Program-made: the position numbers and the translations under genes | DNA from: Synechococcus lacustris | Lineage (GTDB): Bacteria; Cyanobacteriota; Cyanobacteriia; PCC-6307; Cyanobiaceae | Length of the DNA stretch: 64,000 nucleotides | Direction of reading: 5' to 3' | Assembly (NCBI GenBank): GCA_903943975.1 | Contig: CAJAQB010000013.1 | Span: 248,001 to 312,000, forward strand | Part shown: positions 1 to 64,000 of the stretch, piece by piece | Layout: every line of letters starts with the position of its first letter | Numbering within the stretch: position 1 is the stretch's first letter | Notes under the pieces: model-generated | Databases searched by the model: none | What the model was told of the DNA's origin: nothing | Seen by the model: only the letters and a program-made list of their open reading frames with translations

Positions 1-742
1 CCTTGGCCATCTCGGCAGAACCGACTATCAGTAGGCCCCCGGGCTTGAGCAGAGTGGCGATTGCTTCCAGTAAACGGCTTGCTGCATTGTCTTCTAGATA
101 GATGAGTAGGTTTCGACAGAAGATCACTTCATAGCGATTGCCATTTTCCGCCAAGCATGTCATCAAGTTGGAGCGCTGAAAGCGTACGGTTTGGCGAATC
201 TTTGGCTTTAGCACTAAGCCACTTGCCATGGCCATGAAGTTGCTTGAGCGCTCTAATTCCGTTACACCGCGAAAGGAATGCTTGGTGTAATTTGCCTCAC
301 GTGCTTTCTTGATCGCATGCTTGCAGATATCAATTGCATCGATCTGAAAGGCTTCGCTGGGGAGGCCCATATCCAGCAATGTCATCGCCATGGAATAGGG
401 CTCTTCGCCGCTGGAGCAAGGGGCACTCAAAAGTCTTAGGGGTTGATCCGGCGGCCCTGCCTCGATCAGTTTGCTGATGTGTTTTTTTAGTTGATAGAAG
501 GGTTGGCGATCGCGGAAAAACCAGGTTTCAGGTACCACGATAAGTTCAACCAAGCAGTCCTGCTCCTGCTCGCTCTCTAGCAGATGAGCTAGGTATGCAT
601 CTGCATTAACTAATCCTGTGGCCTTAAGGCGTCTAACTACAGCACGACGAATAGTATGCTCACCTATTATGGCCGCACTGATACCAGTGAAAGCCGAGAG
701 CCAGTTGCCGATGGATGTTACGTCCATGGATATTACGTCCAT
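1..742 (-). CDS. cheR: CheR-type chemoreceptor methyltransferase (3' end outside window)
   Basis: Read directly on the minus strand, about 247 codons open to the window edge. CheR transfers methyl groups from S-adenosylmethionine to receptor glutamates. The N-terminal all-helical domain is followed by the SAM-binding fold with the motif SAPCSSGEEPYSMAM near residues 96-110 and the later FCRNLLIYL and LLKPGGLLIVG segments, all typical of CheR. ATG at 742 follows the upstream cheW stop by a few bases; a second in-frame ATG lies 15 nt downstream inside a tandem repeat, so the exact start is ambiguous. It is cotranscribed with cheW and divergent from the receptor/kinase genes. Whether a TPR tail exists, as in WspC, cannot be seen. 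Confidence 0.93.
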   Translation of the reverse strand, partial: MDVISMDVTSIGNWLSAFTGISAAIIGEHTIRRAVVRRLKATGLVNADAYLAHLLESEQEQDCLVELIVVPETWFFRDRQPFYQLKKHISKLIEAGPPDQPLRLLSAPCSSGEEPYSMAMTLLDMGLPSEAFQIDAIDICKHAIKKAREANYTKHSFRGVTELERSSNFMAMASGLVLKPKIRQTVRFQRSNLMTCLAENGNRYEVIFCRNLLIYLEDNAASRLLEAIATLLKPGGLLIVGSAEMAK

Positions 743-755
743 GGATATTTAGCTG
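711..755. repeat. 15-bp tandem repeat over the cheW stop / cheR start
   Basis: Three consecutive units of about 15 bp (711-725, 726-740, 741-755). The first two differ by one base; the third diverges after about ten bases. In the minus strand each of the first two units supplies an in-frame ATG, so cheR can begin Met-Asp-Val twice, and the array lies right beside the cheW stop codon. Confidence 0.85.
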
Positions 756-1258
756 TCAATCCCCATCAGTTCATGATGGGGATTGACCTGCTCAAGTAGT
801 ACGTTTAGGTGCAAGATCTGAACCATCCCGCGTTCGTCAAGTGTCATTCCCCCTAGGTATGGCTTGATTTGGGAGTTCAATCCTGTGGCGTGGAATGCAT
901 TTAGGGGGCGGCTGATCGTATCTGTTACCCCCTCGGAAAGCAGGCCAATAAATTGATCTTTGTCTGCTGAATTGCCAGAGGTAACCATGATAATTCGACT
1001 GCTCAGGTTCTGACAGCTGGAACGGCCTTGAATCAGGGAGCAGAGGTCAATCACCGGGGCAACTACCCCCCGATAGTTGAATAAACCTGAAACGTAGCTT
1101 GGTAGGTTTACCGCCGGTCTTAGGGATACCCTCGGTATCACTTCCACCACATCTTTGCTCTCCATTGCGTAGAGGGGGCCGCCTGCTGAAAACAGCAGCA
1201 GCAGCACCGAGGGGTTTATGCCAGTGGTCTTTGAAGGGGAGAACTTTGAAATTGCCAA
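749..1258 (-). CDS. CheW-like coupling protein (WspB-like position)
   Basis: A single CheW domain of 169 residues, which couples chemoreceptors to the CheA kinase in membrane-associated arrays. Features seen: the hydrophobic LLLLFSAGGPLYAM start strand, VVEVIPRV, GLFNYRGVVAPVIDL (the conserved NxRGxxxPVxDL signature of CheW) and the closing HLNVLLEQV strand. The start used is TTG at 1258 because the first strand needs residues upstream of the first internal ATG; this start is uncertain. It lies upstream of cheR in a two-gene unit divergent from the receptor operon. With the second CheW at 3374 the locus has two couplers, as Wsp systems do (WspB and WspD). Confidence 0.88.
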   Translation of the reverse strand: MAISKFSPSKTTGINPSVLLLLFSAGGPLYAMESKDVVEVIPRVSLRPAVNLPSYVSGLFNYRGVVAPVIDLCSLIQGRSSCQNLSSRIIMVTSGNSADKDQFIGLLSEGVTDTISRPLNAFHATGLNSQIKPYLGGMTLDERGMVQILHLNVLLEQVNPHHELMGIDS

Positions 1259-1319
1259 TGGAGTGCTTTAAGGGAGAGGGCTTGTCTAAATGGGCTTTGT
1301 GTGGGATCTTGTTAGTTGT

Positions 1320-1359
1320 AATTAGATCAGATGAGACTAAATTAGATCAAATGAGATTA
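1320..1359. repeat. Two tandem 20-bp direct repeats between divergent chemosensory units
   Basis: Copies at 1320-1339 and 1340-1359 agree at 18 of 20 positions (core AATTAGATCARATGAG). They lie in the A+T-rich intergenic region between the cheW-cheR unit and the receptor operon, where a shared regulator could bind. Function is inferred only from position. Confidence 0.75.
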
Positions 1360-1406
1360 GCAAAGGAGCGATTAAACTTGAAGGATGGAAGCTCTCGAGG
1401 CAAATT

Positions 1407-1631
1407 TCAAGATCCAACTCGGCAAGTTCCTGAAAAGGTTATCTCTTCAAGCGCCTTGAGAATAGTGCATATCTGATCGCTTGTAACAATAGGGATTTTG
1501 CCGACCAGTTCCATGGCTGGCACTGGCCCTTGCCCATCGGCTTTCCGGAGGGTCAATTGTATAAATTCATACGTGCTGATCTGCGGAGCTTCCCGATTTT
1601 GCATATGCAATTTTGCATATTCACCTGTCAA
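1407..1631 (-). CDS. Possible small protein, unknown function
   Basis: A 74-residue frame in the divergent chemosensory intergenic region. Not recognised. It contains a soluble, mixed-composition sequence (YEFIQLTLRKADGQGPVP, then ITSD-like and LKALEEITF segments) without signal peptide or membrane span. An internal ATG gives a 65-residue version beginning MQNREAP. Nothing but its length and plausible composition supports translation, and the region also carries promoter-like sequence for the receptor gene, so it may be chance. Confidence 0.28.
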   Translation of the reverse strand: MTGEYAKLHMQNREAPQISTYEFIQLTLRKADGQGPVPAMELVGKIPIVTSDQICTILKALEEITFSGTCRVGS

Positions 1632-1667
1632 ATCAGGGGAAAATATGCCAAATATTGCTGCTATAGT
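1597..1667 (+). promoter_or_regulatory. Putative promoter region of the receptor operon
   Basis: The decamer TTTTGCATAT occurs twice, at 1597-1606 and 1611-1620, and a TATAGT box at 1662-1667 resembles a -10 element about 25 bp before the GTG start at 1693. No convincing -35 box was found. The repeated decamer could be a regulator site. This is inference from sequence pattern and position. Confidence 0.35.
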
Positions 1668-1692
1668 AGCGTCGAAATTAAGCTGCTAATTA

Positions 1693-3387
1693 GTGACGAC
1701 TCAAAAGTCAGGCGGCAATAAGCAGTCCATGGAATCCCAGTTGAGGCTGGCTTTCCTGGGCATGGGTGGCCTGGCGATGCTAGTTGCCCTGGTGGGCTTG
1801 CGTACCGCCACCACCCTGGGGGGGCACATCACTGATCTGGGGGAGAACCGTTTGCCTTCTGTTGATGGCCTCTGGAAGGTCAACGAAGGTCAGACCCTGA
1901 TCCAGGCTTCTGAAAATGCAATCCTCACCCCAGGGGGCACCTCGGCTGAGCGTCAACAACAACTTCGCCGCATTGATGGGGCCTGGAAACAGATTAACTC
2001 AGGCTTTCAGCAATATGAAGCCACTGACAGCACTCCGGAAGAGGAACGATTATATGCAGAGTTCAAGACAAAATGGGCGACATGGGAATCAGACAACAAG
2101 GACTTGCTGAGGGCTGTGAGCACCCTGGGTAACGCCCCTTTCCCTGACAACAAGGCGCCAGCAGGTCGCACTATTCTCCTTACCGCAGCCCGGGAAGTAA
2201 ATAGCTTCAATGAAGCCACCGATCAGATCGTAAAAGTGATTGAGATAAACAATAAGTTAGGAGCAGACGCCACTAAGTCTGGGGAAGCTGATTCTAAAAC
2301 TGCAATTTTCTGGTCGATCGTTACTCTGATTGCCGCTCCGGCGATTGGCTTCTTTGCTTCCAACTACTTCACCCGCACTATCGCTAAGCCCCTCGGGGCC
2401 CGGATCACAGAAGTTGTCACGGTGGCTGAAAATGTCGCCGCAGGTGACCTGACCCGTAATATCCCAGACACCAGTGATGATGATGAACTAGGTAAGCTTC
2501 AAAACTCGATTCACATAATGGTAAATAACCTGAGCGGCCTGGTGCGCCAGATTCAGAATTCAGGCATTCAGATCACCACCTCTACCACCCAGATCGCCGC
2601 CTCCGGAAAACAGTTGGAAGCTACTGTGGCAGAGCAATTGGCCTCCACAAACGAGGTAACGGCCACCGCCCAGCAAATTGCCGCCACCTCCATGACAGTG
2701 GTGCGGGCCATGCACGATGTAAAGGGCCAGGCAGTGGAAACAGCAGAGTCTGCCGCCCACAGCCAGCAGGATCTAGATCAGATGGAAAAAGTGATGCGCG
2801 AGCTGGTTACTGCCACCGCCGCAATCACTTCCAAGCTCGATGTGATGCATGAGAAGGCCAATAATATCAACACAGTAGTTACCACCATCACAAAGGTGGC
2901 AGACCAAACTAATTTGCTCAGCCTAAACGCTGCCATTGAGGCTGAAAAGGCTGGTGAATATGGCACTGGTTTTGCTGTGGTTGCCCGGGAGATTCGTCGC
3001 CTTGCCGATCAAACGGCAGTGGCAACCCTGGAGATTGAACAGATGGTGAAGGAGATGCAGGGGGCTGTATCAATCGGCGTGATGGAGATGGATCACTTCA
3101 GCAAAACCGTTACCTCGGCTGTGGAGGATGTAGTTCGCATCAGTGACCAGGTGGAGGTGGTGATTGAGCAGGTGAAGGGCCTCACCCCCAAATTTGAAAT
3201 GGTTGGTCAGAGCATTGAGGAGCAATCCCAGGGTGCCCAACAAATTAGTGAGGCCATGCAGCAGCTGGGCCAGGGATCCCAGCAGACCTCAGATGCCCTG
3301 AGGGAATCAAACCGCGCCCTTGAAGTTCTCGACGATTCAACCCAGATCATGAGATCTGAGATCTCCCGTTTCCATGTCGCTAGCTAA
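1693..3387 (+). CDS. Membrane methyl-accepting receptor, WspA-like
   Basis: A 564-residue transducer. Hydrophobic segments near residues 17-40 and 203-225 bracket a periplasmic helical region of four-helix-bundle type; a HAMP linker follows, then the cytoplasmic signalling hairpin. The hairpin tip (about residue 409 on) reads LNAAIEAEKAGEYGTGF followed by FAVVAREIRRLADQTAVAT, which resembles WspA-type receptors more than standard chemotaxis receptors. Such receptors sense surface or envelope state and drive the CheA-type kinase. The start is GTG at 1693; ATG at 1729 (MESQLRLAF) is an alternative. Its stop overlaps the next gene by 14 nt, so it heads a four-gene operon. Confidence 0.9.
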   Translation: MTTQKSGGNKQSMESQLRLAFLGMGGLAMLVALVGLRTATTLGGHITDLGENRLPSVDGLWKVNEGQTLIQASENAILTPGGTSAERQQQLRRIDGAWKQINSGFQQYEATDSTPEEERLYAEFKTKWATWESDNKDLLRAVSTLGNAPFPDNKAPAGRTILLTAAREVNSFNEATDQIVKVIEINNKLGADATKSGEADSKTAIFWSIVTLIAAPAIGFFASNYFTRTIAKPLGARITEVVTVAENVAAGDLTRNIPDTSDDDELGKLQNSIHIMVNNLSGLVRQIQNSGIQITTSTTQIAASGKQLEATVAEQLASTNEVTATAQQIAATSMTVVRAMHDVKGQAVETAESAAHSQQDLDQMEKVMRELVTATAAITSKLDVMHEKANNINTVVTTITKVADQTNLLSLNAAIEAEKAGEYGTGFAVVAREIRRLADQTAVATLEIEQMVKEMQGAVSIGVMEMDHFSKTVTSAVEDVVRISDQVEVVIEQVKGLTPKFEMVGQSIEEQSQGAQQISEAMQQLGQGSQQTSDALRESNRALEVLDDSTQIMRSEISRFHVAS

Positions 3388-4147
3388 TTTCCTTTCAGTT
3401 GCTGTGGAAGCTCCTGGCGAGTTTACAGAGGCTGTAGCTGAGGATAAATCACTTCTAAATGACTGCTGGAATCGCGTAGGCGTCTTTGGTGATAGGACTT
3501 GCCAGGAACTATTGCAATGCGTTCATTGTCGCAATTGCCAGGTTTATTCGGCGGCGGGCCGCAGCCTCTTAGAGCGGCTGCCCCCCAGCGACTATCTGCA
3601 GGAATGGACAGCCGTTCTTGCCGAGACTAAGCGCGGCGCTGAAAGCTCTACCCTCTCTGCCGATGGCACGGTGGTGCGAAGTGATCAATCCCTATCTGTG
3701 ATGATCTTTAGGCTTTCTTCTGAGCTATTCGCCCTGCCGGTTGGTGTGTTTCTTGAGGTTTCATCACCCTTTGTTGTTCACTCTGTGCCGAGACGTAGTA
3801 ACACACTTTTCTTGGGCATGGTGAACATCCGTGGCGAGATCATGCTGGCGGCGTCCCTAACTACCTTGCTTGGGCTTGCAACGACACGCGCTTTAGGTTC
3901 AAGTCATCAAGGGGTGGGCAGGATGGCAGTGGCAGGTACTCCCGCAGGCAAATGGGTTTTCCCAATTGACGAGATATATGGCATCTACCTCTTCAATCGA
4001 GACGATGTTAAATCACCGCCTGTGGTAATTAGTCATGCCGACGAATCATACACGCGGGGTGTATTCCAATGGCAGAATCGTTCGGTGGCACTGCTCGATC
4101 CTGATCGTATTTTTAGCGCCCTGACCACGGAGATATCCCCAAAATGA
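3374..4147 (+). CDS. CheW protein with Cys-rich N-terminal extension, WspD-like
   Basis: 257 residues. The N-terminal third is an extension containing CVHCRNCQVYSAAGRSLLER (Cys 49, 52 and 55), a motif I associate with WspD-type couplers; the rest is a CheW domain (LSVMIFRLSSELFALPVGV, then GMVNIRGEIMLAASL). It should link the receptor to the kinase. The Cys cluster could bind metal or respond to redox, which is inference. The start ATG lies inside the end of the receptor gene and the stop overlaps cheA as ATGA, so translation is probably coupled through the operon. Confidence 0.88.
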   Translation: MSLANFLSVAVEAPGEFTEAVAEDKSLLNDCWNRVGVFGDRTCQELLQCVHCRNCQVYSAAGRSLLERLPPSDYLQEWTAVLAETKRGAESSTLSADGTVVRSDQSLSVMIFRLSSELFALPVGVFLEVSSPFVVHSVPRRSNTLFLGMVNIRGEIMLAASLTTLLGLATTRALGSSHQGVGRMAVAGTPAGKWVFPIDEIYGIYLFNRDDVKSPPVVISHADESYTRGVFQWQNRSVALLDPDRIFSALTTEISPK

Positions 4148-6375
4148 GCGAGCCACTTCCCGAAGCCACGCCGCTTGAACTATTTCGTCTGGAACTGGAA
4201 GAGCGTATCGGCGGGCTAAATAGTTCGTTGTTGATTCTTGAGGCTGCGCCCAGCTCCCAGGAGGCCTTCGATCAGTTTATGCGTTCGGTCCACTCCGTGA
4301 AGGGTGCCGCCAGCATTGTGGTGCTGCAGCCCCTCGTGAGGGTGGCCCATGCCCTCGAGGATTACTTCGTAGGGGTGAAAAGTGGCAAGTTCATTCTGGA
4401 TTCCAATGCTGTTAGCCAGGCATTTCGCTGCATCGATCTGTTTCAAGACATCAGTCGCTTACCCTCCGATCAGATCCGTGAATGGTTGAGCGCCCGCTCA
4501 CCGGAATTAGATCAACTGCTGCAGTGCCTAGAGGATCTGATGCCTTCCGATGGCAGTACCCCTAGCTCCCCCCAGCCGCTGAGTTCAGCCACGGACCCCT
4601 CCTACCTGCGCAGTGCGGAGGAAGTTTTAGCGATGCCGGGGGCCAACGAACGAGTTGTTCGGGTGGAAGCAGATAATCTCAATCGCATCATGGCCCTCTC
4701 TGGCGAAATGCTGGTGGAGGCAAAGTGGTTGCAACCGTTTGCTGATTCTCTGAATCTGCTTAAGGATCGCCAAAAGGACTTGCAGGTGACAATTGAATCC
4801 CTGCGTCTACAGCTAAGCGAAGCAGGGCAGTCTTCCAGCCTTGAACTTGTAGAGCGGGCCAGACAGAAGGAAAAGGAGTGCCGCGACACTCTAAGTGAAC
4901 GACTGGGAGAACTGGAACTGTATGCCTTGCGCACAACAAATCTCTCCTATCGTTTGTATCGGGAGGTGATTGGTTCGAATATGCGTCCATTTTCTGATGC
5001 AATTGTTGCCTTTCCCCGCATGGTGCGCGATTTGGCCAGTGGCCTTGGCAAGCAGGTGCATTTAGAAGTAGTGGGTAAAGGCACATTGGTGGATCGCGAT
5101 ATTCTGCGCAAGCTTGAATCTCCTTTAACCCATATTCTGCGCAATGCCATCGACCATGGCATTGAGTTGCCAGCGCTGAGAGCTGATCAAGGTAAGTCGA
5201 GTGGCGGCACTATTCGCATGGAGGCCTTGCACAGGGGTGGCATGCTCTCTATCACCATCGCAGATGATGGCGCGGGTGTGCCCTATGACGAGGTAAGGCG
5301 CAAGTTGGTAGATGCTGGTTTGTTCAATTTTGATGAGGCCCAAGCCCTTTCTGAGGTTGAGCTATGTGAGCAACTTTTTCAGCCTGGTTTCTCAACTGCC
5401 AAATCGGTATCTGAACTTTCCGGCCGGGGGGTGGGATTGGATGCCGTGAGTGCCATGGCGAATGATGTTGGTGGCACAGTGCGTTTTTCATCGGTGCCAT
5501 CAGAAGGCACCAGCATTCATTTTCAGCTGCCTCTTACCCTTTCGGTTGTCCGTACCTTGTTGGTTGAAATTGCCGGTGAGCCCTATGCATTCCCGCTGGC
5601 CCGTCTCGATCAGATCCTATCGATTGAAGTTTCCGATATTAGTGTGATGGAAGGCAGGGAATGCTTCAATCTTGATGGGGTATCGATCGGGTTGATCTGG
5701 GCACGCCAAGTAATGAATTTTCCAGAGGCAAATAATCCGTCTTCAAGTATACCGGTGGTGGTTATTAGTGATCATGCCAAGGTATATGGTGTGGTGGTAG
5801 ATCGCTATTTAGGGGAACAGGATCTTGTGGTACGGCCCCTTGATCCTCGGCTTGGCAAGGTTGCAAATGTGAGCGCTGCCGCCCTTATGGGTGATGGCCA
5901 GCCGATTCTGATCGTGGATACAGTGGATCTTGTGCGTTCAATTGATGCACTCCTCCAGAGCTCGGAACTGCAGAGCCATGCCACTATTAAGCAACTGGTG
6001 GAAGGCAAGCGTATTTTAGTCGTAGATGATTCACCGGTAGCGCTTGAATTGCAGGCGAGGCTTGTCCTGTCGCGGGGCTACCGCGTTGATAAGGCCGTCG
6101 ATGGTGCGGAGGCTTGGCGCCTGCTCCGGGAGAATTGCTTTGATCTGATCGTTACAGATGTGGAAATGCCTGAGATGGATGGCATCACTTTGGTGAAAAC
6201 CATGCGTCTTGATCCAAAATTTGCCCAGCTCCCGATCATTATTTCCTCCTCAAGAGGTAGTGATAGTGATCGACTTCAGGGTTTAGAGGCCGGGGCAGAT
6301 TACTATCTGGTGAAAAGTAGTTTTCAAGATGATGCGCTACTTGATGCGATCCACCAGTTGATAGGTGCTGCTTGA
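4144..6375 (+). CDS. CheA-type hybrid kinase with C-terminal receiver, WspE-like
   Basis: 743 residues. Order: Hpt domain with phospho-accepting His50 in the motif HSVKGAAS; a linker and long helical dimerisation region (about 160-290); HATPase with N-box ILRNAIDHG near residue 331 and G-boxes DDGAGVP and GRGVGLDAV; a CheW-like P5 domain; and a receiver starting near residue 622 (KRILVVDDSPVALEL) with predicted phospho-Asp672 in LIVTDVEMPEMDG. Fusion of CheA with a receiver is characteristic of WspE and other alternative-function systems. It is coupled to the upstream cheW (ATGA) and the downstream cheB (TTGA). Confidence 0.95.
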   Translation: MSEPLPEATPLELFRLELEERIGGLNSSLLILEAAPSSQEAFDQFMRSVHSVKGAASIVVLQPLVRVAHALEDYFVGVKSGKFILDSNAVSQAFRCIDLFQDISRLPSDQIREWLSARSPELDQLLQCLEDLMPSDGSTPSSPQPLSSATDPSYLRSAEEVLAMPGANERVVRVEADNLNRIMALSGEMLVEAKWLQPFADSLNLLKDRQKDLQVTIESLRLQLSEAGQSSSLELVERARQKEKECRDTLSERLGELELYALRTTNLSYRLYREVIGSNMRPFSDAIVAFPRMVRDLASGLGKQVHLEVVGKGTLVDRDILRKLESPLTHILRNAIDHGIELPALRADQGKSSGGTIRMEALHRGGMLSITIADDGAGVPYDEVRRKLVDAGLFNFDEAQALSEVELCEQLFQPGFSTAKSVSELSGRGVGLDAVSAMANDVGGTVRFSSVPSEGTSIHFQLPLTLSVVRTLLVEIAGEPYAFPLARLDQILSIEVSDISVMEGRECFNLDGVSIGLIWARQVMNFPEANNPSSSIPVVVISDHAKVYGVVVDRYLGEQDLVVRPLDPRLGKVANVSAAALMGDGQPILIVDTVDLVRSIDALLQSSELQSHATIKQLVEGKRILVVDDSPVALELQARLVLSRGYRVDKAVDGAEAWRLLRENCFDLIVTDVEMPEMDGITLVKTMRLDPKFAQLPIIISSSRGSDSDRLQGLEAGADYYLVKSSFQDDALLDAIHQLIGAA

Positions 6376-7391
6376 GAATTGCCATTGTAAATGATCTTTC
6401 CTTGGCGATTGCATCGATCAGGCGCGTTATTGAGCATGATGGTCGCCATAGTATTGCCTGGGTTGCGCGGGACGGGGAAGATGCCCTGGCGAGATTTGCT
6501 GCGGATCAACCTGATCTGATCCTGCTGGATCTGGTTATGCCAATTCTAGATGGGGTGCAAACTACCAAGCGGCTGATGCAGCGATCTGCATGTCCAATTT
6601 TAATCGTTACAGCTAGCGTTGGTCAGAATACCGCAAAGGTATATGAAGCGATGGGCTATGGCGCTTTAGATGCGGTCAATGTGCCAATAATGACAGTGCC
6701 GCCCAAGGAGAGTGGCCGGGAACTACTGCACAAAATTTCCACAATTGAGCGGCTTAAATGTTTCACTCCCAGTAGTCCAAGGGCGGCAGGGGCGCCAGTT
6801 AATCCTGCCCCGGCGACGCGCCGGCGGCCACAGCTGATCGCCATTGGCGCCTCCACTGGTGGGCCGAAAACCCTTGCGGCAATCCTCAAGGAGATTCCTG
6901 TCAGCACTCCTGCGGCTTTCGTGGTTGTTCAGCACATTGATGTGCAGTTTGCCCCCGGACTGGTGAGTTGGTTGAACAGTCAGATCACTTTGCCTGTGAT
7001 CCAGGCCTTGCCTGGCAATGCCCCCGTGGCAGCTACGGTTTGTCTTTCAGTGACCAATGACCATCTGGTGATAGATGAAACTGGTCGATTCGCCCATGTG
7101 GCAGAGCCTAAGGACGAACCATATCGCCCCTCCGTGGATGTTTTCTTTCGCAGTCTTGTGCGTAATTGGCGCCAACCTGGCCAGGCGGTGTTGCTCACGG
7201 GTATGGGTCGTGATGGGGCTGCCGGCTTGTTGGCCCTGCGCCAGGCCAATTGGCACACCATTGCCCAGGATGAGGCCAGCTGTGTGGTTTATGGGATGCC
7301 TAGGGCCGCGGCTGAACTGAAGGCTGCCGTTGAGGTTTTGTCTACGGAAAACGTAGCGGCCAGCCTCTTGCGTCGCTGCAATCAACGCTGA
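6372..7391 (+). CDS. cheB: CheB-type methylesterase with receiver, WspF-like
   Basis: 339 residues. A receiver (phospho-Asp53 in LILLDLVMPILDG) is joined to a methylesterase domain with the expected catalytic residues Ser161 (AIGASTGGPK), His188 (VVQHIDVQF) and Asp281 (LTGMGRDGAAG). It removes receptor methyl groups when phosphorylated, opposing CheR. The TTG start overlaps the cheA stop (TTGA). It is the last gene of the operon; the convergent cinA ends 15 bp further on. The receiver lacks the usual acidic pair near residues 8-9 (VNDLS rather than VDDS), which may alter phosphorylation; that is an observation, not a proven defect. Confidence 0.94.
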   Translation: MRIAIVNDLSLAIASIRRVIEHDGRHSIAWVARDGEDALARFAADQPDLILLDLVMPILDGVQTTKRLMQRSACPILIVTASVGQNTAKVYEAMGYGALDAVNVPIMTVPPKESGRELLHKISTIERLKCFTPSSPRAAGAPVNPAPATRRRPQLIAIGASTGGPKTLAAILKEIPVSTPAAFVVVQHIDVQFAPGLVSWLNSQITLPVIQALPGNAPVAATVCLSVTNDHLVIDETGRFAHVAEPKDEPYRPSVDVFFRSLVRNWRQPGQAVLLTGMGRDGAAGLLALRQANWHTIAQDEASCVVYGMPRAAAELKAAVEVLSTENVAASLLRRCNQR

Positions 7392-7405
7392 GGATTTTGG
7401 CTTTG

Positions 7406-8668
7406 CTAAATCCCTGGTATTAATTTCAGCCGCAAGCGATTCAAGGCTTCGCCGCAGGTGAGGGTTTGGATCAAGTGGCGGTCGCGGTTGGCGCCAAAGC
7501 GCAACCCTTCGCTGCTGCTACCAGCTGGGCCGGCGATGGCGATGTGAACTAGCCCCACAGGTTTTTCGGCGCTGCCGCCCCCCGGGCCAGCGACGCCAGT
7601 AACGGCGATGCCCCAGTGAGCACCGGTGGCTTGGCGGGCCCCCTCGGCCATGGCAATCGCCACCGGGTCACTCACGGCCCCATGGCTGGCCAGGGTCTCG
7701 GCGGGCACCCCCAACAGCGTTTGTTTAACGCTGTTGGCATAGGCGATCACCCCCCCCAGAAACACATCTGAGGCGCCGGGCACCGCCGCTAAAGCTGCAC
7801 CGATGCCGCCACCGGTGCAGCTCTCGGCCACGGCCAGGCTTTCAGCGCGGCTGCGTAGCAGCGCCAACACCACTGAGGCGAGGCTGTCGTCGTTGCTTCC
7901 GTAGCAGGAGTTGCCGGTGCGGGCCCGCAGTTCTGCCTCCACCGGCGCCAGTAGTGCGTTGGCTGCCGCCTGGGAATCGGCCCTGGCGGTGATCCGCAGC
8001 TTCACCTCACCGCTGCCGGCATAGGGGGCCACCGTGGGGTTCTCCAGGGCCAGCAGATCGGCCATTTGTTCGGCGAGGGCCGCTTCCGACTCCCCCCAGA
8101 AGCGCAGCATCCGGCTGGCAAACACCCCTTGGGCGAGGCCGGCTGCCGTGAGCCAGGGCACAGCTGTGGCCTCCCACATCGCCCGCATTTCCCTTGGTAC
8201 GCCAGGGAAAGTGAGCACGGTGAAGCCCGGTTGGGGGCTCCAGATCATGCCGGGGGCGGTGCCGCAGGGGTTTGGCAACACCTCAGCGCCTTCGGGTAGT
8301 AGCGCTTGCTTGCGGTTGCTGGGGGGGCAAACGCCGCCGCGGGCGCTCACCTTGGCCTGGATGTCTGCCCAGATCTCTGGGTGCTCCACCAGGGGCACAC
8401 CAAAGGCGGCGGCGATGGCTTCGGTGCTGAGGTCGTCGGGGGTGGGGCCAAGGCCACCGGTGGTGATCAGCAGGCGGCAGCGGCCGGCCGCTGCCCGCAC
8501 GGCCTGGATCAGCCGTTCGCGGTTGTCGCCCACCACCCCCTGGCGCAGGTGGGGCACCCCCAGGGCCGCCAGTTGTTCCGCCAGCCAGCGGGCATTGCCG
8601 TTGGTGATGTTGCCCAGCAGCAGCTCAGTGCCGATGCACAAGATTTCGCAGGAACTGTTTGCCACCAC
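7406..8668 (-). CDS. cinA: CinA family nicotinamide-nucleotide amidase
   Basis: 420 residues, full family length. The N-terminal MoaB/MogA-like domain begins [20 protein letters not shown] and contains [13 protein letters not shown]; the C-terminal CinA domain carries [20 protein letters not shown] and the closing [11 protein letters not shown]. It hydrolyses nicotinamide mononucleotide to nicotinate mononucleotide in pyridine-nucleotide recycling and may also act as a nucleotide pyrophosphatase. It is the last gene of a minus-strand run glyA, transferase, cinA, with only 6 bp separating it from the transferase. Confidence 0.95.
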
Positions 8669-8674
8669 GGCTGC

Positions 8675-9817
8675 TCAGTGGGGGGAATTGCGTTGCATCA
8701 ACACCGGTGGCTGCGGTTTGCTATCGGGGGCATCGCTAGGGGCGTTGAGCTGTTCGGCCTCCTCCAACAGCTCCCGGCGGCTGCTCACCACGATCCACAC
8801 CAGCACGCCGGTGGCCAGGGCCAACCAGAGGAAGCGCATTTCGGCATTGGCGGCCACCAGGGCGAGGGCGGCAAACCACTGGGTGAAGGCATAGATCAGC
8901 ACCACCGTGCGGCGATGGCTGAAACCGGCCCGCAGCAGGCGGTGATGCAGGTGGCGGCGGTCGGGATAGAAGGGGGAACGGCCGTCGCTAACGCGGCCCA
9001 TGATCACCGCCGACATATCTGCCAAGGGCAGGGAAAGGATCAGCAGCGGCAGCAACAAACTGACGGTGGTGAGTTCCTTGGCGGGGCCCACCAGGCTGAT
9101 TGCCGCCAGGCTGAAGCCAAGGAAATAGGAGCCGCCGTCGCCCATGAAAATTCGGGCGGGGTTGAAGTTATCCCGCAGGAAACCGAGGCTGGCCCCGGCG
9201 AGGGCTGCCGCCAGCAGGCCCGCCCCCGGTTGGTGCAGGCTGAAGCTCACCGACAACAGCCCCACGGCGGCGATGCCACTGACGCCGGCGGCAAGGCCGT
9301 CGAGGCCATCGAGCCAATTAATGGCATTGGTGATCCCCACCAGCCAGATCACCGTGGCCAGCAGGCTCAGCCAATCGGGCAGGGCGAGGTTGAGGCTGCT
9401 GTCAAAGGGCAGGGTGATGCTGCCGATCTTTACCCCCTGGCTCCACACCGCCATGGCGCCGGCGATCTGCAGCCCTAGCCGCGGTAGCGGCGGCAAGGAG
9501 AAGAGATCGTCGCTGAGGCCAATCGCAAAGAAGGCGAGGCCCCCCAGCAGGGTGCTCCAGATCAGATGGTCGCGGCTGGTGGGTAAAACGCCAAAGCCGC
9601 CCAGCAGCCAGGTAACCGTGAGGGCTAAACAGAAACCCAGCACGATGCCGATGCCGCCAAGCCGCACCATCGGTGTGGAGTGCTGCTTGCGGGGGTCCGG
9701 CTGGTCGGTGAGGCCCCAGCGCAAACCAAGCTGCCTCACCCACGGCACAATCGCCGCCGTGAACAGACCCGCCCCCAGGAGGGTGGCGACCGCGGGGATC
9801 AGGGGGCTGATGGGCAC
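8675..9817 (-). CDS. WecA/MraY-family undecaprenyl-phosphate sugar-1-phosphate transferase
   Basis: 380 residues with about ten hydrophobic segments. Family hallmarks are present: the DQPDPRKQHSTPMVRLGG start, NAINWLDGLDGLAAG with the catalytic aspartates, FMGDGGSYFLGF and the cytoplasmic RRHLHHRLLRAGFSHRR loop. It transfers a UDP-sugar phosphate, probably GlcNAc-1-phosphate, to undecaprenyl phosphate and starts surface polysaccharide assembly at the inner membrane. The HHRLL loop fits WecA better than MraY. A WecG-type glycosyltransferase occurs at 25.1-25.8 kb and could act in the same pathway. Confidence 0.9.
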   Translation of the reverse strand: MPISPLIPAVATLLGAGLFTAAIVPWVRQLGLRWGLTDQPDPRKQHSTPMVRLGGIGIVLGFCLALTVTWLLGGFGVLPTSRDHLIWSTLLGGLAFFAIGLSDDLFSLPPLPRLGLQIAGAMAVWSQGVKIGSITLPFDSSLNLALPDWLSLLATVIWLVGITNAINWLDGLDGLAAGVSGIAAVGLLSVSFSLHQPGAGLLAAALAGASLGFLRDNFNPARIFMGDGGSYFLGFSLAAISLVGPAKELTTVSLLLPLLILSLPLADMSAVIMGRVSDGRSPFYPDRRHLHHRLLRAGFSHRRTVVLIYAFTQWFAALALVAANAEMRFLWLALATGVLVWIVVSSRRELLEEAEQLNAPSDAPDSKPQPPVLMQRNSPH

Positions 9818-9844
9818 GACCAGGCCAGGGCCTACTGGCGCAGC

Positions 9845-11116
9845 TTAGGTGCCATGGCCGTAGAGGGGGAAGCGACCACAGAGGCCAGCGACCCGTTCGC
9901 GGCAGCGCTGCTCGATGGCGGCGTCGCTGGGGTTTTGCAGCCGGTCGGCTATCACATCGGCCACCTCCTGGAAGGCGGCCCCATCAAAGCCCCGGCTGGT
10001 GAGGGCGGCGCTGCCGAGGCGCAGGCCACTGGTCACGAAGGGGGATTCGGGGTCGAAGGGCACGGTGTTCTTGTTGGCAGTGATGTGCACATCACTGACC
10101 AGCAGGTCGGCCAGCTTGCCGGTGAGGCCCACGGAACGCAGGTCGATCAGCACCAGGTGGTTGTCGGTGCCGCCGCTCACCACCCGCAGCCCCCGTTCGG
10201 TGAGGCGCTGGGCCAGGGCCTGGGCATTGGCCACCACCTGTGCGCTGTAGCTGCGGAAACTCGGTTGCAGCGCTTCCCCAAAGGCGACGGCCTTGGCGGC
10301 GATCACGTGCTCCAGGGGGCCCCCCTGGCTGCCGGGGAAGACGGCCTTGTCGAATTGCTTGCCGAACTCGGCGTCGTTGCAGAGGATCAGGCCGCCGCGG
10401 GGGCCCCGCAGGGTCTTGTGGGTGGTGGTGGTAACCACATGGCAGTGGGGCAACGGGTTTGGATGCACCCCGGCGGCCACCAGCCCGGCGATGTGGGCCA
10501 TGTCGGCCAGCAGGTAGGCGCCCACCTCATCGGCGATGGCGCGGAAGCCGGCGAAATCAATCGTGCGGGAGTAGGCGGAATAGCCGCAGATGATCAGTTT
10601 TGGCCGGTGCTCGAGGGCCAGGGCCCGGACCTGGGCCAGGTCTAGCTGTTCGGTTTCGGCGCTAACGCCGTATTGCACCACCTTGAACCACTTGCCACTC
10701 ACGTTCACGGGGGAGCCATGGGTGAGGTGGCCCCCATGGGAGAGGTCCATGCCCAGGATCGTGTCGCCCGGCTGTAGCAGCGCCAGGAACACAGCGAAGT
10801 TGGCCTGGGCGCCGCTGTGGGGTTGCACGTTGGCCCAGGCGGCCCCAAACAGTTGCTTGGCCCGCTCGATCGCCAGTTCCTCGATTGCATCCACGTGTTC
10901 ACAGCCGCCGTAGTAGCGCTTGTGGGGCAGGCCCTCGGCGTACTTATTGGTGAGCACCGAGCCCTGGGCCGCCATCACCGCTGGCGAGGTGAAGTTTTCG
11001 CTGGCGATCAGTTCCAGGTGGTTCTGCTGGCGCTCCAGCTCCTTGTTGATCAGCGCCGCCACCTGGGGATCGCCCTGGCTGAGGGCAGCGGCGGCAGTCA
11101 TCGGGGCCTGGGTCAT
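9845..11116 (-). CDS. glyA: Serine hydroxymethyltransferase
   Basis: 423 residues, normal length. It converts serine and tetrahydrofolate to glycine and methylene-tetrahydrofolate using PLP. The PLP lysine lies in [15 protein letters not shown]; other hallmarks are [18 protein letters not shown] near the N-terminus, the [11 protein letters not shown] motif and [18 protein letters not shown]. It is first in the minus-strand run leading to the polysaccharide transferase and cinA, 27 bp before the former. Confidence 0.97.
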
Positions 11117-11194
11117 GGCAACTAAGGGGTGGTGCTGGGGTTGTGCTGATCGTAGAAAGCGGCGTCCGAGCAGAAACCTGCCAGAAACCGACCC

Positions 11195-11219
11195 AAAAAA
11201 AACCGCCCTTGCGGACGGT
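11195..11219 (-). terminator. Rho-independent terminator after tRNA-Arg
   Basis: On the minus strand a 7-bp stem (ACCGTCC / GGGCGGT, one G-U pair) closes a GCAA loop and is followed at once by eight U residues. It lies 20 bp beyond the 3' end of tRNA-Arg and upstream of glyA, so it ends the tRNA transcript. Confidence 0.85.
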
Positions 11220-11238
11220 GGCCCCGAAGGGCAGAAAG

Positions 11239-11312
11239 CGCGCCTGGAGAGATTCGAACTCCCGACCCTCTGATCCGTAGTCAGATGCTCTAATCCGCTG
11301 AGCTACAAGCGC
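11239..11312 (-). tRNA. tRNA-Arg (anticodon ACG)
   Basis: A cloverleaf can be folded by eye: acceptor GCGCTTG pairs with CAGGCGC, the D arm contains AGCTCAGCGGATTAGAGC, the anticodon loop CTACGGA is closed by TCTGA/TCAGA, and the T arm contains GGTTCGAATC-type sequence (GGAGTTCGAATCTC). The anticodon ACG is read as ICG after A34 deamination. No CCA is encoded; the discriminator is G. Confidence 0.97.
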
Positions 11313-11357
11313 TTGAAGCTTCTTATTCTGCCCAGCTCACCCCGGGTTTCGTCAACC

Positions 11358-11597
11358 ATGCCCCTTGTTTTGTCTGCGCCGCCTGATCCGGAAGACCCCG
11401 CCTATCAACATCTGGAACGGCTGGTTAACTTCGGGGTGCATGGGGCACTTTTCGCTGCCCTGAACAGCGGTCTTTGGGTTTTGCAGGGGCTGCGGCATCC
11501 GTTTCCGCAGCTGGCTTGGTTTACGGGCGCCTGGGGGTTGCTGTTGCTGCTGCATCTCTTCTACGTGCTGCGGTTGCGGCCCGCCAAGACTGGTTAG
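11358..11597 (+). CDS. Small two-helix membrane protein (2TM-domain family)
   Basis: 79 residues from ATG at 11358. Two hydrophobic helices (LVNFGVHGALFAALNSGLWV and WFTGAWGLLLLLHLFYVL) are joined by a short Pro/Phe loop, the layout of the 2TM domain family, in which such modules also occur fused to kinases. An upstream ATG at 11313 would lie at the tRNA-Arg 5' end and is unlikely. Function unknown. It is followed 26 bp later by the DUF3181 gene in the same direction. Confidence 0.7.
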   Translation: MPLVLSAPPDPEDPAYQHLERLVNFGVHGALFAALNSGLWVLQGLRHPFPQLAWFTGAWGLLLLLHLFYVLRLRPAKTG

Positions 11598-11623
11598 ACA
11601 GGGGACACCCCCGGCTTGATTCC

Positions 11624-11914
11624 ATGTCCCTCACCTCGTCCCAGCTGGAGGACCTGAGCTTGGCCCTGGCCGATCGCCTCTACATCCAAGTGGGCAGTTG
11701 GCACCTCTACCTCGGCGATGCCCAGTTGGCCCTGCCCCTGGCGGAGGAGCTGGCCGGCCTGCTGGACCAGGGGGCTGGGGTGGCAGCCCGCCAGGCCCTG
11801 GAGCGTTTACAGGTGCCCCTCGGCGGTGGTGCCACCCGCCTGCCCCTGGCCCGGCTGATCCCCCCCGGCCAGTTGCGCGACCTCGAAGAGGTGTTGGAGC
11901 CTTTCTGTTCCTGA
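11624..11914 (+). CDS. DUF3181 family protein
   Basis: 96 residues from ATG at 11624 (SSQLEDLSLALADRLYIQ), soluble and helix-rich, with the pattern of the cyanobacterial DUF3181 family. No catalytic motif is visible and the role is unknown. The start was chosen at the conserved N-terminus; a longer frame begins inside the preceding gene and is not credible. Confidence 0.75.
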   Translation: MSLTSSQLEDLSLALADRLYIQVGSWHLYLGDAQLALPLAEELAGLLDQGAGVAARQALERLQVPLGGGATRLPLARLIPPGQLRDLEEVLEPFCS

Positions 11915-11961
11915 GCTAGATCCGCCTTCAAAGCGATACTGAGGCAGCGCTTCGGGGCCGG

Positions 11962-12213
11962 ATGCTTGTCATTGAAGTGACCAACGCCCGCGAGGTGGTG
12001 CGTCAAAGGGTGGGTCGCCTGGGGGAACGCCTGATCGGCACGGTGGTGGATGCCGAGGCCCAGGTGGAACGGGCCCTGTTGCAGGAACTGGAAACTGCCT
12101 TCCGGGAGTTCGGCATCGAAGCCCGGATCTATTCGGTGGAGGGGCTGCAGATGATTGGTCGCAGCCACCTGGAGTTGCCCGTGAATGTGCGCGACCAGCG
12201 CACGGTGGATTAG
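11962..12213 (+). CDS. Conserved small cyanobacterial protein, function unknown
   Basis: 83 residues, mixed alpha/beta (MLVIEVTNAREVVRQRVGRL, then an amphipathic helix AEAQVERALLQELETAFREF and a strand ARIYSVEGLQMIG). I do not recognise a characterised family, but composition and codon use match the flanking core genes and it is spaced as a third gene after the 2TM and DUF3181 genes. It converges with murJ, whose stop is 31 bp away. Confidence 0.65.
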   Translation: MLVIEVTNAREVVRQRVGRLGERLIGTVVDAEAQVERALLQELETAFREFGIEARIYSVEGLQMIGRSHLELPVNVRDQRTVD

Positions 12214-12243
12214 CTGCGCCGCTGGCTCTGGGGCAGGCGGGCC

Positions 12244-13875
12244 CTAGATCGGCAATTTTTCCCGCAGTTGACGGCCCAGCTGGCGGGCTTCCGGCACCCC
12301 CAGCCCCCCAGCGATCAAGCCATAGAGGGCGGCGCCGCCGAGGCCACAGATGCTGGTTTGCAGCAGCAAGCCCAGCAGCTGGGGGGGCCAATCGATCGTT
12401 ACGGCCAGCCCCCAGGCCCCCAGGCCCCCCACCAGGGCGGCAAAGGCCAGCAGGGCGCTGTCCTTGGCCCACTCAGTAAGGGGCAGGCCGCCGAGGCGCC
12501 GTTGCAGGGCGATCAGCAGGGCCAGGCAACTGATCACGTTCACGCCCACGGTGGCCAGCACCAGCCCCGGAGCGCCGAAATTAAACTGGGGCAGCAACTG
12601 GCCGGCGGGGATGGGGCAGCCCACCAGGAACCAGTCGCCCAGGGCGTTTAGGCCGATCCCTGCCATCGATATCCGGAAGGGGGTGTTGCCATCGCCCAGG
12701 GCGTAGAAAACGCGCACCAGCACGTCCCGGGCCAGGTAGGCGGCCATGCCAACGCCATAGGCCATCAGGATGCCCACCACCAGCTGGGCGGCACTGGCAT
12801 TGAAGGCGCCGCGCTCATAAATGAGCGCCACGATCGGCCCGGCCAGGGCAATCATCAGGGCGCCCAAAGGCAACATGCTGGCGTTGCTGAGCATCAAGCC
12901 CTGGCGGATCCGCTGGATCAGCTCTGGTTTCTGTTCTGGGGCGGTGAGCCGGGCGTAAACCGGCAGCAGCGGCACCAGCAACATGTTGGAAAGGATCCCC
13001 AGGGGGGTTTGCACCAGCAGGCCCGCATAGCCGAGGCCGGCGGCGGCGCCAATGATGCCGCTGGCAAAAAACAGATCGGTGTAAACGTTGATCTGCAGCA
13101 TCCCCGAGGCGAGCGTTGCCGGGCCCATCACCTTGAGCACATCGGCTACGCCGGGCTGTTTCCAGTCAAAACTGAGTTTCAACTGACCCAGCCCCTGTTT
13201 GGCCAGGGCCGGCAGCTGGATCAACCACTGCAGGATCGCCCCGGCCAGGGTGCTGAGCGCCAGCACGGCGCCGCCGGCCAGGGCCCAGGCCGGGCTGCCG
13301 ATCGCAGGACCCGCCTGCAGCCAGAGGAAGCCCAGGCCCAGCAGCACCGCCAGGCTGGAAAGCAGCGGACTGATCGAAGGCAGCCAATATTCATCGGCGG
13401 CATTGAGGGCCCCAAAGCCCAGGCCAATCAGGCCGGCAAACAGGGCCATCGGCGCCATCAGGCGCAGCTGCAACACCGCCAGGTCGTGGAGGGAGCCATC
13501 CAGCCCCGGCCCCACCAGGGTGATCAGCGGATCGGCCAGCAGCACCAACAGCAGCGTTGCCCCCAGCAAACCGCCGCCCACCAGGGTGTTGATTGCTGCC
13601 AGCAGCCGGGCACTCTGGGCCCGTTCCTGGCGGGCCATCACGCTCACCATGGCGCTGTGGAAGGGGCCATTGATGCCCCCCAGCAGGATCAACAGAAAGC
13701 CCGGCAGCACATAGGCGTAATTGAAGGCGTCGTAGGCGGCTCCCACCCCAAAGGCGGCGGCGATCGCCTGTTGGCGCACGAGGCCGGCCAGCTTGCTAAG
13801 TGCCGTGGCGGCGGCCACCACCAGGGCAATGCGCCGCAGGGTGCCGCTGGGGCTGGGGGGGGAGGCGTCGGCCAT
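12244..13875 (-). CDS. murJ: MurJ/MviN lipid II flippase
   Basis: 543 residues, about fourteen hydrophobic helices, matching the MurJ length. The N-terminus carries the helix-1 and helix-2 signature (TALSKLAGLVRQQAIAAAFG, AAYDAFNYAYVLPGFL), and conserved charged residues in TM1-2 are retained. It flips lipid-linked peptidoglycan precursor across the cytoplasmic membrane. It is divergent from sfsA, whose start is about 80 bp away, so the promoters share that gap. Confidence 0.93.
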   Translation of the reverse strand: MADASPPSPSGTLRRIALVVAAATALSKLAGLVRQQAIAAAFGVGAAYDAFNYAYVLPGFLLILLGGINGPFHSAMVSVMARQERAQSARLLAAINTLVGGGLLGATLLLVLLADPLITLVGPGLDGSLHDLAVLQLRLMAPMALFAGLIGLGFGALNAADEYWLPSISPLLSSLAVLLGLGFLWLQAGPAIGSPAWALAGGAVLALSTLAGAILQWLIQLPALAKQGLGQLKLSFDWKQPGVADVLKVMGPATLASGMLQINVYTDLFFASGIIGAAAGLGYAGLLVQTPLGILSNMLLVPLLPVYARLTAPEQKPELIQRIRQGLMLSNASMLPLGALMIALAGPIVALIYERGAFNASAAQLVVGILMAYGVGMAAYLARDVLVRVFYALGDGNTPFRISMAGIGLNALGDWFLVGCPIPAGQLLPQFNFGAPGLVLATVGVNVISCLALLIALQRRLGGLPLTEWAKDSALLAFAALVGGLGAWGLAVTIDWPPQLLGLLLQTSICGLGGAALYGLIAGGLGVPEARQLGRQLREKLPI

Positions 13876-13956
13876 CCGGGGGGCACGGGAACGCCGATTG
13901 TGGGGGAGCCGCGGCCGTTGGATCGGTCACCATGGCCCGGTCGCCGGCCTGCCCCG

Positions 13957-14724
13957 ATGGAATCTGCTGTGGAGGTATGGCGTTTTGAACCGCTGCTGGA
14001 GGGGGTACTGCGTAAACGCTGGAAACGCTTCCTCTCGGAGGTGGAACTGGCCGATGGCTCCCTGGTAACAGCCCACTGCGCCAACACTGGCCCGATGACC
14101 GGGGTGCTGCAGCTGGGGGGCCGGGTGCGGCTGCGCCATGACCCCTCCCCCCACCGCAAGCTGGCCTACACCTGGGAGCAGGCGGAGGTGCCGAGCGCTG
14201 GGGGCGGTAGCTGCTGGGCGGGGGTGAATACGGCCCTGCCCAACCGCTTGCTGCGGGCCACGATTGAAGCGGGGCTGCTGGAGCCTTGGCTGGGGCCGAT
14301 CGCAGCGATTAAGCCTGAGGTGAAATATGGCCTGGGCGGCCGCAGCCGCATTGATCTGTTGCTCACGCCGGCGCCAACGGCGCCAGACCAGCGGCCCATC
14401 TACGTGGAAATCAAAAACACCACCTGGAGCCGCGGCAGCCTTGCCCTTTTCCCAGACACAGTTACAGAACGGGGCCAGAAACATCTTGAAGAATTAATTG
14501 GCGTGTTGCCCGCGGCCAGGGCCGTGTTGATCCCCTGCCTCAGCCGCGCTGATGTGGAGTTGTTTGCCCCTGGGGACAGCGCAGATCGCCGTTATGGAGA
14601 GCTGTTTCGCCAGGCCCTGGGGGCGGGGGTGGAGGTTTTTCCCTGCCGCTTTGAGTTCTCAGCTACGGCGGTGAACTTCCTCGGGGTTGTGGGGGTGCAA
14701 GACAGGGAATCCCCCATTCCGTAG
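13957..14724 (+). CDS. sfsA: SfsA family DNA-binding/nuclease-like protein
   Basis: 255 residues from ATG at 13957. SfsA signatures are clear: RFLSEVELADGSLVTAHCAN with TGPMTG, the RKLAYTWEQ strand, EVKYGLGGRSRIDLLL and the PD-(D/E)XK-like core YVEIKNTTW, then GQKHLEEL. The family was named for sugar fermentation stimulation in E. coli and is nuclease-like by fold; its cellular role is unsettled. A much longer open frame extends upstream over murJ antisense, but homology begins only at this ATG. Confidence 0.92.
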   Translation: MESAVEVWRFEPLLEGVLRKRWKRFLSEVELADGSLVTAHCANTGPMTGVLQLGGRVRLRHDPSPHRKLAYTWEQAEVPSAGGGSCWAGVNTALPNRLLRATIEAGLLEPWLGPIAAIKPEVKYGLGGRSRIDLLLTPAPTAPDQRPIYVEIKNTTWSRGSLALFPDTVTERGQKHLEELIGVLPAARAVLIPCLSRADVELFAPGDSADRRYGELFRQALGAGVEVFPCRFEFSATAVNFLGVVGVQDRESPIP

Positions 14725-14791
14725 CGATTGGCACATCGTTGAAAGGGGTCTCTGCCGAGGCTCAGTGCGGCTTTGAAGGCTTCCAAGGTTC

Positions 14792-16279
14792 ATGTCACTA
14801 CAGACCGGCTACCCGGGAAGGGTGCAGTCATCCCATCACTTCCCCCCCACGGCCCTGCAGACCGTGGACAACTGGCGCCAGCGCCAGGGCTCCCTCCTCT
14901 CCAATCTGCGCAACGACAGTTCCCTGCAACGCGCAGGGATAGTGCTCCTGGCCGCCGGTGCCGGACTCCTGCCCCTGATGGCGGGTTCGGCTAAGGCGGC
15001 GCTCACGAAATTGCCCACAGACGGCGCCGACACGCTGCTGATGCTGATGGGTTCGGCCTTGGTGTTGTTGATGACACCGGGGCTGGCGTTCTTCTACGGC
15101 GGCTTCACCCGCGCCAAGAACGTGCTCAACACAATGATGATGAGCTTCTTCCTGATGGGGCTCATCGGGGTGCTCTGGGTGGTGATTGGCTACAGCCTTT
15201 CCTTTGGGCTGGGTTTCCACAGCCCCTTCATTGGTGGCCTTGAGGCGATGTGGCTCAATGGCGTGGGCGGCCCCCTGGGGGATGCCCCCCTCGCCGATGG
15301 CTACTCGATTTCGGCCACCTCCTTTGCCCTGTTCCAGGGGATGTTTGCGATCATCACCCCGGCCCTGATTTCCGGGGCCCTGGTGGAACGCATCAACTTC
15401 AAGGCCTGGTTCTGGTTCTGCCTGCTCTGGAGCCTGTTTATCTATTGCCCCCTGGCCCACATGGTCTGGGGTGGCGGTTATATCGGTCCCTTTGGTGCGA
15501 TCGGGGCCATTGACTTTGCCGGTGGCACCGTGGTGCACATCGCTTCTGGGGTGGCTGCTCTTGTGTCTGCCGCCATCGTTGGACCGCGCACCAACTGGCC
15601 CGCCAACAAGCGTCCCCCCCACAACGTGCCCTTCATCCTGTTGGGTGCTGGTCTGCTCTGGTTTGGCTGGTTTGGCTTCAACGGCGCCAGCTACTTCGCC
15701 GCCAAGGGTGCTGGTTTCTCCTTCATCACCACCTCCACGGCCGCCTCTGCGGCTTTGCTCACCTGGTGCTTGCTTGAGTGGTTTAAGGATGGCAAGCCCA
15801 CCGCCGTGGGTGCAGCCACCGGTGCTGTGGCCGGCCTCGTGGGGATCACCCCCGCCGCCGGATTTGTAACGATCGGTTCTTCAATTCTGATCGGTGCCGC
15901 CACCGCCGTTGCCTGTTTGATTGCGGTGCAGGTGAAGTCGGCGATCAAGTTTGACGATTCCCTCGACACCTTCATGGTTCACGGGGTGGGCGGCACCGTG
16001 GGGGCTCTGCTCACCGGTTTGCTGGCGGTGAAGGAATTGGTGCCTGCCGATTACTTCCCGCTCTCGGCCCAGATCCTGGAAAAAGGGGGAAACCTCGCTC
16101 TGTTTGGAGCACAGATCAAGGCCGTGTTGATTACCTACGGCTTCGTGGGCCTCGGTACAGCGATCATTCTCTGGATTGTTGGCGCCACCGTTGGTCTGCG
16201 GGTATCCCCTGAGGAAGAGACCCGTGGCCTAGACATCACCGCCCACGGTGAGGAGGCCTACGACCCGATGGCCTATTGA
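14792..16279 (+). CDS. amt: Ammonium transporter (Amt)
   Basis: 495 residues. A long N-terminus ending in a signal-peptide-like stretch (IVLLAAGAGLLPLMAG, cleavage near AKA) is followed by eleven membrane helices of the Amt fold: TPGLAFFYGGFTRAKNVLNT, the D160-equivalent region in ALVERINFKAW, and the pore histidines in DTFMVHGVGG and FAGGTVVHIASG. It conducts ammonium for nitrogen assimilation. NtcA control is usual for cyanobacterial amt, but no perfect GTAN8TAC site was found. Two hairpins follow the stop. Confidence 0.96.
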   Translation: MSLQTGYPGRVQSSHHFPPTALQTVDNWRQRQGSLLSNLRNDSSLQRAGIVLLAAGAGLLPLMAGSAKAALTKLPTDGADTLLMLMGSALVLLMTPGLAFFYGGFTRAKNVLNTMMMSFFLMGLIGVLWVVIGYSLSFGLGFHSPFIGGLEAMWLNGVGGPLGDAPLADGYSISATSFALFQGMFAIITPALISGALVERINFKAWFWFCLLWSLFIYCPLAHMVWGGGYIGPFGAIGAIDFAGGTVVHIASGVAALVSAAIVGPRTNWPANKRPPHNVPFILLGAGLLWFGWFGFNGASYFAAKGAGFSFITTSTAASAALLTWCLLEWFKDGKPTAVGAATGAVAGLVGITPAAGFVTIGSSILIGAATAVACLIAVQVKSAIKFDDSLDTFMVHGVGGTVGALLTGLLAVKELVPADYFPLSAQILEKGGNLALFGAQIKAVLITYGFVGLGTAIILWIVGATVGLRVSPEEETRGLDITAHGEEAYDPMAY

Positions 16280-16314
16280 GGTCCTGGGACTGCCCAGGCT
16301 TCCTTACACCACCC

Positions 16315-16357
16315 GCGCCGGAGTTGGCCCATAGATTGGGTCGACTCCGGCGCTTTT
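16315..16357 (+). terminator. Strong hairpin with U tract between amt and ispH
   Basis: A 10-bp perfect stem (GCGCCGGAGT / ACTCCGGCGC, arms 16315-16324 and 16344-16353) encloses a further GGCCC/GGGTC inner stem and is followed by TTTT. A weaker 6-bp hairpin lies at 16285-16300. It should end the amt transcript, yet stops only 8 nt before the ispH ATG, so it would sit in any ispH leader. Confidence 0.75.
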
Positions 16358-16364
16358 GCCAGCT

Positions 16365-17621
16365 ATGGACACCCGCGCCTTCAAGCGTTCGCTGCACCAC
16401 TCCGACCGCTACAACCGCCGGGGCTTTGGCCGGGCGAAGGAGGTGGCCGGCAGCCTTGAGGATGCCTACCAGAGCGACCTGATCCAGAGCATCCGTGAGA
16501 ATGGTTATCAGTTGCAACAGGGGCGGGTAACGATCCGCCTGGCCCAGGCCTTTGGTTTCTGTTGGGGGGTGGAGCGGGCCGTGGCGATCGCCTACGAAAC
16601 CCGGCGCCACTACCCCACCGAACGGATCTGGATCACCAACGAGATCATCCACAACCCTTCGGTGAATGCCCACCTGCGCCAGATGGACGTGCTGTTCATC
16701 GCCGTTGATGGCAGTGGCGTCAAAGACTTTTCCGAGGTGGAAAGCGCCGATGTGGTGATCCTGCCGGCCTTCGGGGCCACGGTGCAGGAGATGCAGCTGC
16801 TCAATGAGCGCGGCTGCCACATCGTTGATACCACCTGTCCCTGGGTGTCGAAGGTGTGGAACAGCGTTGAGCGCCATAAAAAAGACGCCTTCACCTCGGT
16901 GATCCACGGCAAGGTGCAGCATGAGGAAACCCTGGCCACCAGCTCCTTTGCCGGCACCTACCTGGTGGTGCTGGACCTGGAGGAGGCCCAGCTGGTGTGC
17001 AACTACATCCTTGGCGACGGCCAGCGGCAGGAATTCCTGGAGCGCTTTGCCGGCGCCACCTCCCCCGGCTTTGATCCAGACCGCGATCTAGCCCGGATTG
17101 GCGTGGCAAACCAAACCACCATGCTCAAAAGCGAAACCGAGGAGATCGGTCGGATGTTTGAGCGCACCCTGCTGCGCCGCTATGGCCCTGAGGTGCTGAG
17201 CCAGCACTTCCTTGCCTTCAACACCATCTGTGATGCCACCCAGGAACGCCAGGACGCCATGTTCTCCCTGGTGGATGAACCGCTCGACCTGATGGTGGTG
17301 ATCGGTGGTTACAACTCCTCCAACACCACCCATCTCCAGGAAATTGCCGTGAGCCGCGGCATCCCCTCGGTGCACATCGATGCCCCGGAACGGATCGGCC
17401 CTGGCAACAGCGTTGAACACAAGCCCCTGGGGGGCGAGCTCACCCGGCTGGAGCCCTTCCTGCCGGCGGGGCAGCTGCGCATCGGCCTCACCTCTGGGGC
17501 CTCCACCCCTGATCGGGTGGTGGAGGGGGTGATTGACCGGCTGCTGGAGCTGGCCGAACAGCAACCCGAGCCTGGGCCCGACCCTGGAGAAGTGTCACCG
17601 CTGCTTCAACTGGGCACTTAA
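16365..17621 (+). CDS. ispH: 4-hydroxy-3-methylbut-2-enyl diphosphate reductase
   Basis: 418 residues from ATG at 16365 ([20 protein letters not shown]), the start conserved in cyanobacterial and plant-type IspH. The last enzyme of the MEP pathway, it makes IPP and DMAPP with a 4Fe-4S cluster. Iron-sulphur cysteines are in [22 protein letters not shown] and [11 protein letters not shown]; the substrate-binding [10 protein letters not shown] and GASTPD segments are present. The upstream hairpin ends 8 nt before the start, leaving no room for an ordinary ribosome-binding site beyond it. Confidence 0.96.
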
Positions 17622-17664
17622 CGCCCCGTTACATTGACGCCAACTAAAGCTGTGATCCTTCGGT

Positions 17665-18276
17665 TTGACCCTCACGCTCCTTGCTCGCAGCCCCCGGCAG
17701 CCCCAGCAGCGCGTGGATGATGCCCGCTTGCGTCGCTACGTCAGCCAATTTGCTGACGTTATGGAGATGCGGGCCCCGGTGGCCCAGGTGGCCAGCTACC
17801 TGGATGCCCACCAGGGTTGGTTCACCCGCTGTGCGGCGCCGATGAGCGTGCAGCCCCTCAGTGAGAACGGCTATCGGCTCAGCCTTGGCCGCTTCGGCAA
17901 CTTTGGTTTTGAGCTGGAACCCAGCATCGACCTGGAATTGCTGCCCCAAGACCTTGGGGTGTACCGGATCGAAACGATCAGCGCCACCGGTAATCCCCTG
18001 CTGAGAGATGGTTATGCCGTGGATTTCCAGGCCAGCCTGCGCCTGCAGAACGAAGGCGAGTACACCCAGGTGCAGTGGGAGCTCGACCTAGAGGTGGCGA
18101 TTCGCTTGCCGGCCTTCATCGGTGTTTTACCCGAAGCCCTGGTGCAATCCAGCGGCGACCATCTGCTCAAGCAGGTGGTGCGCCAGGTGTCCCGGCGGCT
18201 CACCTGGAAGGTGCAGGAGGATTTCCACGCCCAGGCGGGTTTGCCTTGCCCGCCTAGGCAAAGGGCCCGCTTCTAG
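17665..18276 (+). CDS. DUF1997 family protein
   Basis: 203 residues from TTG at 17665, or 187 from GTG at 17713 (VDDARLRRYVSQF). It shows a START-like alternating strand pattern (YRLSLGRFGNFGFELEPSID, VYRIETISATGNPLLRDGY) and VQWELDLEVAIRLPAFIGVLP, as in cyanobacterial and plastid DUF1997 proteins. No enzyme motif can be named. It converges with the DUF4079 gene across a short tandem-repeat array. Confidence 0.75.
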   Translation: MTLTLLARSPRQPQQRVDDARLRRYVSQFADVMEMRAPVAQVASYLDAHQGWFTRCAAPMSVQPLSENGYRLSLGRFGNFGFELEPSIDLELLPQDLGVYRIETISATGNPLLRDGYAVDFQASLRLQNEGEYTQVQWELDLEVAIRLPAFIGVLPEALVQSSGDHLLKQVVRQVSRRLTWKVQEDFHAQAGLPCPPRQRARF

Positions 18277-18285
18277 CGGTTGAGC

Positions 18286-18341
18286 CCTAGCGCTCGGTAC
18301 CTAGCGCTCGGTACCTAGCGCTAAGTCCCTAGCGCTCAGTC
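18286..18341. repeat. Four tandem 14-bp repeats between convergent genes
   Basis: Units at 18286, 18300, 18314 and 18328 share CCTAGCGCT; the first two are identical, the last two vary at the 3' end. Unit 4 contains the last codons and stop of the minus-strand DUF4079 gene, so the array was probably made by duplicating that gene's end. Each unit contains the palindrome AGCGCT. Confidence 0.9.
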
Positions 18342-18787
18342 CAGATCTTGTTGAGGATCTGCAGGCCGCTGGCTGTTTGCCAGAGAAACAGGCTCATCAC
18401 CAGCATGTTGAGCCCCACATGGGCCTTGCGGGCGATCAGGTTGCCCTGCTGCATCAGCGGTGAGAGGCCGGCGGCTAGGGCGATCAGGCCGGTCATCGCC
18501 AGCCCCACCAGCAGGTGGGGGCCCACAAACAACTTGCCGTTGTTCAGGTAGGTCACGGCCATGCCGCCGATGCTGCCGCCCACCATCACCACCAGCACCA
18601 GGCTGCCGATCAGGTAGTGGCGCTGGGCGAATTTGCCCTTGAGCAGTTGCTTGCGCTCTTCTGGGGTACCTGTGCGGGCTTTCTTGGCCTTGATCCCGAG
18701 GAAGAGGGCGTAGCCGGAGCCCGCCAGCAGGCTGCCCATCAGCAGGGGATGGAGAAAGCTGAGATAAAGGCCGAGATCCTCAGGCAT
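18329..18787 (-). CDS. DUF4079 family membrane protein
   Basis: 152 residues from ATG at 18787 (MPEDLGLYLSFLHPLLM), which removes an unlikely N-terminal extension of the longest frame. Four hydrophobic segments are visible (LLMGSLLAGSGYALFLG, LIGSLVLVVMVGGSIGGM, VGLAMTGLIALAAGLSPL, VGLNMLVMSLFLWQTASG). Conserved histidines (FLHP, RHYLIG, GPHLLVG, KAHVGLN) recall heme-binding cytochrome-b-like membrane proteins; that reading is inference. The gene lies 31 bp downstream of purH on the same strand. Confidence 0.75.
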   Translation of the reverse strand: MPEDLGLYLSFLHPLLMGSLLAGSGYALFLGIKAKKARTGTPEERKQLLKGKFAQRHYLIGSLVLVVMVGGSIGGMAVTYLNNGKLFVGPHLLVGLAMTGLIALAAGLSPLMQQGNLIARKAHVGLNMLVMSLFLWQTASGLQILNKIWTER

Positions 18788-18818
18788 CGGAAGGAAACAG
18801 ATATCGGCAGAAGCTAAT

Positions 18819-20387
18819 TCAGTGCAGAAAGTGGCGGCGGCCGGTGCAAACCATGGCCAGGCCATGGGCGTTGCAGGCGGCAATCGAATCGGCATCGCGT
18901 TTGCTGCCCCCTGGCTGGATCACGGCGCTGATGCCGTGCTTGGCGGCCAGCTGCACCGTGTCTTCAAAGGGGAAGAAGCCATCGCTGGCCAGCACCGCCC
19001 CCCGGGCCCGCTCGCCGGCGGCCCCCAGGGCAATGGCGGCGGATCCCACCCGGTTCATCTGGCCAGCCCCCACCCCCAGGGTTTGGCCATGGCGGGCCAC
19101 CAGGATGGCGTTTGAGTGCCCGTGGCGCACCACCCGCCAGGCGAAGCGCAGGTCTGCCAATTCTTCGGCGGTGGGGGCCCGTTCCGTAACCACCTGCCAG
19201 TCGGCTTCCTGGTCGGGCTCGCTGTCGCGCTGCTGGGCCAGCAGGCCGCCTAGCACCGAGCGCAGCTGCTGGGGATCGGCCCCCCGGCAGGCCTCAGCGG
19301 GCAATTCCAGCAGGCGCAGGTTGGTTTTGCCGGCCAGCAGTTGCCGGGCTTCGGCGCTGATGGCGGGGGCCACCAGGCATTCGAGGAAGAGGCCCTCCAG
19401 GCGGGCAGAGGCGGCGCCGTCGAGGGGTTGGTTGAGGGCAATGATGCCGCCAAAGGCCGACACCGGGTCAGCGGCGATCGCCCGCTCCAGGGCTTCGGCG
19501 GCGCTGGCGCCGGTGGCCACCCCACAGGGGTTGGTGTGTTTCACCACCACCGCTGCTGCCCCCTCTTCGGGGGGGAAGCGCAGCACGGTGGCCTGGGCCG
19601 CATCGAGGTCGAGCAGATTGTTGTAGCTGAGTTCCTTGCCCTGCAATTGCCGGGCCGCCCCCCAACCGGTGGCGCTGGCGCCATACCAGGCGGCCTGCTG
19701 GTGGGGGTTTTCGCCGTAGCGCAGCCCCTGACGCAGGGGTAGCTCAAGCCGCAGCGTCGCTGCGGGGCTGGCCGCCGCCTCTGGGTTGTTTTCTGGCTTG
19801 GGCTCCAGTTGGGCGGCGAGCCAATGGCTGATTGCCGTGTCGTAGGCGGCGGTGTGGCGGAAGGCCCCTAGGGCCAGCTGTTGGCGGTATTCAAGGCTGA
19901 TCGGCCCCTGGTCGAGGGCCTCGAGGAAGCCGGCGTATTGGTCGGGGCTGGTGAGGATCGACCCATGGCGATGGTTCTTGGCGGCGGCCCGCACCATGGC
20001 CGGACCACCGATGTCGATCGTTTCGATCGCCTCGTCCCAGCTCACCCCAGGGCGGGCGATGGTGGCCTCAAAGGGGTAGAGATTCACCACCACCAGGGCG
20101 ATCGCTGGGATCCCATGGGCGGCCAGATCCGCCTGGTCTGAGGCTTGATCCGGCCGCGCCAGGATGCCGCCATGGATGCGGGGGTGCAGGGTTTTTACCC
20201 GGCCGCCCAGCAGTTCTGGGGCGCCGGTGTGGTCGGCCACCTTGGTAACGGGCAAGCCAGCGGCGGCCAGGGCCTGGGCGGTGCCGCCACTGGAAAGCAG
20301 CTGGAAGCCATGGCGTTCCACTAGGGCCCGGGCCAGGACTTCAAGCCCGTCCTTGTTCGACACACTCAGCAGGGCAATCGGGGCCAT
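18819..20387 (-). CDS. purH: Bifunctional AICAR formyltransferase / IMP cyclohydrolase
   Basis: 522 residues, standard length. The N-terminal cyclohydrolase (methylglyoxal-synthase-like) domain begins IALLSVSNKDGLEVLA and includes GGRVKTLHPRIHGGIL; the C-terminal formyltransferase contains ELSYNNLLDLDAA, VVKHTNPCGVATG and QPGGSKRD. It carries out the last two steps of IMP synthesis. It is divergent from the esterase gene at 20475, with an 87-bp promoter gap. Confidence 0.97.
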   Translation of the reverse strand: MAPIALLSVSNKDGLEVLARALVERHGFQLLSSGGTAQALAAAGLPVTKVADHTGAPELLGGRVKTLHPRIHGGILARPDQASDQADLAAHGIPAIALVVVNLYPFEATIARPGVSWDEAIETIDIGGPAMVRAAAKNHRHGSILTSPDQYAGFLEALDQGPISLEYRQQLALGAFRHTAAYDTAISHWLAAQLEPKPENNPEAAASPAATLRLELPLRQGLRYGENPHQQAAWYGASATGWGAARQLQGKELSYNNLLDLDAAQATVLRFPPEEGAAAVVVKHTNPCGVATGASAAEALERAIAADPVSAFGGIIALNQPLDGAASARLEGLFLECLVAPAISAEARQLLAGKTNLRLLELPAEACRGADPQQLRSVLGGLLAQQRDSEPDQEADWQVVTERAPTAEELADLRFAWRVVRHGHSNAILVARHGQTLGVGAGQMNRVGSAAIALGAAGERARGAVLASDGFFPFEDTVQLAAKHGISAVIQPGGSKRDADSIAACNAHGLAMVCTGRRHFLH

Positions 20388-20474
20388 GGGACGGCTGGGG
20401 GAAGGGACGGGGGGCCATAGACGGGGATGGCCAGGATCTGATGGTATGGGCTGGCCCCTGGCGAGCTCTGTTAA

Positions 20475-21071
20475 ATGCGTTTAATCCTTCTGCACGGCTG
20501 GGGTGCCACTGGCGATGACCTGCTGCCGGTGGGCGAGGCCCTAGGTCAGTTGCTGGCTGCTGATCCGGCCAGCCCCAGCTTGCGGCCCCTCGAGCTGCGG
20601 CCCCTGGAGGCCCCCGATGCCCATCCGGCTGGGGCTGGGGCGCGCCAGTGGTACGACCTCAACCAAGCGGGCTGGCCCCAGCGGCCGGCGGCGGTGCGGG
20701 CCCTGGGGGAACGGCTCGACCGGGAACTGGCTGCCGCGGGCGAGGAGCCGGTGGTGGTGCTTGGTTTTTCCCAGGGGGCGGCCATGGCCCTGGAGGTGGC
20801 CCTTGGCCGGCCGGTGGCGGCGGTGATTTGCTTCAGTGGTTATCCCCACCCCGGCTGGCAGCCCCAGGGGCCAGGGCTGGCGCCGTTATTGCTGTGCCAT
20901 GGCCGCAGGGATCCGGTGGTGCCGATCACGGCCCAAGCGGAAATCCGCCGGCTGGTGGAGGCCGCTGGCGGGGAGGTGCAGCTGGAAAGCTTTGAAGGGG
21001 AACACACCATTCCCCCCGAGGGATTACTGGCGGCGGCCAGCTTCCTCAGGGGGTTGGGCTTGCGAACTTAA
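20475..21071 (+). CDS. Alpha/beta-hydrolase, phospholipase/carboxylesterase family
   Basis: 198 residues. The catalytic triad can be placed: Ser in VLGFSQGAAMALE, Asp in HGRRDPVVPI and His in EGEHTIPPEG; the N-terminal LILLHGWGATGDDLLP supplies the oxyanion region. This is the small-esterase family (acyl-protein thioesterase-like), cytoplasmic with no signal peptide. The substrate cannot be told. It converges with the DUF3155 gene 31 bp away. Confidence 0.88.
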   Translation: MRLILLHGWGATGDDLLPVGEALGQLLAADPASPSLRPLELRPLEAPDAHPAGAGARQWYDLNQAGWPQRPAAVRALGERLDRELAAAGEEPVVVLGFSQGAAMALEVALGRPVAAVICFSGYPHPGWQPQGPGLAPLLLCHGRRDPVVPITAQAEIRRLVEAAGGEVQLESFEGEHTIPPEGLLAAASFLRGLGLRT

Positions 21072-21102
21072 TCAGGGGCCTGAACAAAATCAGGGGCTCT
21101 GA

Positions 21103-21471
21103 TCAAACGAAGGCGTATTCGTACTCTTCCATCTCTTCCCAGTCGTCGGCGATGGTTTCCAGGCCGGCGAACAGGGTTTCTTCGCCAACGCTATCGACGA
21201 TCGAGCGAAGCGAGGGGAAGAGGAAGTGGTTTTCTTCGGCGTACTGGGCGCTGAACAAACCCTTTTCACCCCAGAAGAAGCGATCGGTGGTGTGTTCGTT
21301 GCGGCGCACATTGATCAGGGCCGGCGGGATCAGCGACGACTCAGAGATGTAGCGACGGGCAGCGGTAACCGGCTTGTGCTCACCGGTTTCCAGATTGAAC
21401 GTGGGCACGTGGGCCAGAACTCGTTGGCCAGCCAAACGGCGACGGCTGACGCGCTTGCGCTTCTTAGACAT
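21103..21471 (-). CDS. DUF3155 family protein
   Basis: 122 residues from ATG at 21471. The very basic N-terminus (MSKKRKRVSRRRLAGQRVLA) and acidic C-terminus (DDWEEMEEYEYAFV) are typical of the cyanobacterial DUF3155 family, which has no known function. The basic tail could contact nucleic acid or ribosomes; this is inference. Its upstream region is a 399-bp space before the divergent histidine kinase gene. Confidence 0.8.
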   Translation of the reverse strand: MSKKRKRVSRRRLAGQRVLAHVPTFNLETGEHKPVTAARRYISESSLIPPALINVRRNEHTTDRFFWGEKGLFSAQYAEENHFLFPSLRSIVDSVGEETLFAGLETIADDWEEMEEYEYAFV

Positions 21472-21870
21472 GACAGGGGCCCCTTGGGGGGGTGGCGGAA
21501 TCGGACAGAACAAGTCGCCCGGTGCCGCCTAGGCGGTCCGGTGTCGGCTCAAGGGCAGGAAACCCTGCAGCGTCCAAACGTCTGTCGACCGGAGATCTGA
21601 TCCGAAGACCAGAACCGAAAGGGTGGAAGGGAATCCGACCCGTCGACACCGTCTTTGAACGGTGCGCAGCAGGAGTTGAGCTAACCCCTGCTGTAGCCTT
21701 TTTGACGACAAAGCGCCACAAAGACCACGGTTTTGTGCTGGATCCCACTCCACGGGACCGGATTTCCGGGACTGTGAAGTATTGGTCGTAACACTCACTT
21801 TAAGGCTTTTTTCCGATTTGACAAGCCCCTTCGGCCTCAGTTTCCAAGGGCAGGAGTCTTTATTTTTCCG
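21472..21870. other. 399-bp intergenic region between divergent DUF3155 and histidine kinase genes
   Basis: No protein frame is convincing. Several short inverted repeats occur, and a run of T residues follows the CCTGCTG-type segment near 21690-21702. The length is unusual for this compact genome, so long leaders or a small RNA are possible. No tRNA, tmRNA, SRP or RNase P RNA signature was recognised. Confidence 0.4.
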
Positions 21871-22983
21871 GTGATCTCCGACCGTTTTCGGCGCCTGGTG
21901 CGCCATCAGTTGTCTCAGTTCGCCGACCGGGCGGAGTTGACAGCTCTGGGGTTGTACGTGGCCTTGCCTGTGCCAGGCGGGGAACTGCAGTTGCAGTTGG
22001 TGGGCACCTGGCCGGAGAGCGATGGTTTGCTTGAGCCCGCCGAGGCGACGGGGCCCCTGCTCATTGGCGGCGAGCAACGGCGCTGGTTGCCCCTGCGCCG
22101 CGGGACCGTGGTGATCGGTGCCCTGCGGGTGGATAGCGCCAACCTGGCCTGGCCGGAAGAGTTGCAGCAACGGCTCCAGGGGGCGACCACTGTTCTCAGT
22201 GAGGCCCGTTGCCTTGATCTTGAGCAGCAGCGGCTGCAACTGCAGCTGGACCAAGACCGGCGCCAGCGCTCGCTGCTGGTGCATCAGATGCGGAACCCGC
22301 TGGCGGCCCTGCGCACCTTCACCCAGCTGTTGCTACGCCGCCTGGAGCCCGGCGATGAGCGGCGCCTGCTGGTGGAGCATCTGCTCCAGGAGGAATTAGC
22401 CCTAGACCGTTATCTGGAGGCCCTGGACCCCCCGGAGGGGGCCGCCAGCCTGCCGGCAGCCGATGGGGCCGAGGGCCCGCTGCTGCTCCCCCCCGCCCTG
22501 GCGCCGGAGCGGCGCGAGCCCCTGGCCCCCCGGTTGGAACCATTGCTGGCCAGGGCGGCGGCAACGGCGGCCCTGCAGGGGCGGGTTTGGCAGCCCCCCA
22601 GCTGCTTACCCGAGGTGCAGGTGCCCGGGGCGGTGGTGGCGGAAATTCTGGCCAACTTGCTGGAAAATGCCTTTCGCTACAGCGATCCCACCGGGCCCCT
22701 CGGGCTCTGGTGTCGCAGCACCGGCGACAGCTTGGAACTAGCCGTTTGGGATAGCGGGCCAGCGATTGCCCCGGAGGAACGCCAACGGATCTTTGGCCGT
22801 GGCGTGCGGGGCCAAAGGGGCGAGGCCCAGGGCCTGGCGGGCAGTGGCCTTGGTTTGGCCCTGGCCCGCGACCAGGCGGAGGCCTGCGGCGGTGGCCTCG
22901 AACTGCTGGTGCCGGCTTCCCTGTTGGCGCCGGGCCTGCCGGAGGCGGGAAACGCCTTCCGGTTGCAGCTGCCGCTCAGTTGA
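21871..22983 (+). CDS. Soluble sensor histidine kinase
   Basis: 370 residues from GTG at 21871. An N-terminal GAF-like sensor region (about 1-120) has no membrane span; the HisKA box is LLVHQMRNPLAALRTF with predicted phospho-His138; the HATPase has N-box ILANLLENAFRYS, G1 VWDSGPAI and G2 GSGLGLALA. A Pro/Ala-rich linker sits between DHp and ATPase. The cognate regulator is not adjacent. It ends 4 bp from the convergent cobS stop. Confidence 0.88.
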   Translation: MISDRFRRLVRHQLSQFADRAELTALGLYVALPVPGGELQLQLVGTWPESDGLLEPAEATGPLLIGGEQRRWLPLRRGTVVIGALRVDSANLAWPEELQQRLQGATTVLSEARCLDLEQQRLQLQLDQDRRQRSLLVHQMRNPLAALRTFTQLLLRRLEPGDERRLLVEHLLQEELALDRYLEALDPPEGAASLPAADGAEGPLLLPPALAPERREPLAPRLEPLLARAAATAALQGRVWQPPSCLPEVQVPGAVVAEILANLLENAFRYSDPTGPLGLWCRSTGDSLELAVWDSGPAIAPEERQRIFGRGVRGQRGEAQGLAGSGLGLALARDQAEACGGGLELLVPASLLAPGLPEAGNAFRLQLPLS

Positions 22984-22987
22984 ATTT

Positions 22988-23743
22988 TTAGATAAACAGC
23001 CTTTGGACCCCCCAGCTGGCCCAGAGGCTGAAGGCCGCTGTCCATTCCACGCAGGCCCCGTAGCTGTCGCCGGTGTGCCCCCCCAGGCGCCGGCCCAGCT
23101 CCAGGGGCACCAGCAGCGCTGGCAGGGCACCGCCCAGGCCGGCCAGCAGGGCTGCCCAGCCCCCCAGGCTGCCGCTTAGCCCCGCGAGTAGGCCCACCAG
23201 CAGGGCGCTGGGCAGCAGTTCAGCGGCGAGCGAACCGCGGCCCTGGCGGTGGAAACCGCCGCCCCCCCCTGGCCGCAGGTAGGGGAAACAGCCAATCGCC
23301 AGCAGGGGCGCCACCCTGCCCCAAACGGCACTCCAAACCAGGGCGGCGGGGGCGGCGGGCCCGAGGCTTAACAGGGCCCCCGCCTGGAGCATCAGCACCA
23401 GCAGCCCGGCGCTGAGGCCGCTGGCGCCGATGCGGCTGTCGGCCATGGCTTCCAGCTGGCGCTTGCCGGCGGCAAGGCCATCGCCGGTGTCGAGCACCCC
23501 ATCAAAGTGCAGGCCACCACTGAGCCACAGCCCTAGGGCCAGCACCAGGGCCACCAGGGCGCCCCGGGGGCAGCCCAGCTGGGCCCCCAGCTGCCAAGTA
23601 ACTGCCTGGGCGCCGCCCAGCCCTAAGCCCACCAGGGGCGCAAAGCGGGCGATCCGCTCAAACCGGGGCCGGCAGCCGCGGGGCAGCGGCAGAATTGAAT
23701 AGAAGATCCAGCTGCCCAGCAGATCGGGCCACCAGCGGTCCAC
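22988..23743 (-). CDS. cobS: Adenosylcobinamide-GDP ribazoletransferase
   Basis: 251 residues, strongly hydrophobic, as expected for this integral membrane enzyme that joins adenosylcobinamide-GDP to alpha-ribazole late in cobamide synthesis (pseudocobalamin in picocyanobacteria). Family segments seen: SILPLPRGCRPRFERIARFAP, GLHFDGVLDTGDGLAAG with the metal-binding Asp-rich motif, and ADSRIGASGLSAGLL. Convergent with the kinase and divergent from tgt. Confidence 0.93.
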   Translation of the reverse strand: MDRWWPDLLGSWIFYSILPLPRGCRPRFERIARFAPLVGLGLGGAQAVTWQLGAQLGCPRGALVALVLALGLWLSGGLHFDGVLDTGDGLAAGKRQLEAMADSRIGASGLSAGLLVLMLQAGALLSLGPAAPAALVWSAVWGRVAPLLAIGCFPYLRPGGGGGFHRQGRGSLAAELLPSALLVGLLAGLSGSLGGWAALLAGLGGALPALLVPLELGRRLGGHTGDSYGACVEWTAAFSLWASWGVQRLFI

Positions 23744-23828
23744 CGGCTCAGGCTGCTGCTGGGGTCATTCTGCCCACCCTGGCTGCCACAACACATAGGG
23801 TTGAGGGTCGTTAAGTGACGCCCTGCTC

Positions 23829-24965
23829 GTGACTGCCTCCGCAGCTCCCTTCTCCTTTGAGCTGCTGCACCACTGTTCCCACACCAGGGCCCGCACCGGT
23901 CGTTTTCATACCCCCCACGGCGTGGTGGATACCCCGCGCTTCATGCCGGTGGGCACCGCCGCCACGGTGAAGGGCATCACCACGGAGCAGTTGGCTACCA
24001 CCGCCGCCCAGATGGTGCTGGCCAACACCTTTCACCTGCATCTCCAGCCAGGGGAATCGATCGTGGCGGCGGCGGGGGGGCTGCATCGCTTTATGGGCTG
24101 GCCGGGGCCGCTGCTCACCGATTCCGGCGGCTTTCAGGTGTTCAGCCTGGCCAGCCTTAATGCAATTAAAGAAGTGGGGGTGACCTTTCAATCCCCCCGC
24201 GATGGGGCGGTGGTGGAGCTCACCCCCGAGCGCTCGATGGAGATCCAAAACGCCCTCGGCGCCGATGTGGTGATGGCCTTTGACCAGTGCCCCCCCTATC
24301 CCGCCAGCCATGGGGAGGTGGAGGAGGCCAGCGCCCGCACCCACCGCTGGCTGGAACGCTGTGTGGCGGCCCAGGGCCGCAGCGACCAGGCCCTGTTTGG
24401 CATTGTTCAGGGGGGCTGTTTTGAAGATCTCAGGCGCCTGTCGGCGCAGGTGGTGGCTGGTTTTGACCTGCCGGGCTGTGCCATCGGTGGGGTGAGCGTC
24501 GGGGAACCGGCGGCGGCGATGCATGAGGTGGTGCGCTGGGTAACGCCGCTGTTGCCGGAGCACAAACCCCGTTATTTGATGGGGGTGGGCACCCTGCCGG
24601 AGATGGCCCAGGCGGTGGCCCATGGGGTGGATTTATTTGATTGCGTGCTGCCCACCCGGCTGGGGCGCCATGGGGCTGCCCTGGTGGGGGGAGAGCGCTG
24701 GAACCTCAAGAACGCCTGCTTCCGCCACGACCACCGGCCGCTGGATGCCAGTTGCCCTTGCTTTGCCTGCCAGCGGCACAGCCGGGCCTACCTGCATCAC
24801 CTGATTAAGAGCGATGAAATCCTTGGGCTCACCCTGCTGAGCCTCCACAACCTCACCCAACTGGTGCGTTTCACCACTGCCATGGGCCAGGCAATTCGGG
24901 AGGGCTGTTTTTCAGAGCATTTCGCTCCGTGGGAGCCGGGCTCAGAGGCCGCACACACGTGGTAG
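23829..24965 (+). CDS. tgt: tRNA-guanine transglycosylase
   Basis: 378 residues from GTG at 23829. It exchanges G34 for the queuosine precursor in GUN-anticodon tRNAs. Catalytic aspartates are in [13 protein letters not shown] and [12 protein letters not shown]; the zinc site is [16 protein letters not shown]. The N-terminal [19 protein letters not shown] strand is typical. psbK starts 29 bp downstream on the same strand. Confidence 0.96.
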
Positions 24966-24993
24966 CGTCCAGCCACTGCATGGTTGCACCACA

Positions 24994-25137
24994 ATGGTGA
25001 ACGCTGTTCTGCCCCTGTTGGCCCAGCTTCCCGAGGCCTATCGGGCCTTTGGGCCACTTGTGGACATTCTGCCGATCATTCCCCTCTTCTTCCTGTTGCT
25101 TGCCTTTGTTTGGCAGGCTTCCGTGGGTTTCCGCTAA
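24994..25137 (+). CDS. psbK: Photosystem II reaction centre protein K
   Basis: 47 codons: a short cleavable leader ([11 protein letters not shown]), then [20 protein letters not shown] and the single membrane helix ending in [10 protein letters not shown], an almost textbook PsbK. The mature protein (about 37 residues) binds at the edge of the PSII core near CP43. The last 62 nt are overlapped by the convergent WecG-type gene. It follows tgt closely and may share its transcript, though a strong photosystem gene would be expected to have its own promoter. Confidence 0.96.
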
Positions 25138-25849
25138 GCACCGCCAGGGCAAATTCCGGCAGGGTGAGCATGCGCCGCCAGCGGCTGGGTTCCTGAATCA
25201 GGCGGTAGAGCCATTCGATCCGCAGGGCTCCCATCCAGAGGGGGGCCCTTTTCTTTTGGCCAGACCACACATCAAAACTGCCGCCCACCCCCATCCAGAG
25301 CCCCGGTTGGCCCTGGTGCAGGCGTTCGATCCAGGTTTCCTGGCGGGGTACGCCTAGGGCGGCCAGCACCAGATCGGGCTTGAGTTCCTGCAGTTGTCGC
25401 TCCAGCTCCGGCCACACCTCGGCGGGTTGGAAGCCGTGCAGGGCCAGCACCAGTTGCAACCCCGGATGGAGCTGGGGTAGCCGTTTTACCAATTCCTCCA
25501 TCACCTGGGGGGAGGCCCCCACCAGGGCCACCCGCCAGCCCTGGCGGGCCCCATGGGCCAGCAGGTTGTGGGCTAGCTCGATGCCGGGGCTGCGCCGCAC
25601 CCGCACCCCCTGGCGCCCCAGGGCCCACACCACGCCCGCCCCATCGGGGATCACCAGCTCGGCCTGGCGGATCACCCGGCCGAGCTCGGGCTGGGCCAGG
25701 GCGGTCATGGTCATTTCGGCATTGAGGGTCACCAGTTGGCCGCCGCCGCGGCCATGGAGCTCAATGGCCGCGGCCAAAATGTCGGGGCAAATGTCCACCG
25801 GCAGACCGAGCACCTCCCTGCGTTGCTTGTCGGTGGCGGTGGCTGCCAT
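25076..25849 (-). CDS. WecG/TagA/CpsF family glycosyltransferase
   Basis: 257 residues from ATG at 25849; the longest frame extends upstream over the start of the GH15-like gene and is unlikely. Family blocks are present: [34 protein letters not shown]-type ([19 protein letters not shown]), [28 protein letters not shown] and [17 protein letters not shown]. It transfers an N-acetylmannosaminyl-type sugar to a lipid-linked acceptor in surface-polymer synthesis. Its C-terminal tail is antisense to the last third of psbK. Confidence 0.93.
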
Positions 25850-25881
25850 GGCTGAATTGCTTACGGAGCAGAATCTGGCTG

Positions 25882-28800
25882 ATGACGAGAGCCCTGACAA
25901 CGCCAGCCCCAATTCCAACGGCTCGGTCCCGCGAGCTGCTCGAGCGGATTGACGCCCAGCTGGAGCGGGTGTTGCTGCAGCGTCAGCACCCGATTTCCGG
26001 TCTGATGCCCGCCAGCACTGCCCACACGGTGCATGGCAACTACGGCGATGCCTGGGTGCGGGATGGCGTTTATACAATTCAGGCGGTGTGGGGCCTGGCG
26101 ATCGCCTGGCGGCGCCAGGGGGGCTCGGCTAGGCGAATATTTGAGCTGGAGCAGAGCGTGCTGGCCCTGATGCGCGGCCAGTTGCGCTCGATGATGGGCC
26201 AGGCGGCCAAGGTGGAGCGCTTTAAAACCAGCCTCGATCCGCTGGATGCCCTGCACGCCAAGTACGACACCGGCAGCGGTTTGCCGGTGGTGGCCGACAA
26301 CGCCTGGGGCCATCTGCAGCTGGATGCCACCGCCCTGTTTCTGTTGCAACTGGCCCAGCTCAGCCGCGCCGGTTTGGTGGTGGTAACCAGCCCGGCCCAG
26401 GTGGCCTTTGTTCAGAACCTGATTTTTTACGTGAGCCGCGCCTATCGGATCGCCGACTACGGCATCTGGGAGCGGGGAGACAAGGGCAATAACGGGGCGC
26501 CCGAACGCAATGCCAGTTCGATCGGTTTAGTGAAGGCGGCCCTCGAAGCGCTTTCCGGTTTGGATCTCTATGGCCCCGAGGGCGATGGCCAGGCCCGCCT
26601 CTGGGTGCCCCCCGATGCCCTGGTGCGCCTGCGGCGTGCCCTTGATGGGCTACTGCCGCGGGAGTCGGCCAGCAAGGAGGTAGATAGCGCCTGCCTCACG
26701 GTGATTGGTTACCCCGCCTGGGCGGTGGAATCTGAGGAGTTGCGGGAGCGCACCCTCCAGGGCATCCGCCGCCAGCTGGGGGGCCGCTATGGCTATGCCC
26801 GCTTTCGCCGCGATGGCCACCAAACGGTGCTGGAAGACAGCAGTCGCCTCTACTACCAGCCGGAGGAGCTGGCCTGTTTTGAAGGCATCGAATGCCAGTG
26901 GCCGTTATTTCTGGCCTTTGAGCTGCTTACCGCCTGCTTTGAGGGGCGTTGGCAGGAGGCCAGGGCCCTAGATCTGCGCCTCAGGGAGTTGGCGCTGCAG
27001 CAGGGCGACGACCTGCTGCAACCGGAGCTCTACCGGGTGCCCCTGGCGGCGGTGGCGGCCGAACGTTCCGCCCCGGGTAGCCAGCTTTGGGAGGCAAATG
27101 AGAATGTGCCGCTGCTCTGGACCCAGAGCCTTTGGCTGCTGGGTCAATTGCTGCTGGAGGGGTTGCTAGAACCCGGCGACCTGGATCCCTGTGGCCGGCG
27201 CCAGCCCCGCCAGCCGGGCTGCAACCAGGTGCGGATCGCCCTGGTGCCTGGCGATGGCGCCGTGGCGGAGGCCCTGGCCCGGGAGGGTATGGCGATGGTT
27301 ACCCCTGGGGATGCTGGGGTGGCGGTGGAGGCCTCAACGCGGCTGGCGGCGGCCCTGGCTGATCTGGGGGCCTGCCCTGCCCTCGGGCTCAGCGGACCCC
27401 CGGCCGGGGGCCTGGCCACCCTGGCAATCACCCGGCTCTACCGCTGTGGCGGGCAGCCGACGGCTTTCCTGCCTTCGGTGCTGGAGGAGGGCACCTTTTA
27501 CCTGGCGGATGACCCCGAACAGCTGGCGGATTCCGTGCTCGGTGAATTGCGCCTGCTGCAGCGCAACTGGGTGGAGCAGGGGGATCCATTGCTGCTGGTG
27601 CCCCTGGCGGCGGCCCCCTTTGGCCGTAATCCGGAGGGCTTCCTGGCCCTGGCCCGGCAGCTGGCCAGCGGTGATCTCGGTGGGGTGACCGTGCAGCTGG
27701 GCACCTTGGCGGAGCATCTGCCCCACCTGGCCTGGGAGCCGATGCCATTGCCGGCCCTGCCCCCGGCCGCCGCCGCCCGGCCCACCCCCTTGCAACTGGT
27801 GGAGGCCCGCGGTTATCGCTCCCTTTCGGTGCAACGGGAACAGGAACTGGAAAGCAGTCCGGTGCTGGTGCTGGCCACTCAGCTGTGGAGCAGCACTTCC
27901 CTGCGGGAACAGGCGGAACTGTTGGAACAGTTGCAGCATCGCCTTGGGGTTGATGGCCAGCTGCAGGCCCCAGACCAGGCCCTCCCAGTGCCCCTGAGCC
28001 AGCTGCTGGAGGCGGTTTATCTGCGCAGCCTGGAGGCGGGCGACTGGGAGCCGGTGCGCCGCTGTGCCGGCCTGCTGGGGTTGGTGCATCCCCACCTGGA
28101 GGATGCCCTCGATGACCTGCTGGCCCGCCATCGCCAGCTGGTGGTGGGCCGTAATTACACCGACCAATCCCGCATTAGCGAACCGCTAGACAGCGCCACG
28201 ATCGCCGCCCGCATGCGTCGTTTCAGTGGGGAGGATGGTCGCGAGACGATCATTCAGCAGGAGCTTTTGCTGGCCCTGGAGGGCTTGGCGCGGCAGCGGC
28301 CCAAGTGGCTCAAGGGCACGCTCACCTTCCAGTTGGGGCAATTGCTTTTGCTGCTCACCAGTGAGCTGGCGGCGGAGCGGCACCTCACCCCTTCGGAGGC
28401 CTTTGAAGCCCTCTGCGCCCTGCCCCCCCATGGCATCTCCCGCCGCTTGGGGGTGGTGCTGGATGACCTAGACCACGCCCGCGCCACCCTCGAGCGCTTT
28501 GAACAGCTGCATGTGAGCGGTGAGGTGCGTTGGCAGGCGCCACCCCCGGCGGAGGAGCGGCCGATGGGGGGCTGCTGGCTGCAACACCGCCTGCGCCAGG
28601 GGGCGTTGCAGCGGGTGCCCCGCAATTTCTATCCCGGCATCTGGGAGCTGTTGCGCCATTGCCGCGGGCTGTTGATTGGCGACAAGCTGGAGCGGCGCAA
28701 CCGGCTCGACAGTGAGGTGCTCGCTGAAAAAACCGCTGGGGAGCACAATTTCGCAGCCCTGGTGGAACATCTGCTCAGCAAGATCGAAGCCCCGGAATAC

Positions 28801-29067
28801 CGGCAACTGTCGATTGAAGCGCTGGTTTCGCTGATGGCTTTCTTTGAGGCCAACCCCATGGTGCGCTTTGAAGACCACCTGGCCCTTGATGTGTTGATTG
28901 GCCATGCCGTGCGGCTCGGCTGGCTCGAAACCTATCCCGAGGCCCCGCCGGCCAGCTACGGGGCCCACAAGGCTGAGGCCTGGGATTGCTTCTATCGCGC
29001 TTCCCCCACCCGCTGCCGTCAGCTGTTTGTAGGGGCCCTGCGGGAGCTCACCGCCATCGCGGCCTAG
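25882..29067 (+). CDS. Large GH15-like / phosphorylase-kinase-alpha-like protein
   Basis: 1061 residues. The first 400 or so form a glucoamylase-like (alpha/alpha)6 region: NYGDAWVRDGVYTIQAVWGL, NAWGHLQLDATALFLLQL and the YYQPEELACFEGIECQWP segment. This matches the GH15-related proteins of cyanobacteria that also resemble eukaryotic phosphorylase kinase alpha/beta subunits; the C-terminal half is helix-rich. A role in glycogen metabolism is plausible but unproven. Only 32 bp separate it from the divergent glycosyltransferase start. Confidence 0.85.
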   Translation: MTRALTTPAPIPTARSRELLERIDAQLERVLLQRQHPISGLMPASTAHTVHGNYGDAWVRDGVYTIQAVWGLAIAWRRQGGSARRIFELEQSVLALMRGQLRSMMGQAAKVERFKTSLDPLDALHAKYDTGSGLPVVADNAWGHLQLDATALFLLQLAQLSRAGLVVVTSPAQVAFVQNLIFYVSRAYRIADYGIWERGDKGNNGAPERNASSIGLVKAALEALSGLDLYGPEGDGQARLWVPPDALVRLRRALDGLLPRESASKEVDSACLTVIGYPAWAVESEELRERTLQGIRRQLGGRYGYARFRRDGHQTVLEDSSRLYYQPEELACFEGIECQWPLFLAFELLTACFEGRWQEARALDLRLRELALQQGDDLLQPELYRVPLAAVAAERSAPGSQLWEANENVPLLWTQSLWLLGQLLLEGLLEPGDLDPCGRRQPRQPGCNQVRIALVPGDGAVAEALAREGMAMVTPGDAGVAVEASTRLAAALADLGACPALGLSGPPAGGLATLAITRLYRCGGQPTAFLPSVLEEGTFYLADDPEQLADSVLGELRLLQRNWVEQGDPLLLVPLAAAPFGRNPEGFLALARQLASGDLGGVTVQLGTLAEHLPHLAWEPMPLPALPPAAAARPTPLQLVEARGYRSLSVQREQELESSPVLVLATQLWSSTSLREQAELLEQLQHRLGVDGQLQAPDQALPVPLSQLLEAVYLRSLEAGDWEPVRRCAGLLGLVHPHLEDALDDLLARHRQLVVGRNYTDQSRISEPLDSATIAARMRRFSGEDGRETIIQQELLLALEGLARQRPKWLKGTLTFQLGQLLLLLTSELAAERHLTPSEAFEALCALPPHGISRRLGVVLDDLDHARATLERFEQLHVSGEVRWQAPPPAEERPMGGCWLQHRLRQGALQRVPRNFYPGIWELLRHCRGLLIGDKLERRNRLDSEVLAEKTAGEHNFAALVEHLLSKIEAPEYRQLSIEALVSLMAFFEANPMVRFEDHLALDVLIGHAVRLGWLETYPEAPPASYGAHKAEAWDCFYRASPTRCRQLFVGALRELTAIAA

Positions 29068-29071
29068 GGCG

Positions 29072-30064
29072 TTAGAGCGGTTGGGCTAGCACCAGGTTCT
29101 GTTGGGGTTGATCAACGGCCTTCTCGATCAGATCCGCCAGCTGCAGGGCCCTGGAGGCCTGCAGGCCGCCCACCGCAGGGGTTTCCAGGCCCCGCACGCA
29201 TTGCAGGAAGTGTTCGAGCTCGGCGTAGAGGGGTTCGGTGGGGGTGATGCTCACCTCTTCAATGAAGCCGTCATGGCGGTAGAGCAGTTCGCCCCGGCTG
29301 GCGGAATATGACTCCTGGGCCCGCCGGTGGATGCGCAGGTTGCGGTGCAGGAAATCCGCCTCGATCAGGCTGCCGCGGCAGTGGGCACTGAGGTTGCGCA
29401 CCTTGCGGTGGCTCATCTTGCTGGCGGTGAGGCTGGCGGCCACCCCATTGGCAAAGGAGAGGGTGGCGGCCACGTAGTCGATCGGGCCTTCGCCACTGCG
29501 GCCGCCGGCGGCGGCCACGCCCACCACCGGTGCCTGGGCCAGCTCGAGCACCAGGTCGATGTCATGGATCATCAGGTCCAGCACCACCGACACATCGTTG
29601 GCCCGGTCGGCATAGGGGCTGTGGCGCCGGGTTTCCAGCACCACTACCTCCTCGTTGGCCACCACATGGAGCAGCTCCATGAAGGCCGGGTTGAAGCGCT
29701 CGATGTGGCCCACCTGCAGCAGCCGCCCAGCCTTTTCCGCCGCCCGAATCAGTTCGGCCGCTTCTGGCTGGCTGGCGGCAATCGGCTTCTCGATCAGCAC
29801 ATGCACCCCGGCCCTGAGGCAGGCCATGCCCACCCGGTGGTGCAACAGGGTGGGCACGGCGATGCAAACCGCTTCCACCTGGCCTATCAGCTCGGTGTAG
29901 TCGGCAAACCACTGGCAGCCGAACTGGGCGCTGGCAAGGCTGCCCCGGTCTGCATCGGGGTCAGCGACCCCGATTAGTTCCGCATCCCGCAGCAGGCTCA
30001 GCACCCGGGCGTGGTGCCAACCCATGTTGCCAATGCCAATTACGCCCACCTTGACCGGTTTCAT
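29072..30064 (-). CDS. Gfo/Idh/MocA family NAD(P)-dependent oxidoreductase
   Basis: 330 residues. The N-terminal Rossmann fold has VGVIGIGNMGWHHARVL and the family EKP motif in HVLIEKPIAAS; HDIDLVLELA follows in the C-terminal domain. Substrates in this family are usually sugars or nucleotide sugars, e.g. UDP-sugar 3-dehydrogenases; none can be assigned here. It converges with the GH15-like gene 4 bp away. Confidence 0.9.
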   Translation of the reverse strand: MKPVKVGVIGIGNMGWHHARVLSLLRDAELIGVADPDADRGSLASAQFGCQWFADYTELIGQVEAVCIAVPTLLHHRVGMACLRAGVHVLIEKPIAASQPEAAELIRAAEKAGRLLQVGHIERFNPAFMELLHVVANEEVVVLETRRHSPYADRANDVSVVLDLMIHDIDLVLELAQAPVVGVAAAGGRSGEGPIDYVAATLSFANGVAASLTASKMSHRKVRNLSAHCRGSLIEADFLHRNLRIHRRAQESYSASRGELLYRHDGFIEEVSITPTEPLYAELEHFLQCVRGLETPAVGGLQASRALQLADLIEKAVDQPQQNLVLAQPL

Positions 30065-30129
30065 CTAGGGGCGCTCAGCATCGGTGCGGGCAAGGGGGGT
30101 ACTCCTGCTGTGGCGTCATTATCAACGAA

Positions 30130-31401
30130 CTAGCCCCCCGGCCCCACCTGGATCTTCACTTCTTCGATGCGGGGGCCGTCCATGCTGATCACTTCGAACT
30201 GATGGCTGTGCCAATGCAGCACTTCTCCGGGGCTGGGGATGTGTTGCATTAGTTCCAGCAGGAAGCCCGCCAGGGTGTGGTGGCCATCGGCTTCCGGCAG
30301 CTTTAGCCCCAGCTGGCGGTTGAGCTCAAAGATCTCCAGATCGCCTGCCACCAACCAGCTGTCTGGGCCTAGGGCCTGCAGGTCTGGGGGGCTGCCGTCG
30401 TCCTCCAATTCATCGCCAACGATCTCGCCGGTGAGGTCGGCGATGGTCACGAGGCCTTCGGTGCCGCCGTGTTCATCCACCACCACCAGCAGCGGCTCAC
30501 CGTTGCGGATCACCGGCAGCAGATCAGCCAAGGAGGCGCTTTCCTGGATGCGGGCTACGCCGCGGATGTAGGGCGCAAGGGGGGTATCCGGTTGGAGCTC
30601 ACCGCGGGAGAGGGGGGCGGCCAGTAGGCGCAGGTCGAGCACACCGCGCACATCATCGAGGGAATCACCAATCACCGGGAAGCGGGCATGGCGGGTGGAG
30701 ACCACCGCTTCCATCAGTTCGCTAAAGCGGGCTGCCACCGGCAGGGTCACCATCCCGGAGCGGGGCACCATCACCTCCCGCACCTGGGTGTCCCGCAGGG
30801 AAAACACCCCTTCAAGGATGTTGCGTTCATCCGGTTCCAGGCCGGTGACCGCATCGTTCTCAATCAGGCTTTCCAATTCGCCGGCAGACAGGGCTGGCAC
30901 CAGCCGATCCCACTGGCGGGGTAGGCCGGTGAGTTTCAGAAGGCCGTCGGCCAGGGGTTCCACCACGGCTAGTAGTGGCGAGAGGCAACGGTTCACCGCC
31001 TCCAGCAGCGGGCCGAGCTTGAGGGCGGAAGCTTCAGGTTTGTCTAGAACCCAGGCCTTGGGCAAAATGCCGCCGATCAGGGTGGCCAGCAGGGCCACCA
31101 GCAGAAAGATCAGCAGTTCAAGCAGGGGGTTATCTCGGCTGGGCAGGAACTGGCTGAGCAGGTTGTGGCCGCCCCAGCCCAGGGCCAGCAGTGAGAGGGT
31201 GGCCCCCAGCTGGGTGGCCACCAGGGCCCGCCGCAGGTGCCGCTGCAGCCGTTCCACCGAACGGGCGGAGCTGCTGCCCTTTTCGGCCAGTTCCTGCACC
31301 CGGGTGGGCCGCAGCCGGATCAGGGCAAACTCACCGGCGGCAAAGAAGGCGAGCAGAGCGAGCAGCAGCAGTAGGCCGAGCAATCGCAGGGTTAAACCCA
31401 T
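30130..31401 (-). CDS. CNNM/CorC-type (hemolysin C family) membrane protein
   Basis: 423 residues from ATG at 31401 (MGLTLRLLGLLLLLALLAFF), chosen over an upstream ATG that adds a non-conserved tail. A DUF21 membrane domain with four hydrophobic segments (GEFALIRLRPTRVQELA, RALVATQLGATLSLLALGW, LPKAWVLDKPEASAL) is followed by two CBS domains (VMVPRSGMVTLP, LLVVVDEHGGTEGLVT) and a C-terminal CorC_HlyC domain. Such proteins export or regulate Mg2+; the older name hemolysin is misleading. Confidence 0.92.
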   Translation of the reverse strand: MGLTLRLLGLLLLLALLAFFAAGEFALIRLRPTRVQELAEKGSSSARSVERLQRHLRRALVATQLGATLSLLALGWGGHNLLSQFLPSRDNPLLELLIFLLVALLATLIGGILPKAWVLDKPEASALKLGPLLEAVNRCLSPLLAVVEPLADGLLKLTGLPRQWDRLVPALSAGELESLIENDAVTGLEPDERNILEGVFSLRDTQVREVMVPRSGMVTLPVAARFSELMEAVVSTRHARFPVIGDSLDDVRGVLDLRLLAAPLSRGELQPDTPLAPYIRGVARIQESASLADLLPVIRNGEPLLVVVDEHGGTEGLVTIADLTGEIVGDELEDDGSPPDLQALGPDSWLVAGDLEIFELNRQLGLKLPEADGHHTLAGFLLELMQHIPSPGEVLHWHSHQFEVISMDGPRIEEVKIQVGPGG

Positions 31402-31453
31402 GAAAACCGCTGACCCAGCCAAGGAACTGCCTGGATTATGGGCCGGCAAGCGT

Positions 31454-31825
31454 TTAGGGGCCCAGATCAGGCAGAAAGCGGTTGATGAAGCTGGCCAGCA
31501 GCATTGGCCCACAACGGCGTTGCCAATGGCTGTCGCCGGGGTGGCGCCGCCAGCATTCAATCCGCACTGCGGGCCGTCGCTCACCGCTTAGTTGCACCAG
31601 GTAGCGGTATTCAGCGTCGCCACTTTGTTCTGGTGAAACCAGGTTTTCCGCTTCGGGCTGGGTGAGCAGAAAGCTGTGGAGATAGGCCGTTGGTTTTTCA
31701 CAGAGCTGCTTGGCTTCGGCGAGCCGGAAGGCAGCCCCCGCCGGGTAACCATCGTGGTGCAGATAGAGATGACGGGCCGGTTCATCGGGAAATCCCGTGA
31801 ACGTATAAACAGCGCGGGTGGCCAT
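31454..31825 (-). CDS. Conserved hypothetical protein
   Basis: 123 residues from ATG at 31825 (MATRAVYTFTGFPDEPARHL). It has a strand-rich N-terminus with HLYLHHDGYPAGAAFRLAEA and a central VQLSGERRPAVRIECWRR. The HHDGYPAGAA pattern recurs in uncharacterised cyanobacterial proteins, but I cannot assign a function. The longer frame to 31894 abuts the HD-GYP gene end and is less likely. Confidence 0.6.
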   Translation of the reverse strand: MATRAVYTFTGFPDEPARHLYLHHDGYPAGAAFRLAEAKQLCEKPTAYLHSFLLTQPEAENLVSPEQSGDAEYRYLVQLSGERRPAVRIECWRRHPGDSHWQRRCGPMLLASFINRFLPDLGP

Positions 31826-31893
31826 GCAGGGCAGGGGCGACTGCTGTTTAAAAGCCCCCCAGCAGCGGTTTTGTATCAGCTGGCTAAACGCCA

Positions 31894-33687
31894 CTAAAAG
31901 GCGCTTTCGGCTGCCGGCAAGCTGTAATTCTTTTCACGGAACAGGCGAACACAGGCGTCTACAACGATCGGATCAAAGAGGCTGCCCCTGCCGGCTTCAA
32001 CCGTAGCCAGGCTCGCTTCAAGGCCAGGTGATACCCGATAGGGCCGGTTGCTGGCCATCGCCTCAACTGTATCGGCCACCGCCAGAATCCTTGCCTCCAG
32101 GCTGATCTGATCCCCCCGCAGACCCTGGGGATAGCCACTGCCATTGAGGCGTTCGTGATGTTGAAGCACGGTCTCGGCAACGGGCCAGGGGAACTTGATA
32201 TGGCGCAGGGCCTCGTAGCCCGCCTGGGCATGGGTTTGCAACAACGCGAGTTCCTGGGGTGAAATACGGTTGGGTTTGGTGAGGATTTCGGCGGGAATGC
32301 TGAACTTGCCGATGTCATGAACTAGGCCGGAGATGCGGATGCCTTCGCATTGATGGGCATTTAGATTTAGCTCAACGGCGATGGCAAAGGCAAGTTCTGA
32401 AACTCGCAGTTCATGGCCGGCCGTATAGGGGTCACGGGTATCATTTAAGGCCGCAAGGGTAGCAACAATCTGATAAAGACTCTGAATCATCTCGGATTGA
32501 TACTTGATGGCAAGCCGTTCGGCCTCCTTGCGGTCTGAGATGTCGCGAATATTGCATTGGATGACTAGATTTTGGCCGGCGCGATAGCGATTGCTGATGA
32601 ATACCACCTCGTGTTCCTTGCCGTTTTTCGCTGCCAAATGCAAGTCGTCACGGCGCACATAGCCAATCTCTCTGATCTCCTCTAGCAGGGAATTGACCTG
32701 CTCGCGATCATTGAAGAGGCCAACTTGCCAAAGTTCATTGTTGATCACTTTTCCCGCTGGCATTGCGAGCAACTCGCAAATAAATGGATTGGCCTGGGTG
32801 ATAAGGCCACTCTCGCCATCCAGGATCAAGATGCCATCTTTGGCTGATTCAAATAGGCCACGATAGCGTTCCTCGGAGTCAAGTAGTTTGCGGCTTGCTA
32901 GCTCCCGTTCAGTGATGTCACGCACGGTCGCTAGGACCATAACACTGTCTGCAATATCGAGGCGAAGTAATTGAACTTCGGCGGGAAAGTCAGGGCCATG
33001 TAGGCGCCTGAATTGCCAATTGAACTGATGGTTGCCCTTGCGTTTGGCAATTTCAAGCATGGTATTACCTGCTTCTGGCGAAGAGCAGCCATCTGGCTGC
33101 AGAGCTGGCGAGAGATCCCAGAGGCTTAGGCCATGGAGTAGATCTAGATTGTCTGCAGCATATAGTTTCAGGCAGGCTTTGTTTGCTTCCACGCATTGCC
33201 AGTTTGGTGGAGCCAGCAGCAATAAAGAATCCCGAAAGCCTTCAAATAGCAAGCGATAGCGTTCCTCGCTTTCAATTAATGTCCCCTGGGTTCGGGCCTC
33301 CAGAATGGCTCGTAATAATGCCGGTCTAAGCTTTTCCAGTTGGTGTTTGTACACATAATCAACAGCGCCTAGGCGCAATGCCTCAAAGGCTGATGCCTCA
33401 GAGATGGTGCCAGAGACGAACAAAAATGGTACTTTGCTGTACCGCTCATGGGCCAAGGTCAGCGCCCGAGCGCCGGAGAAACCAGGAATAGTCCAATCAG
33501 CCAGGATCGCATCTGGCAGTTTATGCTCCATCGCCGCACAAAAAGTTGCCTCATCTGTGGCCCTGCGGATGGCCACATTCACGCCGGCCTCCTGCAAAGA
33601 ATCAACCAGCATCTCCACATCTAGGTCTGAATCTTCAACTACCACAAGATCGAGTAGGCTGGTTGTTGATTGCTCTGCGGGTGTCAT
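31894..33687 (-). CDS. REC-PAS-PAS-HD-GYP response regulator, probable c-di-GMP phosphodiesterase
   Basis: 597 residues. Receiver with phospho-Asp64 (ILADWTIPG) and Lys114; two PAS domains (about 140-260 and 265-385); then an HD-GYP domain with HD at 457-458 (GLVHDIGKFSIP), HHERLNGSGYPQGL containing the GYP triad at 518-520, and AVADTVEAMASNRPYR. Known HD-GYP proteins hydrolyse cyclic di-GMP. It ends a three-gene operon, overlapping the upstream receiver gene by ATGA, so the CHASE kinase is the likely phosphodonor. Composition is A+T-richer than the core genes downstream. Confidence 0.93.
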   Translation of the reverse strand: MTPAEQSTTSLLDLVVVEDSDLDVEMLVDSLQEAGVNVAIRRATDEATFCAAMEHKLPDAILADWTIPGFSGARALTLAHERYSKVPFLFVSGTISEASAFEALRLGAVDYVYKHQLEKLRPALLRAILEARTQGTLIESEERYRLLFEGFRDSLLLLAPPNWQCVEANKACLKLYAADNLDLLHGLSLWDLSPALQPDGCSSPEAGNTMLEIAKRKGNHQFNWQFRRLHGPDFPAEVQLLRLDIADSVMVLATVRDITERELASRKLLDSEERYRGLFESAKDGILILDGESGLITQANPFICELLAMPAGKVINNELWQVGLFNDREQVNSLLEEIREIGYVRRDDLHLAAKNGKEHEVVFISNRYRAGQNLVIQCNIRDISDRKEAERLAIKYQSEMIQSLYQIVATLAALNDTRDPYTAGHELRVSELAFAIAVELNLNAHQCEGIRISGLVHDIGKFSIPAEILTKPNRISPQELALLQTHAQAGYEALRHIKFPWPVAETVLQHHERLNGSGYPQGLRGDQISLEARILAVADTVEAMASNRPYRVSPGLEASLATVEAGRGSLFDPIVVDACVRLFREKNYSLPAAESAF

Positions 33688-34130
33688 TTTGCTTCACCTG
33701 GAGATTTGTTGAGCAGCATCCAGTAAAGACCGAGTTCTTTTACAACTTTCATGAATGAATCTGAATCAACTGGTTTAACTAGGTAGCTGTTGATGCCTAG
33801 GTCATAGGCGCGAACCACATCGGATTCCTCCCTCGAGGATGTTAAGACCACAACGGGCAAGCGTCGGGTGAGTTCTTCGCTGCGAATTCGACGTAAGACA
33901 TCCAAACCATTGATGCGAGGCAACTGTAAATCGAGCAGTACCAGCCTGACCCTCTGAATGTTGATCTCTGAATGCTCTCCAAAAATAAAATCGATCGCCT
34001 CGGCACCATCCTTCAGCCACATTATTTGGTTGTCTAGATGGCTTTCGCATAAGGCATCCATTGTCAATTCTGCATCTGCTGGATTGTCCTCGATCAACAA
34101 GATCTGTGTTTCAGTCGCTTGGATTGTCAT
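33684..34130 (-). CDS. Single-domain response regulator, Rcp1-like
   Basis: 148 residues forming one receiver with no output domain: ILLIEDNPADAELTMDAL, phospho-Asp67 in LVLLDLQLPRINGLDVL, VVVLTSSREESDVV and the SYLVKPVDSDSF lysine. It resembles Rcp1-type regulators paired with sensor kinases having a similar C-terminal core. Starts and stops overlap with the kinase and the HD-GYP gene by ATGA on both sides. It probably relays phosphate or acts as a sink. Confidence 0.93.
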   Translation of the reverse strand: MTIQATETQILLIEDNPADAELTMDALCESHLDNQIMWLKDGAEAIDFIFGEHSEINIQRVRLVLLDLQLPRINGLDVLRRIRSEELTRRLPVVVLTSSREESDVVRAYDLGINSYLVKPVDSDSFMKVVKELGLYWMLLNKSPGEAK

Positions 34131-36487
34131 GAATTAGTACCTGGGCTTTGGGAATGCCTCTGCAAAGGCAGAGTGAATGTTAATTTGGCACCGTGACCAA
34201 TCTGGCTCTCACCCCAGATGCGGCCATGGTGGCGGTGGATAATCCGCTGGCTGAGGGCAAGGCCCACACCAGATCCCTCGAATTCTGCTTGACTATGTAA
34301 GCGCTGGAATACACCAAAGAGTTTGTCTGCATAGGCCATGTCAAACCCCACGCCATCATCTTGGACCCAGTAAACTGTGTCGTTGCCTTCAATTTGACCG
34401 CCTACATTTATATGGGCTGGATTTTGTTTCCGCGTAAACTTAATTGCATTTGATAGTAGGTTGACCCATACCTCTTTCAACATCGCAGGATCACCTGATG
34501 ATTTTGGAATGGCTTGGCATGTGAAGTTAATCTGGCGCTCTGGCTCCAACTCGATCAGTTCATTGGCAGTCGCATTAGCCATCGCCTCCATGTCAACTGG
34601 CACTAAATGCATCTCGCGCCGGCCCAGCCTTGAAAAGGCCAGCAAGTCGTCAATCAGTTTGCCCATGCGAACGGCGTTTTGGCGTACTACCTGCAGGAGC
34701 CGCAGGCCTTCCGCATCGAGTTTGTCGCCATAGCCAATCAGGATCTTGCGGCTGAAGCCATCAACGGCCCGCAAGGGGGCCCGCAGGTCATGGGAGACGG
34801 AATAGGAGAAGGCTTCCAGCTCCTGATTGGCGGCCAATAGTTCAGCGGTGCGTTCCAGTACACGCTGCTCCAGCTCTTCGCTGAGCCGCTGCCGGTCGGC
34901 CTCTATCTGTTTGCGGGCAGTGATGTCGCGGGCGGCACCAAAAATACCAGCCACCTGCCCCTGGGAGTCTAGATAAATGCTGGCGTTGTAGAGCACGTAC
35001 ATCACACGGCCGGAGACATGCTTAAGGCTGAGGGCGTAGTCCTTCACCGATCCCTGGGCTAAGGCTTGCCGGTAGCCAGCGCGTGCCTTTTCGGGTTCCG
35101 TGAAGAAATCGGAGAAATCTTGGCCCACCAGGGATAGGCGTGGCAAGCCCGTGGCCTGCACCATGGCTTCGTTCACATCCTCGATCAGGCCATCGCTGCT
35201 GATCGTTACCAGGGGGTCGAGGTTGGTTTCGATCAGGGTGCGGGCGTACTGGGAGCCTTCTACTGCCAATTTCCATCGGTCTTCGCTTGCCCCTAATAAT
35301 TCTTCCCGACTTTTGATTCTTTCCGTAAGTTCTTTGGTAATACTCATGGAATTGATTTGGGTATTTATCAATGCGAGCATCAACGTCCATAGCAGGCCGG
35401 AGACTGCTAGGCCGCCGACCAGCGTGAACCATGCGGGTGCGTAGCTAATCCGGTATGCGGTTGAGGAGGGCTCAAATACCAGCAGCCATTGCTGGCCGCC
35501 AAAGAGTATCTTGCGTTGCAGATGTAGCAGCGAATTTTGCTCAATACTCAGCTTGGATTTGCTATTGAATAGCAACTCGTCAGGCGCTTCCTTGGGGCCA
35601 GCGTAAATTTGCAAGTCAACTACTTTCCCTTCCCGACTCATCGAGTTATTGAGAATCCCAGCCATGAGGTCATTCATGCGGTAGGGGCTGTAGACCCAGC
35701 CGACCAGGCCAGCACGTCTTTGTTCCAAGGTATCTACCGCTGCTCCGTTTCGATAGACGGGTACATACATGAGAGTCCCTGCCTGGACTTCCTTGCCCAT
35801 TTCTTGAACCAGCGTCACCTTGCCTGACAAGGCTGGCTTGTCGGTGTCACGGGCCTCGATCATGGCTGATCTTCTTGTTGCTTCTGAGAACATGTCGAAT
35901 CCGAAGGCCCGCAGATTCCGGCCACTGAAGGGTTCAAGGAAGATGATTGATGTGTATATTGAGCGTTTACCTTTTGGCCAGACTTTGTAGCCAGGAAAGC
36001 CTTCGCTGCGAATCTCGGAAATGTGGCTAGCGAGTTTATCTGGAGGAATGGCTAGTGAGTAGCCAATCCCCTGCCACCCAATAATATCTCTCTCTAACTC
36101 CAGTGTATGAACGTAGGCACGCCATTCCTTTCGATTGACTTTCTCTGAAGCTGCAAAAAGAGCAGATGCGCCTCGAAGAATTGTTGCGTAGGTGCCTAGT
36201 CGAGCCTGGATCTTGAGGGTTACCTGATCGCAGGAAAAGCTAAATCGCCTTAGTGTTTCCGCTTCTATGGCCTGCTTCACCTTAAGACTAGCAAAAACAG
36301 TTGCCACCAAACTAACAACTATAATTGCCCAAGCAGGTGCTGTTTTTCTAGAGAAGTGCCAATTTATTCGGTCGCCTCCGCTGTGGCGGGGGGGGGGGGG
36401 CTTGCTAAGGGCTTTCCGGGTGCCATGAAAATCCCACTGGGAGAGGTCGGCATGCTTATTTAGGTCGCCAAAAACAAAGTAATCCAA
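34127..36487 (-). CDS. CHASE-PAS sensor histidine kinase with 5' C tract
   Basis: 786 residues from TTG at 36487. A cytoplasmic N-tail of about 50 residues precedes a first membrane helix (WAIIVVSLVATVFASL). A periplasmic CHASE domain with GWQGIGYSLAIPPDKLASHI is followed by a second helix near 330-350 (WFTLVGGLAVSGLLWTLML), a PAS domain (about 410-530) and a kinase core with phospho-His566 (YSVSHDLRAPLRAV), N-box NLLSNAIKF and GSGVGLALSQ. CHASE domains bind small extracellular ligands. Codons 30-34 are a run of 13 C residues, so slippage would truncate the protein upstream of the first helix. Confidence 0.9.
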   Translation of the reverse strand: MDYFVFGDLNKHADLSQWDFHGTRKALSKPPPPRHSGGDRINWHFSRKTAPAWAIIVVSLVATVFASLKVKQAIEAETLRRFSFSCDQVTLKIQARLGTYATILRGASALFAASEKVNRKEWRAYVHTLELERDIIGWQGIGYSLAIPPDKLASHISEIRSEGFPGYKVWPKGKRSIYTSIIFLEPFSGRNLRAFGFDMFSEATRRSAMIEARDTDKPALSGKVTLVQEMGKEVQAGTLMYVPVYRNGAAVDTLEQRRAGLVGWVYSPYRMNDLMAGILNNSMSREGKVVDLQIYAGPKEAPDELLFNSKSKLSIEQNSLLHLQRKILFGGQQWLLVFEPSSTAYRISYAPAWFTLVGGLAVSGLLWTLMLALINTQINSMSITKELTERIKSREELLGASEDRWKLAVEGSQYARTLIETNLDPLVTISSDGLIEDVNEAMVQATGLPRLSLVGQDFSDFFTEPEKARAGYRQALAQGSVKDYALSLKHVSGRVMYVLYNASIYLDSQGQVAGIFGAARDITARKQIEADRQRLSEELEQRVLERTAELLAANQELEAFSYSVSHDLRAPLRAVDGFSRKILIGYGDKLDAEGLRLLQVVRQNAVRMGKLIDDLLAFSRLGRREMHLVPVDMEAMANATANELIELEPERQINFTCQAIPKSSGDPAMLKEVWVNLLSNAIKFTRKQNPAHINVGGQIEGNDTVYWVQDDGVGFDMAYADKLFGVFQRLHSQAEFEGSGVGLALSQRIIHRHHGRIWGESQIGHGAKLTFTLPLQRHSQSPGTNS
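36388..36400. repeat. Homopolymer of 13 C (coding strand) in the CHASE kinase gene
   Basis: Thirteen consecutive G on the plus strand, read as C on the coding strand and translated as four prolines plus the first base of an Arg codon. It sits 87 nt after the TTG start and before the first membrane helix. Tracts of this length are typical of slipped-strand phase variation. Confidence 0.9.
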
Positions 36488-37191
36488 TCGCTGTTACCAG
36501 CCCTAGATCGTTTCGCAATCGCGTTGATTGCCCTGGCTCGCTATTGTTATTTGCAAGTTGTCTTTGATCTTGCTCTCCGAGATGGGCGAGAATTATTCTT
36601 GGGCGCTGCATTGCGGAGACACAAGCCAGTTTTGCAATTTGCTTGAAAGCAGTGAGCCCACTCTGTTGTGGCAGGGTAATGCTGTGTTGAGCTAATTCCC
36701 CCTTTGAGGCAAAAGTATGCTTTTGATGCTTTTGGCTTGGCTGAATCATCAAATTATCCGCCTGATTGGCAACTCTTCGCGAGGTCATTGTGGGCAATTA
36801 AGGGCTGATTGGGCTATCATTATTTTTCCGGGGTCTAGGAGGGGAAATGCCTTTTGATTTAGGCTCTACTTTTCGGATCTACAACTAAACCTAATCATTA
36901 TCGGGCTACCTGAAAGGCCTCAATCTGCCGCATATAGCCGGCGTTGGTGCAGCTGATTTTGCTGTTTGGCTGCCTGCGCCGCAACGTTTAAGTGATCAAA
37001 GCATGGGCATCCAGCTGGAACCGCGGAGTTCACCGCCAGGGCAGAGGGCCAGCTGCTGCATGACTCCCTCTGACCAGCCACGGCTGTTGCTGCGTAAGGC
37101 AGCTCAGGAGATGTTGGGGATGTTGTTAACTCAACCAGCCTTACTTGACTAGGGGAGACGACATTATTCGAAGCTGCAACCTGGTGGGGGC
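36488..37191. other. 704-bp intergenic region upstream of the CHASE kinase
   Basis: No convincing gene. A minus-strand frame at 36456-36797 overlaps the kinase start in another frame and lacks recognisable motifs. A+T-rich stretches around 36815-36900 are promoter-like for the kinase operon. The region marks the passage from the signalling operon to the accessory island. Confidence 0.4.
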
Positions 37192-37602
37192 TTAATGCTG
37201 GGCTTGTAACCAGTTTTCGTAGAGCAGCCCCTCCACTCGCTCGAATTCCCTTGGGTTGTTACTTACTAAGGTGAGACCTTCGCTGCGGGCATGGGCGGCT
37301 ATGTGAAGATCATTGACGCAGATGGGAGTGCCTTTTCGCTCTAAGGAGCTGCGGATTTGGCCATAGTGCTGGGCGGCCTTGGGGCCGTAGCTAAGCACCT
37401 CTAGGCGACTACAAAAGTTGTCCACCACGCAAAGGGTGCGCTTGGGGTCTGAACTTTTTTCGGCACCGTGGATTAACTCCGCCAGGGTAATCGAAGAAAT
37501 TCCCAGGTGGTTTGCACGGAGATTAAAGGTTTCAAGCAATGAAATGGGCCTCTGCTTGATTACATAAATGCAGATATTTGTATCGAGGAGATAGCGAAGC
37601 AT
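37192..37602 (-). CDS. vapC: VapC-type PIN-domain ribonuclease toxin
   Basis: 136 residues, normal VapC length. The PIN acidic residues are present: Asp7 in YLLDTNICIYVIK, Glu in SSITLAELIHGAEKS, Asp in CVNDLHIAAHA and the later LVSNNPREFERV. VapC toxins cut tRNA or rRNA and are held by VapB. It lies 9 bp downstream of the antitoxin frame in the normal antitoxin-toxin order. It is the first gene of the accessory island from the left. Confidence 0.93.
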   Translation of the reverse strand: MLRYLLDTNICIYVIKQRPISLLETFNLRANHLGISSITLAELIHGAEKSSDPKRTLCVVDNFCSRLEVLSYGPKAAQHYGQIRSSLERKGTPICVNDLHIAAHARSEGLTLVSNNPREFERVEGLLYENWLQAQH

Positions 37603-37611
37603 TGAATGAAC

Positions 37612-37809
37612 TTAGAGTGCCTCCCGGTCGCTCTGGTGTTGGCAAGCGCGTTCCCCTAGAAAATCGTCTGGCAGGCTGGGGGTTTCTTGGAAAAAGCTGT
37701 TCCAGCTGCTGCCGAGGGGGGCGATGATCCGCTCATGGCCACAGGCTCGCACTTCCACCTGCGCTGGCCCACCCGGGCCTCCATTCAGGAAGTGGCAAGC
37801 CCCCGCCAA
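37612..37809 (-). CDS. VapB-like antitoxin lacking most of its DNA-binding domain
   Basis: 65 residues from a TTG at 37809. The C-terminal half (VEVRACGHERIIAPLGSSW, FFQETPSLPDDFLGER) is the toxin-binding tail of VapB antitoxins. The N-terminal part reads ACHFLNGGPGGPAQVEV, where family members have about a dozen more residues forming the SQAVRLP-type AbrB fold core. This looks like an in-frame internal deletion. It could still neutralise VapC but probably cannot autoregulate. No intact alternative N-terminus was found in the other frames. Confidence 0.6.
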   Translation of the reverse strand: MAGACHFLNGGPGGPAQVEVRACGHERIIAPLGSSWNSFFQETPSLPDDFLGERACQHQSDREAL

Positions 37810-37930
37810 CTCCGGCAGTGCTGGCGAAAGTCTCCTCCGGCATTCATGATGAAAGTCGCAGCGCCTACCAAGAAGCAGCTCTCCAAGGTCCTAACGTGAC
37901 GATCCAGCATTGCCTCCCCCCTCCTCCTGC

Positions 37931-38125
37931 ATGGCAGTCTCCCCTCCAACTACAAAAACGCGGAGCGAAGGCTCAGGACAGCTGTCTCGAGAGCAAGTGG
38001 ACGCTCTCTTGCTGAAGCTGCGTGACCCCAGCCTTGCCCGCAAATTCTTGATGGACGCAGGCCTGATCGATGCTGACGGCCAGCTCAGCCCTCCATATCG
38101 CAGCCAGGATGCCCAAACGGCCTAA
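37931..38125 (+). CDS. Putative antitoxin of the ART-like module
   Basis: 64 residues from ATG at 37931. A disordered Ser/Thr-rich N-terminus precedes a compact helical segment, LSREQVDALLLKLRDPSLAR then KFLMDAGLIDADGQLSPPYR. Small proteins with this pattern precede ADP-ribosyltransferase-like genes elsewhere as far as I recall, so I infer an antitoxin or immunity role. It overlaps the downstream gene by 17 nt, which implies translational coupling. No DNA-binding motif is visible. Confidence 0.6.
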   Translation: MAVSPPTTKTRSEGSGQLSREQVDALLLKLRDPSLARKFLMDAGLIDADGQLSPPYRSQDAQTA

Positions 38126-38654
38126 GAACAGCCTTGGACCCCTGATTCTCTATCACGGCTGCGACAGGGAAATCGCCGAGACAGTGTTAAACGGTAATGA
38201 GACCCTCCAACCAAGCGAAAACGATTACGACTGGCTGGGACCGGGCATTTACTTTTGGGTTGATAGTCCAGATCGCGCACTCGATTGGGCAAAAGATCGC
38301 AAAAAGCGTCGCCCACAAGAGCTGGGAGATCCTTCTGTGCTGGGAGCCTTTGCGTATCCAGGGAACTGCCTCAATCTGACCGATTACGGGGTCATGGACG
38401 AGCTGGCGCTTGCGTACCGAGCCAAAGAAACACTCTTTAAAACAGCCAAGACCCCACTGCCGGTCAATTCAGATCGCAAAAATGGAATTTACCTGAAGCG
38501 ACAGCTTGACTGCGCTGTTATTCAGATGGTGCATGAACTGAGAAGAGATCAAGAAGAACCGCCTTACGACACCGTCTACGGCGTCTTTGAAGAAGGAAGC
38601 GAGGTCTATCCAGGATCCGGATTCAAGGCGATTCAGCAACCGCTAGCGGATTGA
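38109..38654 (+). CDS. ADP-ribosyltransferase-like toxin, C-terminus replaced
   Basis: 181 residues from ATG at 38109. The PARP/ART-like core is visible: LILYHGCDREIAETVL (the first conserved His-Gly), YDWLGPGIYFWVDSPDRALDW (the conserved Tyr region) and DTVYGVFEEGSEVYPGSGF (candidate acidic residue). It is probably an NAD-using enzyme. After SGF the reading frame enters antisense AbiE debris and stops within ten residues, whereas relatives I recall continue with a THIQI-type strand. So it is probably truncated and perhaps inactive. Confidence 0.65.
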   Translation: MPKRPKNSLGPLILYHGCDREIAETVLNGNETLQPSENDYDWLGPGIYFWVDSPDRALDWAKDRKKRRPQELGDPSVLGAFAYPGNCLNLTDYGVMDELALAYRAKETLFKTAKTPLPVNSDRKNGIYLKRQLDCAVIQMVHELRRDQEEPPYDTVYGVFEEGSEVYPGSGFKAIQQPLAD

Positions 38655-38710
38655 CGCGGCCAGGTTTGACTTCACAGGAGTGCTTCTAGGTAGTGTTGCA
38701 GTATGGGCAG
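38626..38710 (-). pseudogene. Remnant of an AbiEi/AbiEii gene junction
   Basis: On the minus strand one frame ends HYLEALL-stop and the next starts GTG with VKSNLAASIR, then a stop codon and RLLNR. This is the C-terminus of an AbiEi-type antitoxin overlapping (GTGA) the N-terminus of an AbiEii nucleotidyltransferase. Only about 85 bp are left, with an in-frame stop. The same junction, better preserved, occurs at 44.2-44.3 kb. The debris supplies the stop codon of the ART-like gene on the other strand. Confidence 0.7.
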
Positions 38711-38867
38711 GTTGAGTGCCAATGATTGCTGACCAATGCAGTGCCTATGGCGTTTGCTGTTGCCTTGTGCTTTGGTGGCAGTGCTTTGGAGCACCGCGAT
38801 TAACTTGCTGCCCCATTGTCTGCCCTGTCGCTCAAAGAGCAGATCAGAGCAGAGCTGCGATAGGGCT

Positions 38868-39974
38868 TCAGGGGCCTTCTGAGACCTGCAGGAACAAGGC
38901 CACTAAGGCCGTGTTGATGTAATAGTTGCTCCGACCAGACTTGTGTTTCTTAAGGAAACCTTTCTCCACCAACTGCTCCAAGTAGTCGGCGGCTGTCTGC
39001 CGGGTCACGCTCAGGTCATCCCGGACGAATTGAATCCTGGTGTAGGGATGGCGGAAGAGATTGTTCAGCAGATCCTGGGAGTAGAGCTTCGGGAGATCGG
39101 TGCGCATGCGCTGCTTCACATCTGCCATCTGCTTCCGGATTCCTTCCACCAGCGCAAGGGTCGTTCTGGAGGTCTTCTCGATGGCCTCAAGCATGTAGAG
39201 CACCCAGGCCTCCCAGTCGCCGTCTTCTCGCACAGATTGGAGCAGCCGGTAGTACTCAGCTTTGTGCTGGTTGATATGGCGACTGAGGTAGAGAATTGGA
39301 ATGTCCAGCAATCCTGTTTTGGTCAGGTAGAGAACGTTTAGGATGCGCCCGATTCGGCCGTTTCCATCGGCGAAGGGATGGATACTCTCGAACTGATGAT
39401 GGATGAGTGCCATCTTGATCAGCGGATCGAGTTGGCAGATCTCATCATCGTTGATGAACGCCTCCAGTGATGACATTGCGGTGATGATTTCGTTGCGGTC
39501 CTGTGGAGGCACGTAGATCACCTCCCCAGTCCTGTCGTTCATTAGGGCGGTGCCTGGCGTTGAGCGAAAACCATCGCTGCGTGCCTTCAGGAACCGGTAC
39601 ATGTCGATGAGCGTGGCGTTGCGAATCAACCCGCCCGTATCCAGCAGCTGCGTCAGCCCGAGCTTGATGGCGTCCCGGTAGCGAGCAACCTCCTTGGCTG
39701 CACCCGATTCAAGACCGTCCGGGAACAGGCCCAACTGGAACAACTCATCTTGGGTGGTGACGATGTTCTCGATTTCGGAACTGGCCTTGGCCTCCTGCAG
39801 GGCGAGGGTGTCGATCAGGATGCCTTGGTTGGGGATCGTGGCCGCCCGTCCCTTGAGCTCCGCCAAGGCGCGGTTGGCGGCGGCCAGAGCTCGCATGACC
39901 GCAACTGTTTCCAGCTCTAGCGCAGGAGGCAGCGGTTGCAGGAAGCCGCGGAAAGATGACACTTCGCTTGGCAC
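38868..39974 (-). CDS. Fic family AMP-transferase, class II (self-inhibited)
   Basis: 368 residues from GTG at 39974. The catalytic motif HPFADGNGRIGR is intact, and the N-terminal inhibitory helix carries the [ST]xxxE[GN] motif as SSEIEN within EAKASSEIENIV, which marks class II Fic enzymes with intramolecular inhibition. A winged-helix-like C-terminus follows (LSVTRQTAADYLEQLVEKGF). It transfers AMP or a related group to a hydroxyl side chain of a target protein, here unknown. It stands alone in the island with no separate antitoxin gene needed. Confidence 0.92.
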   Translation of the reverse strand: MPSEVSSFRGFLQPLPPALELETVAVMRALAAANRALAELKGRAATIPNQGILIDTLALQEAKASSEIENIVTTQDELFQLGLFPDGLESGAAKEVARYRDAIKLGLTQLLDTGGLIRNATLIDMYRFLKARSDGFRSTPGTALMNDRTGEVIYVPPQDRNEIITAMSSLEAFINDDEICQLDPLIKMALIHHQFESIHPFADGNGRIGRILNVLYLTKTGLLDIPILYLSRHINQHKAEYYRLLQSVREDGDWEAWVLYMLEAIEKTSRTTLALVEGIRKQMADVKQRMRTDLPKLYSQDLLNNLFRHPYTRIQFVRDDLSVTRQTAADYLEQLVEKGFLKKHKSGRSNYYINTALVALFLQVSEGP

Positions 39975-40230
39975 CAGTTAAGAAAACGCCATTTTGCTGA
40001 CGTGTTTTGACAATAGGTGGCCCCGGCGCCCTCCCTGCTGACAAGACGGCCGGCACAGGCCGCTTCCCGGCACGTCGGAATCATCACTGGCCATGCGCCT
40101 CAGCCGGCGCAGATCGCTTCTCCGTCCGAGAAGCTGTAGAGGCCAGGCTCAGCCACCAGGCCGTCGAAGGACCGCAGAAGCAGGCTCAAAGACACACTGG
40201 GCAACCTATCGCTCCTGCAGCCGCACAACT

Positions 40231-40283
40231 AAGCAATGCATCACTCTCTTTTGTAGGCAATGAACAAGAGTGATAGATTGCTT
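40231..40283. promoter_or_regulatory. Large inverted repeat upstream of mobile mystery protein A
   Basis: Two 17-bp arms (40231-40247 and 40267-40283) are complementary at 15 of 17 positions, with a 19-bp spacer. The repeat ends 38 bp before the start of the Xre-type gene. It resembles an autoregulatory operator. The rest of 39975-40321 shows no gene. Confidence 0.7.
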
Positions 40284-40321
40284 TTGATGCACCTTGTTGA
40301 GACGGATCACTCCCATCCGCC

Positions 40322-40783
40322 ATGAATGCCAAAGAGCTAAGGCTGGCCCAGATGGATGCCGTCCTGCAGGACGCAGCGAGTCATCCGCTGCCGCCGCGCC
40401 CGCCGGCGGGATGGCTGCGGGCCATCCGTGAGGCCCTGGGCATGACCTCCGCTGCCCTCGCGGCTCGCTTAGGGATCACAGCATCCGGAGTGCGAAAGCT
40501 GGAGCAGGCCGAGGCGACCGATGCCATCACCCTCGGCACCCTGCGGCGGGTGGCCGAGGCCCTCGACTGCGAGCTGCAGTACACCTTGGTGCCCAGGCGC
40601 CCGCTGCGGGAGATGAGAAGGCAACAGGCCCTGCACCTGGCGGAGCAGTGGCAGCAGCGCGCCAGCCGAACGATGGCGCTTGAGGCCCAGCCAGTTGCGT
40701 CTCCCTCTGCAGCGGCGAATGAGCGGCTTGAGGCCATGGCCCAGGAGATCCTCCACACCAGCGGCACCCGGCTGTGGAATTGA
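40322..40783 (+). CDS. Mobile mystery protein A (Xre-type regulator)
   Basis: 153 residues. A helix-turn-helix of Xre type occupies about 30-85 (WLRAIREALGMTSAALAARL, ITASGVRKLEQAEATDAITL), followed by LGTLRRVAEALDCELQYTLV, as in the mobile mystery protein A family. These regulators are always paired with a Fic protein, mobile mystery protein B. It overlaps that gene by 10 nt. It should repress its own promoter, probably through the inverted repeat just upstream, and may act as antitoxin. Confidence 0.88.
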   Translation: MNAKELRLAQMDAVLQDAASHPLPPRPPAGWLRAIREALGMTSAALAARLGITASGVRKLEQAEATDAITLGTLRRVAEALDCELQYTLVPRRPLREMRRQQALHLAEQWQQRASRTMALEAQPVASPSAAANERLEAMAQEILHTSGTRLWN

Positions 40784-41367
40784 ACGAGGACCTGCCGGCC
40801 GGGGCGACGCATCTCGATGGGGAGGATCTGGAGGGGCTGCTACCCAGCCATCTAGTGAATCGCAGCCAGCTGAACGAATGGGAGCAACAAAACATCGAGG
40901 CCGCCCTGCGCTGGCTCTCCCGCCAGCGCCGGCCCCGGCCGCTGGAAGAGAGCTGGCTACGGCGTCTGCATCGCGAAATGTTCGGCCAGAGCTGGCGCTG
41001 GGCCGGCCAGTACCGCAGCAGCGACAAGAGCATCGGTGCCGACTGGCGGCAGATCCGCATGCAGGTGCCGGCATTGCTGGCCGACATCGCCTTTCAGGTG
41101 GAGCACCAGGTGGAGCCGGTGGATCGAATCGCCATCCGTTTCCATCACCGGCTGGTTTCCATCCACCCCTTCCCTAATGGCAACGGCCGCCATGCACGCC
41201 TGATCGCTGATGTCTTGATCGAGCAGCTGGGGGCACCTCGCTTCTCCTGGGGAGGCAGCAGCTCCCTGGTCGATACCTCAGGCCTGCGCCAGCAATACTT
41301 CGCCGCTCTCCAGCAGGCCGACCGAGGCGACTTAGGCGCCCTGCTCACCTTTGCGCGAGCGAGCTGA
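40774..41367 (+). CDS. Mobile mystery protein B (Fic-domain protein)
   Basis: 197 residues from GTG at 40774 inside the end of the partner gene. The Fic motif HPFPNGNGRHAR is intact; LHREMFGQSWRWAGQYR is also conserved. No [ST]xxxE[GN] inhibitory motif was seen in its N-terminal region, so control would fall to protein A or to expression. Members are found on mobile elements across bacteria. It is the second Fic protein within 2.5 kb, and differs clearly in size and sequence from the class II protein at 38.9 kb. Confidence 0.9.
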   Translation: MELNEDLPAGATHLDGEDLEGLLPSHLVNRSQLNEWEQQNIEAALRWLSRQRRPRPLEESWLRRLHREMFGQSWRWAGQYRSSDKSIGADWRQIRMQVPALLADIAFQVEHQVEPVDRIAIRFHHRLVSIHPFPNGNGRHARLIADVLIEQLGAPRFSWGGSSSLVDTSGLRQQYFAALQQADRGDLGALLTFARAS

Positions 41368-42399
41368 GCAATCGCAGCAGGGCTCCGGTCGGATTCGTTG
41401 AGCGCAGCTATCGGCGAGGCGCGCTGCAAAGAACAGGTCGGGCCCGAGGCTTCTGAAGTTGGAGCAGGGGCATCAACTGCAAGGGCGGGGATGGGGGTGA
41501 GAACTGCCATGACGGTGAAACAAGAATGAAGGAACTGTGGAGAGAACGCAGCGCCGATGGAGCGAAAGACTTCAGGCCTGAACAACACCAGCCGGCACGG
41601 CCTAGAGCCCGGCCGCTGGGCTGATCTCGACTACGGCAGTCGGTACCGGCGAGCGGGAGGCCATGCGGCGGGCTTCTCTCACCAGCGAGGCAGTGCCGGC
41701 ACCACCGGGGAAGGCGACTACCAGCACTGAGGTGAGGCAGCCCGGGGAGCAACAGGTGAACAAGGCGGCCACCGCTGCGGGCGAGCAGCTCAGCGGCAAC
41801 CCGCTGCTGGGGCCAGGCCAGATCACGACCACCACCTGCCGCGATCACCAACGAACGAGCAGGGCCCGAACTTGGCTCGGATGAATGACAAACAACCATG
41901 AAATCAGCTGCCTTGAGGGACAACTGATCGGGGCATCATGCCGTTGATGAGAGTGCGGCAGTGATAGCGAGATCAGGGGATGAGGTTGCCGCAGGCGATC
42001 GGCTCGGGGCCTTTGACGCGATCCTTACTTTACCAGTACAGATGCACTTTTAGCACGAGTAGATTGCCTGCGGCAGAATGGATCTACCACTTAAAATGCA
42101 CCCAAAGCCGGGCCGCAGTAACCAGTGCTAGGCATCTACTGACCCGACACATTCAGCACTCAAACACCAAGCAATGGCCGCGCAGTCGCGCGCGGTCAGC
42201 CCTGCAATCAGGGCCATCTCTGACTCAGCCCTCCCGCCTCAGATCATCAGCGGCACCGCAGCCGCGGGCATGGCCTGCCGCCCTCCACTCCCACCACAGC
42301 AGCCGCGGAGGGCGGCGGCGGACGTCTGACTTCAGCCACAGCAGCGCAGCCAGCCAGCACCGGCGCCTCGGCCGTGATGGCAAAAGCTCTATGGACAGA
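41368..42399. other. 1-kb degenerate region in the island
   Basis: No intact gene. Several overlapping frames on both strands show no coherent composition. One minus-strand segment resembles a SLOG-type protein fragment and is listed separately. An A+T-richer patch near 42020-42090 breaks the otherwise high GC. The region looks like decayed mobile-element DNA. Confidence 0.5.
41602..41835 (-). pseudogene. Fragment resembling a SLOG/DUF2493-like protein
   Basis: A 77-residue frame with VVVIWPGPSSGLPLS and VLVVAFPGGAGTASLVREAR. The FPGGxGTA-R-A pattern is the phosphate-binding part of SLOG/DUF2493 Rossmann-like proteins common on phages and plasmids. The N-terminal strand of that fold and any downstream extension are missing, so this is probably a remnant. 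Confidence 0.4.
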
Positions 42400-42429
42400 G
42401 TGTCAGAAACTCACGTAGACTTCTGACAC
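42400..42429. promoter_or_regulatory. Perfect 9-bp inverted repeat upstream of the AbiE operon
   Basis: Arms GTGTCAGAA (42400-42408) and TTCTGACAC (42421-42429) are perfectly complementary with a 12-bp spacer. The second arm ends 31 bp before the AbiEi start. AbiEi of Streptococcus is known to repress its own operon by binding inverted repeats, so this is a good operator candidate. Confidence 0.75.
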
Positions 42430-42460
42430 AACAGAGCACAACAAGGCCCACAAAGTCGCC

Positions 42461-43075
42461 ATGGCAGTACTGAGCGCGCAGATCCTGGAAGCCGCGGGCA
42501 AGCGCCCGGAAGGATTCCTGCTGGCTGCCAAGCAGTTCCTGGCGCTGGGCAACCGCGCTGCGGTGGACCAGGCCCTGCGGCGCCTGGCCGCTCGCGGCAG
42601 GCTCGTGAAAATCACTCGCGGCCGCTACGCCCTGCCCATCACCAGTCGCTTTGGCATCAGGCCTCCGGCGCCGGAGATGGTGATCGCCCAGCTCAATCAC
42701 GAGGGTGCTCAGCAGCTGGTGAGCAGCGGTGCCGCCGCGGCCAATGCCCTTGGCCTCACCACCCAGATGCCTGTACAGCTGACCTTCCTGGCTCGCACCC
42801 GGAGCCAGAAGCGCTACGTCTTTGGCAAGCAGCAGGTCACGATCCGCCCGGCAGCCGCCTGGAATTTCCTGCTGCCCGATCGCCCCGCCGGTCAGGCGAT
42901 CCGGGCACTCACCTGGCTTGGCCCGGATCAGGCCTCAGCGGCACTGCCGACGCTCTGCCGTGTGCTGCCGCCGGTGGAATGGGATGCCCTGCTCGCTGTT
43001 CGCGCCGAGCTGCCCCTGTGGCTGGCAGAGCTGCTGAGCGTGCAGGCGCTGGAGCCGCAGAAGGCTCATGGCTGA
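42461..43075 (+). CDS. AbiEi/DUF6088-type antitoxin
   Basis: 204 residues. An N-terminal winged helix (QALRRLAARGRLVKITRGRY) is followed by a C-terminal domain with NALGLTTQMPVQLTFLA and the strand RTRSQKRYVFGKQQVTIRPA, the layout of AbiEi-type transcriptional repressors. In type IV systems the antitoxin counters the toxin indirectly rather than by binding it. It overlaps the toxin gene by 8 nt. A perfect inverted repeat precedes it. Confidence 0.87.
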   Translation: MAVLSAQILEAAGKRPEGFLLAAKQFLALGNRAAVDQALRRLAARGRLVKITRGRYALPITSRFGIRPPAPEMVIAQLNHEGAQQLVSSGAAAANALGLTTQMPVQLTFLARTRSQKRYVFGKQQVTIRPAAAWNFLLPDRPAGQAIRALTWLGPDQASAALPTLCRVLPPVEWDALLAVRAELPLWLAELLSVQALEPQKAHG

Positions 43076-44129
43076 GTCCTGGTTCGCGCTTTCCCCGGAG
43101 GACCAGAAGGAAGCCCTGGCGGTCGCTGCTGCCGAATCCGGCTGGCCGGCGAACCTGCTGGAGAAGGACATCTGGGTGGTCTGGGCGCTGCAGACCCTGG
43201 GGTCAGAGCAGCAGTTACTGGAGACCCTCACCTTCAAGGGGGGCACCTCACTTTCGAAGGCCTATGGGCTGATCGATCGCTTCTCGGAAGACGTCGATCT
43301 CACCCTCAACATCCAGCACCTCTGGCCTGAGGTTGACCTCTCACCAGCAGTCAATCCCAGCCAGGCGGACAAGCGCCGCAAAGCCGCAGATAGAAAACTC
43401 AAACAGTGGGTCCGGGAGATCCCCCTGCCACTGCTCCAGGCTGCTGCCGCTGGCGCCGGTGTAACCCTCGAGTTGGATGTGGAGCAGCCAGAAGCAGGCC
43501 GGCGGGAGCCACCCACAATCGTCATCCACTACCAACCGCTGACCCCGGCGGCAGACAACAGCTCCGGTTATGTGGGGCCGACGGTGTGGCTGGAGTTCGG
43601 CGCCCACTCCACCGGTGAACCGCATGGGCCGATGCCCATCTCATGCGAAGCGGCGACCCATCTGGCCATGCTCGAATTCCCGGCCGCCAGGCCACTGGTG
43701 ATGGATGCTAGGCGCACCTTCCTGGAGAAGGCCGCGGCCATCCATGTCGCCTGCCGGAAGGGCCGATGGGGCAGCGGCGAGAGTGCTCGCTATTCACGAC
43801 ACTGGTACGACCTTGATCGCCTGGCTAGTGCAGGTATCGCGGAGCAGGCTTTCCGTGACCGGCCCCTCGCCGTGGAGGTGGCACAGCACAAAGAAGACTT
43901 CTGGCGTGCCACGGATACCGATGAGCAGCCGATCAATTACCTCCGCGCCCTCAGTGGCAACCTGCAGCTGGTGCCGATCGACGCTGCCCGACAGGCCCTG
44001 GAATCGGATTTCCAGGCCATGACCGACTCGGGGATGCTGCGCGGTGAGATCCCGAGTTTTGATGAGCTGTTGGCCCGGATCAGCCAGCTAGAGGAGCGGT
44101 GCAATGCCATCGCTCGATCCATCACCTAA
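43068..44129 (+). CDS. AbiEii/AbiGii-type nucleotidyltransferase toxin
   Basis: 353 residues. The nucleotidyltransferase signature FKGGTSLSKAYGLIDRFSED then VDLTL is intact (GGTSxSK and the two catalytic acids in SEDVDL). Characterised members, such as AbiEii and MenT, add nucleotides to tRNA acceptor ends or other targets. Full length and no frameshift. The stop overlaps by 3 nt a convergent remnant of another AbiEii gene, which is notable. Confidence 0.9.
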   Translation: MAESWFALSPEDQKEALAVAAAESGWPANLLEKDIWVVWALQTLGSEQQLLETLTFKGGTSLSKAYGLIDRFSEDVDLTLNIQHLWPEVDLSPAVNPSQADKRRKAADRKLKQWVREIPLPLLQAAAAGAGVTLELDVEQPEAGRREPPTIVIHYQPLTPAADNSSGYVGPTVWLEFGAHSTGEPHGPMPISCEAATHLAMLEFPAARPLVMDARRTFLEKAAAIHVACRKGRWGSGESARYSRHWYDLDRLASAGIAEQAFRDRPLAVEVAQHKEDFWRATDTDEQPINYLRALSGNLQLVPIDAARQALESDFQAMTDSGMLRGEIPSFDELLARISQLEERCNAIARSIT

Positions 44130-44278
44130 AGGGGGAGACCCAACACAACCGCGGGACTGCTGCACTGACAGAGGCGCTCCCTCCCGAAGCGGTTCAGCAC
44201 CGCATCAAAGGTCTCCTGGTCCTGCCGGGCCCGGTTCAGCAGTCGCTGCCGGATCGACGCGGTCAGGTTCGCCTTCAC
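44126..44278 (-). pseudogene. N-terminal remnant of a second AbiEii-type gene
   Basis: A 50-codon frame from GTG at 44278: KANLTASIRQRLLNRARQD then ETFDAVLNRFGRERL is the usual N-terminus of the DUF1814/AbiEii nucleotidyltransferases that begin NLAASVRxRLLN. After ERL it loses similarity and stops inside the end of the intact AbiEii gene on the other strand. The GTG overlaps the preceding AbiEi-like stop as GTGA. Confidence 0.7.
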
Positions 44279-44815
44279 AGCAGGGCTTCCAGATAGGGAG
44301 CCATCACCCGCTTCATGCGCTGCGCCTGTGCCTGCTGCCAGAGCTCATCGACATTCAGCCGCCGCTGGTTGATCGCATCCTTCAGGGCTTCCAGCACCGG
44401 CTCCATCCCCAGCCGGCGGCGATGGCGGAAGCAGTCGACCAGAGATTTCTCCACCCCTTGCCAGGGCTTGGCCGCCCCTTGGCCATCCCCCAAGGAGATG
44501 GGGCCCTCGGCCCGTTCAGCCAGGCACCACAGCAGATGGAACAGGGCGGCCAGCCGGCCGATGCGCCCGGCAGCCTTGTTTGCCAGGGAGCGCTCGGCAG
44601 CGGAGACACTGGCGCGCTTGCGTTGATACATCGCTGCACGCTCACCCTGGAACAGCTCAAAAGCCTCTGGGCTGAGACGCAGCTGGAGCTGCCCAATCCT
44701 GGCCAGGGCCTCGTAGCAGCGAACCAGCAGCTGCTTGAGGGCCTCAGCCTTGCAGATGTCGTCTGCCCCGCAGGGCCCTGTTAATTCGCGTGAGGTAGGG
44801 ATCGCGGCCGGCCAT
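44275..44815 (-). pseudogene. Chimeric remnant: DUF3987-like helicase piece joined to an AbiEi C-terminus
   Basis: The frame ending at 44275 closes with NVDELWQQAQAQRMKRVMAP then YLEALL, the conserved tail of AbiEi-type antitoxins. Upstream in the same frame, LSPEAFELFQGERA and GRIGRLAALFHLLWCLAE resemble the C-terminal part of DUF3987 primase-helicase proteins of mobile elements. A separate 23-codon frame from ATG at 44815 (MAGRDPYLTRINRALRG) ends at 44744, suggesting a frameshifted start. I read the whole as a decayed fusion next to the tRNA. Confidence 0.55.
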
Positions 44816-44820
44816 GGGGC

Positions 44821-44881
44821 GTGCTTAAAAGCGTGCCTACTCTCGCCCAGAACGGGCTGTTTTGTGCCTAAGCGGTGCCTA
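44821..44881. repeat. Four GTGCYTA heptamers between island and tRNA-Met
   Basis: GTGCTTA at 44821 and GTGCCTA at 44833, 44864 and 44875, all in the same orientation, lie between the island debris and the tRNA-Met terminator. Short directly repeated heptamers beside a tRNA resemble integrase arm sites. No integrase gene remains in the window. Confidence 0.5.
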
Positions 44882-44914
44882 AATGCTCTTCCCGCCCTTG
44901 ACCTGTTTTTTAGC

Positions 44915-44940
44915 TAAAACCCTTTCTGTGACTAGGGTTT
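44915..44940 (-). terminator. Rho-independent terminator after tRNA-Met
   Basis: Arms AAAACCCT (44915-44922) and AGGGTTTT (44933-44940) form an 8-bp stem with a 10-nt loop, whose 3' arm ends in a U run on the minus strand. It lies 6 bp beyond the tRNA 3' end. Confidence 0.8.
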
Positions 44941-44946
44941 TGAGGA

Positions 44947-45019
44947 TGGGGGTCCCGAGGATCGAACTCGGCTAAGGCGAATTATGAGTTCGCTGCATTC
45001 ACCAGATTGCTAGACCCCC
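44947..45019 (-). tRNA. tRNA with CAT anticodon (elongator Met, or Ile2)
   Basis: Acceptor GGGGGTC pairs perfectly with GACCCCC; the anticodon stem GCGAA/TTCGC closes loop CTCATAA; the T arm is CCGAGTTCGATCCTCGG. Discriminator A, no encoded CCA. It is not the initiator (no three G-C pairs in the anticodon stem). An Ile2 tRNA with modified C34 cannot be excluded from sequence alone. The accessory island abuts its 3' side. Confidence 0.95.
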
Positions 45020-45047
45020 AACGGCACTATTTTGCCCCCTAAGCGGC

Positions 45048-45506
45048 TCAGCGGGGTGGGGGCGACGGCGACCCGTAAAGGCCGAGGCCGTAGCTGCTGG
45101 GCTGGTCTCGCACCCGCAGGGGTAGGGGGGTGCTTTGTTCCTCCAGCAGGGCCCGGTAGGTGTTTTCCACCGCCGAGCCGTCCCAAATGATGGTTTGGTC
45201 TGGGAAGCCCAGGCCCATCACCTTGGTGCCATCGCCGCCCCCCATGGAGATGCCCAGCAAATCGGTGATCTGGTGGGTGATGTCAACGCCCCGGGCATAG
45301 GGGGAGGTGTAAGAGAAAAAGCGGCGGTCCACCAGTTCAGCGGTGGTTTGCACCACTCCGCAGCGGGTCACTTCCACGGGCTGCCCGCTGGCCAGGGGCG
45401 CTTCATAGCTGGTGGTGCAGATCACTGGCCCTGCCTGGGCTGGGGCCAGCCCCAGGGCGATCAGGGCGGCACCCAGGGCAGCCCAGGAAGTGGTGGTGCG
45501 GGCCAT
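45048..45506 (-). CDS. Secreted conserved cyanobacterial protein
   Basis: 152 residues. A clear signal peptide (hydrophobic [18 protein letters not shown] with Ala-X-Ala before Gly-Pro) directs export. The mature part has two cysteines ([10 protein letters not shown] and [10 protein letters not shown]) and [20 protein letters not shown] do not recognise a characterised family. Composition fits the core genome. It is divergent from pyrE. Confidence 0.72.
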
Positions 45507-45566
45507 GGTGCTGTGCTCAGGTTCCTAGGCCACGGTAAAAACGATGGAGCTAATCCGCCAGCAGCC

Positions 45567-46127
45567 ATGACCAGCGCCGATCCCCTGCTGCAGCATCTCG
45601 CCCAAGCGGCCTACCGCCGCGGCAGTTTCACCCTGGCCTCCGGCCGCTCCAGTGAGCACTACGTGAATTGCAAACCGGTGACCCTCAGCGGCCAGGGGGC
45701 GCTGCTCTTGGCGCCGCGGCTGCTGGCCCTGGTGGAGCCCGAGGCGGTGGCGGTGGCGGGGCTCACCCTTGGCGCCGATCCGATGGTGAGCTGGGTGGCC
45801 CATGCCGCCGCCCTGGCCGGCCGCAACCTCGACGCCTTGATCGTGCGTAAGGAGGCCAAGGGCCATGGCACCGGCGCCTGGCTGGAGGGACCGTTGCCGG
45901 CCCAAGGGGCCTTGATCACGGTGCTGGAGGACGTGGTTACCAGTGGCGGCTCGGCGCTTAAGGCGGTGGAACAGCTGCGCGCTGCCGGCTTCCGCGTGCA
46001 ACGGGTGGTGGCGATCGTTGACCGGGAGGAGGGGGGCCTGGCCACCCTCACGGCCGCTGGTTTGGAATTAACCAGCCTCTACCGCCTGGCCGAGGTGGCC
46101 GCCGCCCACGACGCCCTCAACCGATGA
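45567..46127 (+). CDS. pyrE: Orotate phosphoribosyltransferase
   Basis: 186 residues from ATG at 45567, normal length. It joins orotate to PRPP in UMP synthesis. The PRPP-binding motif [20 protein letters not shown] and the mobile loop [15 protein letters not shown] are present, as is [20 protein letters not shown]. It overlaps ygfZ by ATGA, so the two are cotranslated. Confidence 0.95.
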
Positions 46128-47005
46128 GCAGTTCAGCCACTGGGCAGTTCGACGCCTGGGCCCTGCCGACCAGTCCCTTTCAGTTTGTTTTCCCCGTAAG
46201 CCGCTTGGCCCTCACGGGCCCCGACAGCCTGCGGGTGCTCCATGGCCAAACCACCCAGGCCCTGGAGGGAACCCCCAGCGGTGAGCGGCGGCTCAGTTGT
46301 TGCGTAACGGCCACGGCCCGGCTGTTGGCCCTGGTGGAGGTGGAGGCCAGCCCTGCTGGCGCCCTGTTGCTGGTGACAGCCGGTGCCGGCACGGAGGTGC
46401 GCACTGCCCTTGATCGGGTGTTATTTCCGGCCGATCGGGTGCGGCTGGGGCCTTTGGAGGAGCTTTCTTGGCACGGCTTAGTAGATCCCAGCGGCCCCGG
46501 GGGCGGTGCCGGCTGGGGATTGCCCGGTCGCCATTGGCTGCTGGCCCCTGGGGAAGCGCTTCCGCCTGCACTGGCGCCAGTGCCGCCCCTGGGGGCCGAG
46601 GGCCAGGAATGGTTGCGCTTGCGCCAGGGGATTCCGGCGGCGCCAGGGGAAATCAATGGCGACTGCAATCCCTTTGAACTGGGCCTAGACCATCGGGTCA
46701 GCCTGAACAAAGGCTGTTACCTCGGCCAGGAAACCTTGGCCAAGTTGCAGTCTCGCGATGGGGTGAAGCAGTTTTTGCGGCGTTGGTGGGCGCCGGCGGG
46801 GGTGGCGGTGCCCCAGGTGGGCCAGGCTTTATTTGCTGGCGATGGCGCCCGGGCGGCGGTGGTGAGTTCAGTGCTGGCCGGTTCAGTGCTGGCCGGCTCC
46901 GGGCAGCGGCCCAGCTGCGGGCTGGCCCTGGTGCGTCGGGCCTGGGCGGAGCTGCCGGAGCTGGAGGGGCTTCAGCTGTCGCGGCCCGCCGCCACTAACC
47001 ACTGA
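46124..47005 (+). CDS. ygfZ: YgfZ/GcvT-domain folate-binding protein
   Basis: 293 residues. The [19 protein letters not shown] motif with its conserved cysteine identifies YgfZ-type proteins, which support assembly or repair of certain iron-sulphur enzymes in a folate-dependent way. [20 protein letters not shown] at the N-terminus also fits. The last 34 nt overlap the convergent nuclease gene. A short [12 protein letters not shown] repeat occurs near residues 248-259. Confidence 0.9.
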
Positions 47006-48396
47006 GCCACGGCCCAGGTGGCCAGGCAATCGTCGTGGTTGTAGCGGAAGATCCGCTCCAGGTTGTGGCGGTCGCCCCGGGCCCGCCATTGGCGCCACCA
47101 GAGCACACAGCGGGCCCCCTCGGCGCTCGACTGGCTCCAACGGAAGCCCTGCCATTGGGCCACCGCCTTGAGGCCATAGCTGTCTACGGGCAGGCGCCAG
47201 TGCTGGCGCACCCGCTTGTGGAGATCCAGCAGGCCGGGGGGAGTTTTGCCCCCCTGGCGTTCGGCCATGCGCCGCAGGGCAATCGCTTCGGTTTCGCCGT
47301 AGTGCAACACCGGCCAGCCCTGGTGGTGCTGAAACAACCGCTGCAGCCGCTGCCAGCAGCGGGCCTCGCCGTGGTCCTGCAGGGCCAGTAGGGGGTGATA
47401 GGGGGCCGTGGCCGCCGCCGGCCATTGGCCATCGGCGCCGCGGCGCAGGATCAAAAAGCCATGCAGGAAATCGTCGCGGGCGTCGGGATCGGATTCGATG
47501 TCGTAGATCAGCACCCCCGGCGCCTGCTCTAGCTCCGGCAGCGGTTGGCTGGCGCCGGGGCCGAGGGCCTGGGGTAGGCCTGTTTCCTGCACCTGGGCCT
47601 GGGCGATCAGTTCCAGGGCCAGTTCGGGCCGTTGCTCCCCCCGTTTATCGAGCTGGGCCATCAGCCACTCAGGTTTGCTGCTGGCGAGGGCGGCCCGATC
47701 CGCCACCCCCAGCTGCTGCAGCAAATCGCGCCGTTTGCCGCCGATGCCACTCACCTGGCTTAGGTGGCCTTCGGCTTCCGCCACCTGGTCACAGCTGCGT
47801 TTCCAGGCGCAGAGGCTGCATTTTTTGCGGTCGTTGGTGAGGGGGGGCGCCTGGCGGTTTTCCAGGTCTTGCTGGAGCCGCTCCAGGGCCTGGCTCAGTT
47901 GGCGGGGCTGGCTGCCCTGCAGCTGTACCCGTTCCTTGCCCCCCTGGGGATCCAGCAACAGCCCCTGGGTCACCGGTGCCCCCAGCAGTGGTTCCAGCAG
48001 CAGCCCCCAGAAGCCCAGGGTGAGCCGGTGTTCGCGGGTGCCGTGGCGGCCCGGCTGCAGCAGGGCGGGTTGGTAGCTGAAGGCGCCTAAACGGCTTTGG
48101 CCCGGTTGGCGCAATAGCAAGGTGGGACGGCCCCGCAGCTCCTGGTGTTGCAACAGCAGCTGGCGCACGGCCGCCTGGCCTTGGCTTAGTTGTTCGAGGC
48201 TGGGGGCGGCGGCGGCCCCGGGGCCGATCAGCCGTTGTAGGCGTGCTTCCCGGTCGGCCAGCTGCAGGGCCCGGTGCGGGTTCCAGCGCCTTTCGCTCGG
48301 GTTGCCATGGCGATCCAGCCAGGCCTTACGCCGACAGCGCAACCAGCTGCGCAGCTGTCTATCGGTTAGCAGTTGCCTGTTGCTGCTTGGGGCCAT
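46972..48396 (-). CDS. TM0106-type RecB-like nuclease
   Basis: 474 residues. N-terminal LLTDRQLRSWLRCRRKAWLD, a Cys cluster in KKCSLCAWKRSCDQVAEAEG (Fe-S type, as in Cas4/AddB relatives), a helix-hairpin-helix-like LSQVSGIGGKRRDLLQQLGV, then an RNase H-like half starting VLIYDIESDPDARDD and ending [17 protein letters not shown]. This is the TM0106 RecB-like family; the DNA or RNA substrate is not known. Confidence 0.88.
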   Translation of the reverse strand: MAPSSNRQLLTDRQLRSWLRCRRKAWLDRHGNPSERRWNPHRALQLADREARLQRLIGPGAAAAPSLEQLSQGQAAVRQLLLQHQELRGRPTLLLRQPGQSRLGAFSYQPALLQPGRHGTREHRLTLGFWGLLLEPLLGAPVTQGLLLDPQGGKERVQLQGSQPRQLSQALERLQQDLENRQAPPLTNDRKKCSLCAWKRSCDQVAEAEGHLSQVSGIGGKRRDLLQQLGVADRAALASSKPEWLMAQLDKRGEQRPELALELIAQAQVQETGLPQALGPGASQPLPELEQAPGVLIYDIESDPDARDDFLHGFLILRRGADGQWPAAATAPYHPLLALQDHGEARCWQRLQRLFQHHQGWPVLHYGETEAIALRRMAERQGGKTPPGLLDLHKRVRQHWRLPVDSYGLKAVAQWQGFRWSQSSAEGARCVLWWRQWRARGDRHNLERIFRYNHDDCLATWAVAQWLVAAGRDS

Positions 48397-48494
48397 TGGT
48401 TCAGGCTAGGGGTGGGCGCAGCTGGCCCGCCGGCACCCCCCTCCCCTTTGCTGGATGCAAATCCGGGACACTGCTCCTAGCGCTCACCGGCTTG

Positions 48495-49946
48495 ATGTCC
48501 TCCGCCCCCCTGCCCCTGGAGCCCGCCCCGATTGCCTTCGGCACCGATGGCTGGCGCGGCATCCTCGGCGTAGATATCACCGTGGAACGGCTGCTGCCGG
48601 TGGCGGCGGCGGCGGCCCGGGAGTTGGCCCATTCAGCCCCGGCCGGTTTGGACAGTCGCACGGTGGTGATCGGCTACGACCGCCGGTTCCTTGCCCCTGA
48701 ACTGGCCGCCGCCATTGCCGCCGCCGTGCGCGGTGTGGGCCTCGAGCCCTTGCTGGCCCAGGAACCCTTACCCACCCCGGCGATCAGCTGGGTGGTGGTG
48801 GAACGTCAGGCCCTGGGGGGTTTGGTGATCACCGCCAGCCATAACCCGCCCGAATGGTTGGGCCTAAAGATCAAGGGACACTTCGGGGGCTCGGTGGAGG
48901 GGGACTTCACCAAGCGGGTGGAGCAGCGCCTCGCCGCCGGTGGCGTCAGCGTGCCGGAACCCGGCGAAACCCATTGCTTTGACGGCTGGGCCGAATACCT
49001 CAGCGGCCTGCGCTCCCAGCTGGATTGCACGGCCCTGCGCACAGGCCTGCAGCAGTTGGGCCTGCAGGTGATTGTTGATCCCATGCATGGTTCCGCCGCC
49101 GGTGGTTTGCCGGCCCTGCTGGGCGACAGCGTGCGGGAAATCCGCTCAAACCGTGATCCCTTGTTTGGTGGCAATCCCCCCGAACCGTTGGCCCCCTATC
49201 TGGAGCAATTGATCGCTGAGGTGCAGGCGGCCGCAGCCGCCGGTAAGCCGGCGGTGGGCATTGTTTTTGATGGCGATGGCGACCGCATTGCCGCCATCGA
49301 TGAACGGGGCCGCTACTGCAGCACCCAGCTGCTGATGCCGTTGCTGATTGATCACCTCGCCCGGGCCAGGCAGTTGCCGGGGGCGGTGGTGAAAACCGTG
49401 AGTGGTTCTGATCTGATGCGCTTGGTGGCGGAAGACCTGGGCCGGGAGGTGCTGGAGAAACCCGTGGGTTTCAAATACATCGCCACTGAAATGCTGAGTG
49501 GTGAAGTGTTGGTGGGGGGTGAGGAATCCGGTGGGGTGGGCTTTGGCATGCACCTGCCCGAGCGCGATGCCCTTTTTGCCGCCCTGCTGCTGCTGGAGGC
49601 CCTGGTGGAAGGGGGCCAGCCCCTGGGGGCCAGGCTTGATGCCCTGCAGGCCCGCTGCGGTGGCGCCAGCCACTACGACCGCCTCGACCTGCGCCTGCGC
49701 GACATGGCCAGCCGCAGCCGCCTCGAACAGTTGCTGCTGGACGCCCCCCCCCAGGAGGTGGCGGGCGTTGCCGTGCAGGAACTTATCCGCACCGATGGGC
49801 TGAAATTACGGCTTGGTCCCAGCCATTGGTTGATGCTGCGCTTCTCCGGCACTGAACCGTTACTGCGGCTCTATTGCGAAGGGCCTAACCCAGAGCGGGT
49901 GGCGGAAGTGTTGGCCTGGGCCCGGCAGTTTGCTGAGACGATCTGA
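48495..49946 (+). CDS. Phosphoglucomutase/phosphomannomutase family protein
   Basis: 483 residues from ATG at 48495. The four mutase landmarks are in order: active Ser in GLVITASHNPPEWLGLKIKG, metal-binding DGDGDRIAAID, sugar-binding GGEESGGVGFG and the phosphate-binding RFSGTEPLLRLY. It interconverts hexose 1- and 6-phosphates; glucose versus mannose or glucosamine cannot be decided by eye. The longer upstream frame is antisense to the nuclease gene and was rejected. Confidence 0.94.
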   Translation: MSSAPLPLEPAPIAFGTDGWRGILGVDITVERLLPVAAAAARELAHSAPAGLDSRTVVIGYDRRFLAPELAAAIAAAVRGVGLEPLLAQEPLPTPAISWVVVERQALGGLVITASHNPPEWLGLKIKGHFGGSVEGDFTKRVEQRLAAGGVSVPEPGETHCFDGWAEYLSGLRSQLDCTALRTGLQQLGLQVIVDPMHGSAAGGLPALLGDSVREIRSNRDPLFGGNPPEPLAPYLEQLIAEVQAAAAAGKPAVGIVFDGDGDRIAAIDERGRYCSTQLLMPLLIDHLARARQLPGAVVKTVSGSDLMRLVAEDLGREVLEKPVGFKYIATEMLSGEVLVGGEESGGVGFGMHLPERDALFAALLLLEALVEGGQPLGARLDALQARCGGASHYDRLDLRLRDMASRSRLEQLLLDAPPQEVAGVAVQELIRTDGLKLRLGPSHWLMLRFSGTEPLLRLYCEGPNPERVAEVLAWARQFAETI

Positions 49947-49962
49947 CGGTTGCCGCTGATCT

Positions 49963-50127
49963 TTAACAGCAGGGCTGGGGTGAATCTGGGCGGAAGCGGT
50001 GTAGCACTAGTGCCAAAATATTAACAATGCCGAGGGCGAATAAAGTGCTAAGGCTGATGATGTAGTTGAGATGTTGATAGACGAGGTTGGCGAACGGGCG
50101 CTGTAGCCATTGCTGTAAGGTGCATAA
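49963..50127 (-). other. Open frame resembling a small membrane protein, no start codon
   Basis: A minus-strand frame of about 54 codons contains a good membrane helix (YIISLSTLFALGIVNILALV) followed by a basic tail (LHRFRPDSPQ). It is bounded upstream by a stop and has no ATG, GTG or TTG before the helix. It could be a decayed gene. It is the only coding-like content of the gap 49947-50169. Confidence 0.25.
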
Positions 50128-50169
50128 TTAGGGGCCTGATCACTGGCCATTGGGCCTTAAGCCTTATCC

Positions 50170-51312
50170 ATGGAAATTCCGTTCAAGTGCTCGGCTCGGC
50201 CCACCGTTGGAATTGAATGGGAAATTGCCCTTGTAGACCCCATTACTGGTGATCTGGAATCTGCTGCTGATGCGGTATTTGCAGCCCTTGATCAAGTGCC
50301 AGCCCATCGTGTGCACAGTGAGTTGTTGCGCAATACGGTTGAACTAGTTACAGGGGTGGGTGAAACGATTGGCGACTGCATCAGGGACCTACATGAGTCG
50401 ATGACCCTGGTGCTGAATGTGGCCGATTCCCTTGGCATTGAGCTGTTTAGCGCAGGGCTGCATCCATTTGCCTCCTGGCGCGACCAGGAGGTTACCGAGG
50501 CTGATCGCTACGCCACCTTGATTGATAGAACCCAATGGTGGGGACGTCAAATGCTGATCTATGGCATGCACGTGCATGTTGGCATGCCAGATCGGGATCG
50601 TGTTCTACCCGTATTGAATTCCCTGCTGCGCTATTTCCCCCACCTTCAGGCCCTATCGGCATCGTCCCCCTACTACGACGGTCAAGATACCCAATATGCA
50701 TCTAATCGAGCCCTTCTTTTTCAACAGTTGCCTACGGCGGGCTTGCCATTCCAATTTGAAAGCTGGGCCCAGTATGAGAATTATGTAGGTGATCTAACCA
50801 CAACTGGTGTAATTGATGATCTAAGTGAGGTGCGCTGGGATATTCGACCATCACCACGGCTCGGCACGATTGAGGTGCGCATATGTGATGCCATGGCTAG
50901 CTTTGAGGAAGTGGGAGCTGTGGCAGCACTAATTCACTGTCTGATCGTTGATCTAGATCAGCGCCTTGCTGCAGGCGAGTTGCTGCCCACATTGAAGCCC
51001 TGGCATGTTCAAGAAAACAAATGGCGCAGTGCCAGGTATGGGATTGAATCTATAATCATCATAGATGATCAGAATAATGAAGAGCTGGTCACAGATAATC
51101 TACGCAGCACGGTTGAGCGCTTGCTTCCGGTGGCCCAAAAATTAGGCTGTACTGCCGAGCTCGCTCAAATTCAAGATATCATTGCCGGTGGAATCGGTTA
51201 TCAGCGTCAACGAGCAGTGGCTGCTGCTGCCAACGGAGACCTGCACAAGGTTGTTGAATCAGTAATTTCTGAGCTAAAGCAGAGCCATGCTCGGCAAATT
51301 CAGATTCGCTAG
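50170..51312 (+). CDS. YbdK-type carboxylate-amine ligase (glutamate-cysteine ligase family 2)
   Basis: 380 residues, full length. TVGIEWEIALVDPITGDLES is the ATP-grasp-like GCS2 start; SELLRNTVELVTGV, YGMHVHVGMPDRDRVL and RPSPRLGTIEVRICDAMAS follow. Members make a weak gamma-glutamylcysteine or similar amide bond; the true product is uncertain. The DNA is visibly more A+T-rich than the mutase gene before it, and the gene is followed by a nicotinamidase gene of the same character, suggesting acquisition together. Confidence 0.92.
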   Translation: MEIPFKCSARPTVGIEWEIALVDPITGDLESAADAVFAALDQVPAHRVHSELLRNTVELVTGVGETIGDCIRDLHESMTLVLNVADSLGIELFSAGLHPFASWRDQEVTEADRYATLIDRTQWWGRQMLIYGMHVHVGMPDRDRVLPVLNSLLRYFPHLQALSASSPYYDGQDTQYASNRALLFQQLPTAGLPFQFESWAQYENYVGDLTTTGVIDDLSEVRWDIRPSPRLGTIEVRICDAMASFEEVGAVAALIHCLIVDLDQRLAAGELLPTLKPWHVQENKWRSARYGIESIIIIDDQNNEELVTDNLRSTVERLLPVAQKLGCTAELAQIQDIIAGGIGYQRQRAVAAAANGDLHKVVESVISELKQSHARQIQIR

Positions 51313-51396
51313 ATTTCCGCCCTTAGCCCCAGGGGGCTGCAGTAAGAATCGAACGGGCGGCTGTAGGATTGTCAGTATTGGGTTGTTTAACTTCAG

Positions 51397-51981
51397 ATGG
51401 CTAGTGCATTACTGATTATCGACATACAGAATGACTTCTGTGAAGGCGGTTCCTTGGCTGTTGCTGGTGGGACGGCGGTGGCCACCAAGGTGTCTAAGTA
51501 TCTGAGTGATTATCGCCGTTCATATGCTGTGATTGTTGCCACCCGTGATTGGCACATCGATCCTAAGGGTCACTTCTCAGATCACCCTGACTTTTTGCAC
51601 ACTTGGCCGCCGCACTGTGTGGCAAACACGTTTGGCGCCAACTTTAATTCTAATCTCAATGATGCCGTTGACTTCATGGCAACGATTGACTTCGTAGTAT
51701 CGAAAGGTAATTACACAGCGGCCTACAGCGGATTTGAGGGCAAGAGCGACGACGGAAAGTCTTTGGCAGAGATTTTAAGCATAAAAGCGATCAGCTCCGT
51801 TGATCTGGTTGGTATCGCCACTGATTATTGCGACCGTTTCACTGCCCTTGATGCCCTGAAGAACGGATTGGCTGTGCGGCTTCTTCTACCGATGTGCGTT
51901 GGAGTTGCACCTGAATCAACCACTGCTGCACTGGCTGAAATGAGGGCGGCTGGAATTGAGATCGTTGAACAGATTGAATGA
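51397..51981 (+). CDS. pncA: Nicotinamidase (isochorismatase fold)
   Basis: 194 residues. Catalytic Asp in LLIIDIQNDFCEGGSL, metal-binding ATRDWHIDPKGHFSDH, Lys in VVSKGNYTAAYSGFEG and nucleophilic Cys in VGIATDYCDRFTALDAL give the full PncA set. It converts nicotinamide to nicotinic acid for NAD salvage, complementing CinA at 7.4 kb. It lies 84 bp after the YbdK-type gene in the A+T-richer block. Confidence 0.95.
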   Translation: MASALLIIDIQNDFCEGGSLAVAGGTAVATKVSKYLSDYRRSYAVIVATRDWHIDPKGHFSDHPDFLHTWPPHCVANTFGANFNSNLNDAVDFMATIDFVVSKGNYTAAYSGFEGKSDDGKSLAEILSIKAISSVDLVGIATDYCDRFTALDALKNGLAVRLLLPMCVGVAPESTTAALAEMRAAGIEIVEQIE

Positions 51982-52040
51982 GCTGCTGCTGCCAGCAGTT
52001 GCATGGGTGGGCCAGATCAGGGTTGCAGTCTTAATGTAAT

Positions 52041-52104
52041 TGTGCTAAACAATACAAAATCGTACTTACAAATGTGCTAAGTAATGTAAAATTGTATTTA
52101 AAGG
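52041..52104. repeat. Two 32-bp degenerate tandem repeats
   Basis: Copies start at 52041 and 52073, both with TGTGCTAA and the A+T-rich body AATNNAAAATNGTANTTA. Differences are nearly all transitions. They lie upstream of the duplicated C-tract copy in the region before the GGDEF gene. Confidence 0.75.
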
Positions 52105-52117
52105 GCGTGCCCGTTTG

Positions 52118-52165
52118 CCCCCCCCCCCCCCTGTGAAGCGCCAGCCCTTTCGCGCTTGCTCGCTT
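52118..52165. repeat. Upstream copy of the C14 tract plus 34 bp
   Basis: Fourteen C (52118-52131) and the next 34 bp repeat the segment 52380-52427 inside the GGDEF gene with one mismatch (T at 52150, C in the gene copy). Spacing is 262 bp, direct orientation. Here the tract is outside any supported gene. Confidence 0.92.
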
Positions 52166-52217
52166 GCCTTGCCTATGAGTTAATCAACCTGCACGGGGCA
52201 TGGGCATGGCAACAGAC

Positions 52218-52246
52218 AACTTATGCAGCAGTCTGATGCATAAGTT
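52218..52246. promoter_or_regulatory. Perfect 10-bp inverted repeat upstream of the GGDEF gene
   Basis: Arms AACTTATGCA (52218-52227) and TGCATAAGTT (52237-52246) are perfectly complementary with a 9-bp spacer. No T run follows that would make it a good terminator. It lies 122 bp before the TTG start and may be an operator. Confidence 0.6.
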
Positions 52247-52367
52247 TCGTTACAAGCACCTGAATAATCCATGCATCGGTTAATCCTAAAGATATTCAAA
52301 CGAGCATGTACAGGTCCCATGCCCGCAACTGGCGGCGATCCGGCATTAAACCCCAGACAGTATCCCC

Positions 52368-54395
52368 TTGGATATATCGCCCCCCCCCCCCCCTGTGAAG
52401 CGCCAGCCCTTCCGCGCTTGCTCGCTTAGCAAGCTAGGCCGATATAAATTTCTCTACTTTTTATTGGCGATTGCAGCAATGTTTGTTGTAGACATATGCG
52501 GGCCGCCGGAACTTTCGTTATTTTATTTGCTCTGGCTGCCTGTTTTATTGGCTGCCAACGTGCTTCCGGCTAGGCAAGTAGCGCTTCTTGGCGTTGTCGC
52601 ATTTAGCCTGAGCATAGTAGATGGGCTCGTCTATGTCCATGCTTTTCGCTCCCCTCACTTTATTATTGAGATCATCGCCTCGCCGGTGATATCGCTGTTG
52701 GCGGTGTTAATGGCGGCTAATCGTGAAAAATCAATGCGGTTGCTGGCGACCGATCAGAAGTATAAGCTGTTAGCTGAAAACGGATCCGATGTAGTCTTCA
52801 GGATAAACAATGTAGGCATTATTGAATGGGTATCTGAATCGGTCACTAGCCTGCTTGGCTTTCAGCCCAGCCAATGTATTGGCCAGCTATCAGTAGACTT
52901 TGCTGCCCCTGAAGACAGGCCCACCGTAAGATCCTACATCGCCAGGGCCCATCAAGGGGAAACAACACGTTTTGAGGTGCGAGTATCCACAAGCAGTGGC
53001 GACCTGCACTGGGTGGAAGTTACCATACGCCCGATATTTGATGCAAATGGCATCTACCAGGGCCATGTGGGCAGCCTGCGCGATATTCAGCTAGAGCTGG
53101 AGGTTAGGCAGTTAGCTGAAAATAAAAAAGCTATGCTGCAGGCCACACTTGATTCCTTGCTTGATCCCCATGTATTACTTACGGCCGTGCGGGATCAAGA
53201 CGGCAATATCATTGATTTTATCTACGCTGAAGCAAATCAGGCCGCCTGTAGCTATAATAAAATTGAGCGAGACCAGCTAATTGGCGCTCGCCTGCTGGAG
53301 ATTCTGCCGGGCCAGGCTGGCTCAGGCATGCTGGAGATGTATAGCAAAGCAATTGAATCAGGGCAGCCCTTGGCGCTAGATGATTTCGCTTACTTCCACG
53401 AAAACTATAATGAAGAACGCTATTTTGATGTTCGCGCTGTGCGGGTTGGCGATTCACTCAGCTATACCTGGCGCGATGTAACTGATCGCCACAATGCAGC
53501 TAAGAAACTAGTGGCTTCCGAGCTGAATTTCCGCCTCTTGGCAGAGAATTCCTCCAGTGTGGTGATACGAACTGGAGATGACTACAGGGTAACTTGGGTT
53601 TCCCCCTCGCTTTTGAACACGCTCGGCTGGGAACCACAGGAATGGATAGGGCGCCAATGGGCTGAATTTATCCACCCTGAGGAAGTGACGGCATTTGCAA
53701 ATGCAATGCAGAAGCTGACAAGTGGTAGATCAGCAGGGGTGGATCGGATTAGAATTTTGGCTAAATCTGGTGAATTCAACTGGATAGATATAATTTCCAG
53801 CCCCTTTCGCCATGCCGATGGGAAATTGGAAGGCCTGGTGGCTTCATTCCACACAGTGGATGAGCAGGTTGCCTCGCAGCAGGAGCTGGATCAGCGAGCT
53901 CGCACCGACCAGCTGACCGGCCTACTCAACCGCAAGGAAGTGCTGGATCGCTTTGATTTAATCAATAATCACGGCTCCCGCACTGGTAAGGAAGCAGCCG
54001 TGCTTTTCTGTGACCTGGATCGATTTAAGAATATCAATGATACCTATGGTCACCTTATTGGCGATCAGGTGCTTTGCACTATTGCGGATCGCATCAAGAG
54101 CTGCTTGCGAGAAAATGATTTAATTGCTCGTTTTGGTGGTGATGAATTCCTAGTGATGTTAGTTGGTGTGCAAGATCTAGAGAATGCAAGTTTAATCGCT
54201 GAGAAGCTGCGGCTTGCTTGCCTAGAGCCTATGCAATCAACGGCGGGTGAAATTTATGCAAGCCTAAGTATTGGCGTAACTCTGGCCCGAAAAGGCGAGA
54301 GTAGTGATGCAATGATTTCTCGGGCGGATAGGGCCATGTATCTCGCTAAAAAGCAAGGCCGAGATCAGGTTATACCCATACCAGTGACTGGCTAG
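52368..54395 (+). CDS. Membrane PAS-PAS-PAS-GGDEF diguanylate cyclase with 5' C tract
   Basis: 675 residues from TTG at 52368. Codons 5-9 are prolines encoded by a 14-C run. Hydrophobic segments fill about 25-115 (LYFLLAIAAMFVVDICG, LLWLPVLLAANVL, a third and a fourth), then three PAS domains (about 125-245, 250-365 and 375-500). The cyclase domain has the GGDEF motif at 590-594 (ARFGGDEFLVML) and an intact RxxD inhibitory site (RENDL) five residues before it, so an active, product-inhibited enzyme is expected. No in-frame start exists between tract and first helix that would escape a slippage event. Confidence 0.9.
   Translation: MDISPPPPPVKRQPFRACSLSKLGRYKFLYFLLAIAAMFVVDICGPPELSLFYLLWLPVLLAANVLPARQVALLGVVAFSLSIVDGLVYVHAFRSPHFIIEIIASPVISLLAVLMAANREKSMRLLATDQKYKLLAENGSDVVFRINNVGIIEWVSESVTSLLGFQPSQCIGQLSVDFAAPEDRPTVRSYIARAHQGETTRFEVRVSTSSGDLHWVEVTIRPIFDANGIYQGHVGSLRDIQLELEVRQLAENKKAMLQATLDSLLDPHVLLTAVRDQDGNIIDFIYAEANQAACSYNKIERDQLIGARLLEILPGQAGSGMLEMYSKAIESGQPLALDDFAYFHENYNEERYFDVRAVRVGDSLSYTWRDVTDRHNAAKKLVASELNFRLLAENSSSVVIRTGDDYRVTWVSPSLLNTLGWEPQEWIGRQWAEFIHPEEVTAFANAMQKLTSGRSAGVDRIRILAKSGEFNWIDIISSPFRHADGKLEGLVASFHTVDEQVASQQELDQRARTDQLTGLLNRKEVLDRFDLINNHGSRTGKEAAVLFCDLDRFKNINDTYGHLIGDQVLCTIADRIKSCLRENDLIARFGGDEFLVMLVGVQDLENASLIAEKLRLACLEPMQSTAGEIYASLSIGVTLARKGESSDAMISRADRAMYLAKKQGRDQVIPIPVTG
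52380..52393. repeat. Homopolymer of 14 C inside the GGDEF gene
   Basis: Fourteen consecutive C starting at codon 5. Gain or loss of one base gives an early stop downstream, so tract length sets whether the cyclase is made. An identical tract occurs 262 bp upstream, outside the gene. Confidence 0.92.
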
Positions 54396-54574
54396 GGCAC
54401 CTTCTTCTGGGTCTCTGCTCGTCAACGATATGCAAGACGATAGACGTTATTACCGCCACTGAATCCATTGGGCCTGGTTCTTGATTGCCCCATGGGCATC
54501 GTGACTTTGAATCGTTCAGTACTGCGTTTGGCACTCACAGGGGCTGAGAGTTACATTCACTGGGGCTTAACAAC

Positions 54575-55183
54575 GTGATGACTCCCCCTTTCCCTCAGCT
54601 CGTGATCGCCACTGGCAATGCCGGCAAACTGCTGGAATTCCAGCGGCTGCTGGCGGCATTGCCCCTGGAGGTGCTGCCCCAGCCCGCCGGTTTCGAAGTG
54701 GAGGAAACGGGCCAAACCTTTGCTGAAAATGCCCGGCTCAAGGCCGAAGCCGTGGCCCAGGCCACCGGCTGCTGGGCCCTGGCCGATGACTCCGGCCTGA
54801 GCGTGACGGCCCTCGGCGGTGCCCCCGGGATCCATTCAGCCCGCTATGCCGCCACGGATGCCGAGCGGATTGCCCGCTTGCTCCAGGAGCTGGCGGCCGC
54901 CCAGGCCCTCGATACAAAGCTCGACCGCAGTGCCGAATTTGTGGCGGCCCTGGCCCTGGCCGATCCCAGTGGCCGCACGCTGCTCACGGTGGAGGGGATC
55001 TGCCCCGGGCTGATCCTGGAGGCCCCCCGCGGCGCGGCTGGCTTCGGCTACGACCCGGTGTTTCTGGTGCCGGAGCTGGGGCTCAGCTTTGCTGAGATGG
55101 ATAAAGACACCAAGGGCCAGATCGGCCACCGCGGCCGCGCCTTTGCCCAGTTGCTGCCCCAGCTGCAGGGGTTACTGGGCTGA
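54575..55183 (+). CDS. rdgB: Non-canonical purine NTP pyrophosphatase (RdgB/HAM1)
   Basis: 202 residues. VIATGNAGKLLEFQRLLA binds nucleotide phosphates; TFAENARLKAEA and LADDSGLSVTALGGAPG carry the catalytic acids; GFGYDPVFLVPELGLSFAEM is the family C-terminal block. It hydrolyses ITP, dITP and XTP to keep pools clean. It converges with the carotenoid oxygenase gene, overlapping by 12 nt. Confidence 0.96.
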   Translation: MMTPPFPQLVIATGNAGKLLEFQRLLAALPLEVLPQPAGFEVEETGQTFAENARLKAEAVAQATGCWALADDSGLSVTALGGAPGIHSARYAATDAERIARLLQELAAAQALDTKLDRSAEFVAALALADPSGRTLLTVEGICPGLILEAPRGAAGFGYDPVFLVPELGLSFAEMDKDTKGQIGHRGRAFAQLLPQLQGLLG

Positions 55184-56728
55184 GCCCGCCACCCAGCTGC
55201 CATGCAAACCGTGGGGGATGGCGAGGGGTAGTTCCAGCAGCGCCTGTTCGCTGAGGTCGTGGCCGTTGAGGATCACCAGGTCGCTGGCAGCGCGGCTGCC
55301 ATTCCACACCAGGCAAAGCACCCAGCCGTCGTCTTCCGCCGCCGCCCCAGGCCGGGGCACAAACACCGGTTCACTCACGAACCCGTGGGGTGCGGCACTC
55401 CAGATCATTTCTTCGCCGCTTTGGAGATCAAGCTTTTTGATCGCCTGGAGCGGGTCGTTGCCCTGGGGCCGGGCGGCCACGGCCATCCAGCCGTAGCGGG
55501 CCTTCAGGCCTTGCTTAGCCGGGTTCACCATGGCGAATTCGCAGCAGCGTTCGCTCAGTAGTTCTGTTTGGGCACTGTTATTGCTTTGCACACTGTTATT
55601 GCTTTGCACACTGTTATTGCTTTGCACACCGGTGTTGCTGAGCTTGATGCGGGAGCGTTTCAACTGGCCCACGGGCAGTTGTTCGAAGTCCACAGCGCGG
55701 AAATCATCCTCCGGGCCGATCGAGGGGAAATCGGCGTAGTGGATGCTTTCCAGCACCAATTCATCGCCCTCTTCGTAGGCGTTTAGGTGGTGGAACACGA
55801 AACCGGCGGGGGCAGGAATCAAGCGTGGTTCCTGGCCGGCATAGCTGCCGCTGGCCCGGGGCACCAGCCAGAACTGGGCCTGGCCGTCTGGTTTTGATTT
55901 CAGGCACTGGGCGGCGCCCCTTTGGCCCAGCAGATAGGGCAGGGGGTTGAAGGCGATGGCGTTCTGCAGGAACACCGCCCAGTTGGGGGTGATGGCGAAG
56001 TCGTGCAGGAAAGCAAAGCCAGCAAAGCTGTCGCGCCGTTCACTCAGCAGTTGACCGGCCTGAATTCCCCGTTCGGGATCATCAACCGTGGCGAATTCCA
56101 TCAGCCGGATGCTGCTGCGGGGCCCGGTTTTCACCCCGAAGTTGACCATGCGGGGGGCGCCATGGTGGCCGGGGTCAAAGCGGGGGTGGGCACTGAAGGC
56201 CTCGCCGGTTTTGAGCACCCCATCGAGCAGGCTCAGCCCGCGGGTTTCGAGGCTGTTGGGGTCGAGGGCGTGGGGGGAACTGGCCTCCCAAAGGGCCAGC
56301 AGCTGATCGCCTAGCTGCACCACCTGGGTGTTGGCCACATTCTTGAGGCGCAGGTCAAAGGCATTGGCCAGGGGGCCGCCGGGCTTTTGGCTGCCAAACA
56401 CGCCGCGGTACAGCACCCGGCCTGCGGCCTCCTCCGCCAACCAGCCCTCCGTGCGCACAAAGCGGTTGCTGAAGCTGGCGGCCCCGGCCCCAAAGCGCAG
56501 GGCACAGATCAAACCATCGCCATCAAAGGGGTGGTGCAACCACTGGCCGCCCCGTTCCAGTCGGCCGGGGCCATTGCGATAAAGCGTGCCCAGCAGCTCC
56601 GGCGGGATCGCCCCCCGGGCTGCGCTGAGCGGCACCTGGCTGAGTTCCCGTTCCACGTTTTGGAAAGCGCTGGCCCATTCGGCGCGGTTGAAGGAGGGCG
56701 CGGCGGCTGGGCTGGGGGCAACGGTCAT
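55172..56728 (-). CDS. Carotenoid cleavage oxygenase
   Basis: 518 residues, seven-bladed propeller family. The iron-binding histidines are expected in HPRFDPGHHGAPRMVNFG, FLHDFAITPNW, FVFHHLNAYEE and AIPHGLHGSW. Similar cyanobacterial enzymes cleave apocarotenals or carotenoids to retinoids. Around residues 367-385 a run of Gln-Ser-Asn-Asn-Ser-Val repeats, encoded by a tandem 18-bp repeat, has been inserted in a probable surface loop. Confidence 0.9.
   Translation of the reverse strand: MTVAPSPAAAPSFNRAEWASAFQNVERELSQVPLSAARGAIPPELLGTLYRNGPGRLERGGQWLHHPFDGDGLICALRFGAGAASFSNRFVRTEGWLAEEAAGRVLYRGVFGSQKPGGPLANAFDLRLKNVANTQVVQLGDQLLALWEASSPHALDPNSLETRGLSLLDGVLKTGEAFSAHPRFDPGHHGAPRMVNFGVKTGPRSSIRLMEFATVDDPERGIQAGQLLSERRDSFAGFAFLHDFAITPNWAVFLQNAIAFNPLPYLLGQRGAAQCLKSKPDGQAQFWLVPRASGSYAGQEPRLIPAPAGFVFHHLNAYEEGDELVLESIHYADFPSIGPEDDFRAVDFEQLPVGQLKRSRIKLSNTGVQSNNSVQSNNSVQSNNSAQTELLSERCCEFAMVNPAKQGLKARYGWMAVAARPQGNDPLQAIKKLDLQSGEEMIWSAAPHGFVSEPVFVPRPGAAAEDDGWVLCLVWNGSRAASDLVILNGHDLSEQALLELPLAIPHGLHGSWVAGSAQ
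55574..55627. repeat. Three perfect 18-bp tandem repeats inside the carotenoid oxygenase gene
   Basis: Units at 55574, 55592 and 55610 are identical, with degenerate copies on both sides. The period is a multiple of three, so copy-number change keeps the reading frame. Translated as repeats of six residues rich in Ser, Asn and Gln. Confidence 0.93.
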
Positions 56729-56771
56729 GGCAGGGCTGATTCGTAACGGAATGTTAAGCAGGGGTGTCGAA

Positions 56772-57272
56772 TTAGGCGGGGCCGCTCAAATCGTTCAGCC
56801 AAGCCCCGAAGCGGTCGAAATCCACCTGCAGTTGGGGCCATAGCCCAATTGCGCTGGTCAATAGCCGAAATACCTGGTCTCGTTCCAGTTCATAGGCATA
56901 GAGATGGCGCACCACATGGCGAAAGCGCAGTAACTCCCCCAAGCGCCCCACCGTGCCCGCAGCCAAAACGGCGGGCCGCGCCTCCGTGGCAATGGCCATG
57001 CGCTCCAACAGGCGCCGGTGCCAGTCGGCCCCATCCGGGGGGCCGCCGTTGAGCACCCGCACAATCTGCACAAGACAACGCTCTATCCCGGTATAGAAAC
57101 TCTGCAGCCGCAGGGCCGCCGCATCACAGCGCTCCTCAACCCCTTGGGGCTCCTCCCAGGTCTGCTGGAGATGCTTCAACGACTCGACCAAGGTCTGCAG
57201 TTTGCTGCGTTCCACCTGCAGGTCGGCGAGCAAATCAGCCAGCTGGCGACTGGAGGGCAGCGGGGCGATCAC
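56772..57272 (-). CDS. HepT-like toxin (HEPN family)
   Basis: 166 residues from GTG at 57272, where GTGA overlaps the antitoxin stop; a longer frame starts at 57296. The helical HEPN body has RFRHVVRHLYAYELERDQV, the Rx4-6H-x-Y motif of HepT RNases. In type VII systems HepT is silenced by AMP added to this tyrosine by MntA. Full length. Located between core genes rather than in the island. Confidence 0.85.
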   Translation of the reverse strand: MIAPLPSSRQLADLLADLQVERSKLQTLVESLKHLQQTWEEPQGVEERCDAAALRLQSFYTGIERCLVQIVRVLNGGPPDGADWHRRLLERMAIATEARPAVLAAGTVGRLGELLRFRHVVRHLYAYELERDQVFRLLTSAIGLWPQLQVDFDRFGAWLNDLSGPA

Positions 57273-57649
57273 AACAGTGAACGGCCGCGTTCCCACAGGC
57301 GTTCCTGCCAGTGGGGCGGCAGCGCCTCCAAGCGCACCAGGTCGATTGGTAGTCGTTCCGTGGCTTCCGGAGCGGCCAGCTCTAAGCCATCCACTACCGC
57401 CATTGCCTCCAGTAGCTCGGCAGCGGGCAAGCCCTGCACACAGAGATCCAGATCGGAATTGAGGCCAAATCCCGGTTCCAGCACCGAGCCAAACAGCCAG
57501 ATGCCTTGCAGCTGAGGCCAGCGCTGGGCTAATGCCTGGGCCGCAGCTTTGGCCTGCAGTTCAGCGCTGCTGCGGCGCTGGGCAATCGCCGCCGCCTCAG
57601 CGCTTAAGCGTTGTTGCCAATGGGCGCGGTGGGCGGCAGATACGGCCAT
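57269..57649 (-). CDS. MntA-type nucleotidyltransferase antitoxin
   Basis: 126 residues. The minimal nucleotidyltransferase motif GSVLEPGFGLNSDLDL matches GSX10DXD, with a further acidic residue in LPIDLVRLE. Such antitoxins AMPylate the HepT partner. The stop overlaps the HepT start by GTGA. The pair lies 3 bp downstream of hisB on the same strand, so it may be read from the hisB transcript. Confidence 0.88.
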   Translation of the reverse strand: MAVSAAHRAHWQQRLSAEAAAIAQRRSSAELQAKAAAQALAQRWPQLQGIWLFGSVLEPGFGLNSDLDLCVQGLPAAELLEAMAVVDGLELAAPEATERLPIDLVRLEALPPHWQERLWERGRSLL

Positions 57650-57652
57650 AGC

Positions 57653-58264
57653 TCAACCCCCCGCCCGCTCCAGCACCCCCTTACTACTGGGCACGCTGCC
57701 AGCTCGGCGTGGATCAATTTCCACCGCCTGGCGCAGGGCCCGGGCAAAGGCCTTGAAGCAGGCTTCCACGATGTGGTGGGAATTGACGCCAGCCAGTTGG
57801 CGGATGTGCAGGGTGAGGCCGGAGTTGTTTACCACCGCCACGAAGAATTCCTTCACCAGCTCGCTGTCGTAGCTGCCGATCTTCTGGGCGGGGATCTCCA
57901 GGTTGTAGCTGAGGTGGGGCCGGCCAGAACAATCCAAGGCCACCTGCACCAGGGCCTCATCCAAGGGCGCCACGAAGTGACCAAAGCGCTGGATGCCCCG
58001 GCGATCGCCCAGGGCCTGGGCTAGGGCCTGGCCCACGGCAATGCCCACGTCTTCGTTGCTGTGGTGATCGTCGATGTGGGTGTCACCCCTGGCGCTGATC
58101 ACCAGATCCAGCAGGCCATGGCTGGCCAGCTGGTGAAGCATGTGATCCAAAAAGGGCACACCGCTGCTCACTTGGCACTGGCCGCTGCCGTCGAGGTTGA
58201 GCTGCACCTGCACATCGGTTTCGCCGGTGACCCGGTGCACCTGGCCCTGGCGGGGGGCGTTCAT
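57653..58264 (-). CDS. hisB: Imidazoleglycerol-phosphate dehydratase
   Basis: 203 residues. The two metal-binding HHxxE motifs are present ([10 protein letters not shown] and [11 protein letters not shown]), with the N-terminal [18 protein letters not shown] and [15 protein letters not shown]. It performs the sixth histidine step. In many cyanobacteria hisB lies beside fabI; here the bestrophin and carbonic anhydrase genes stand between them. Confidence 0.96.
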
Positions 58265-58331
58265 GGGGGGGGTAGAGAAGGGCTCTTACTTGAATTCTGC
58301 CGTGGAACCCCCAGGGGGCCAGCGACAGCGC

Positions 58332-59234
58332 TCAGGTCCAGAGGCAGGAGCGTTCGCCCTCCGGGGGCAACGCTAGGGGATGGTCGGCACCGAGTAAGCC
58401 CTTCGTGATGATCGAGCACAGGCGATTCATCGGCAAGGCAAATATTGGTCCGAAAAAAGGCGCTTCAACGTAAGCACCAAGGCGCTCAGCCGTAATGAAG
58501 CCAGCCATTACCAAATAGCCCACCAGTGCCCCCCAGGGTTCATAGTGGGCATCCATACGAATGTACAAAAGAAAGCCAAAGATCCAAACACTTATTCGAA
58601 TAAATACGTCATAGGAGGCTGGAAAGGGTTGATTGCGCACTTTTTCGCAACCGCCGATGCCATTGCAAATTTCATCCTCAACCCGTAGTAATTGCAAGCG
58701 GCCGAAGTCGGAAATTTTGCCACTGCGATGTAGGCCTTCAATGGCCAGGGCCTGTTCCATCAGCAGGCCCTGGCTGCTTAAAGCATCGTCATAACCGAGG
58801 GAACTGGCCAGGCGCTGCAGCGATTGCATGGCATAGGGATGGGGCCTGTCTCGCAATTCGTTGTTCAGTACCCACATCAATAGCACCTGGCGTTCTAATA
58901 ACGGCTGGATCAGTGCCTGGGAGGCTTCCGACCCACCGAGTTGGCCGTAAAGGTTGTTGCGCAGGTTGCGGCTTTGGTTCACCAAGCGGCCCCAGAGGCT
59001 GCGGGCTTCCCACCAACGGGCATAGGCCTGGCTATTGCGAAAGCTGGTGAAAACGGATACGGCAATCCCCAGCATTGGCAAAATTACTTCGGGAGCAAAA
59101 TCACGTGACAATATCTTGTTAATGTTGAGTGTCGACAGGCAGATGAACAGGGCAAATGCCAGGTCGTCCCAGAGGTACCGGAGTACATAGCCAGTCACCT
59201 TTATCGCGCCAAAATGACCTGCCTGTCTGAGCAT
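58332..59234 (-). CDS. Bestrophin-like anion channel
   Basis: 300 residues. The bestrophin/UPF0187 signature FTSFRNSQAYARWWEARSLW then GRLVNQSRNLRNNL is complete, preceded by a membrane helix and FAPEVILPMLGIAVSVF. Pentameric anion channels of this family conduct chloride or bicarbonate; three algal members carry bicarbonate to the thylakoid lumen. It is divergent from a beta-carbonic anhydrase, with 86 bp between starts. DNA is slightly A+T-richer than its neighbours. Confidence 0.9.
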   Translation of the reverse strand: MLRQAGHFGAIKVTGYVLRYLWDDLAFALFICLSTLNINKILSRDFAPEVILPMLGIAVSVFTSFRNSQAYARWWEARSLWGRLVNQSRNLRNNLYGQLGGSEASQALIQPLLERQVLLMWVLNNELRDRPHPYAMQSLQRLASSLGYDDALSSQGLLMEQALAIEGLHRSGKISDFGRLQLLRVEDEICNGIGGCEKVRNQPFPASYDVFIRISVWIFGFLLYIRMDAHYEPWGALVGYLVMAGFITAERLGAYVEAPFFGPIFALPMNRLCSIITKGLLGADHPLALPPEGERSCLWT

Positions 59235-59320
59235 TGCTGGCTGAAAAAAATTTATGTTAGAGCTTGCTAGACTAAAAGCCAGTTAATAAGTCATGCTGGC
59301 TTCAACAGCATCGTTCTTGC

Positions 59321-59962
59321 GTGGCTTCCAGTCAGATCCCTGTGGCCCATTCCGCTTCTGTCCCGGCTGATCCCGCTGCTGTGTTTGCGCAACTGAAGGC
59401 CGGTCACCAGCGCTTTATGAACGGTAAATCCATACACCCAAACATCAGCCGCGAACGGCTGGTGGAAGTGGCCGCTGGCCAAAATCCCATAGCGGCGATC
59501 TTGGGTTGCGCCGATTCGCGGGTGCCGGTGGAGCTGTTGTTTGACACCGGCCTTGGCGACCTGTTTGTGGTGCGCAGCGCCGGCAACACCGCCTTCACCG
59601 CCGCCATCGGTTCGCTCGAATATGCGGTGTCCCACCTGGGGGTGTCGCTGATCATCGTGCTGGGCCATGAGCGTTGTGGCGCCGTGACTGCCGCCCTCGA
59701 CCTCTCCGCCCATCTCACCCCCAGCCTCTCCAAGGTGGTGGGCCAGGTGCGCATGGAATTGATGGCCGCCGGGGCGATGGATGACCTGGATAAGGCCTGC
59801 CGCATCAATGCCCTGCGTTCGGCCCAGAGCCTGGCCGATTCCAGCGTGTTGATCACCGACCGCCTCCGCCAGGGGCGCCTGGAGATCGAAACCGCCTACT
59901 ACGACCTCGACACCGCTGAGATCGATTGGCTGGGGGCCGTGAAGCCCACGGCGCTCAACTGA
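59321..59962 (+). CDS. Beta-type carbonic anhydrase
   Basis: 213 residues from GTG at 59321. Zinc ligands are Cys in ILGCADSRVPVELLFD, then His and Cys in VLGHERCGAVTAAL; the Asp-Arg dyad is in CADSR. RSAGNTAFTAAIGSLEYAV is typical of the beta class. It interconverts CO2 and bicarbonate. No carboxysome genes surround it. The gene converges with fabI, 3 bp apart. Confidence 0.95.
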   Translation: MASSQIPVAHSASVPADPAAVFAQLKAGHQRFMNGKSIHPNISRERLVEVAAGQNPIAAILGCADSRVPVELLFDTGLGDLFVVRSAGNTAFTAAIGSLEYAVSHLGVSLIIVLGHERCGAVTAALDLSAHLTPSLSKVVGQVRMELMAAGAMDDLDKACRINALRSAQSLADSSVLITDRLRQGRLEIETAYYDLDTAEIDWLGAVKPTALN

Positions 59963-59965
59963 GCC

Positions 59966-60748
59966 TCACATGCCGTTGATGCAGTAGCCGCCGTCCACAT
60001 AGATCACCTGGCCGGTGATCCCCGAGGCCAGCGGGCTGGCCAGGAAGGCGGCGGTGGAGCCCACCTCCTCCTGGGTAACGGTGCGGCGCAGGGGCGCTTT
60101 CGCCTCCACGTTGTGGATCATGTCGAGGATGCCGCCGATGGCGGAGCTGGCCAGGGTGCGGATCGGGCCGGCGCTGATCGCATTCACGCGCACCTGCTTC
60201 TCGGGGCCCAGCTCGGCCGCCAGATAACGCACGGAGGCCTCTAGGGCCGCCTTGGCCACGCCCATCACGTTGTAATTGGGGATCGCCCGCTCGGAGCCCA
60301 GGTAGCTGAGCGTGATCACGCTGGCCCCAGGGTTAAACAGCGGCTTGGCGTGGCGGCAGAGGGGGGCCAGGGAATAGGCGCTCACCTCCAGGGCCCGGCC
60401 AAAGCCCTCGGGACTGATGGCGCTGTAATCACCAGTCAGTTCCTCCTTGCCCGCAAAGGCGAGGCAGTGGATCAGCACATCGAGGCTGCCCCACTGCCGT
60501 TGGATTTCACTGAATACCGCCTCGATCTGGGCTGGGTTCTGCACATCCAGGGGCAGAAACAGGCTGGGTTCCAGCGGGGCGGTGAGCTCCCGCACCTTGG
60601 TTTCAAAGCGCCCCTTTTCGTCGGGGAGGTAGGTGATCGCCAGCTCGCAGCCGGCGGCCTTGAGCTGCTGGGCGATCCCCCAGGCGATCGAGCGGTTGTT
60701 GGCGATACCGGTCACCAGGGCCTTCTTGCCGCGCAGGTCGAGAAGCAT
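59966..60748 (-). CDS. fabI: Enoyl-[acyl-carrier-protein] reductase
   Basis: 260 residues from ATG at 60748 (MLLDLRGKKALVTGIANNRS); a longer start at 60769 adds seven residues. The NADH-binding GIANNRSIAWGIAQQL, the active-site Tyr and Lys in YNVMGVAKAALEAS and C-terminal LASGITGQVIYVDGGY are all present. It completes each cycle of fatty-acid elongation. Confidence 0.96.
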   Translation of the reverse strand: MLLDLRGKKALVTGIANNRSIAWGIAQQLKAAGCELAITYLPDEKGRFETKVRELTAPLEPSLFLPLDVQNPAQIEAVFSEIQRQWGSLDVLIHCLAFAGKEELTGDYSAISPEGFGRALEVSAYSLAPLCRHAKPLFNPGASVITLSYLGSERAIPNYNVMGVAKAALEASVRYLAAELGPEKQVRVNAISAGPIRTLASSAIGGILDMIHNVEAKAPLRRTVTQEEVGSTAAFLASPLASGITGQVIYVDGGYCINGM

Positions 60749-60800
60749 CGTGGGGAGAGGAGATGGCACGATTCTCCTTCAACGGGGTAAGCATGGGCCC

Positions 60801-62114
60801 ATGGCAGTGCTGCGTCCGCTTCCCCCCCCCGCCCCCGGCGACCTGCCCCGGGGCTTCCCAACGCGCCAGGCCCTCGGCCAAAAGCTGCGGGAGCTGTTCC
60901 CCGCGGCTGAGGGGGAGCTCAGTGAGATCCGGGGCGGCCGTAAGGCGGCGGAGCTGGCGCTCACCCGCCTGGATCCCAGCCGCTACCGCCGCAGTCGCAA
61001 TTTTCTGGATGGGGCGGTAACCGGCCTCTCCCCCTACGTGCGCCACGGGGTGCTGGGCTTGGCGGAGTTGAAGCGCCTGGTGCTGGGCCGGGTGCGGGAT
61101 TGGAACGAGGCCGAAAAGCTGATCAGCGAGCTGGGTTGGCGCGATTATTGGCAGCGGGTGTGGCTGCAGCAGGGTGATGCCATCTGGAGCGAGCTAGAAC
61201 CGCTCAAAACCGGCCATCCCCCCGACAGCTATGGCACTGAGTTGCCCAGGGACCTGGCCGAGGGCCGCACCGGCCTGGCCTGCATCGATGGCTTTCAGCA
61301 ACAACTGCTCAGCAGCGGCTGGCTCCATAACCACGGGCGGCTCTGGCTGGCGGCCTACCTCGTCCATTGGCGACGGCTGCGTTGGCAGCTGGGGGCCCGC
61401 TGGTTTCTGCAACACCTGCTGGATGGCGACCCCGCCAGCAACAACCTCAGCTGGCAGTGGGTGGCCAGCAGCTTCAGCCAGAAGCCCTACATCTTTAACC
61501 GCGAAAACCTGGAGCGTTACGCCCGCGACCGCTATTGCCGCAGCTGCGCCAGCGCTAACAGCTGCCCCTTTGAAGGCAGTTACGAGAGCCTGCAGGCCCA
61601 GTTATTTGAGCCGCTAGCAGCGGCCCCAGACCCCCCTAGCCAGGCCCAGGCAAAAGCCCCAACAAAACTGAAACCTGTGGCGCCGCCCCAGCGGCCGGTG
61701 CTTTGGATCCATGGGGAGGGGCTGGGCCCGGCTAATCCGGCCTGGGCCGCTGCCGCCAAGGTGCCGGCCTTGTTTGTGTTTGACCGTTGCCGCATCGCCG
61801 CCGATGGCACCAGCCTCAAGCGCCTCGGTTTTTGTTACGAATGCCTGCTGGAGGTGCCGGTGGTTTTGCGCCTTGGCGATCCCCTCGAGGAGTTGCTGGC
61901 CTTTGTGGAGCGCTGCGGAGCCGATGGCGTAATCGCCCAGCGACCCACGGATCCCCACCTGGGGGCGATCGCCACCGCCCTAGCGGAAAAGTTGCCGCTG
62001 CAGTTATTGGAGCCAGAGGCGTTTGTGGCCCTGGAAAGTGACCCCCAACTGCAGCGCTTCAACCGCTACTGGCGCCAGGCGGAAGCGCTGCTGCGCCAGG
62101 AAGCCCCTGGCTAG
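60801..62114 (+). CDS. Photolyase/cryptochrome-like FAD protein with reversed domain order
   Basis: 437 residues from ATG at 60801. The FAD-binding helical domain comes first: SRNFLDGAVTGLSPYVRHGV, ELGWRDYWQRVWLQQGD, then NLSWQWVASSFSQKPYIFNR and a Cys cluster RYCRSCASANSCPFEGSYES. A Pro/Ala-rich linker is followed by a C-terminal alpha/beta domain (VLWIHGEGLGPANPAW, VPALFVFDRCRIAADGTSLK, FVERCGADGVIAQRPT) that resembles the antenna domain normally found at the N-terminus. This is a permutation of the standard photolyase. Substrate unknown. Confidence 0.82.
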   Translation: MAVLRPLPPPAPGDLPRGFPTRQALGQKLRELFPAAEGELSEIRGGRKAAELALTRLDPSRYRRSRNFLDGAVTGLSPYVRHGVLGLAELKRLVLGRVRDWNEAEKLISELGWRDYWQRVWLQQGDAIWSELEPLKTGHPPDSYGTELPRDLAEGRTGLACIDGFQQQLLSSGWLHNHGRLWLAAYLVHWRRLRWQLGARWFLQHLLDGDPASNNLSWQWVASSFSQKPYIFNRENLERYARDRYCRSCASANSCPFEGSYESLQAQLFEPLAAAPDPPSQAQAKAPTKLKPVAPPQRPVLWIHGEGLGPANPAWAAAAKVPALFVFDRCRIAADGTSLKRLGFCYECLLEVPVVLRLGDPLEELLAFVERCGADGVIAQRPTDPHLGAIATALAEKLPLQLLEPEAFVALESDPQLQRFNRYWRQAEALLRQEAPG

Positions 62115-62671
62115 GGCTGGGGATTTCCTGGTTCTGGGGGCGGCCCACCCAACATCTTTTGCTCCTCTTGGCGCAGGGCGTTGGCGTCGGGAATTAGCTC
62201 TGTTTCGCCGAGGGGCGGCAGGGCTTCGTGCACCACTTCGGCCTCGCGCCTGGGGGGGGCTTTCCATTCGAACTTGGCCTGGGCGGCCCGGGTTTTGCAG
62301 AGGGCTTCGCTTTCCTGGCGCAGGCGGCGGCTCACATCCCAGCGCCCCACCGCCTGGAAAAACTCCTGGCGGCTGGCCAGCCCTGAGCTGAAGGGGGCCG
62401 AGCCGTTGCCGTTAAACAGTCGCGCCGGATCCGGCGACCAGCGGGGGCGACAGATGCCCGGCTGGCGGGTGTCTGTTTCGATCCAGATGTGCAGGCCATA
62501 GCCATCGGGTTGATTCACCACCGCCAGGCCGTCGTGGGGTTGCTGGCGATTAAGCGGATATACCCGCCAAACCAAGGGACCACCACAGGCGCTAAGCAGC
62601 AGGCCGCTGAGCAGCAAGGGGGCCGCCCCTAGGCCCAGCCGTTCGCCCCATCCTTTGCCCGTGCTGGCCAT
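62111..62671 (-). CDS. Putative lipoprotein, conserved cyanobacterial
   Basis: 186 residues from ATG at 62671. A lipoprotein signal (GLGAAPLLLSGLLLSACGG) has the lipobox LSAC. The mature protein contains VVNQPDGYGLHIWIETDTRQ and ends in a Pro-rich tail; no known domain. Its stop shares CTAG with the stop of the convergent photolyase-like gene. Confidence 0.78.
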   Translation of the reverse strand: MASTGKGWGERLGLGAAPLLLSGLLLSACGGPLVWRVYPLNRQQPHDGLAVVNQPDGYGLHIWIETDTRQPGICRPRWSPDPARLFNGNGSAPFSSGLASRQEFFQAVGRWDVSRRLRQESEALCKTRAAQAKFEWKAPPRREAEVVHEALPPLGETELIPDANALRQEEQKMLGGPPPEPGNPQP

Positions 62672-62785
62672 GCTGATTGTCCTGGGGGCGCTTGCCGCAG
62701 ATCCTGCCCTACCTGCTGGCCTGAGGGCCTCTTGCCATGGCTGAGACTGACCGGTGGCGTTAGTAAACGGCGTAAGCTGGGCCCC

Positions 62786-64000
62786 ATGGCGATACCCCCT
62801 TTCGACCTCAGCGTGCAGCTTGCCGAGCTGGGGGAAGAGCTTGATCAAGCTGTTCTAGCGGTGCTGCGCAGCGGCCAGTACATCGGCGGCAAGTTGATTG
62901 CTGAGTTCGAAGCGGCCTTTGCCGAGTTCTGCGGCGTGCCCCACGCCATTGGTTGCAACAGCGGCACCGATGCCCTGGTGTTGGCCCTGCGGGGGCTGGG
63001 GGTGGGGCCTGGCGATGAGGTGATCACCTGTTCCTTCAGTTTCTTTGCCACCGCCGAAGCGATCAGTGCGGTGGGGGCCCGGCCGGTGTTTGTGGACGTG
63101 GATCCCAGCAGCTACCTGATTGACCTCGATCAGTTGGAGGCGGCGATCACACCGGCCACCAAGGCGCTGATGCCCGTGCATCTGTTTGGCCGGCCGGTGG
63201 ACATGGAGCGCCTCTGCGCCATCGCCCAGCGCCATGGGCTGCTGGTGGTGGAAGATTGCGCCCAGGCCAGTGGCGCCAGCTGGGCGGGCCGCCCAGTGGG
63301 CAGCTGGGGTGATGCCGGTTGCTTCAGTTTTTTCCCCACCAAAAACCTTGGCGGCGCCGGTGATGGCGGTGCCGTTACCTGTAGGGATGCGGCCCTGGCC
63401 CAACGGGTGCGGGAGCTGGCGGTCCATGGCATGCCCCGCCGCTATCTGCACACGGCCCTGGGTTACAACAGCCGGCTGGATGCCCTCCAGGCCGCCGTGT
63501 TGCTGGTGAAATTGCCGCGGCTCCAGGGTTGGATCGAGCGGCGCCAGGCGATTGCCGCCCGCTATCTCAGCGCCCTGGCCAGCAGTGATGGCCTGATTGG
63601 CAGCACCGCCCTGGAGCTGCCTGACCCCGGACCGGCGGGCCATAGCTGGAACCAATTTGTGGTGCGCATTCCCGCCTGTGCCAGCAGCACGGCCACGGCC
63701 TGCGCCGACAGCTGTGCCCCCTGCCCCACCAGCGCCGACCATGGGCTGCCGGAGGGTCGATGTCGCAATTGGCTCCAGGAGCAGCTGCGCCAGCAGGAGG
63801 TGCACACGATTATTTATTACCCAATTCCGATCCATCGCCAACCGGCCTATGCCGAGTTGGGCTACGGCCCCGGCAGCCTGCCGGTGACCGAACGCTTGGC
63901 GGCTGAAGTGCTCAGCTTGCCGATTTTTCCAGAACTCAGCGAAGCCCAGCAGCGCCAGGTGTTGCGCGCCCTTGGGGTATCTGGGGCAGTGGCGTTGCTG
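62786..64000 (+). CDS. DegT/DnrJ/EryC1/StrS family aminotransferase (3' end outside window)
   Basis: 405 codons read from ATG at 62786 and still open at the edge. PLP fold type I sugar aminotransferase: GQYIGGKLIAEFEAAFAEF, NSGTDALVLALRGLGVGPGD, EDCAQASGASWAGRPVGSWG and the PLP lysine in FSFFPTKNLGGAGDGG. It makes amino sugars on nucleotide carriers for surface polysaccharides. Near residues 293-315 an unusual insertion holds five cysteines (CASSTATACADSCAPC, then a fifth before NWLQEQL). Confidence 0.92.
   Translation, partial: MAIPPFDLSVQLAELGEELDQAVLAVLRSGQYIGGKLIAEFEAAFAEFCGVPHAIGCNSGTDALVLALRGLGVGPGDEVITCSFSFFATAEAISAVGARPVFVDVDPSSYLIDLDQLEAAITPATKALMPVHLFGRPVDMERLCAIAQRHGLLVVEDCAQASGASWAGRPVGSWGDAGCFSFFPTKNLGGAGDGGAVTCRDAALAQRVRELAVHGMPRRYLHTALGYNSRLDALQAAVLLVKLPRLQGWIERRQAIAARYLSALASSDGLIGSTALELPDPGPAGHSWNQFVVRIPACASSTATACADSCAPCPTSADHGLPEGRCRNWLQEQLRQQEVHTIIYYPIPIHRQPAYAELGYGPGSLPVTERLAAEVLSLPIFPELSEAQQRQVLRALGVSGAVALL

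Follow-up and report, generated by a model that had tools for sequence, protein, structure and literature searches.

Known Fic enzymes are kept in check by an inhibitory helix carrying the motif (S/T)xxxE(G/N), which comes from a partner protein in class I and from the enzyme's own chain in classes II and III (PMC3667792; PMC5033356). In EcFicA the motif, SRRLEG, forms the end of the first helix, where S24 and E28 contact R146 (PMC5033356), and the same contacts as in EcFicA are described for AntF and Fic-1 (PMC13327609). That DNA binding and Fic activity can be linked, as we also propose for the gene pair described below, is known from CccR and CbFic2, but both are single proteins, and CccR belongs to class II (PMC9755527; PMC10628234). 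Outside the Fic pairs, hipBA and other Xre-type toxin-antitoxin operons are comparable, in that the helix-turn-helix (HTH) of our protein A is nearest to HipB in fold, though weakly, and solved HipB complexes have titles that mention several operators; unlike in hipBA, the toxin here is a Fic-fold protein, and the period of the operator is shared by different phyla even though its letters are not. Phd-Doc likewise combines a Fido-fold toxin with a DNA-binding antitoxin, yet Doc is a kinase and the DNA-binding fold of Phd is a different one.

The mobile mystery proteins A and B (A and B hereafter) are described by the profiles TIGR02612 and TIGR02613, whose names call them hypothetical equivalogs and give no mechanism. 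In a 2013 paper, a TIGR02612 member next to a Fic gene was called an antitoxin (PMC3936711), TIGR02613 was placed under Fic/Doc in a survey of transposon cargo (PMC8649781) and 22 Fic_Doc-xre pairs were counted in a 2009 survey (PMC2701414). Since the pairing has already been proposed in these studies, the toxin-antitoxin idea for A and B is not new. An assignment of the motif in the tail of A and the 33-bp array reported below were not found in the accessible literature, mostly outside subscription journals, on mobile mystery proteins or on Fic antitoxins with DNA binding.

We have analysed a stretch of 64,000 nucleotides from Synechococcus lacustris (the window), lying on contig 13 of a 2.47-Mb genome, in which an earlier note had taken an Xre/Fic gene pair for mobile mystery A/B. 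This identification holds by score and by gene order, as A reaches 134.2 bits against TIGR02612 (curated cut-off 122.6) and B, directly downstream, 224.7 bits against TIGR02613 (curated cut-off 124.4); the start codon of B is GTG, and the two genes share 10 nt where A ends (Table 1). The AlphaFold2 model of A (mean pLDDT 93.7) matched HTH proteins only, and weakly (E 0.04 and up), with HipB on top, and a search of solved structures with the A profile returned two distant HTH proteins. B consists of a Fic domain (PF02661; model pLDDT 90.4); human FICD is the closest by E-value among the matches listed, and VbhT (3zcb_A) is the top one by TM-score among the best 50 matches listed (0.72/0.76). 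A adjoins B in 80 of 80 loci of our genome scan, where the closest loci are from Synechococcus or other cyanobacteria (L044-L047), and B is present at 14 of 15 new over-cut-off A loci in a held-out sample of Pseudomonadota; in the DNA examined, a full B is absent at L014, L019 and L021 and a full A at L141 and L172. The cassette is patchy, being over the cut-off in 15 of 399 genomes of the order, the present genome included, and 256 plasmid records have a B-like match, 234 of them over most of B. Our preferred reading, to which we give a probability of roughly two in three, is that A and B make up a Fic toxin-antitoxin module resembling class I, with an antitoxin that doubles as a repressor.

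Table 1. Coordinates of the features in and around the A/B locus, in positions of the window
Feature	Position	Strand	Remarks
VapC	37192-37602	-	neighbour of A/B
194-aa protein	38070-38654	+	weak match only, PADLOC model PD-T4-9_A
SoFic-like Fic gene	38868-39974	-	divergent from A
Candidate operator box 1, GCAACCTATCGCTCCT	40201..40216		-121; 2 mismatches; at -120 to -124 in 11/17 relatives
Inverted-repeat left arm	40231..40247		15/17 complementary to 40267-40283
Candidate operator box 2, GCAATGCATCACTCTC	40233..40248		-89; 4 mismatches; at -88 to -91 in 16/17 relatives
Candidate operator box 3, AAGAGTGATAGATTGC	40266..40281		-56; 3 mismatches; at -55 to -58 in 17/17 relatives
Inverted-repeat right arm	40267..40283		15/17 paired with left arm; 19-nt spacer
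Candidate operator box 4, GAGACGGATCACTCCC	40299..40314		-23; 3 mismatches; at -23 to -25 in 17/17 relatives
Mobile mystery protein A	40322..40783	+	153 aa; Xre-type HTH and C-terminal antitoxin-like tail
HTH domain of A, aa 32-87	40415..40582	+	HTH_3, 42.2 bits
Proposed inhibitory motif TMALEAQ (A, aa 117-123)	40670..40690	+	end of long helix
Mobile mystery protein B	40774..41367	+	197 aa; Fic-fold enzyme without own inhibitory motif
Active-site motif of B, HPFPNGNGRHAR	41164..41199	+	N135 at usual D/E place; R142 = proposed partner of A-E121
AbiEi/AbiEii	42461-44129	+	neighbours of A/B

The earlier note had reported a 17-bp inverted repeat with 15 of 17 matching positions just before A and had suggested an operator there. 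The repeat is present exactly where it was said to be, although a repeat finder at default settings had missed it because its longest exact match is 8 nt against a seed of 9; the arms were then measured directly. Taken alone, the repeat is unusual rather than impossible, as 20 dinucleotide shuffles of the 64-kb window contained 0.65 such repeats (spacer 4-40) on average. One other 17-bp inverted repeat, paired at 15 of 17 positions around a 5-nt spacer, lies near 16315 of the window. The doubt is removed by conservation in relatives and by the array score: the arms are two of the four 16-bp candidate boxes, those at -89 and -56, both of which occur in 16 of 17 cyanobacterial relatives (at most 4 mismatches to one of three consensus boxes), and none of 100 shuffles of the same sequence reached the score of the 33-bp array in the window. 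The consensus boxes scanned for were GCAACCTATCACTCCC, the reverse complement of GCAACCTATCACTCCC, and GGGAGTGATCACTCCC, positions were counted from the start of A, and two of the 17 relatives (L018 and L047) are identical across the boxes. The four boxes follow each other in steps of 32, 33 and 33, ending 7 nt before the start codon of A, and at up to 4 mismatches ten relatives have four boxes and seven have three. In the organism's own genome, one box at up to 3 mismatches was found at 25 sites (5 in the control, the pattern read backwards), and the only two sites close together are those at the A/B locus. A scan for a sigma-70-like promoter, the one type covered, found none at the array, and no terminator-like site was found there on the + strand.

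The array extends well beyond the cyanobacteria. From 105 A genes, 102 upstream regions were usable, and in the 70 kept at less than 60% mutual identity 33 bp was the best of 44 lags by a first measure (z 31.9, 20 dinucleotide shuffles) and the best of 59 lags by two simpler measures (30 shuffles), with z of 26.9 for base identity and 32.5 for palindrome centres, or 26.4 and 36.9 after removal of the seven cyanobacterial rows. The controls were flat at this lag, both in the region from -400 to -251 (z 0.8 and -1.1) and at the coding starts (-1.0 and 1.1). In 13 held-out Pseudomonadota loci lag 33 was again the best (z 9.0 and 9.6), lag 32 being a close second by palindrome centres (9.1). Locus by locus, the array score was reached by at most one of 100 own shuffles in 63 of the 70 regions and in 12 of the 13 held-out ones, so that an array of this kind precedes A in most homologues tested; L041, L090, L101, L102, L116 and the held-out L125 did not fall below six of 100. 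When chains of 18-bp boxes were counted in 86 upstream regions, 18 had two boxes, 45 three, 18 four, one five and four no chain, these four being L090 and three A-like genes without B (L138, L143, L144). The longest chain in the set, five boxes in 32-bp steps, lies upstream of A in L126. Among seven non-redundant viral loci, assessed by base identity alone, the top lag was 33 or 66 in four and 32 in two, and in one a lag of 58 tied with 33 and 32. The box letters vary from clade to clade while the 33-bp period is kept, and the operator suggestion of the earlier note is supported in a refined form: within the cyanobacterial group the same repeat recurs upstream of the homologues, whereas the wider family keeps the array and not the letters.

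Such a repeat could instead be the end of a mobile element or a terminator hairpin, and the patchy occurrence of the cassette together with its frequency on plasmids would suit such a reading. Yet several copies recur at a constant period and in a set position relative to the start of A, upstream of most A genes, there is no terminator-like site on the + strand, and the box letters track the recognition helix of A, so this explanation was dropped with hardly any weight left to it. In a type II toxin-antitoxin operon the antitoxin or the complex would bind operators at the promoter; what was observed upstream of A is a conserved 33-bp array of operator-like boxes. Over 77 array loci, box similarity correlated with the identity of the recognition helix (r 0.445) about as it did with the identity of the rest of A (0.439); with the latter held constant, the partial r was 0.260, reached in 0 of 1000 permutations, a procedure that removes shared ancestry only partly. 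From this modest effect, the boxes are probably read by A.

Turning to the control of the enzyme, the earlier note had described B as lacking the usual Fic inhibitory motif and A as its likely control. The strict (S/T)xxxE(G/N) is absent from the B of the window, anywhere in the chain, while the same search on the neighbouring SoFic-like Fic gene returned SSEIEN, and in the alignment of B the strict motif occurs in at most 3 of 48 rows at any one column. The statement about B is hence confirmed, the motif search having revealed no inhibitory helix, and B lacks an inhibitory motif of its own, like the toxins of class I, rather than having an N-terminal one in the same chain, as in class II. A class II motif hidden in the N-terminus, which would make a brake by A unnecessary, might be sought in a relaxed [ST]xxxE at the column of aa 28 (26 of 48 rows) or in the SQLNEW that the B of the window has at aa 31. 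The G/N does not come next, however, the relaxed form is absent at the aa 28 column in the window, and the position is at the start of helix 30-49 in the model of B; we regard such a motif as very improbable.

It is in the C-terminal tail of A that a motif of the inhibitory type is found. Among 127 distinct A proteins scoring at least 100 bits (those below, among them L002, L141, L143, L144 and L179-L181, were left out of the pooled counts), xMxLExQ is present in 126, the exception being the truncated A of L021. The first residue is T in 81, S in 40, H in 3, and M and L in one each (S/T in 121), and the sixth is D in 49, A in 45, N in 13, Q in 6, G in 4, E and K in 3 each, and S, M and R in one each. 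The strict G/N at the sixth place is therefore met with in 17 of 126 motifs, and with Ala there the A of the window does not carry the strict motif of a class I partner. A separate sample of Pseudomonadota had the motif at 16 of 16 over-cut-off A loci (L139 being L065 again), with G or N at the canonical sixth place in 6 of 16. In the model of A the helix 95-119 ends with aa 117-119 and the loop 120-129 starts with aa 120-123, so that by DSSP Glu121 is just beyond the helix end, in a block (121-130) of lower confidence (pLDDT 79). On the side of B, R139 and R142 are kept in 48 of 48 rows, R142 being the arginine that matches the EcFicA contact. In L142, A reads HMALEKQ and B HCFANGNGHHAR, the first arginine being lost together with the S/T. 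In L138 a canonical-looking TMALEGQ is found in A, but B is not adjacent and the 33-bp chain is absent.

The absence of the motif from B and its near-invariance in A suggest a direct mechanism at the active site and not transcriptional control only, and support the role that the earlier note had assigned to A. A few conserved residues alone cannot prove homology to the known inhibitory helix. A Pfam scan of A (E up to 0.001) gave HTH families only and no antitoxin family, so that A is not assigned to VbhA/FicA. In 200 Pseudomonadota genomes the VbhA family was matched at 8 places, and a motif search confined to short reading frames showed an antitoxin-like motif at three loci only (L157 TTQIEG, L159 THAIEG and L162 THAIEG). 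It could be argued that A is a repressor only, with the operon under transcriptional control and the tail serving as an element of dimerisation or stability; in favour of this are the clear HTH of A and its conserved array, the lack of the canonical G/N in the motif of the window, a tail that matches no known Fic antitoxin by profile or fold, and CccR as a Fic toxin linked to autorepression (PMC9755527). On the other hand, the tail keeps its M, L, E and Q almost without exception although A is otherwise mostly variable, an S/T placed four residues ahead of an invariant Glu where a helix ends corresponds to the known inhibitory pattern, and the two A-type HTH proteins without B that were looked at (L143 and L144) both lack the tail, and we consider a purely repressing A unlikely. 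These two proteins (L143:1159-1761, - strand; L144:1462-2067, + strand) have the A-type HTH fused to another domain, which we take, from its motif, to be nucleotidyltransferase-like. A distant phage-borne B (36% identity) is found on viral contigs near 3489-4600 (L179-L181, three loci with identical scores), and its HTH partner, at 29 bits against A, still has TxxLE in its tail (TQGLES). This modularity, with the tail missing from the former and TxxLE kept in the latter, supports the tail of A as the proposed brake on B; L138, which has the motif but no B nearby, speaks against it.

With regard to the chemistry of B, HPFPNGNGRHAR departs from the canonical HxFx(D/E)GNGRxxR, having Asn at the D/E place, as do 124 of 125 distinct B proteins (122 by pattern, L015 and L096 by eye); the remaining one, L141, is a fragment without the motif. 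L002, L014, L019, L155, L161, L162 and L179-L181, at less than 150 bits, were left out of these pooled counts. Since H, F and NGNG of the Fic motif were required of every hit in the genome scan for B, their presence in the loci of that scan is no evidence; among B proteins reached via A or by tblastn, Asn was found in 12 of 12 from the order (L015 by eye), 8 of 8 from plasmids and 16 of 16 from Pseudomonadota. In canonical Fic AMPylators magnesium is bound by the D/E, and AMPylation is lost in Fic-1 E139A (PMC13327609); together with the near-universal Asn, this would favour a B that is no AMP transferase, whether it performs another chemistry through N135 or is an inactive Fic fold acting as corepressor only. 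CccR, however, with the motif HPFGNGNGRTVR, likewise has Asn at this place and AMPylates FtsZ (PMC9755527), and both arginines, needless in an inactive protein, are kept in all 48 rows, so that we hold this reading to be somewhat unlikely. The notion that N135 excludes AMPylation was dropped for the same reason, that CccR has Asn and yet AMPylates. Since Fic-1 E139A is inactive but CccR with its Asn is active, AMP transfer by B is likely rather than certain, judged by these analogies.

Compared with FicTA, VbhTA and Fic-1-AntF, the A/B pair has in common the small upstream gene, the Fic fold, the second arginine (R2) kept in the toxin, and a partner motif at a helix end with the S/T-Glu spacing of SRRLEG in EcFicA. 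Unlike in these systems, A carries an Xre-type HTH and mostly [ST]MxLE[ADN]Q in its tail and has no match to a Pfam antitoxin family, and B has Asn at the D/E place. Strict class I membership thus fails on two letters, the Ala at place six of the motif and the Asn in the Fic motif. As far as sequence can tell, A/B works like a class I Fic pair, which is more specific than what the earlier note had thought. In the module that we propose, the Xre-type HTH of A would bind the phased palindromic boxes, of which there are four in the window at 32-33 bp, and repress the operon, while B would be a Fic nucleotidyltransferase without a brake of its own. Glu121 of A, in TMALEAQ at the end of the C-terminal helix, would enter the active site of B, pair with Arg142 (R2) and block productive ATP binding. 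Loss of A would then free B and open the promoter at once, and free B, which would transfer AMP or a related group to a cellular target, would be toxic. Against this module speak the minority of G/N at the sixth place, the restriction of Pfam matches to HTH families, the position of Glu121 past the helix, the Asn in B, and L138 without B, to which are added the 5 of 70 and 1 of 13 loci without an array beyond the 5/100 level, the model of A with its weak matches to HTH proteins only, and the lack of a sigma-70-like promoter at the array.

Perhaps the two activities of A are coupled even more closely. By analogy, A:B could be a DNA-gated Fic switch, in which A dimers, spaced by 33 bp, keep B lined up on the promoter and the Glu of A makes B de-modifying; the bound form with N135 may then be mainly a de-modifier. 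AntF is described as turning Fic-1 from modifying to de-modifying (PMC13327609), and the idea is somewhat like the effect of DNA binding in CbFic2 (PMC10628234). We regard such a switch as a speculative and rather improbable possibility; if it were true, transcription and the direction in which the enzyme works would both be governed by the occupancy of the promoter.

The A/B pair is located among other defence or toxin-antitoxin genes, between 37192 and 44129 of the window, one of which is SoFic-like, and Sofic is described as an anti-phage protein (PMC12249575). B itself matches three models of PDC-S04, a PADLOC candidate for Fic-type defence, at E below 1e-8 (best 4.1e-23). A second, degraded A/B copy (L002) was observed in the same genome on contig 19, near 219555-220260, where A is broken, B has lost its middle part and shows HPFPNSN, and upstream there is still a box-like GAGTGATAACTCCT.

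The name of the mobile mystery pair, which many plasmids and chromosomes carry, is itself an admission of ignorance. If the module proposed here is true, repression and inhibition of an active site would be joined in one protein. Moreover, with the 33-bp spacing kept and the letters changing, the arrays of this family would offer a natural series for the co-evolution of a repressor and its sites.

Follow-up and report, generated by a model that had tools for sequence, protein, structure and literature searches.

In a 64,000-nt stretch of DNA (hereafter, the window), a run of 14 cytosines lies at the 5′ end of a predicted diguanylate cyclase (DGC) gene, and a second run of the same length is found a short distance upstream. 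Does this arrangement form a switch, in which slippage within the tract would vary the enzyme from cell to cell, or did the tract expand neutrally? We regard the former, in which the C14 tract would be a slippage-prone 5′ switch and one of a lineage-specific set of candidate contingency loci, as the most economical functional reading, and we give it about even odds (a probability near 0.48) on what the sequence offers. Phycobilisome and KaiC/KaiB gene content, together with relatives (Cyanobium is among the best named matches), indicate that the host is a picocyanobacterium. Its genome comprises 2.47 Mb on 23 contigs, and the genome-wide statistics given below derive from pattern searches and fetched stretches.

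A predicted diguanylate cyclase gene with a duplicated C14 tract

The gene downstream of the tract (52368–54395, plus strand) encodes 675 amino acids when read from a TTG codon and 666 when read from a GTG at 52395. The predicted protein consists of an N-terminal hydrophobic transmembrane (TM) region, followed by PAS domains and a GGDEF domain (PF00990, match at 3.2e-43). The RFGGDEF motif in its translation is intact, in keeping with the definition of the GGDEF family by a domain with an intact GG(D/E)EF motif; the I-site RxxD, here REND, is intact as well, and the joint motif reads RENDLIARFGGDEF. Based on the profile match and these motifs, the gene is a predicted TM-PAS-GGDEF diguanylate cyclase. 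It resides in a segment with a GC content of 0.49–0.56 (50–55 kb of the window), compared with a surrounding backbone near 0.65, and is flanked by a nicotinamidase-like gene on one side and a Ham1-type NTPase gene on the other. A PAS-GGDEF protein that matches query residues 116–660 at 37% is encoded on contig JAGWXF010000021.1, which is filed as an Actinomycetales MAG.

The downstream C14 tract (52380–52393, plus strand) marks the 5′ end of the DGC gene, and the upstream one (52118–52131, plus strand) lies 3′ of the nicotinamidase-like gene, which has an isochorismatase fold. Each run is part of one copy of a 49-nt direct repeat (copy 1, 52117–52165; copy 2, 52379–52427; both on the plus strand). 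The copies are spaced 262 bp apart and are 98% identical, with a single mismatch, T/C in CCCTT[T/C]CGCGC, which is synonymous when both are read in the DGC frame; the 3′ part of copy 2 encodes the VKRQPFRACSL segment of the protein. The first-pass annotation had described a C14 run that recurs with its adjoining sequence 262 bp upstream with one mismatch, and had pointed to a duplication at the tract. The 49-nt repeat bears out both statements, and the tract and its duplicate are a real observation, the product of a partial duplication. The 18-nt core of the repeat, TGTGAAGCGCCAGCCCTT, has exact matches in these two copies alone, genome-wide. We rejected a dispersed repeat or mobile element, as the core is found only twice in the genome, and neither the rest of the genome nor 60 relatives contain a match to the intergenic segment.

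Runs of at least 13 C, counted on either strand of the window, number 5, against a mean of 0.10 and a maximum of 3 in 100 dinucleotide-preserving shuffles. Like the tracts of contingency loci, the DGC tract is longer than chance would produce. Both copies have the same tract length of 14, although they differ by one substitution, and so offer no hint that the length changes rapidly.

Start codons and reading frames around the tract

At the assembled length of 14, the sole in-frame start codon upstream of the tract is the TTG at 52368–52370, which is also in the DGC frame at lengths of 11 and 17. An ATG at 52319–52321 (with a second one at 52271) enters the frame at 13 or 16, and another ATG at 52306–52308 enters it at 12 or 15; all of these codons are on the plus strand. 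Each of the three frames upstream of the tract therefore has an open start codon, so that no tract length closes the DGC gene outright. In addition, an in-frame GTG (52395–52397, plus strand) directly follows the tract, and its use is independent of tract length. With this codon just 3′ of the tract and an in-frame upstream start available at any length, simple ON/OFF frame switching is not implied. With regard to the placement expected of a contingency tract, a change in length alters the frame of the upstream starts, whereas the GTG at 52395 stays length-independent. Two earlier proposals are qualified accordingly. The tract does span codons 5–9 if translation begins at the TTG at 52368, but not if the GTG directly after it is used; and slippage does shift the frames of the upstream starts, but the frame switching proposed for it is not obligatory.

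Several comparisons bear on the choice between these codons. The distance from the start to the first TM helix in homologues and two paralogues is roughly comparable to that of the DGC read from the GTG, and a decayed paralogue has an ATG shortly downstream of its C18 run. These distances suggest that the DGC may start at the GTG at 52395, with the C14 tract as leader rather than coding sequence. Comparison of codon usage among the alternative N-termini involved segments too short to discriminate.

Recombination between the repeat copies would create a further set of frames. After the 262-bp deletion, a GTG would be in the DGC frame at a tract length of 12 or 15, as the first-pass annotation had proposed, but this codon lies at 52107–52109 (plus strand) rather than at 52108. 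A TTG at 52115 would be in frame at 14, and nothing upstream would be in frame at 13 or 16.

Promoter-like and palindromic elements in the leader region

The only sigma70-like promoter match (52065–52092) scores 9/12, which is at chance level with 0.6 matches expected in shuffles. It is located upstream of both tract copies, within two tandem 31-nt imperfect repeats (52038–52100, plus strand; 77%), and the sigma70-like search of the locus found no promoter between the two copies. Because the promoter-like site precedes both copies, recombination between the repeats would probably cost part of the leader but not the promoter; the expectation that the deletion would eliminate the native promoter is thus not supported. 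The 31-nt tandem repeats (TGTGCTAARYAATRYAAAATYGTAYTTA), which end just upstream of tract copy 1, are themselves a possible promoter or operator.

Between the tract copies lies a near-perfect palindrome, AACTTATGCAGCAG-T-CTGATGCATAAGTT (52218–52246), which may serve as an operator. Among the stretches examined, the gapped form TTATGCA-N(5-9)-TGCATAA is present only here and at L067:4063–4083, and both sites lie near long C tracts, those of the DGC and of a phycobilisome linker gene. ATGCAT motifs are also found upstream of the GGDEF-EAL gene on contig C10 and of the DGC homologue in related genome G180 (L333). An RNA element was considered and rejected (no Rfam match; ordinary folding energy, z −0.5), and no terminator was found at the DGC locus.

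Long poly-C/G runs form a distinct class in the genome

Nine C/G runs of at least 12 are present genome-wide, and eight of these are 13–18 long and distributed over seven loci. The counts fall from about 41 9-mers to 8 10-mers, one 11-mer and one 12-mer, after which come the eight runs of 13–18. Runs of at least 13 are surrounded by DNA of lower GC content (0.50–0.59 within ±1 kb) than the 9- to 11-mers (mean 0.64; Mann-Whitney P 5e-5), and a first-order Markov model predicts about 0.1 such runs per 2.47 Mb of low-GC DNA. The tail of ordinary base composition is therefore ruled out as their source, since they sit in the parts of the genome where they are least expected. No A/T run above 9 was found in the sequence examined, so that the long tracts are C/G only.

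The placement of the runs is also non-random. All seven long-tract loci are at a 5′ gene boundary, compared with 21 of 48 shorter tracts (Fisher P 0.006, with crude gene calls). Four of the seven are in GGDEF or HATPase genes, for which the genome has about 9 and about 15 matches, respectively; the binomial P is about 3e-7 for an assumed gene total, with the enrichment tests picked after the loci had been seen and with two of the loci (D and E) only 3 kb apart. The long runs thus stand apart as a non-random class, found where accessory genes, most of them regulatory, begin, and the membership of the DGC tract in this class strengthens the idea of phase variation beyond the DGC itself.

Locus A is a C13 tract (sense strand; window 36388–36400, minus strand) at the 5′ end of a CHASE-PAS-HisKA-HATPase kinase gene (ORF about 34127–36487). 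At a length of 13 only a TTG is in frame, and at 14 two ATGs (36453 and 36426) are; because the stretch from the tract to the TM helix contains no ATG, GTG or TTG, the tract of this gene must be coding. The DGC tract pair on the plus strand is locus B. Locus C is a G18 run (C10:1508) in a CHASE-PAS-GGDEF-EAL gene (L068:1439–4249), within the part that encodes the N-terminal TM region; lengths of 16/19 and 17/20 place ATG starts in frame, and at 18 only a GTG is in frame. The ORFs at loci A and C are long and intact. The assembled length puts no upstream ATG in frame at loci A, B and C, while a neighbouring length does, a pattern that with three cases may be due to chance.

Locus D is a C14 tract (C3:60366) at the junction between the end of a KaiB gene and the PAS-HD gene that immediately follows it; a KaiC gene precedes both. 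In this stretch (L067:10694–14548, minus strand), with its order of KaiC, KaiB and PAS-HD, the KaiB domain would become joined to the PAS-HD protein at a tract length of 13 or 16, and the fusion would resemble the KaiB-like domain arrangement of SasA. Locus E, a C18 run (C3:63506), precedes a PAS-GGDEF paralogue of the DGC, which is decayed and has lost part of its GGDEF domain through an internal deletion. The runs at the remaining two loci are intergenic, upstream of a phycobilisome linker gene (locus F, C3:52087) and between a trmFO/GidA-type gene and a MarR-LuxR regulator operon (locus G, C21:102592). A C/G11 run at C13:36324 (L126) also lies in low-GC DNA. It falls near the beginning, at codon 17, of an ORF of 309 aa that weakly matches a LysR substrate domain, and is possibly a shorter member of the class.

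Distribution of the tracts among homologues and relatives

The tract is absent from DGC homologues (43–53% identity), and its position is not conserved. Three congeners contain no runs of at least 13 and no match to the DGC gene at the thresholds used, and a search of the congeners for the nicotinamidase neighbour gene, made for comparison of the locus, returned no matches. A tract at the same place but of differing length in related strains, as expected of a contingency locus, was thus not found among these homologues and congeners, which is a weak comparison, as they are not conspecific strains.

In the wider family, 92 of 300 genomes have at least one run of 13 or more. In the sample inspected, these tracts belong to miscellaneous genes, including housekeeping ones (priA, hrcA, trkH, cobN and a site next to rpoA). 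Among 20 proteins scanned there was no family-wide enrichment in signalling genes, and the bias toward such genes therefore looks specific to the present genome. In one relative (G225:C1 around 92527; L307), a cobN/magnesium-chelatase-type gene consists of two overlapping frames that break exactly at a C18 run; either the gene is phase-variable or the homopolymer length is wrong.

A proposed slippage switch and its alternatives

The proposed switch builds on the tracts, the repeat, the gene identity, the reading frames and the genome-wide class with its placement, as described above; the rate of slippage, an effect on expression and any benefit are inferred. Gain or loss of a C would allow a different upstream start to feed the DGC frame (the TTG at 14, or an ATG at 13/16 or 12/15), and would alter the leader immediately ahead of that GTG at 52395 which follows the tract. 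Cyclase expression and the N-terminus of the protein, and hence c-di-GMP, would then differ among sister cells. By a rarer route, the 49-bp repeats would recombine, with the loss of 262 bp and a shorter leader as the outcome. Extended to all loci, this reading becomes a combinatorial switchboard, in which the DGC, the CHASE-GGDEF-EAL protein, the CHASE kinase, KaiB/PAS-HD, the MarR/LuxR operon and the phycobilisome linker would be set at random, producing clonal heterogeneity in c-di-GMP, light or clock signalling; we consider this wider version unlikely.

Several observations speak against a switch at the DGC, among them the equal length of the two copies and the miscellaneous genes that bear tracts elsewhere in the family. 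The GTG just after the tract, if used, makes the frame of the tract irrelevant; the tract location is not conserved, given homologues that lack it and congeners without long runs; and the broken tract-bearing paralogue at locus E is what relaxed selection would be expected to leave. The main rival, a tentative but serious one, is that the tracts grew by slippage where selection is weak, as it would be in partly decaying genes of accessory islands and close to starts, since a frame shift there does no harm if another start codon can be used. Such tracts would vary but have no function. Neutral growth of this kind is consistent with the lower-GC accessory islands that carry the tract-bearing genes, with the pseudogene among them, with unconserved tract positions, and with the unrelated genes that bear tracts in relatives (priA, hrcA, cobN and the site next to rpoA). 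The downstream GTG of the DGC and its open frames at every length would likewise tolerate slippage. It accounts less readily for the strong bias toward 5′ gene boundaries and regulatory genes, for the restriction of long tracts to C/G and not A/T, and for the kinase and GGDEF-EAL ORFs, which are long and intact, yet have upstream ATGs that the assembled length does not put in frame. The absent conservation, the miscellaneous tracts of relatives and the equal lengths of the two copies fit neutral expansion as well as a recent adaptive set.

A start at the GTG at 52395 also leads to a different functional account, in which the tract serves as a 5′ leader or spacer whose length tunes transcription or initiation quantitatively, with no frame switch. 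That the GTG directly follows the tract argues for it, as do the N-termini of the homologues and of the paralogue with an ATG shortly after its C18, and the linker and MarR/LuxR tracts, which lie upstream of their genes in intergenic DNA. Against it, the tract of the CHASE kinase must be coding, and no promoter element was found adjoining the DGC tract; we hold this account to be improbable. Errors in the tract lengths or in the duplicate copy are more improbable still. Homopolymers are error-prone, some related assemblies have poly-C at contig ends (G011), and the cobN gene split at C18 may reflect a length error in another assembly; but the tracts studied here are contig-internal with coherent genes on both flanks, and single-contig relatives have such tracts as well. 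Different flanks and one internal mismatch also set the two copies apart, so that the duplicate is not a simple assembly echo.

Comparison with known phase-variable systems

Simple-sequence phase variation is known mainly from host-associated bacteria and from surface structures. Our searches of an open-access library turned up neither slippage-driven control of a c-di-GMP enzyme nor homopolymer phase variation in a cyanobacterium. If the tracts described here vary, slippage bet-hedging would extend to the second-messenger networks of abundant aquatic phototrophs, and the tracts could let single cells switch signalling randomly.

The present loci resemble simple-sequence contingency loci (PMC11868660, PMC2831843) in having a long homopolymer at the 5′ end of the gene, in occurring several times per genome, and in that a change in length would alter frame or initiation. 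They differ in their targets, which are regulatory and c-di-GMP enzymes and a phycobilisome linker rather than surface structures or methyltransferases, and in their cyanobacterial host; moreover, every frame of the DGC has a start codon, and the tracts are known from one assembly. Orsi et al. (2010) described 5′-located homopolymeric tracts in prokaryotic genes and proposed reversible inactivation (PMC2831843). The 5′ location is shared, but the tracts overrepresented in that study are poly-A/T of 3–7, and poly-C/G is generally underrepresented, whereas here only C/G tracts are long (13–18).

In the reviewed literature, phase variation is linked to c-di-GMP through DNA inversion or epigenetic switches (PMC11868660). 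An epigenetic case is provided by a c-di-GMP enzyme in E. coli (PMC11868660, PMC9286219), and the c-di-GMP phosphodiesterases PdcB and PdcC of Clostridioides difficile (genes pdcB/pdcC) are phase-variable by site-specific promoter inversion (PMC9286219, PMC11868660). As with pdcB/pdcC, phase variation at the DGC locus would act on an enzyme of c-di-GMP turnover and produce population-level heterogeneity; it would do so through a slippage tract rather than an inversion, and with a cyclase as the main target.
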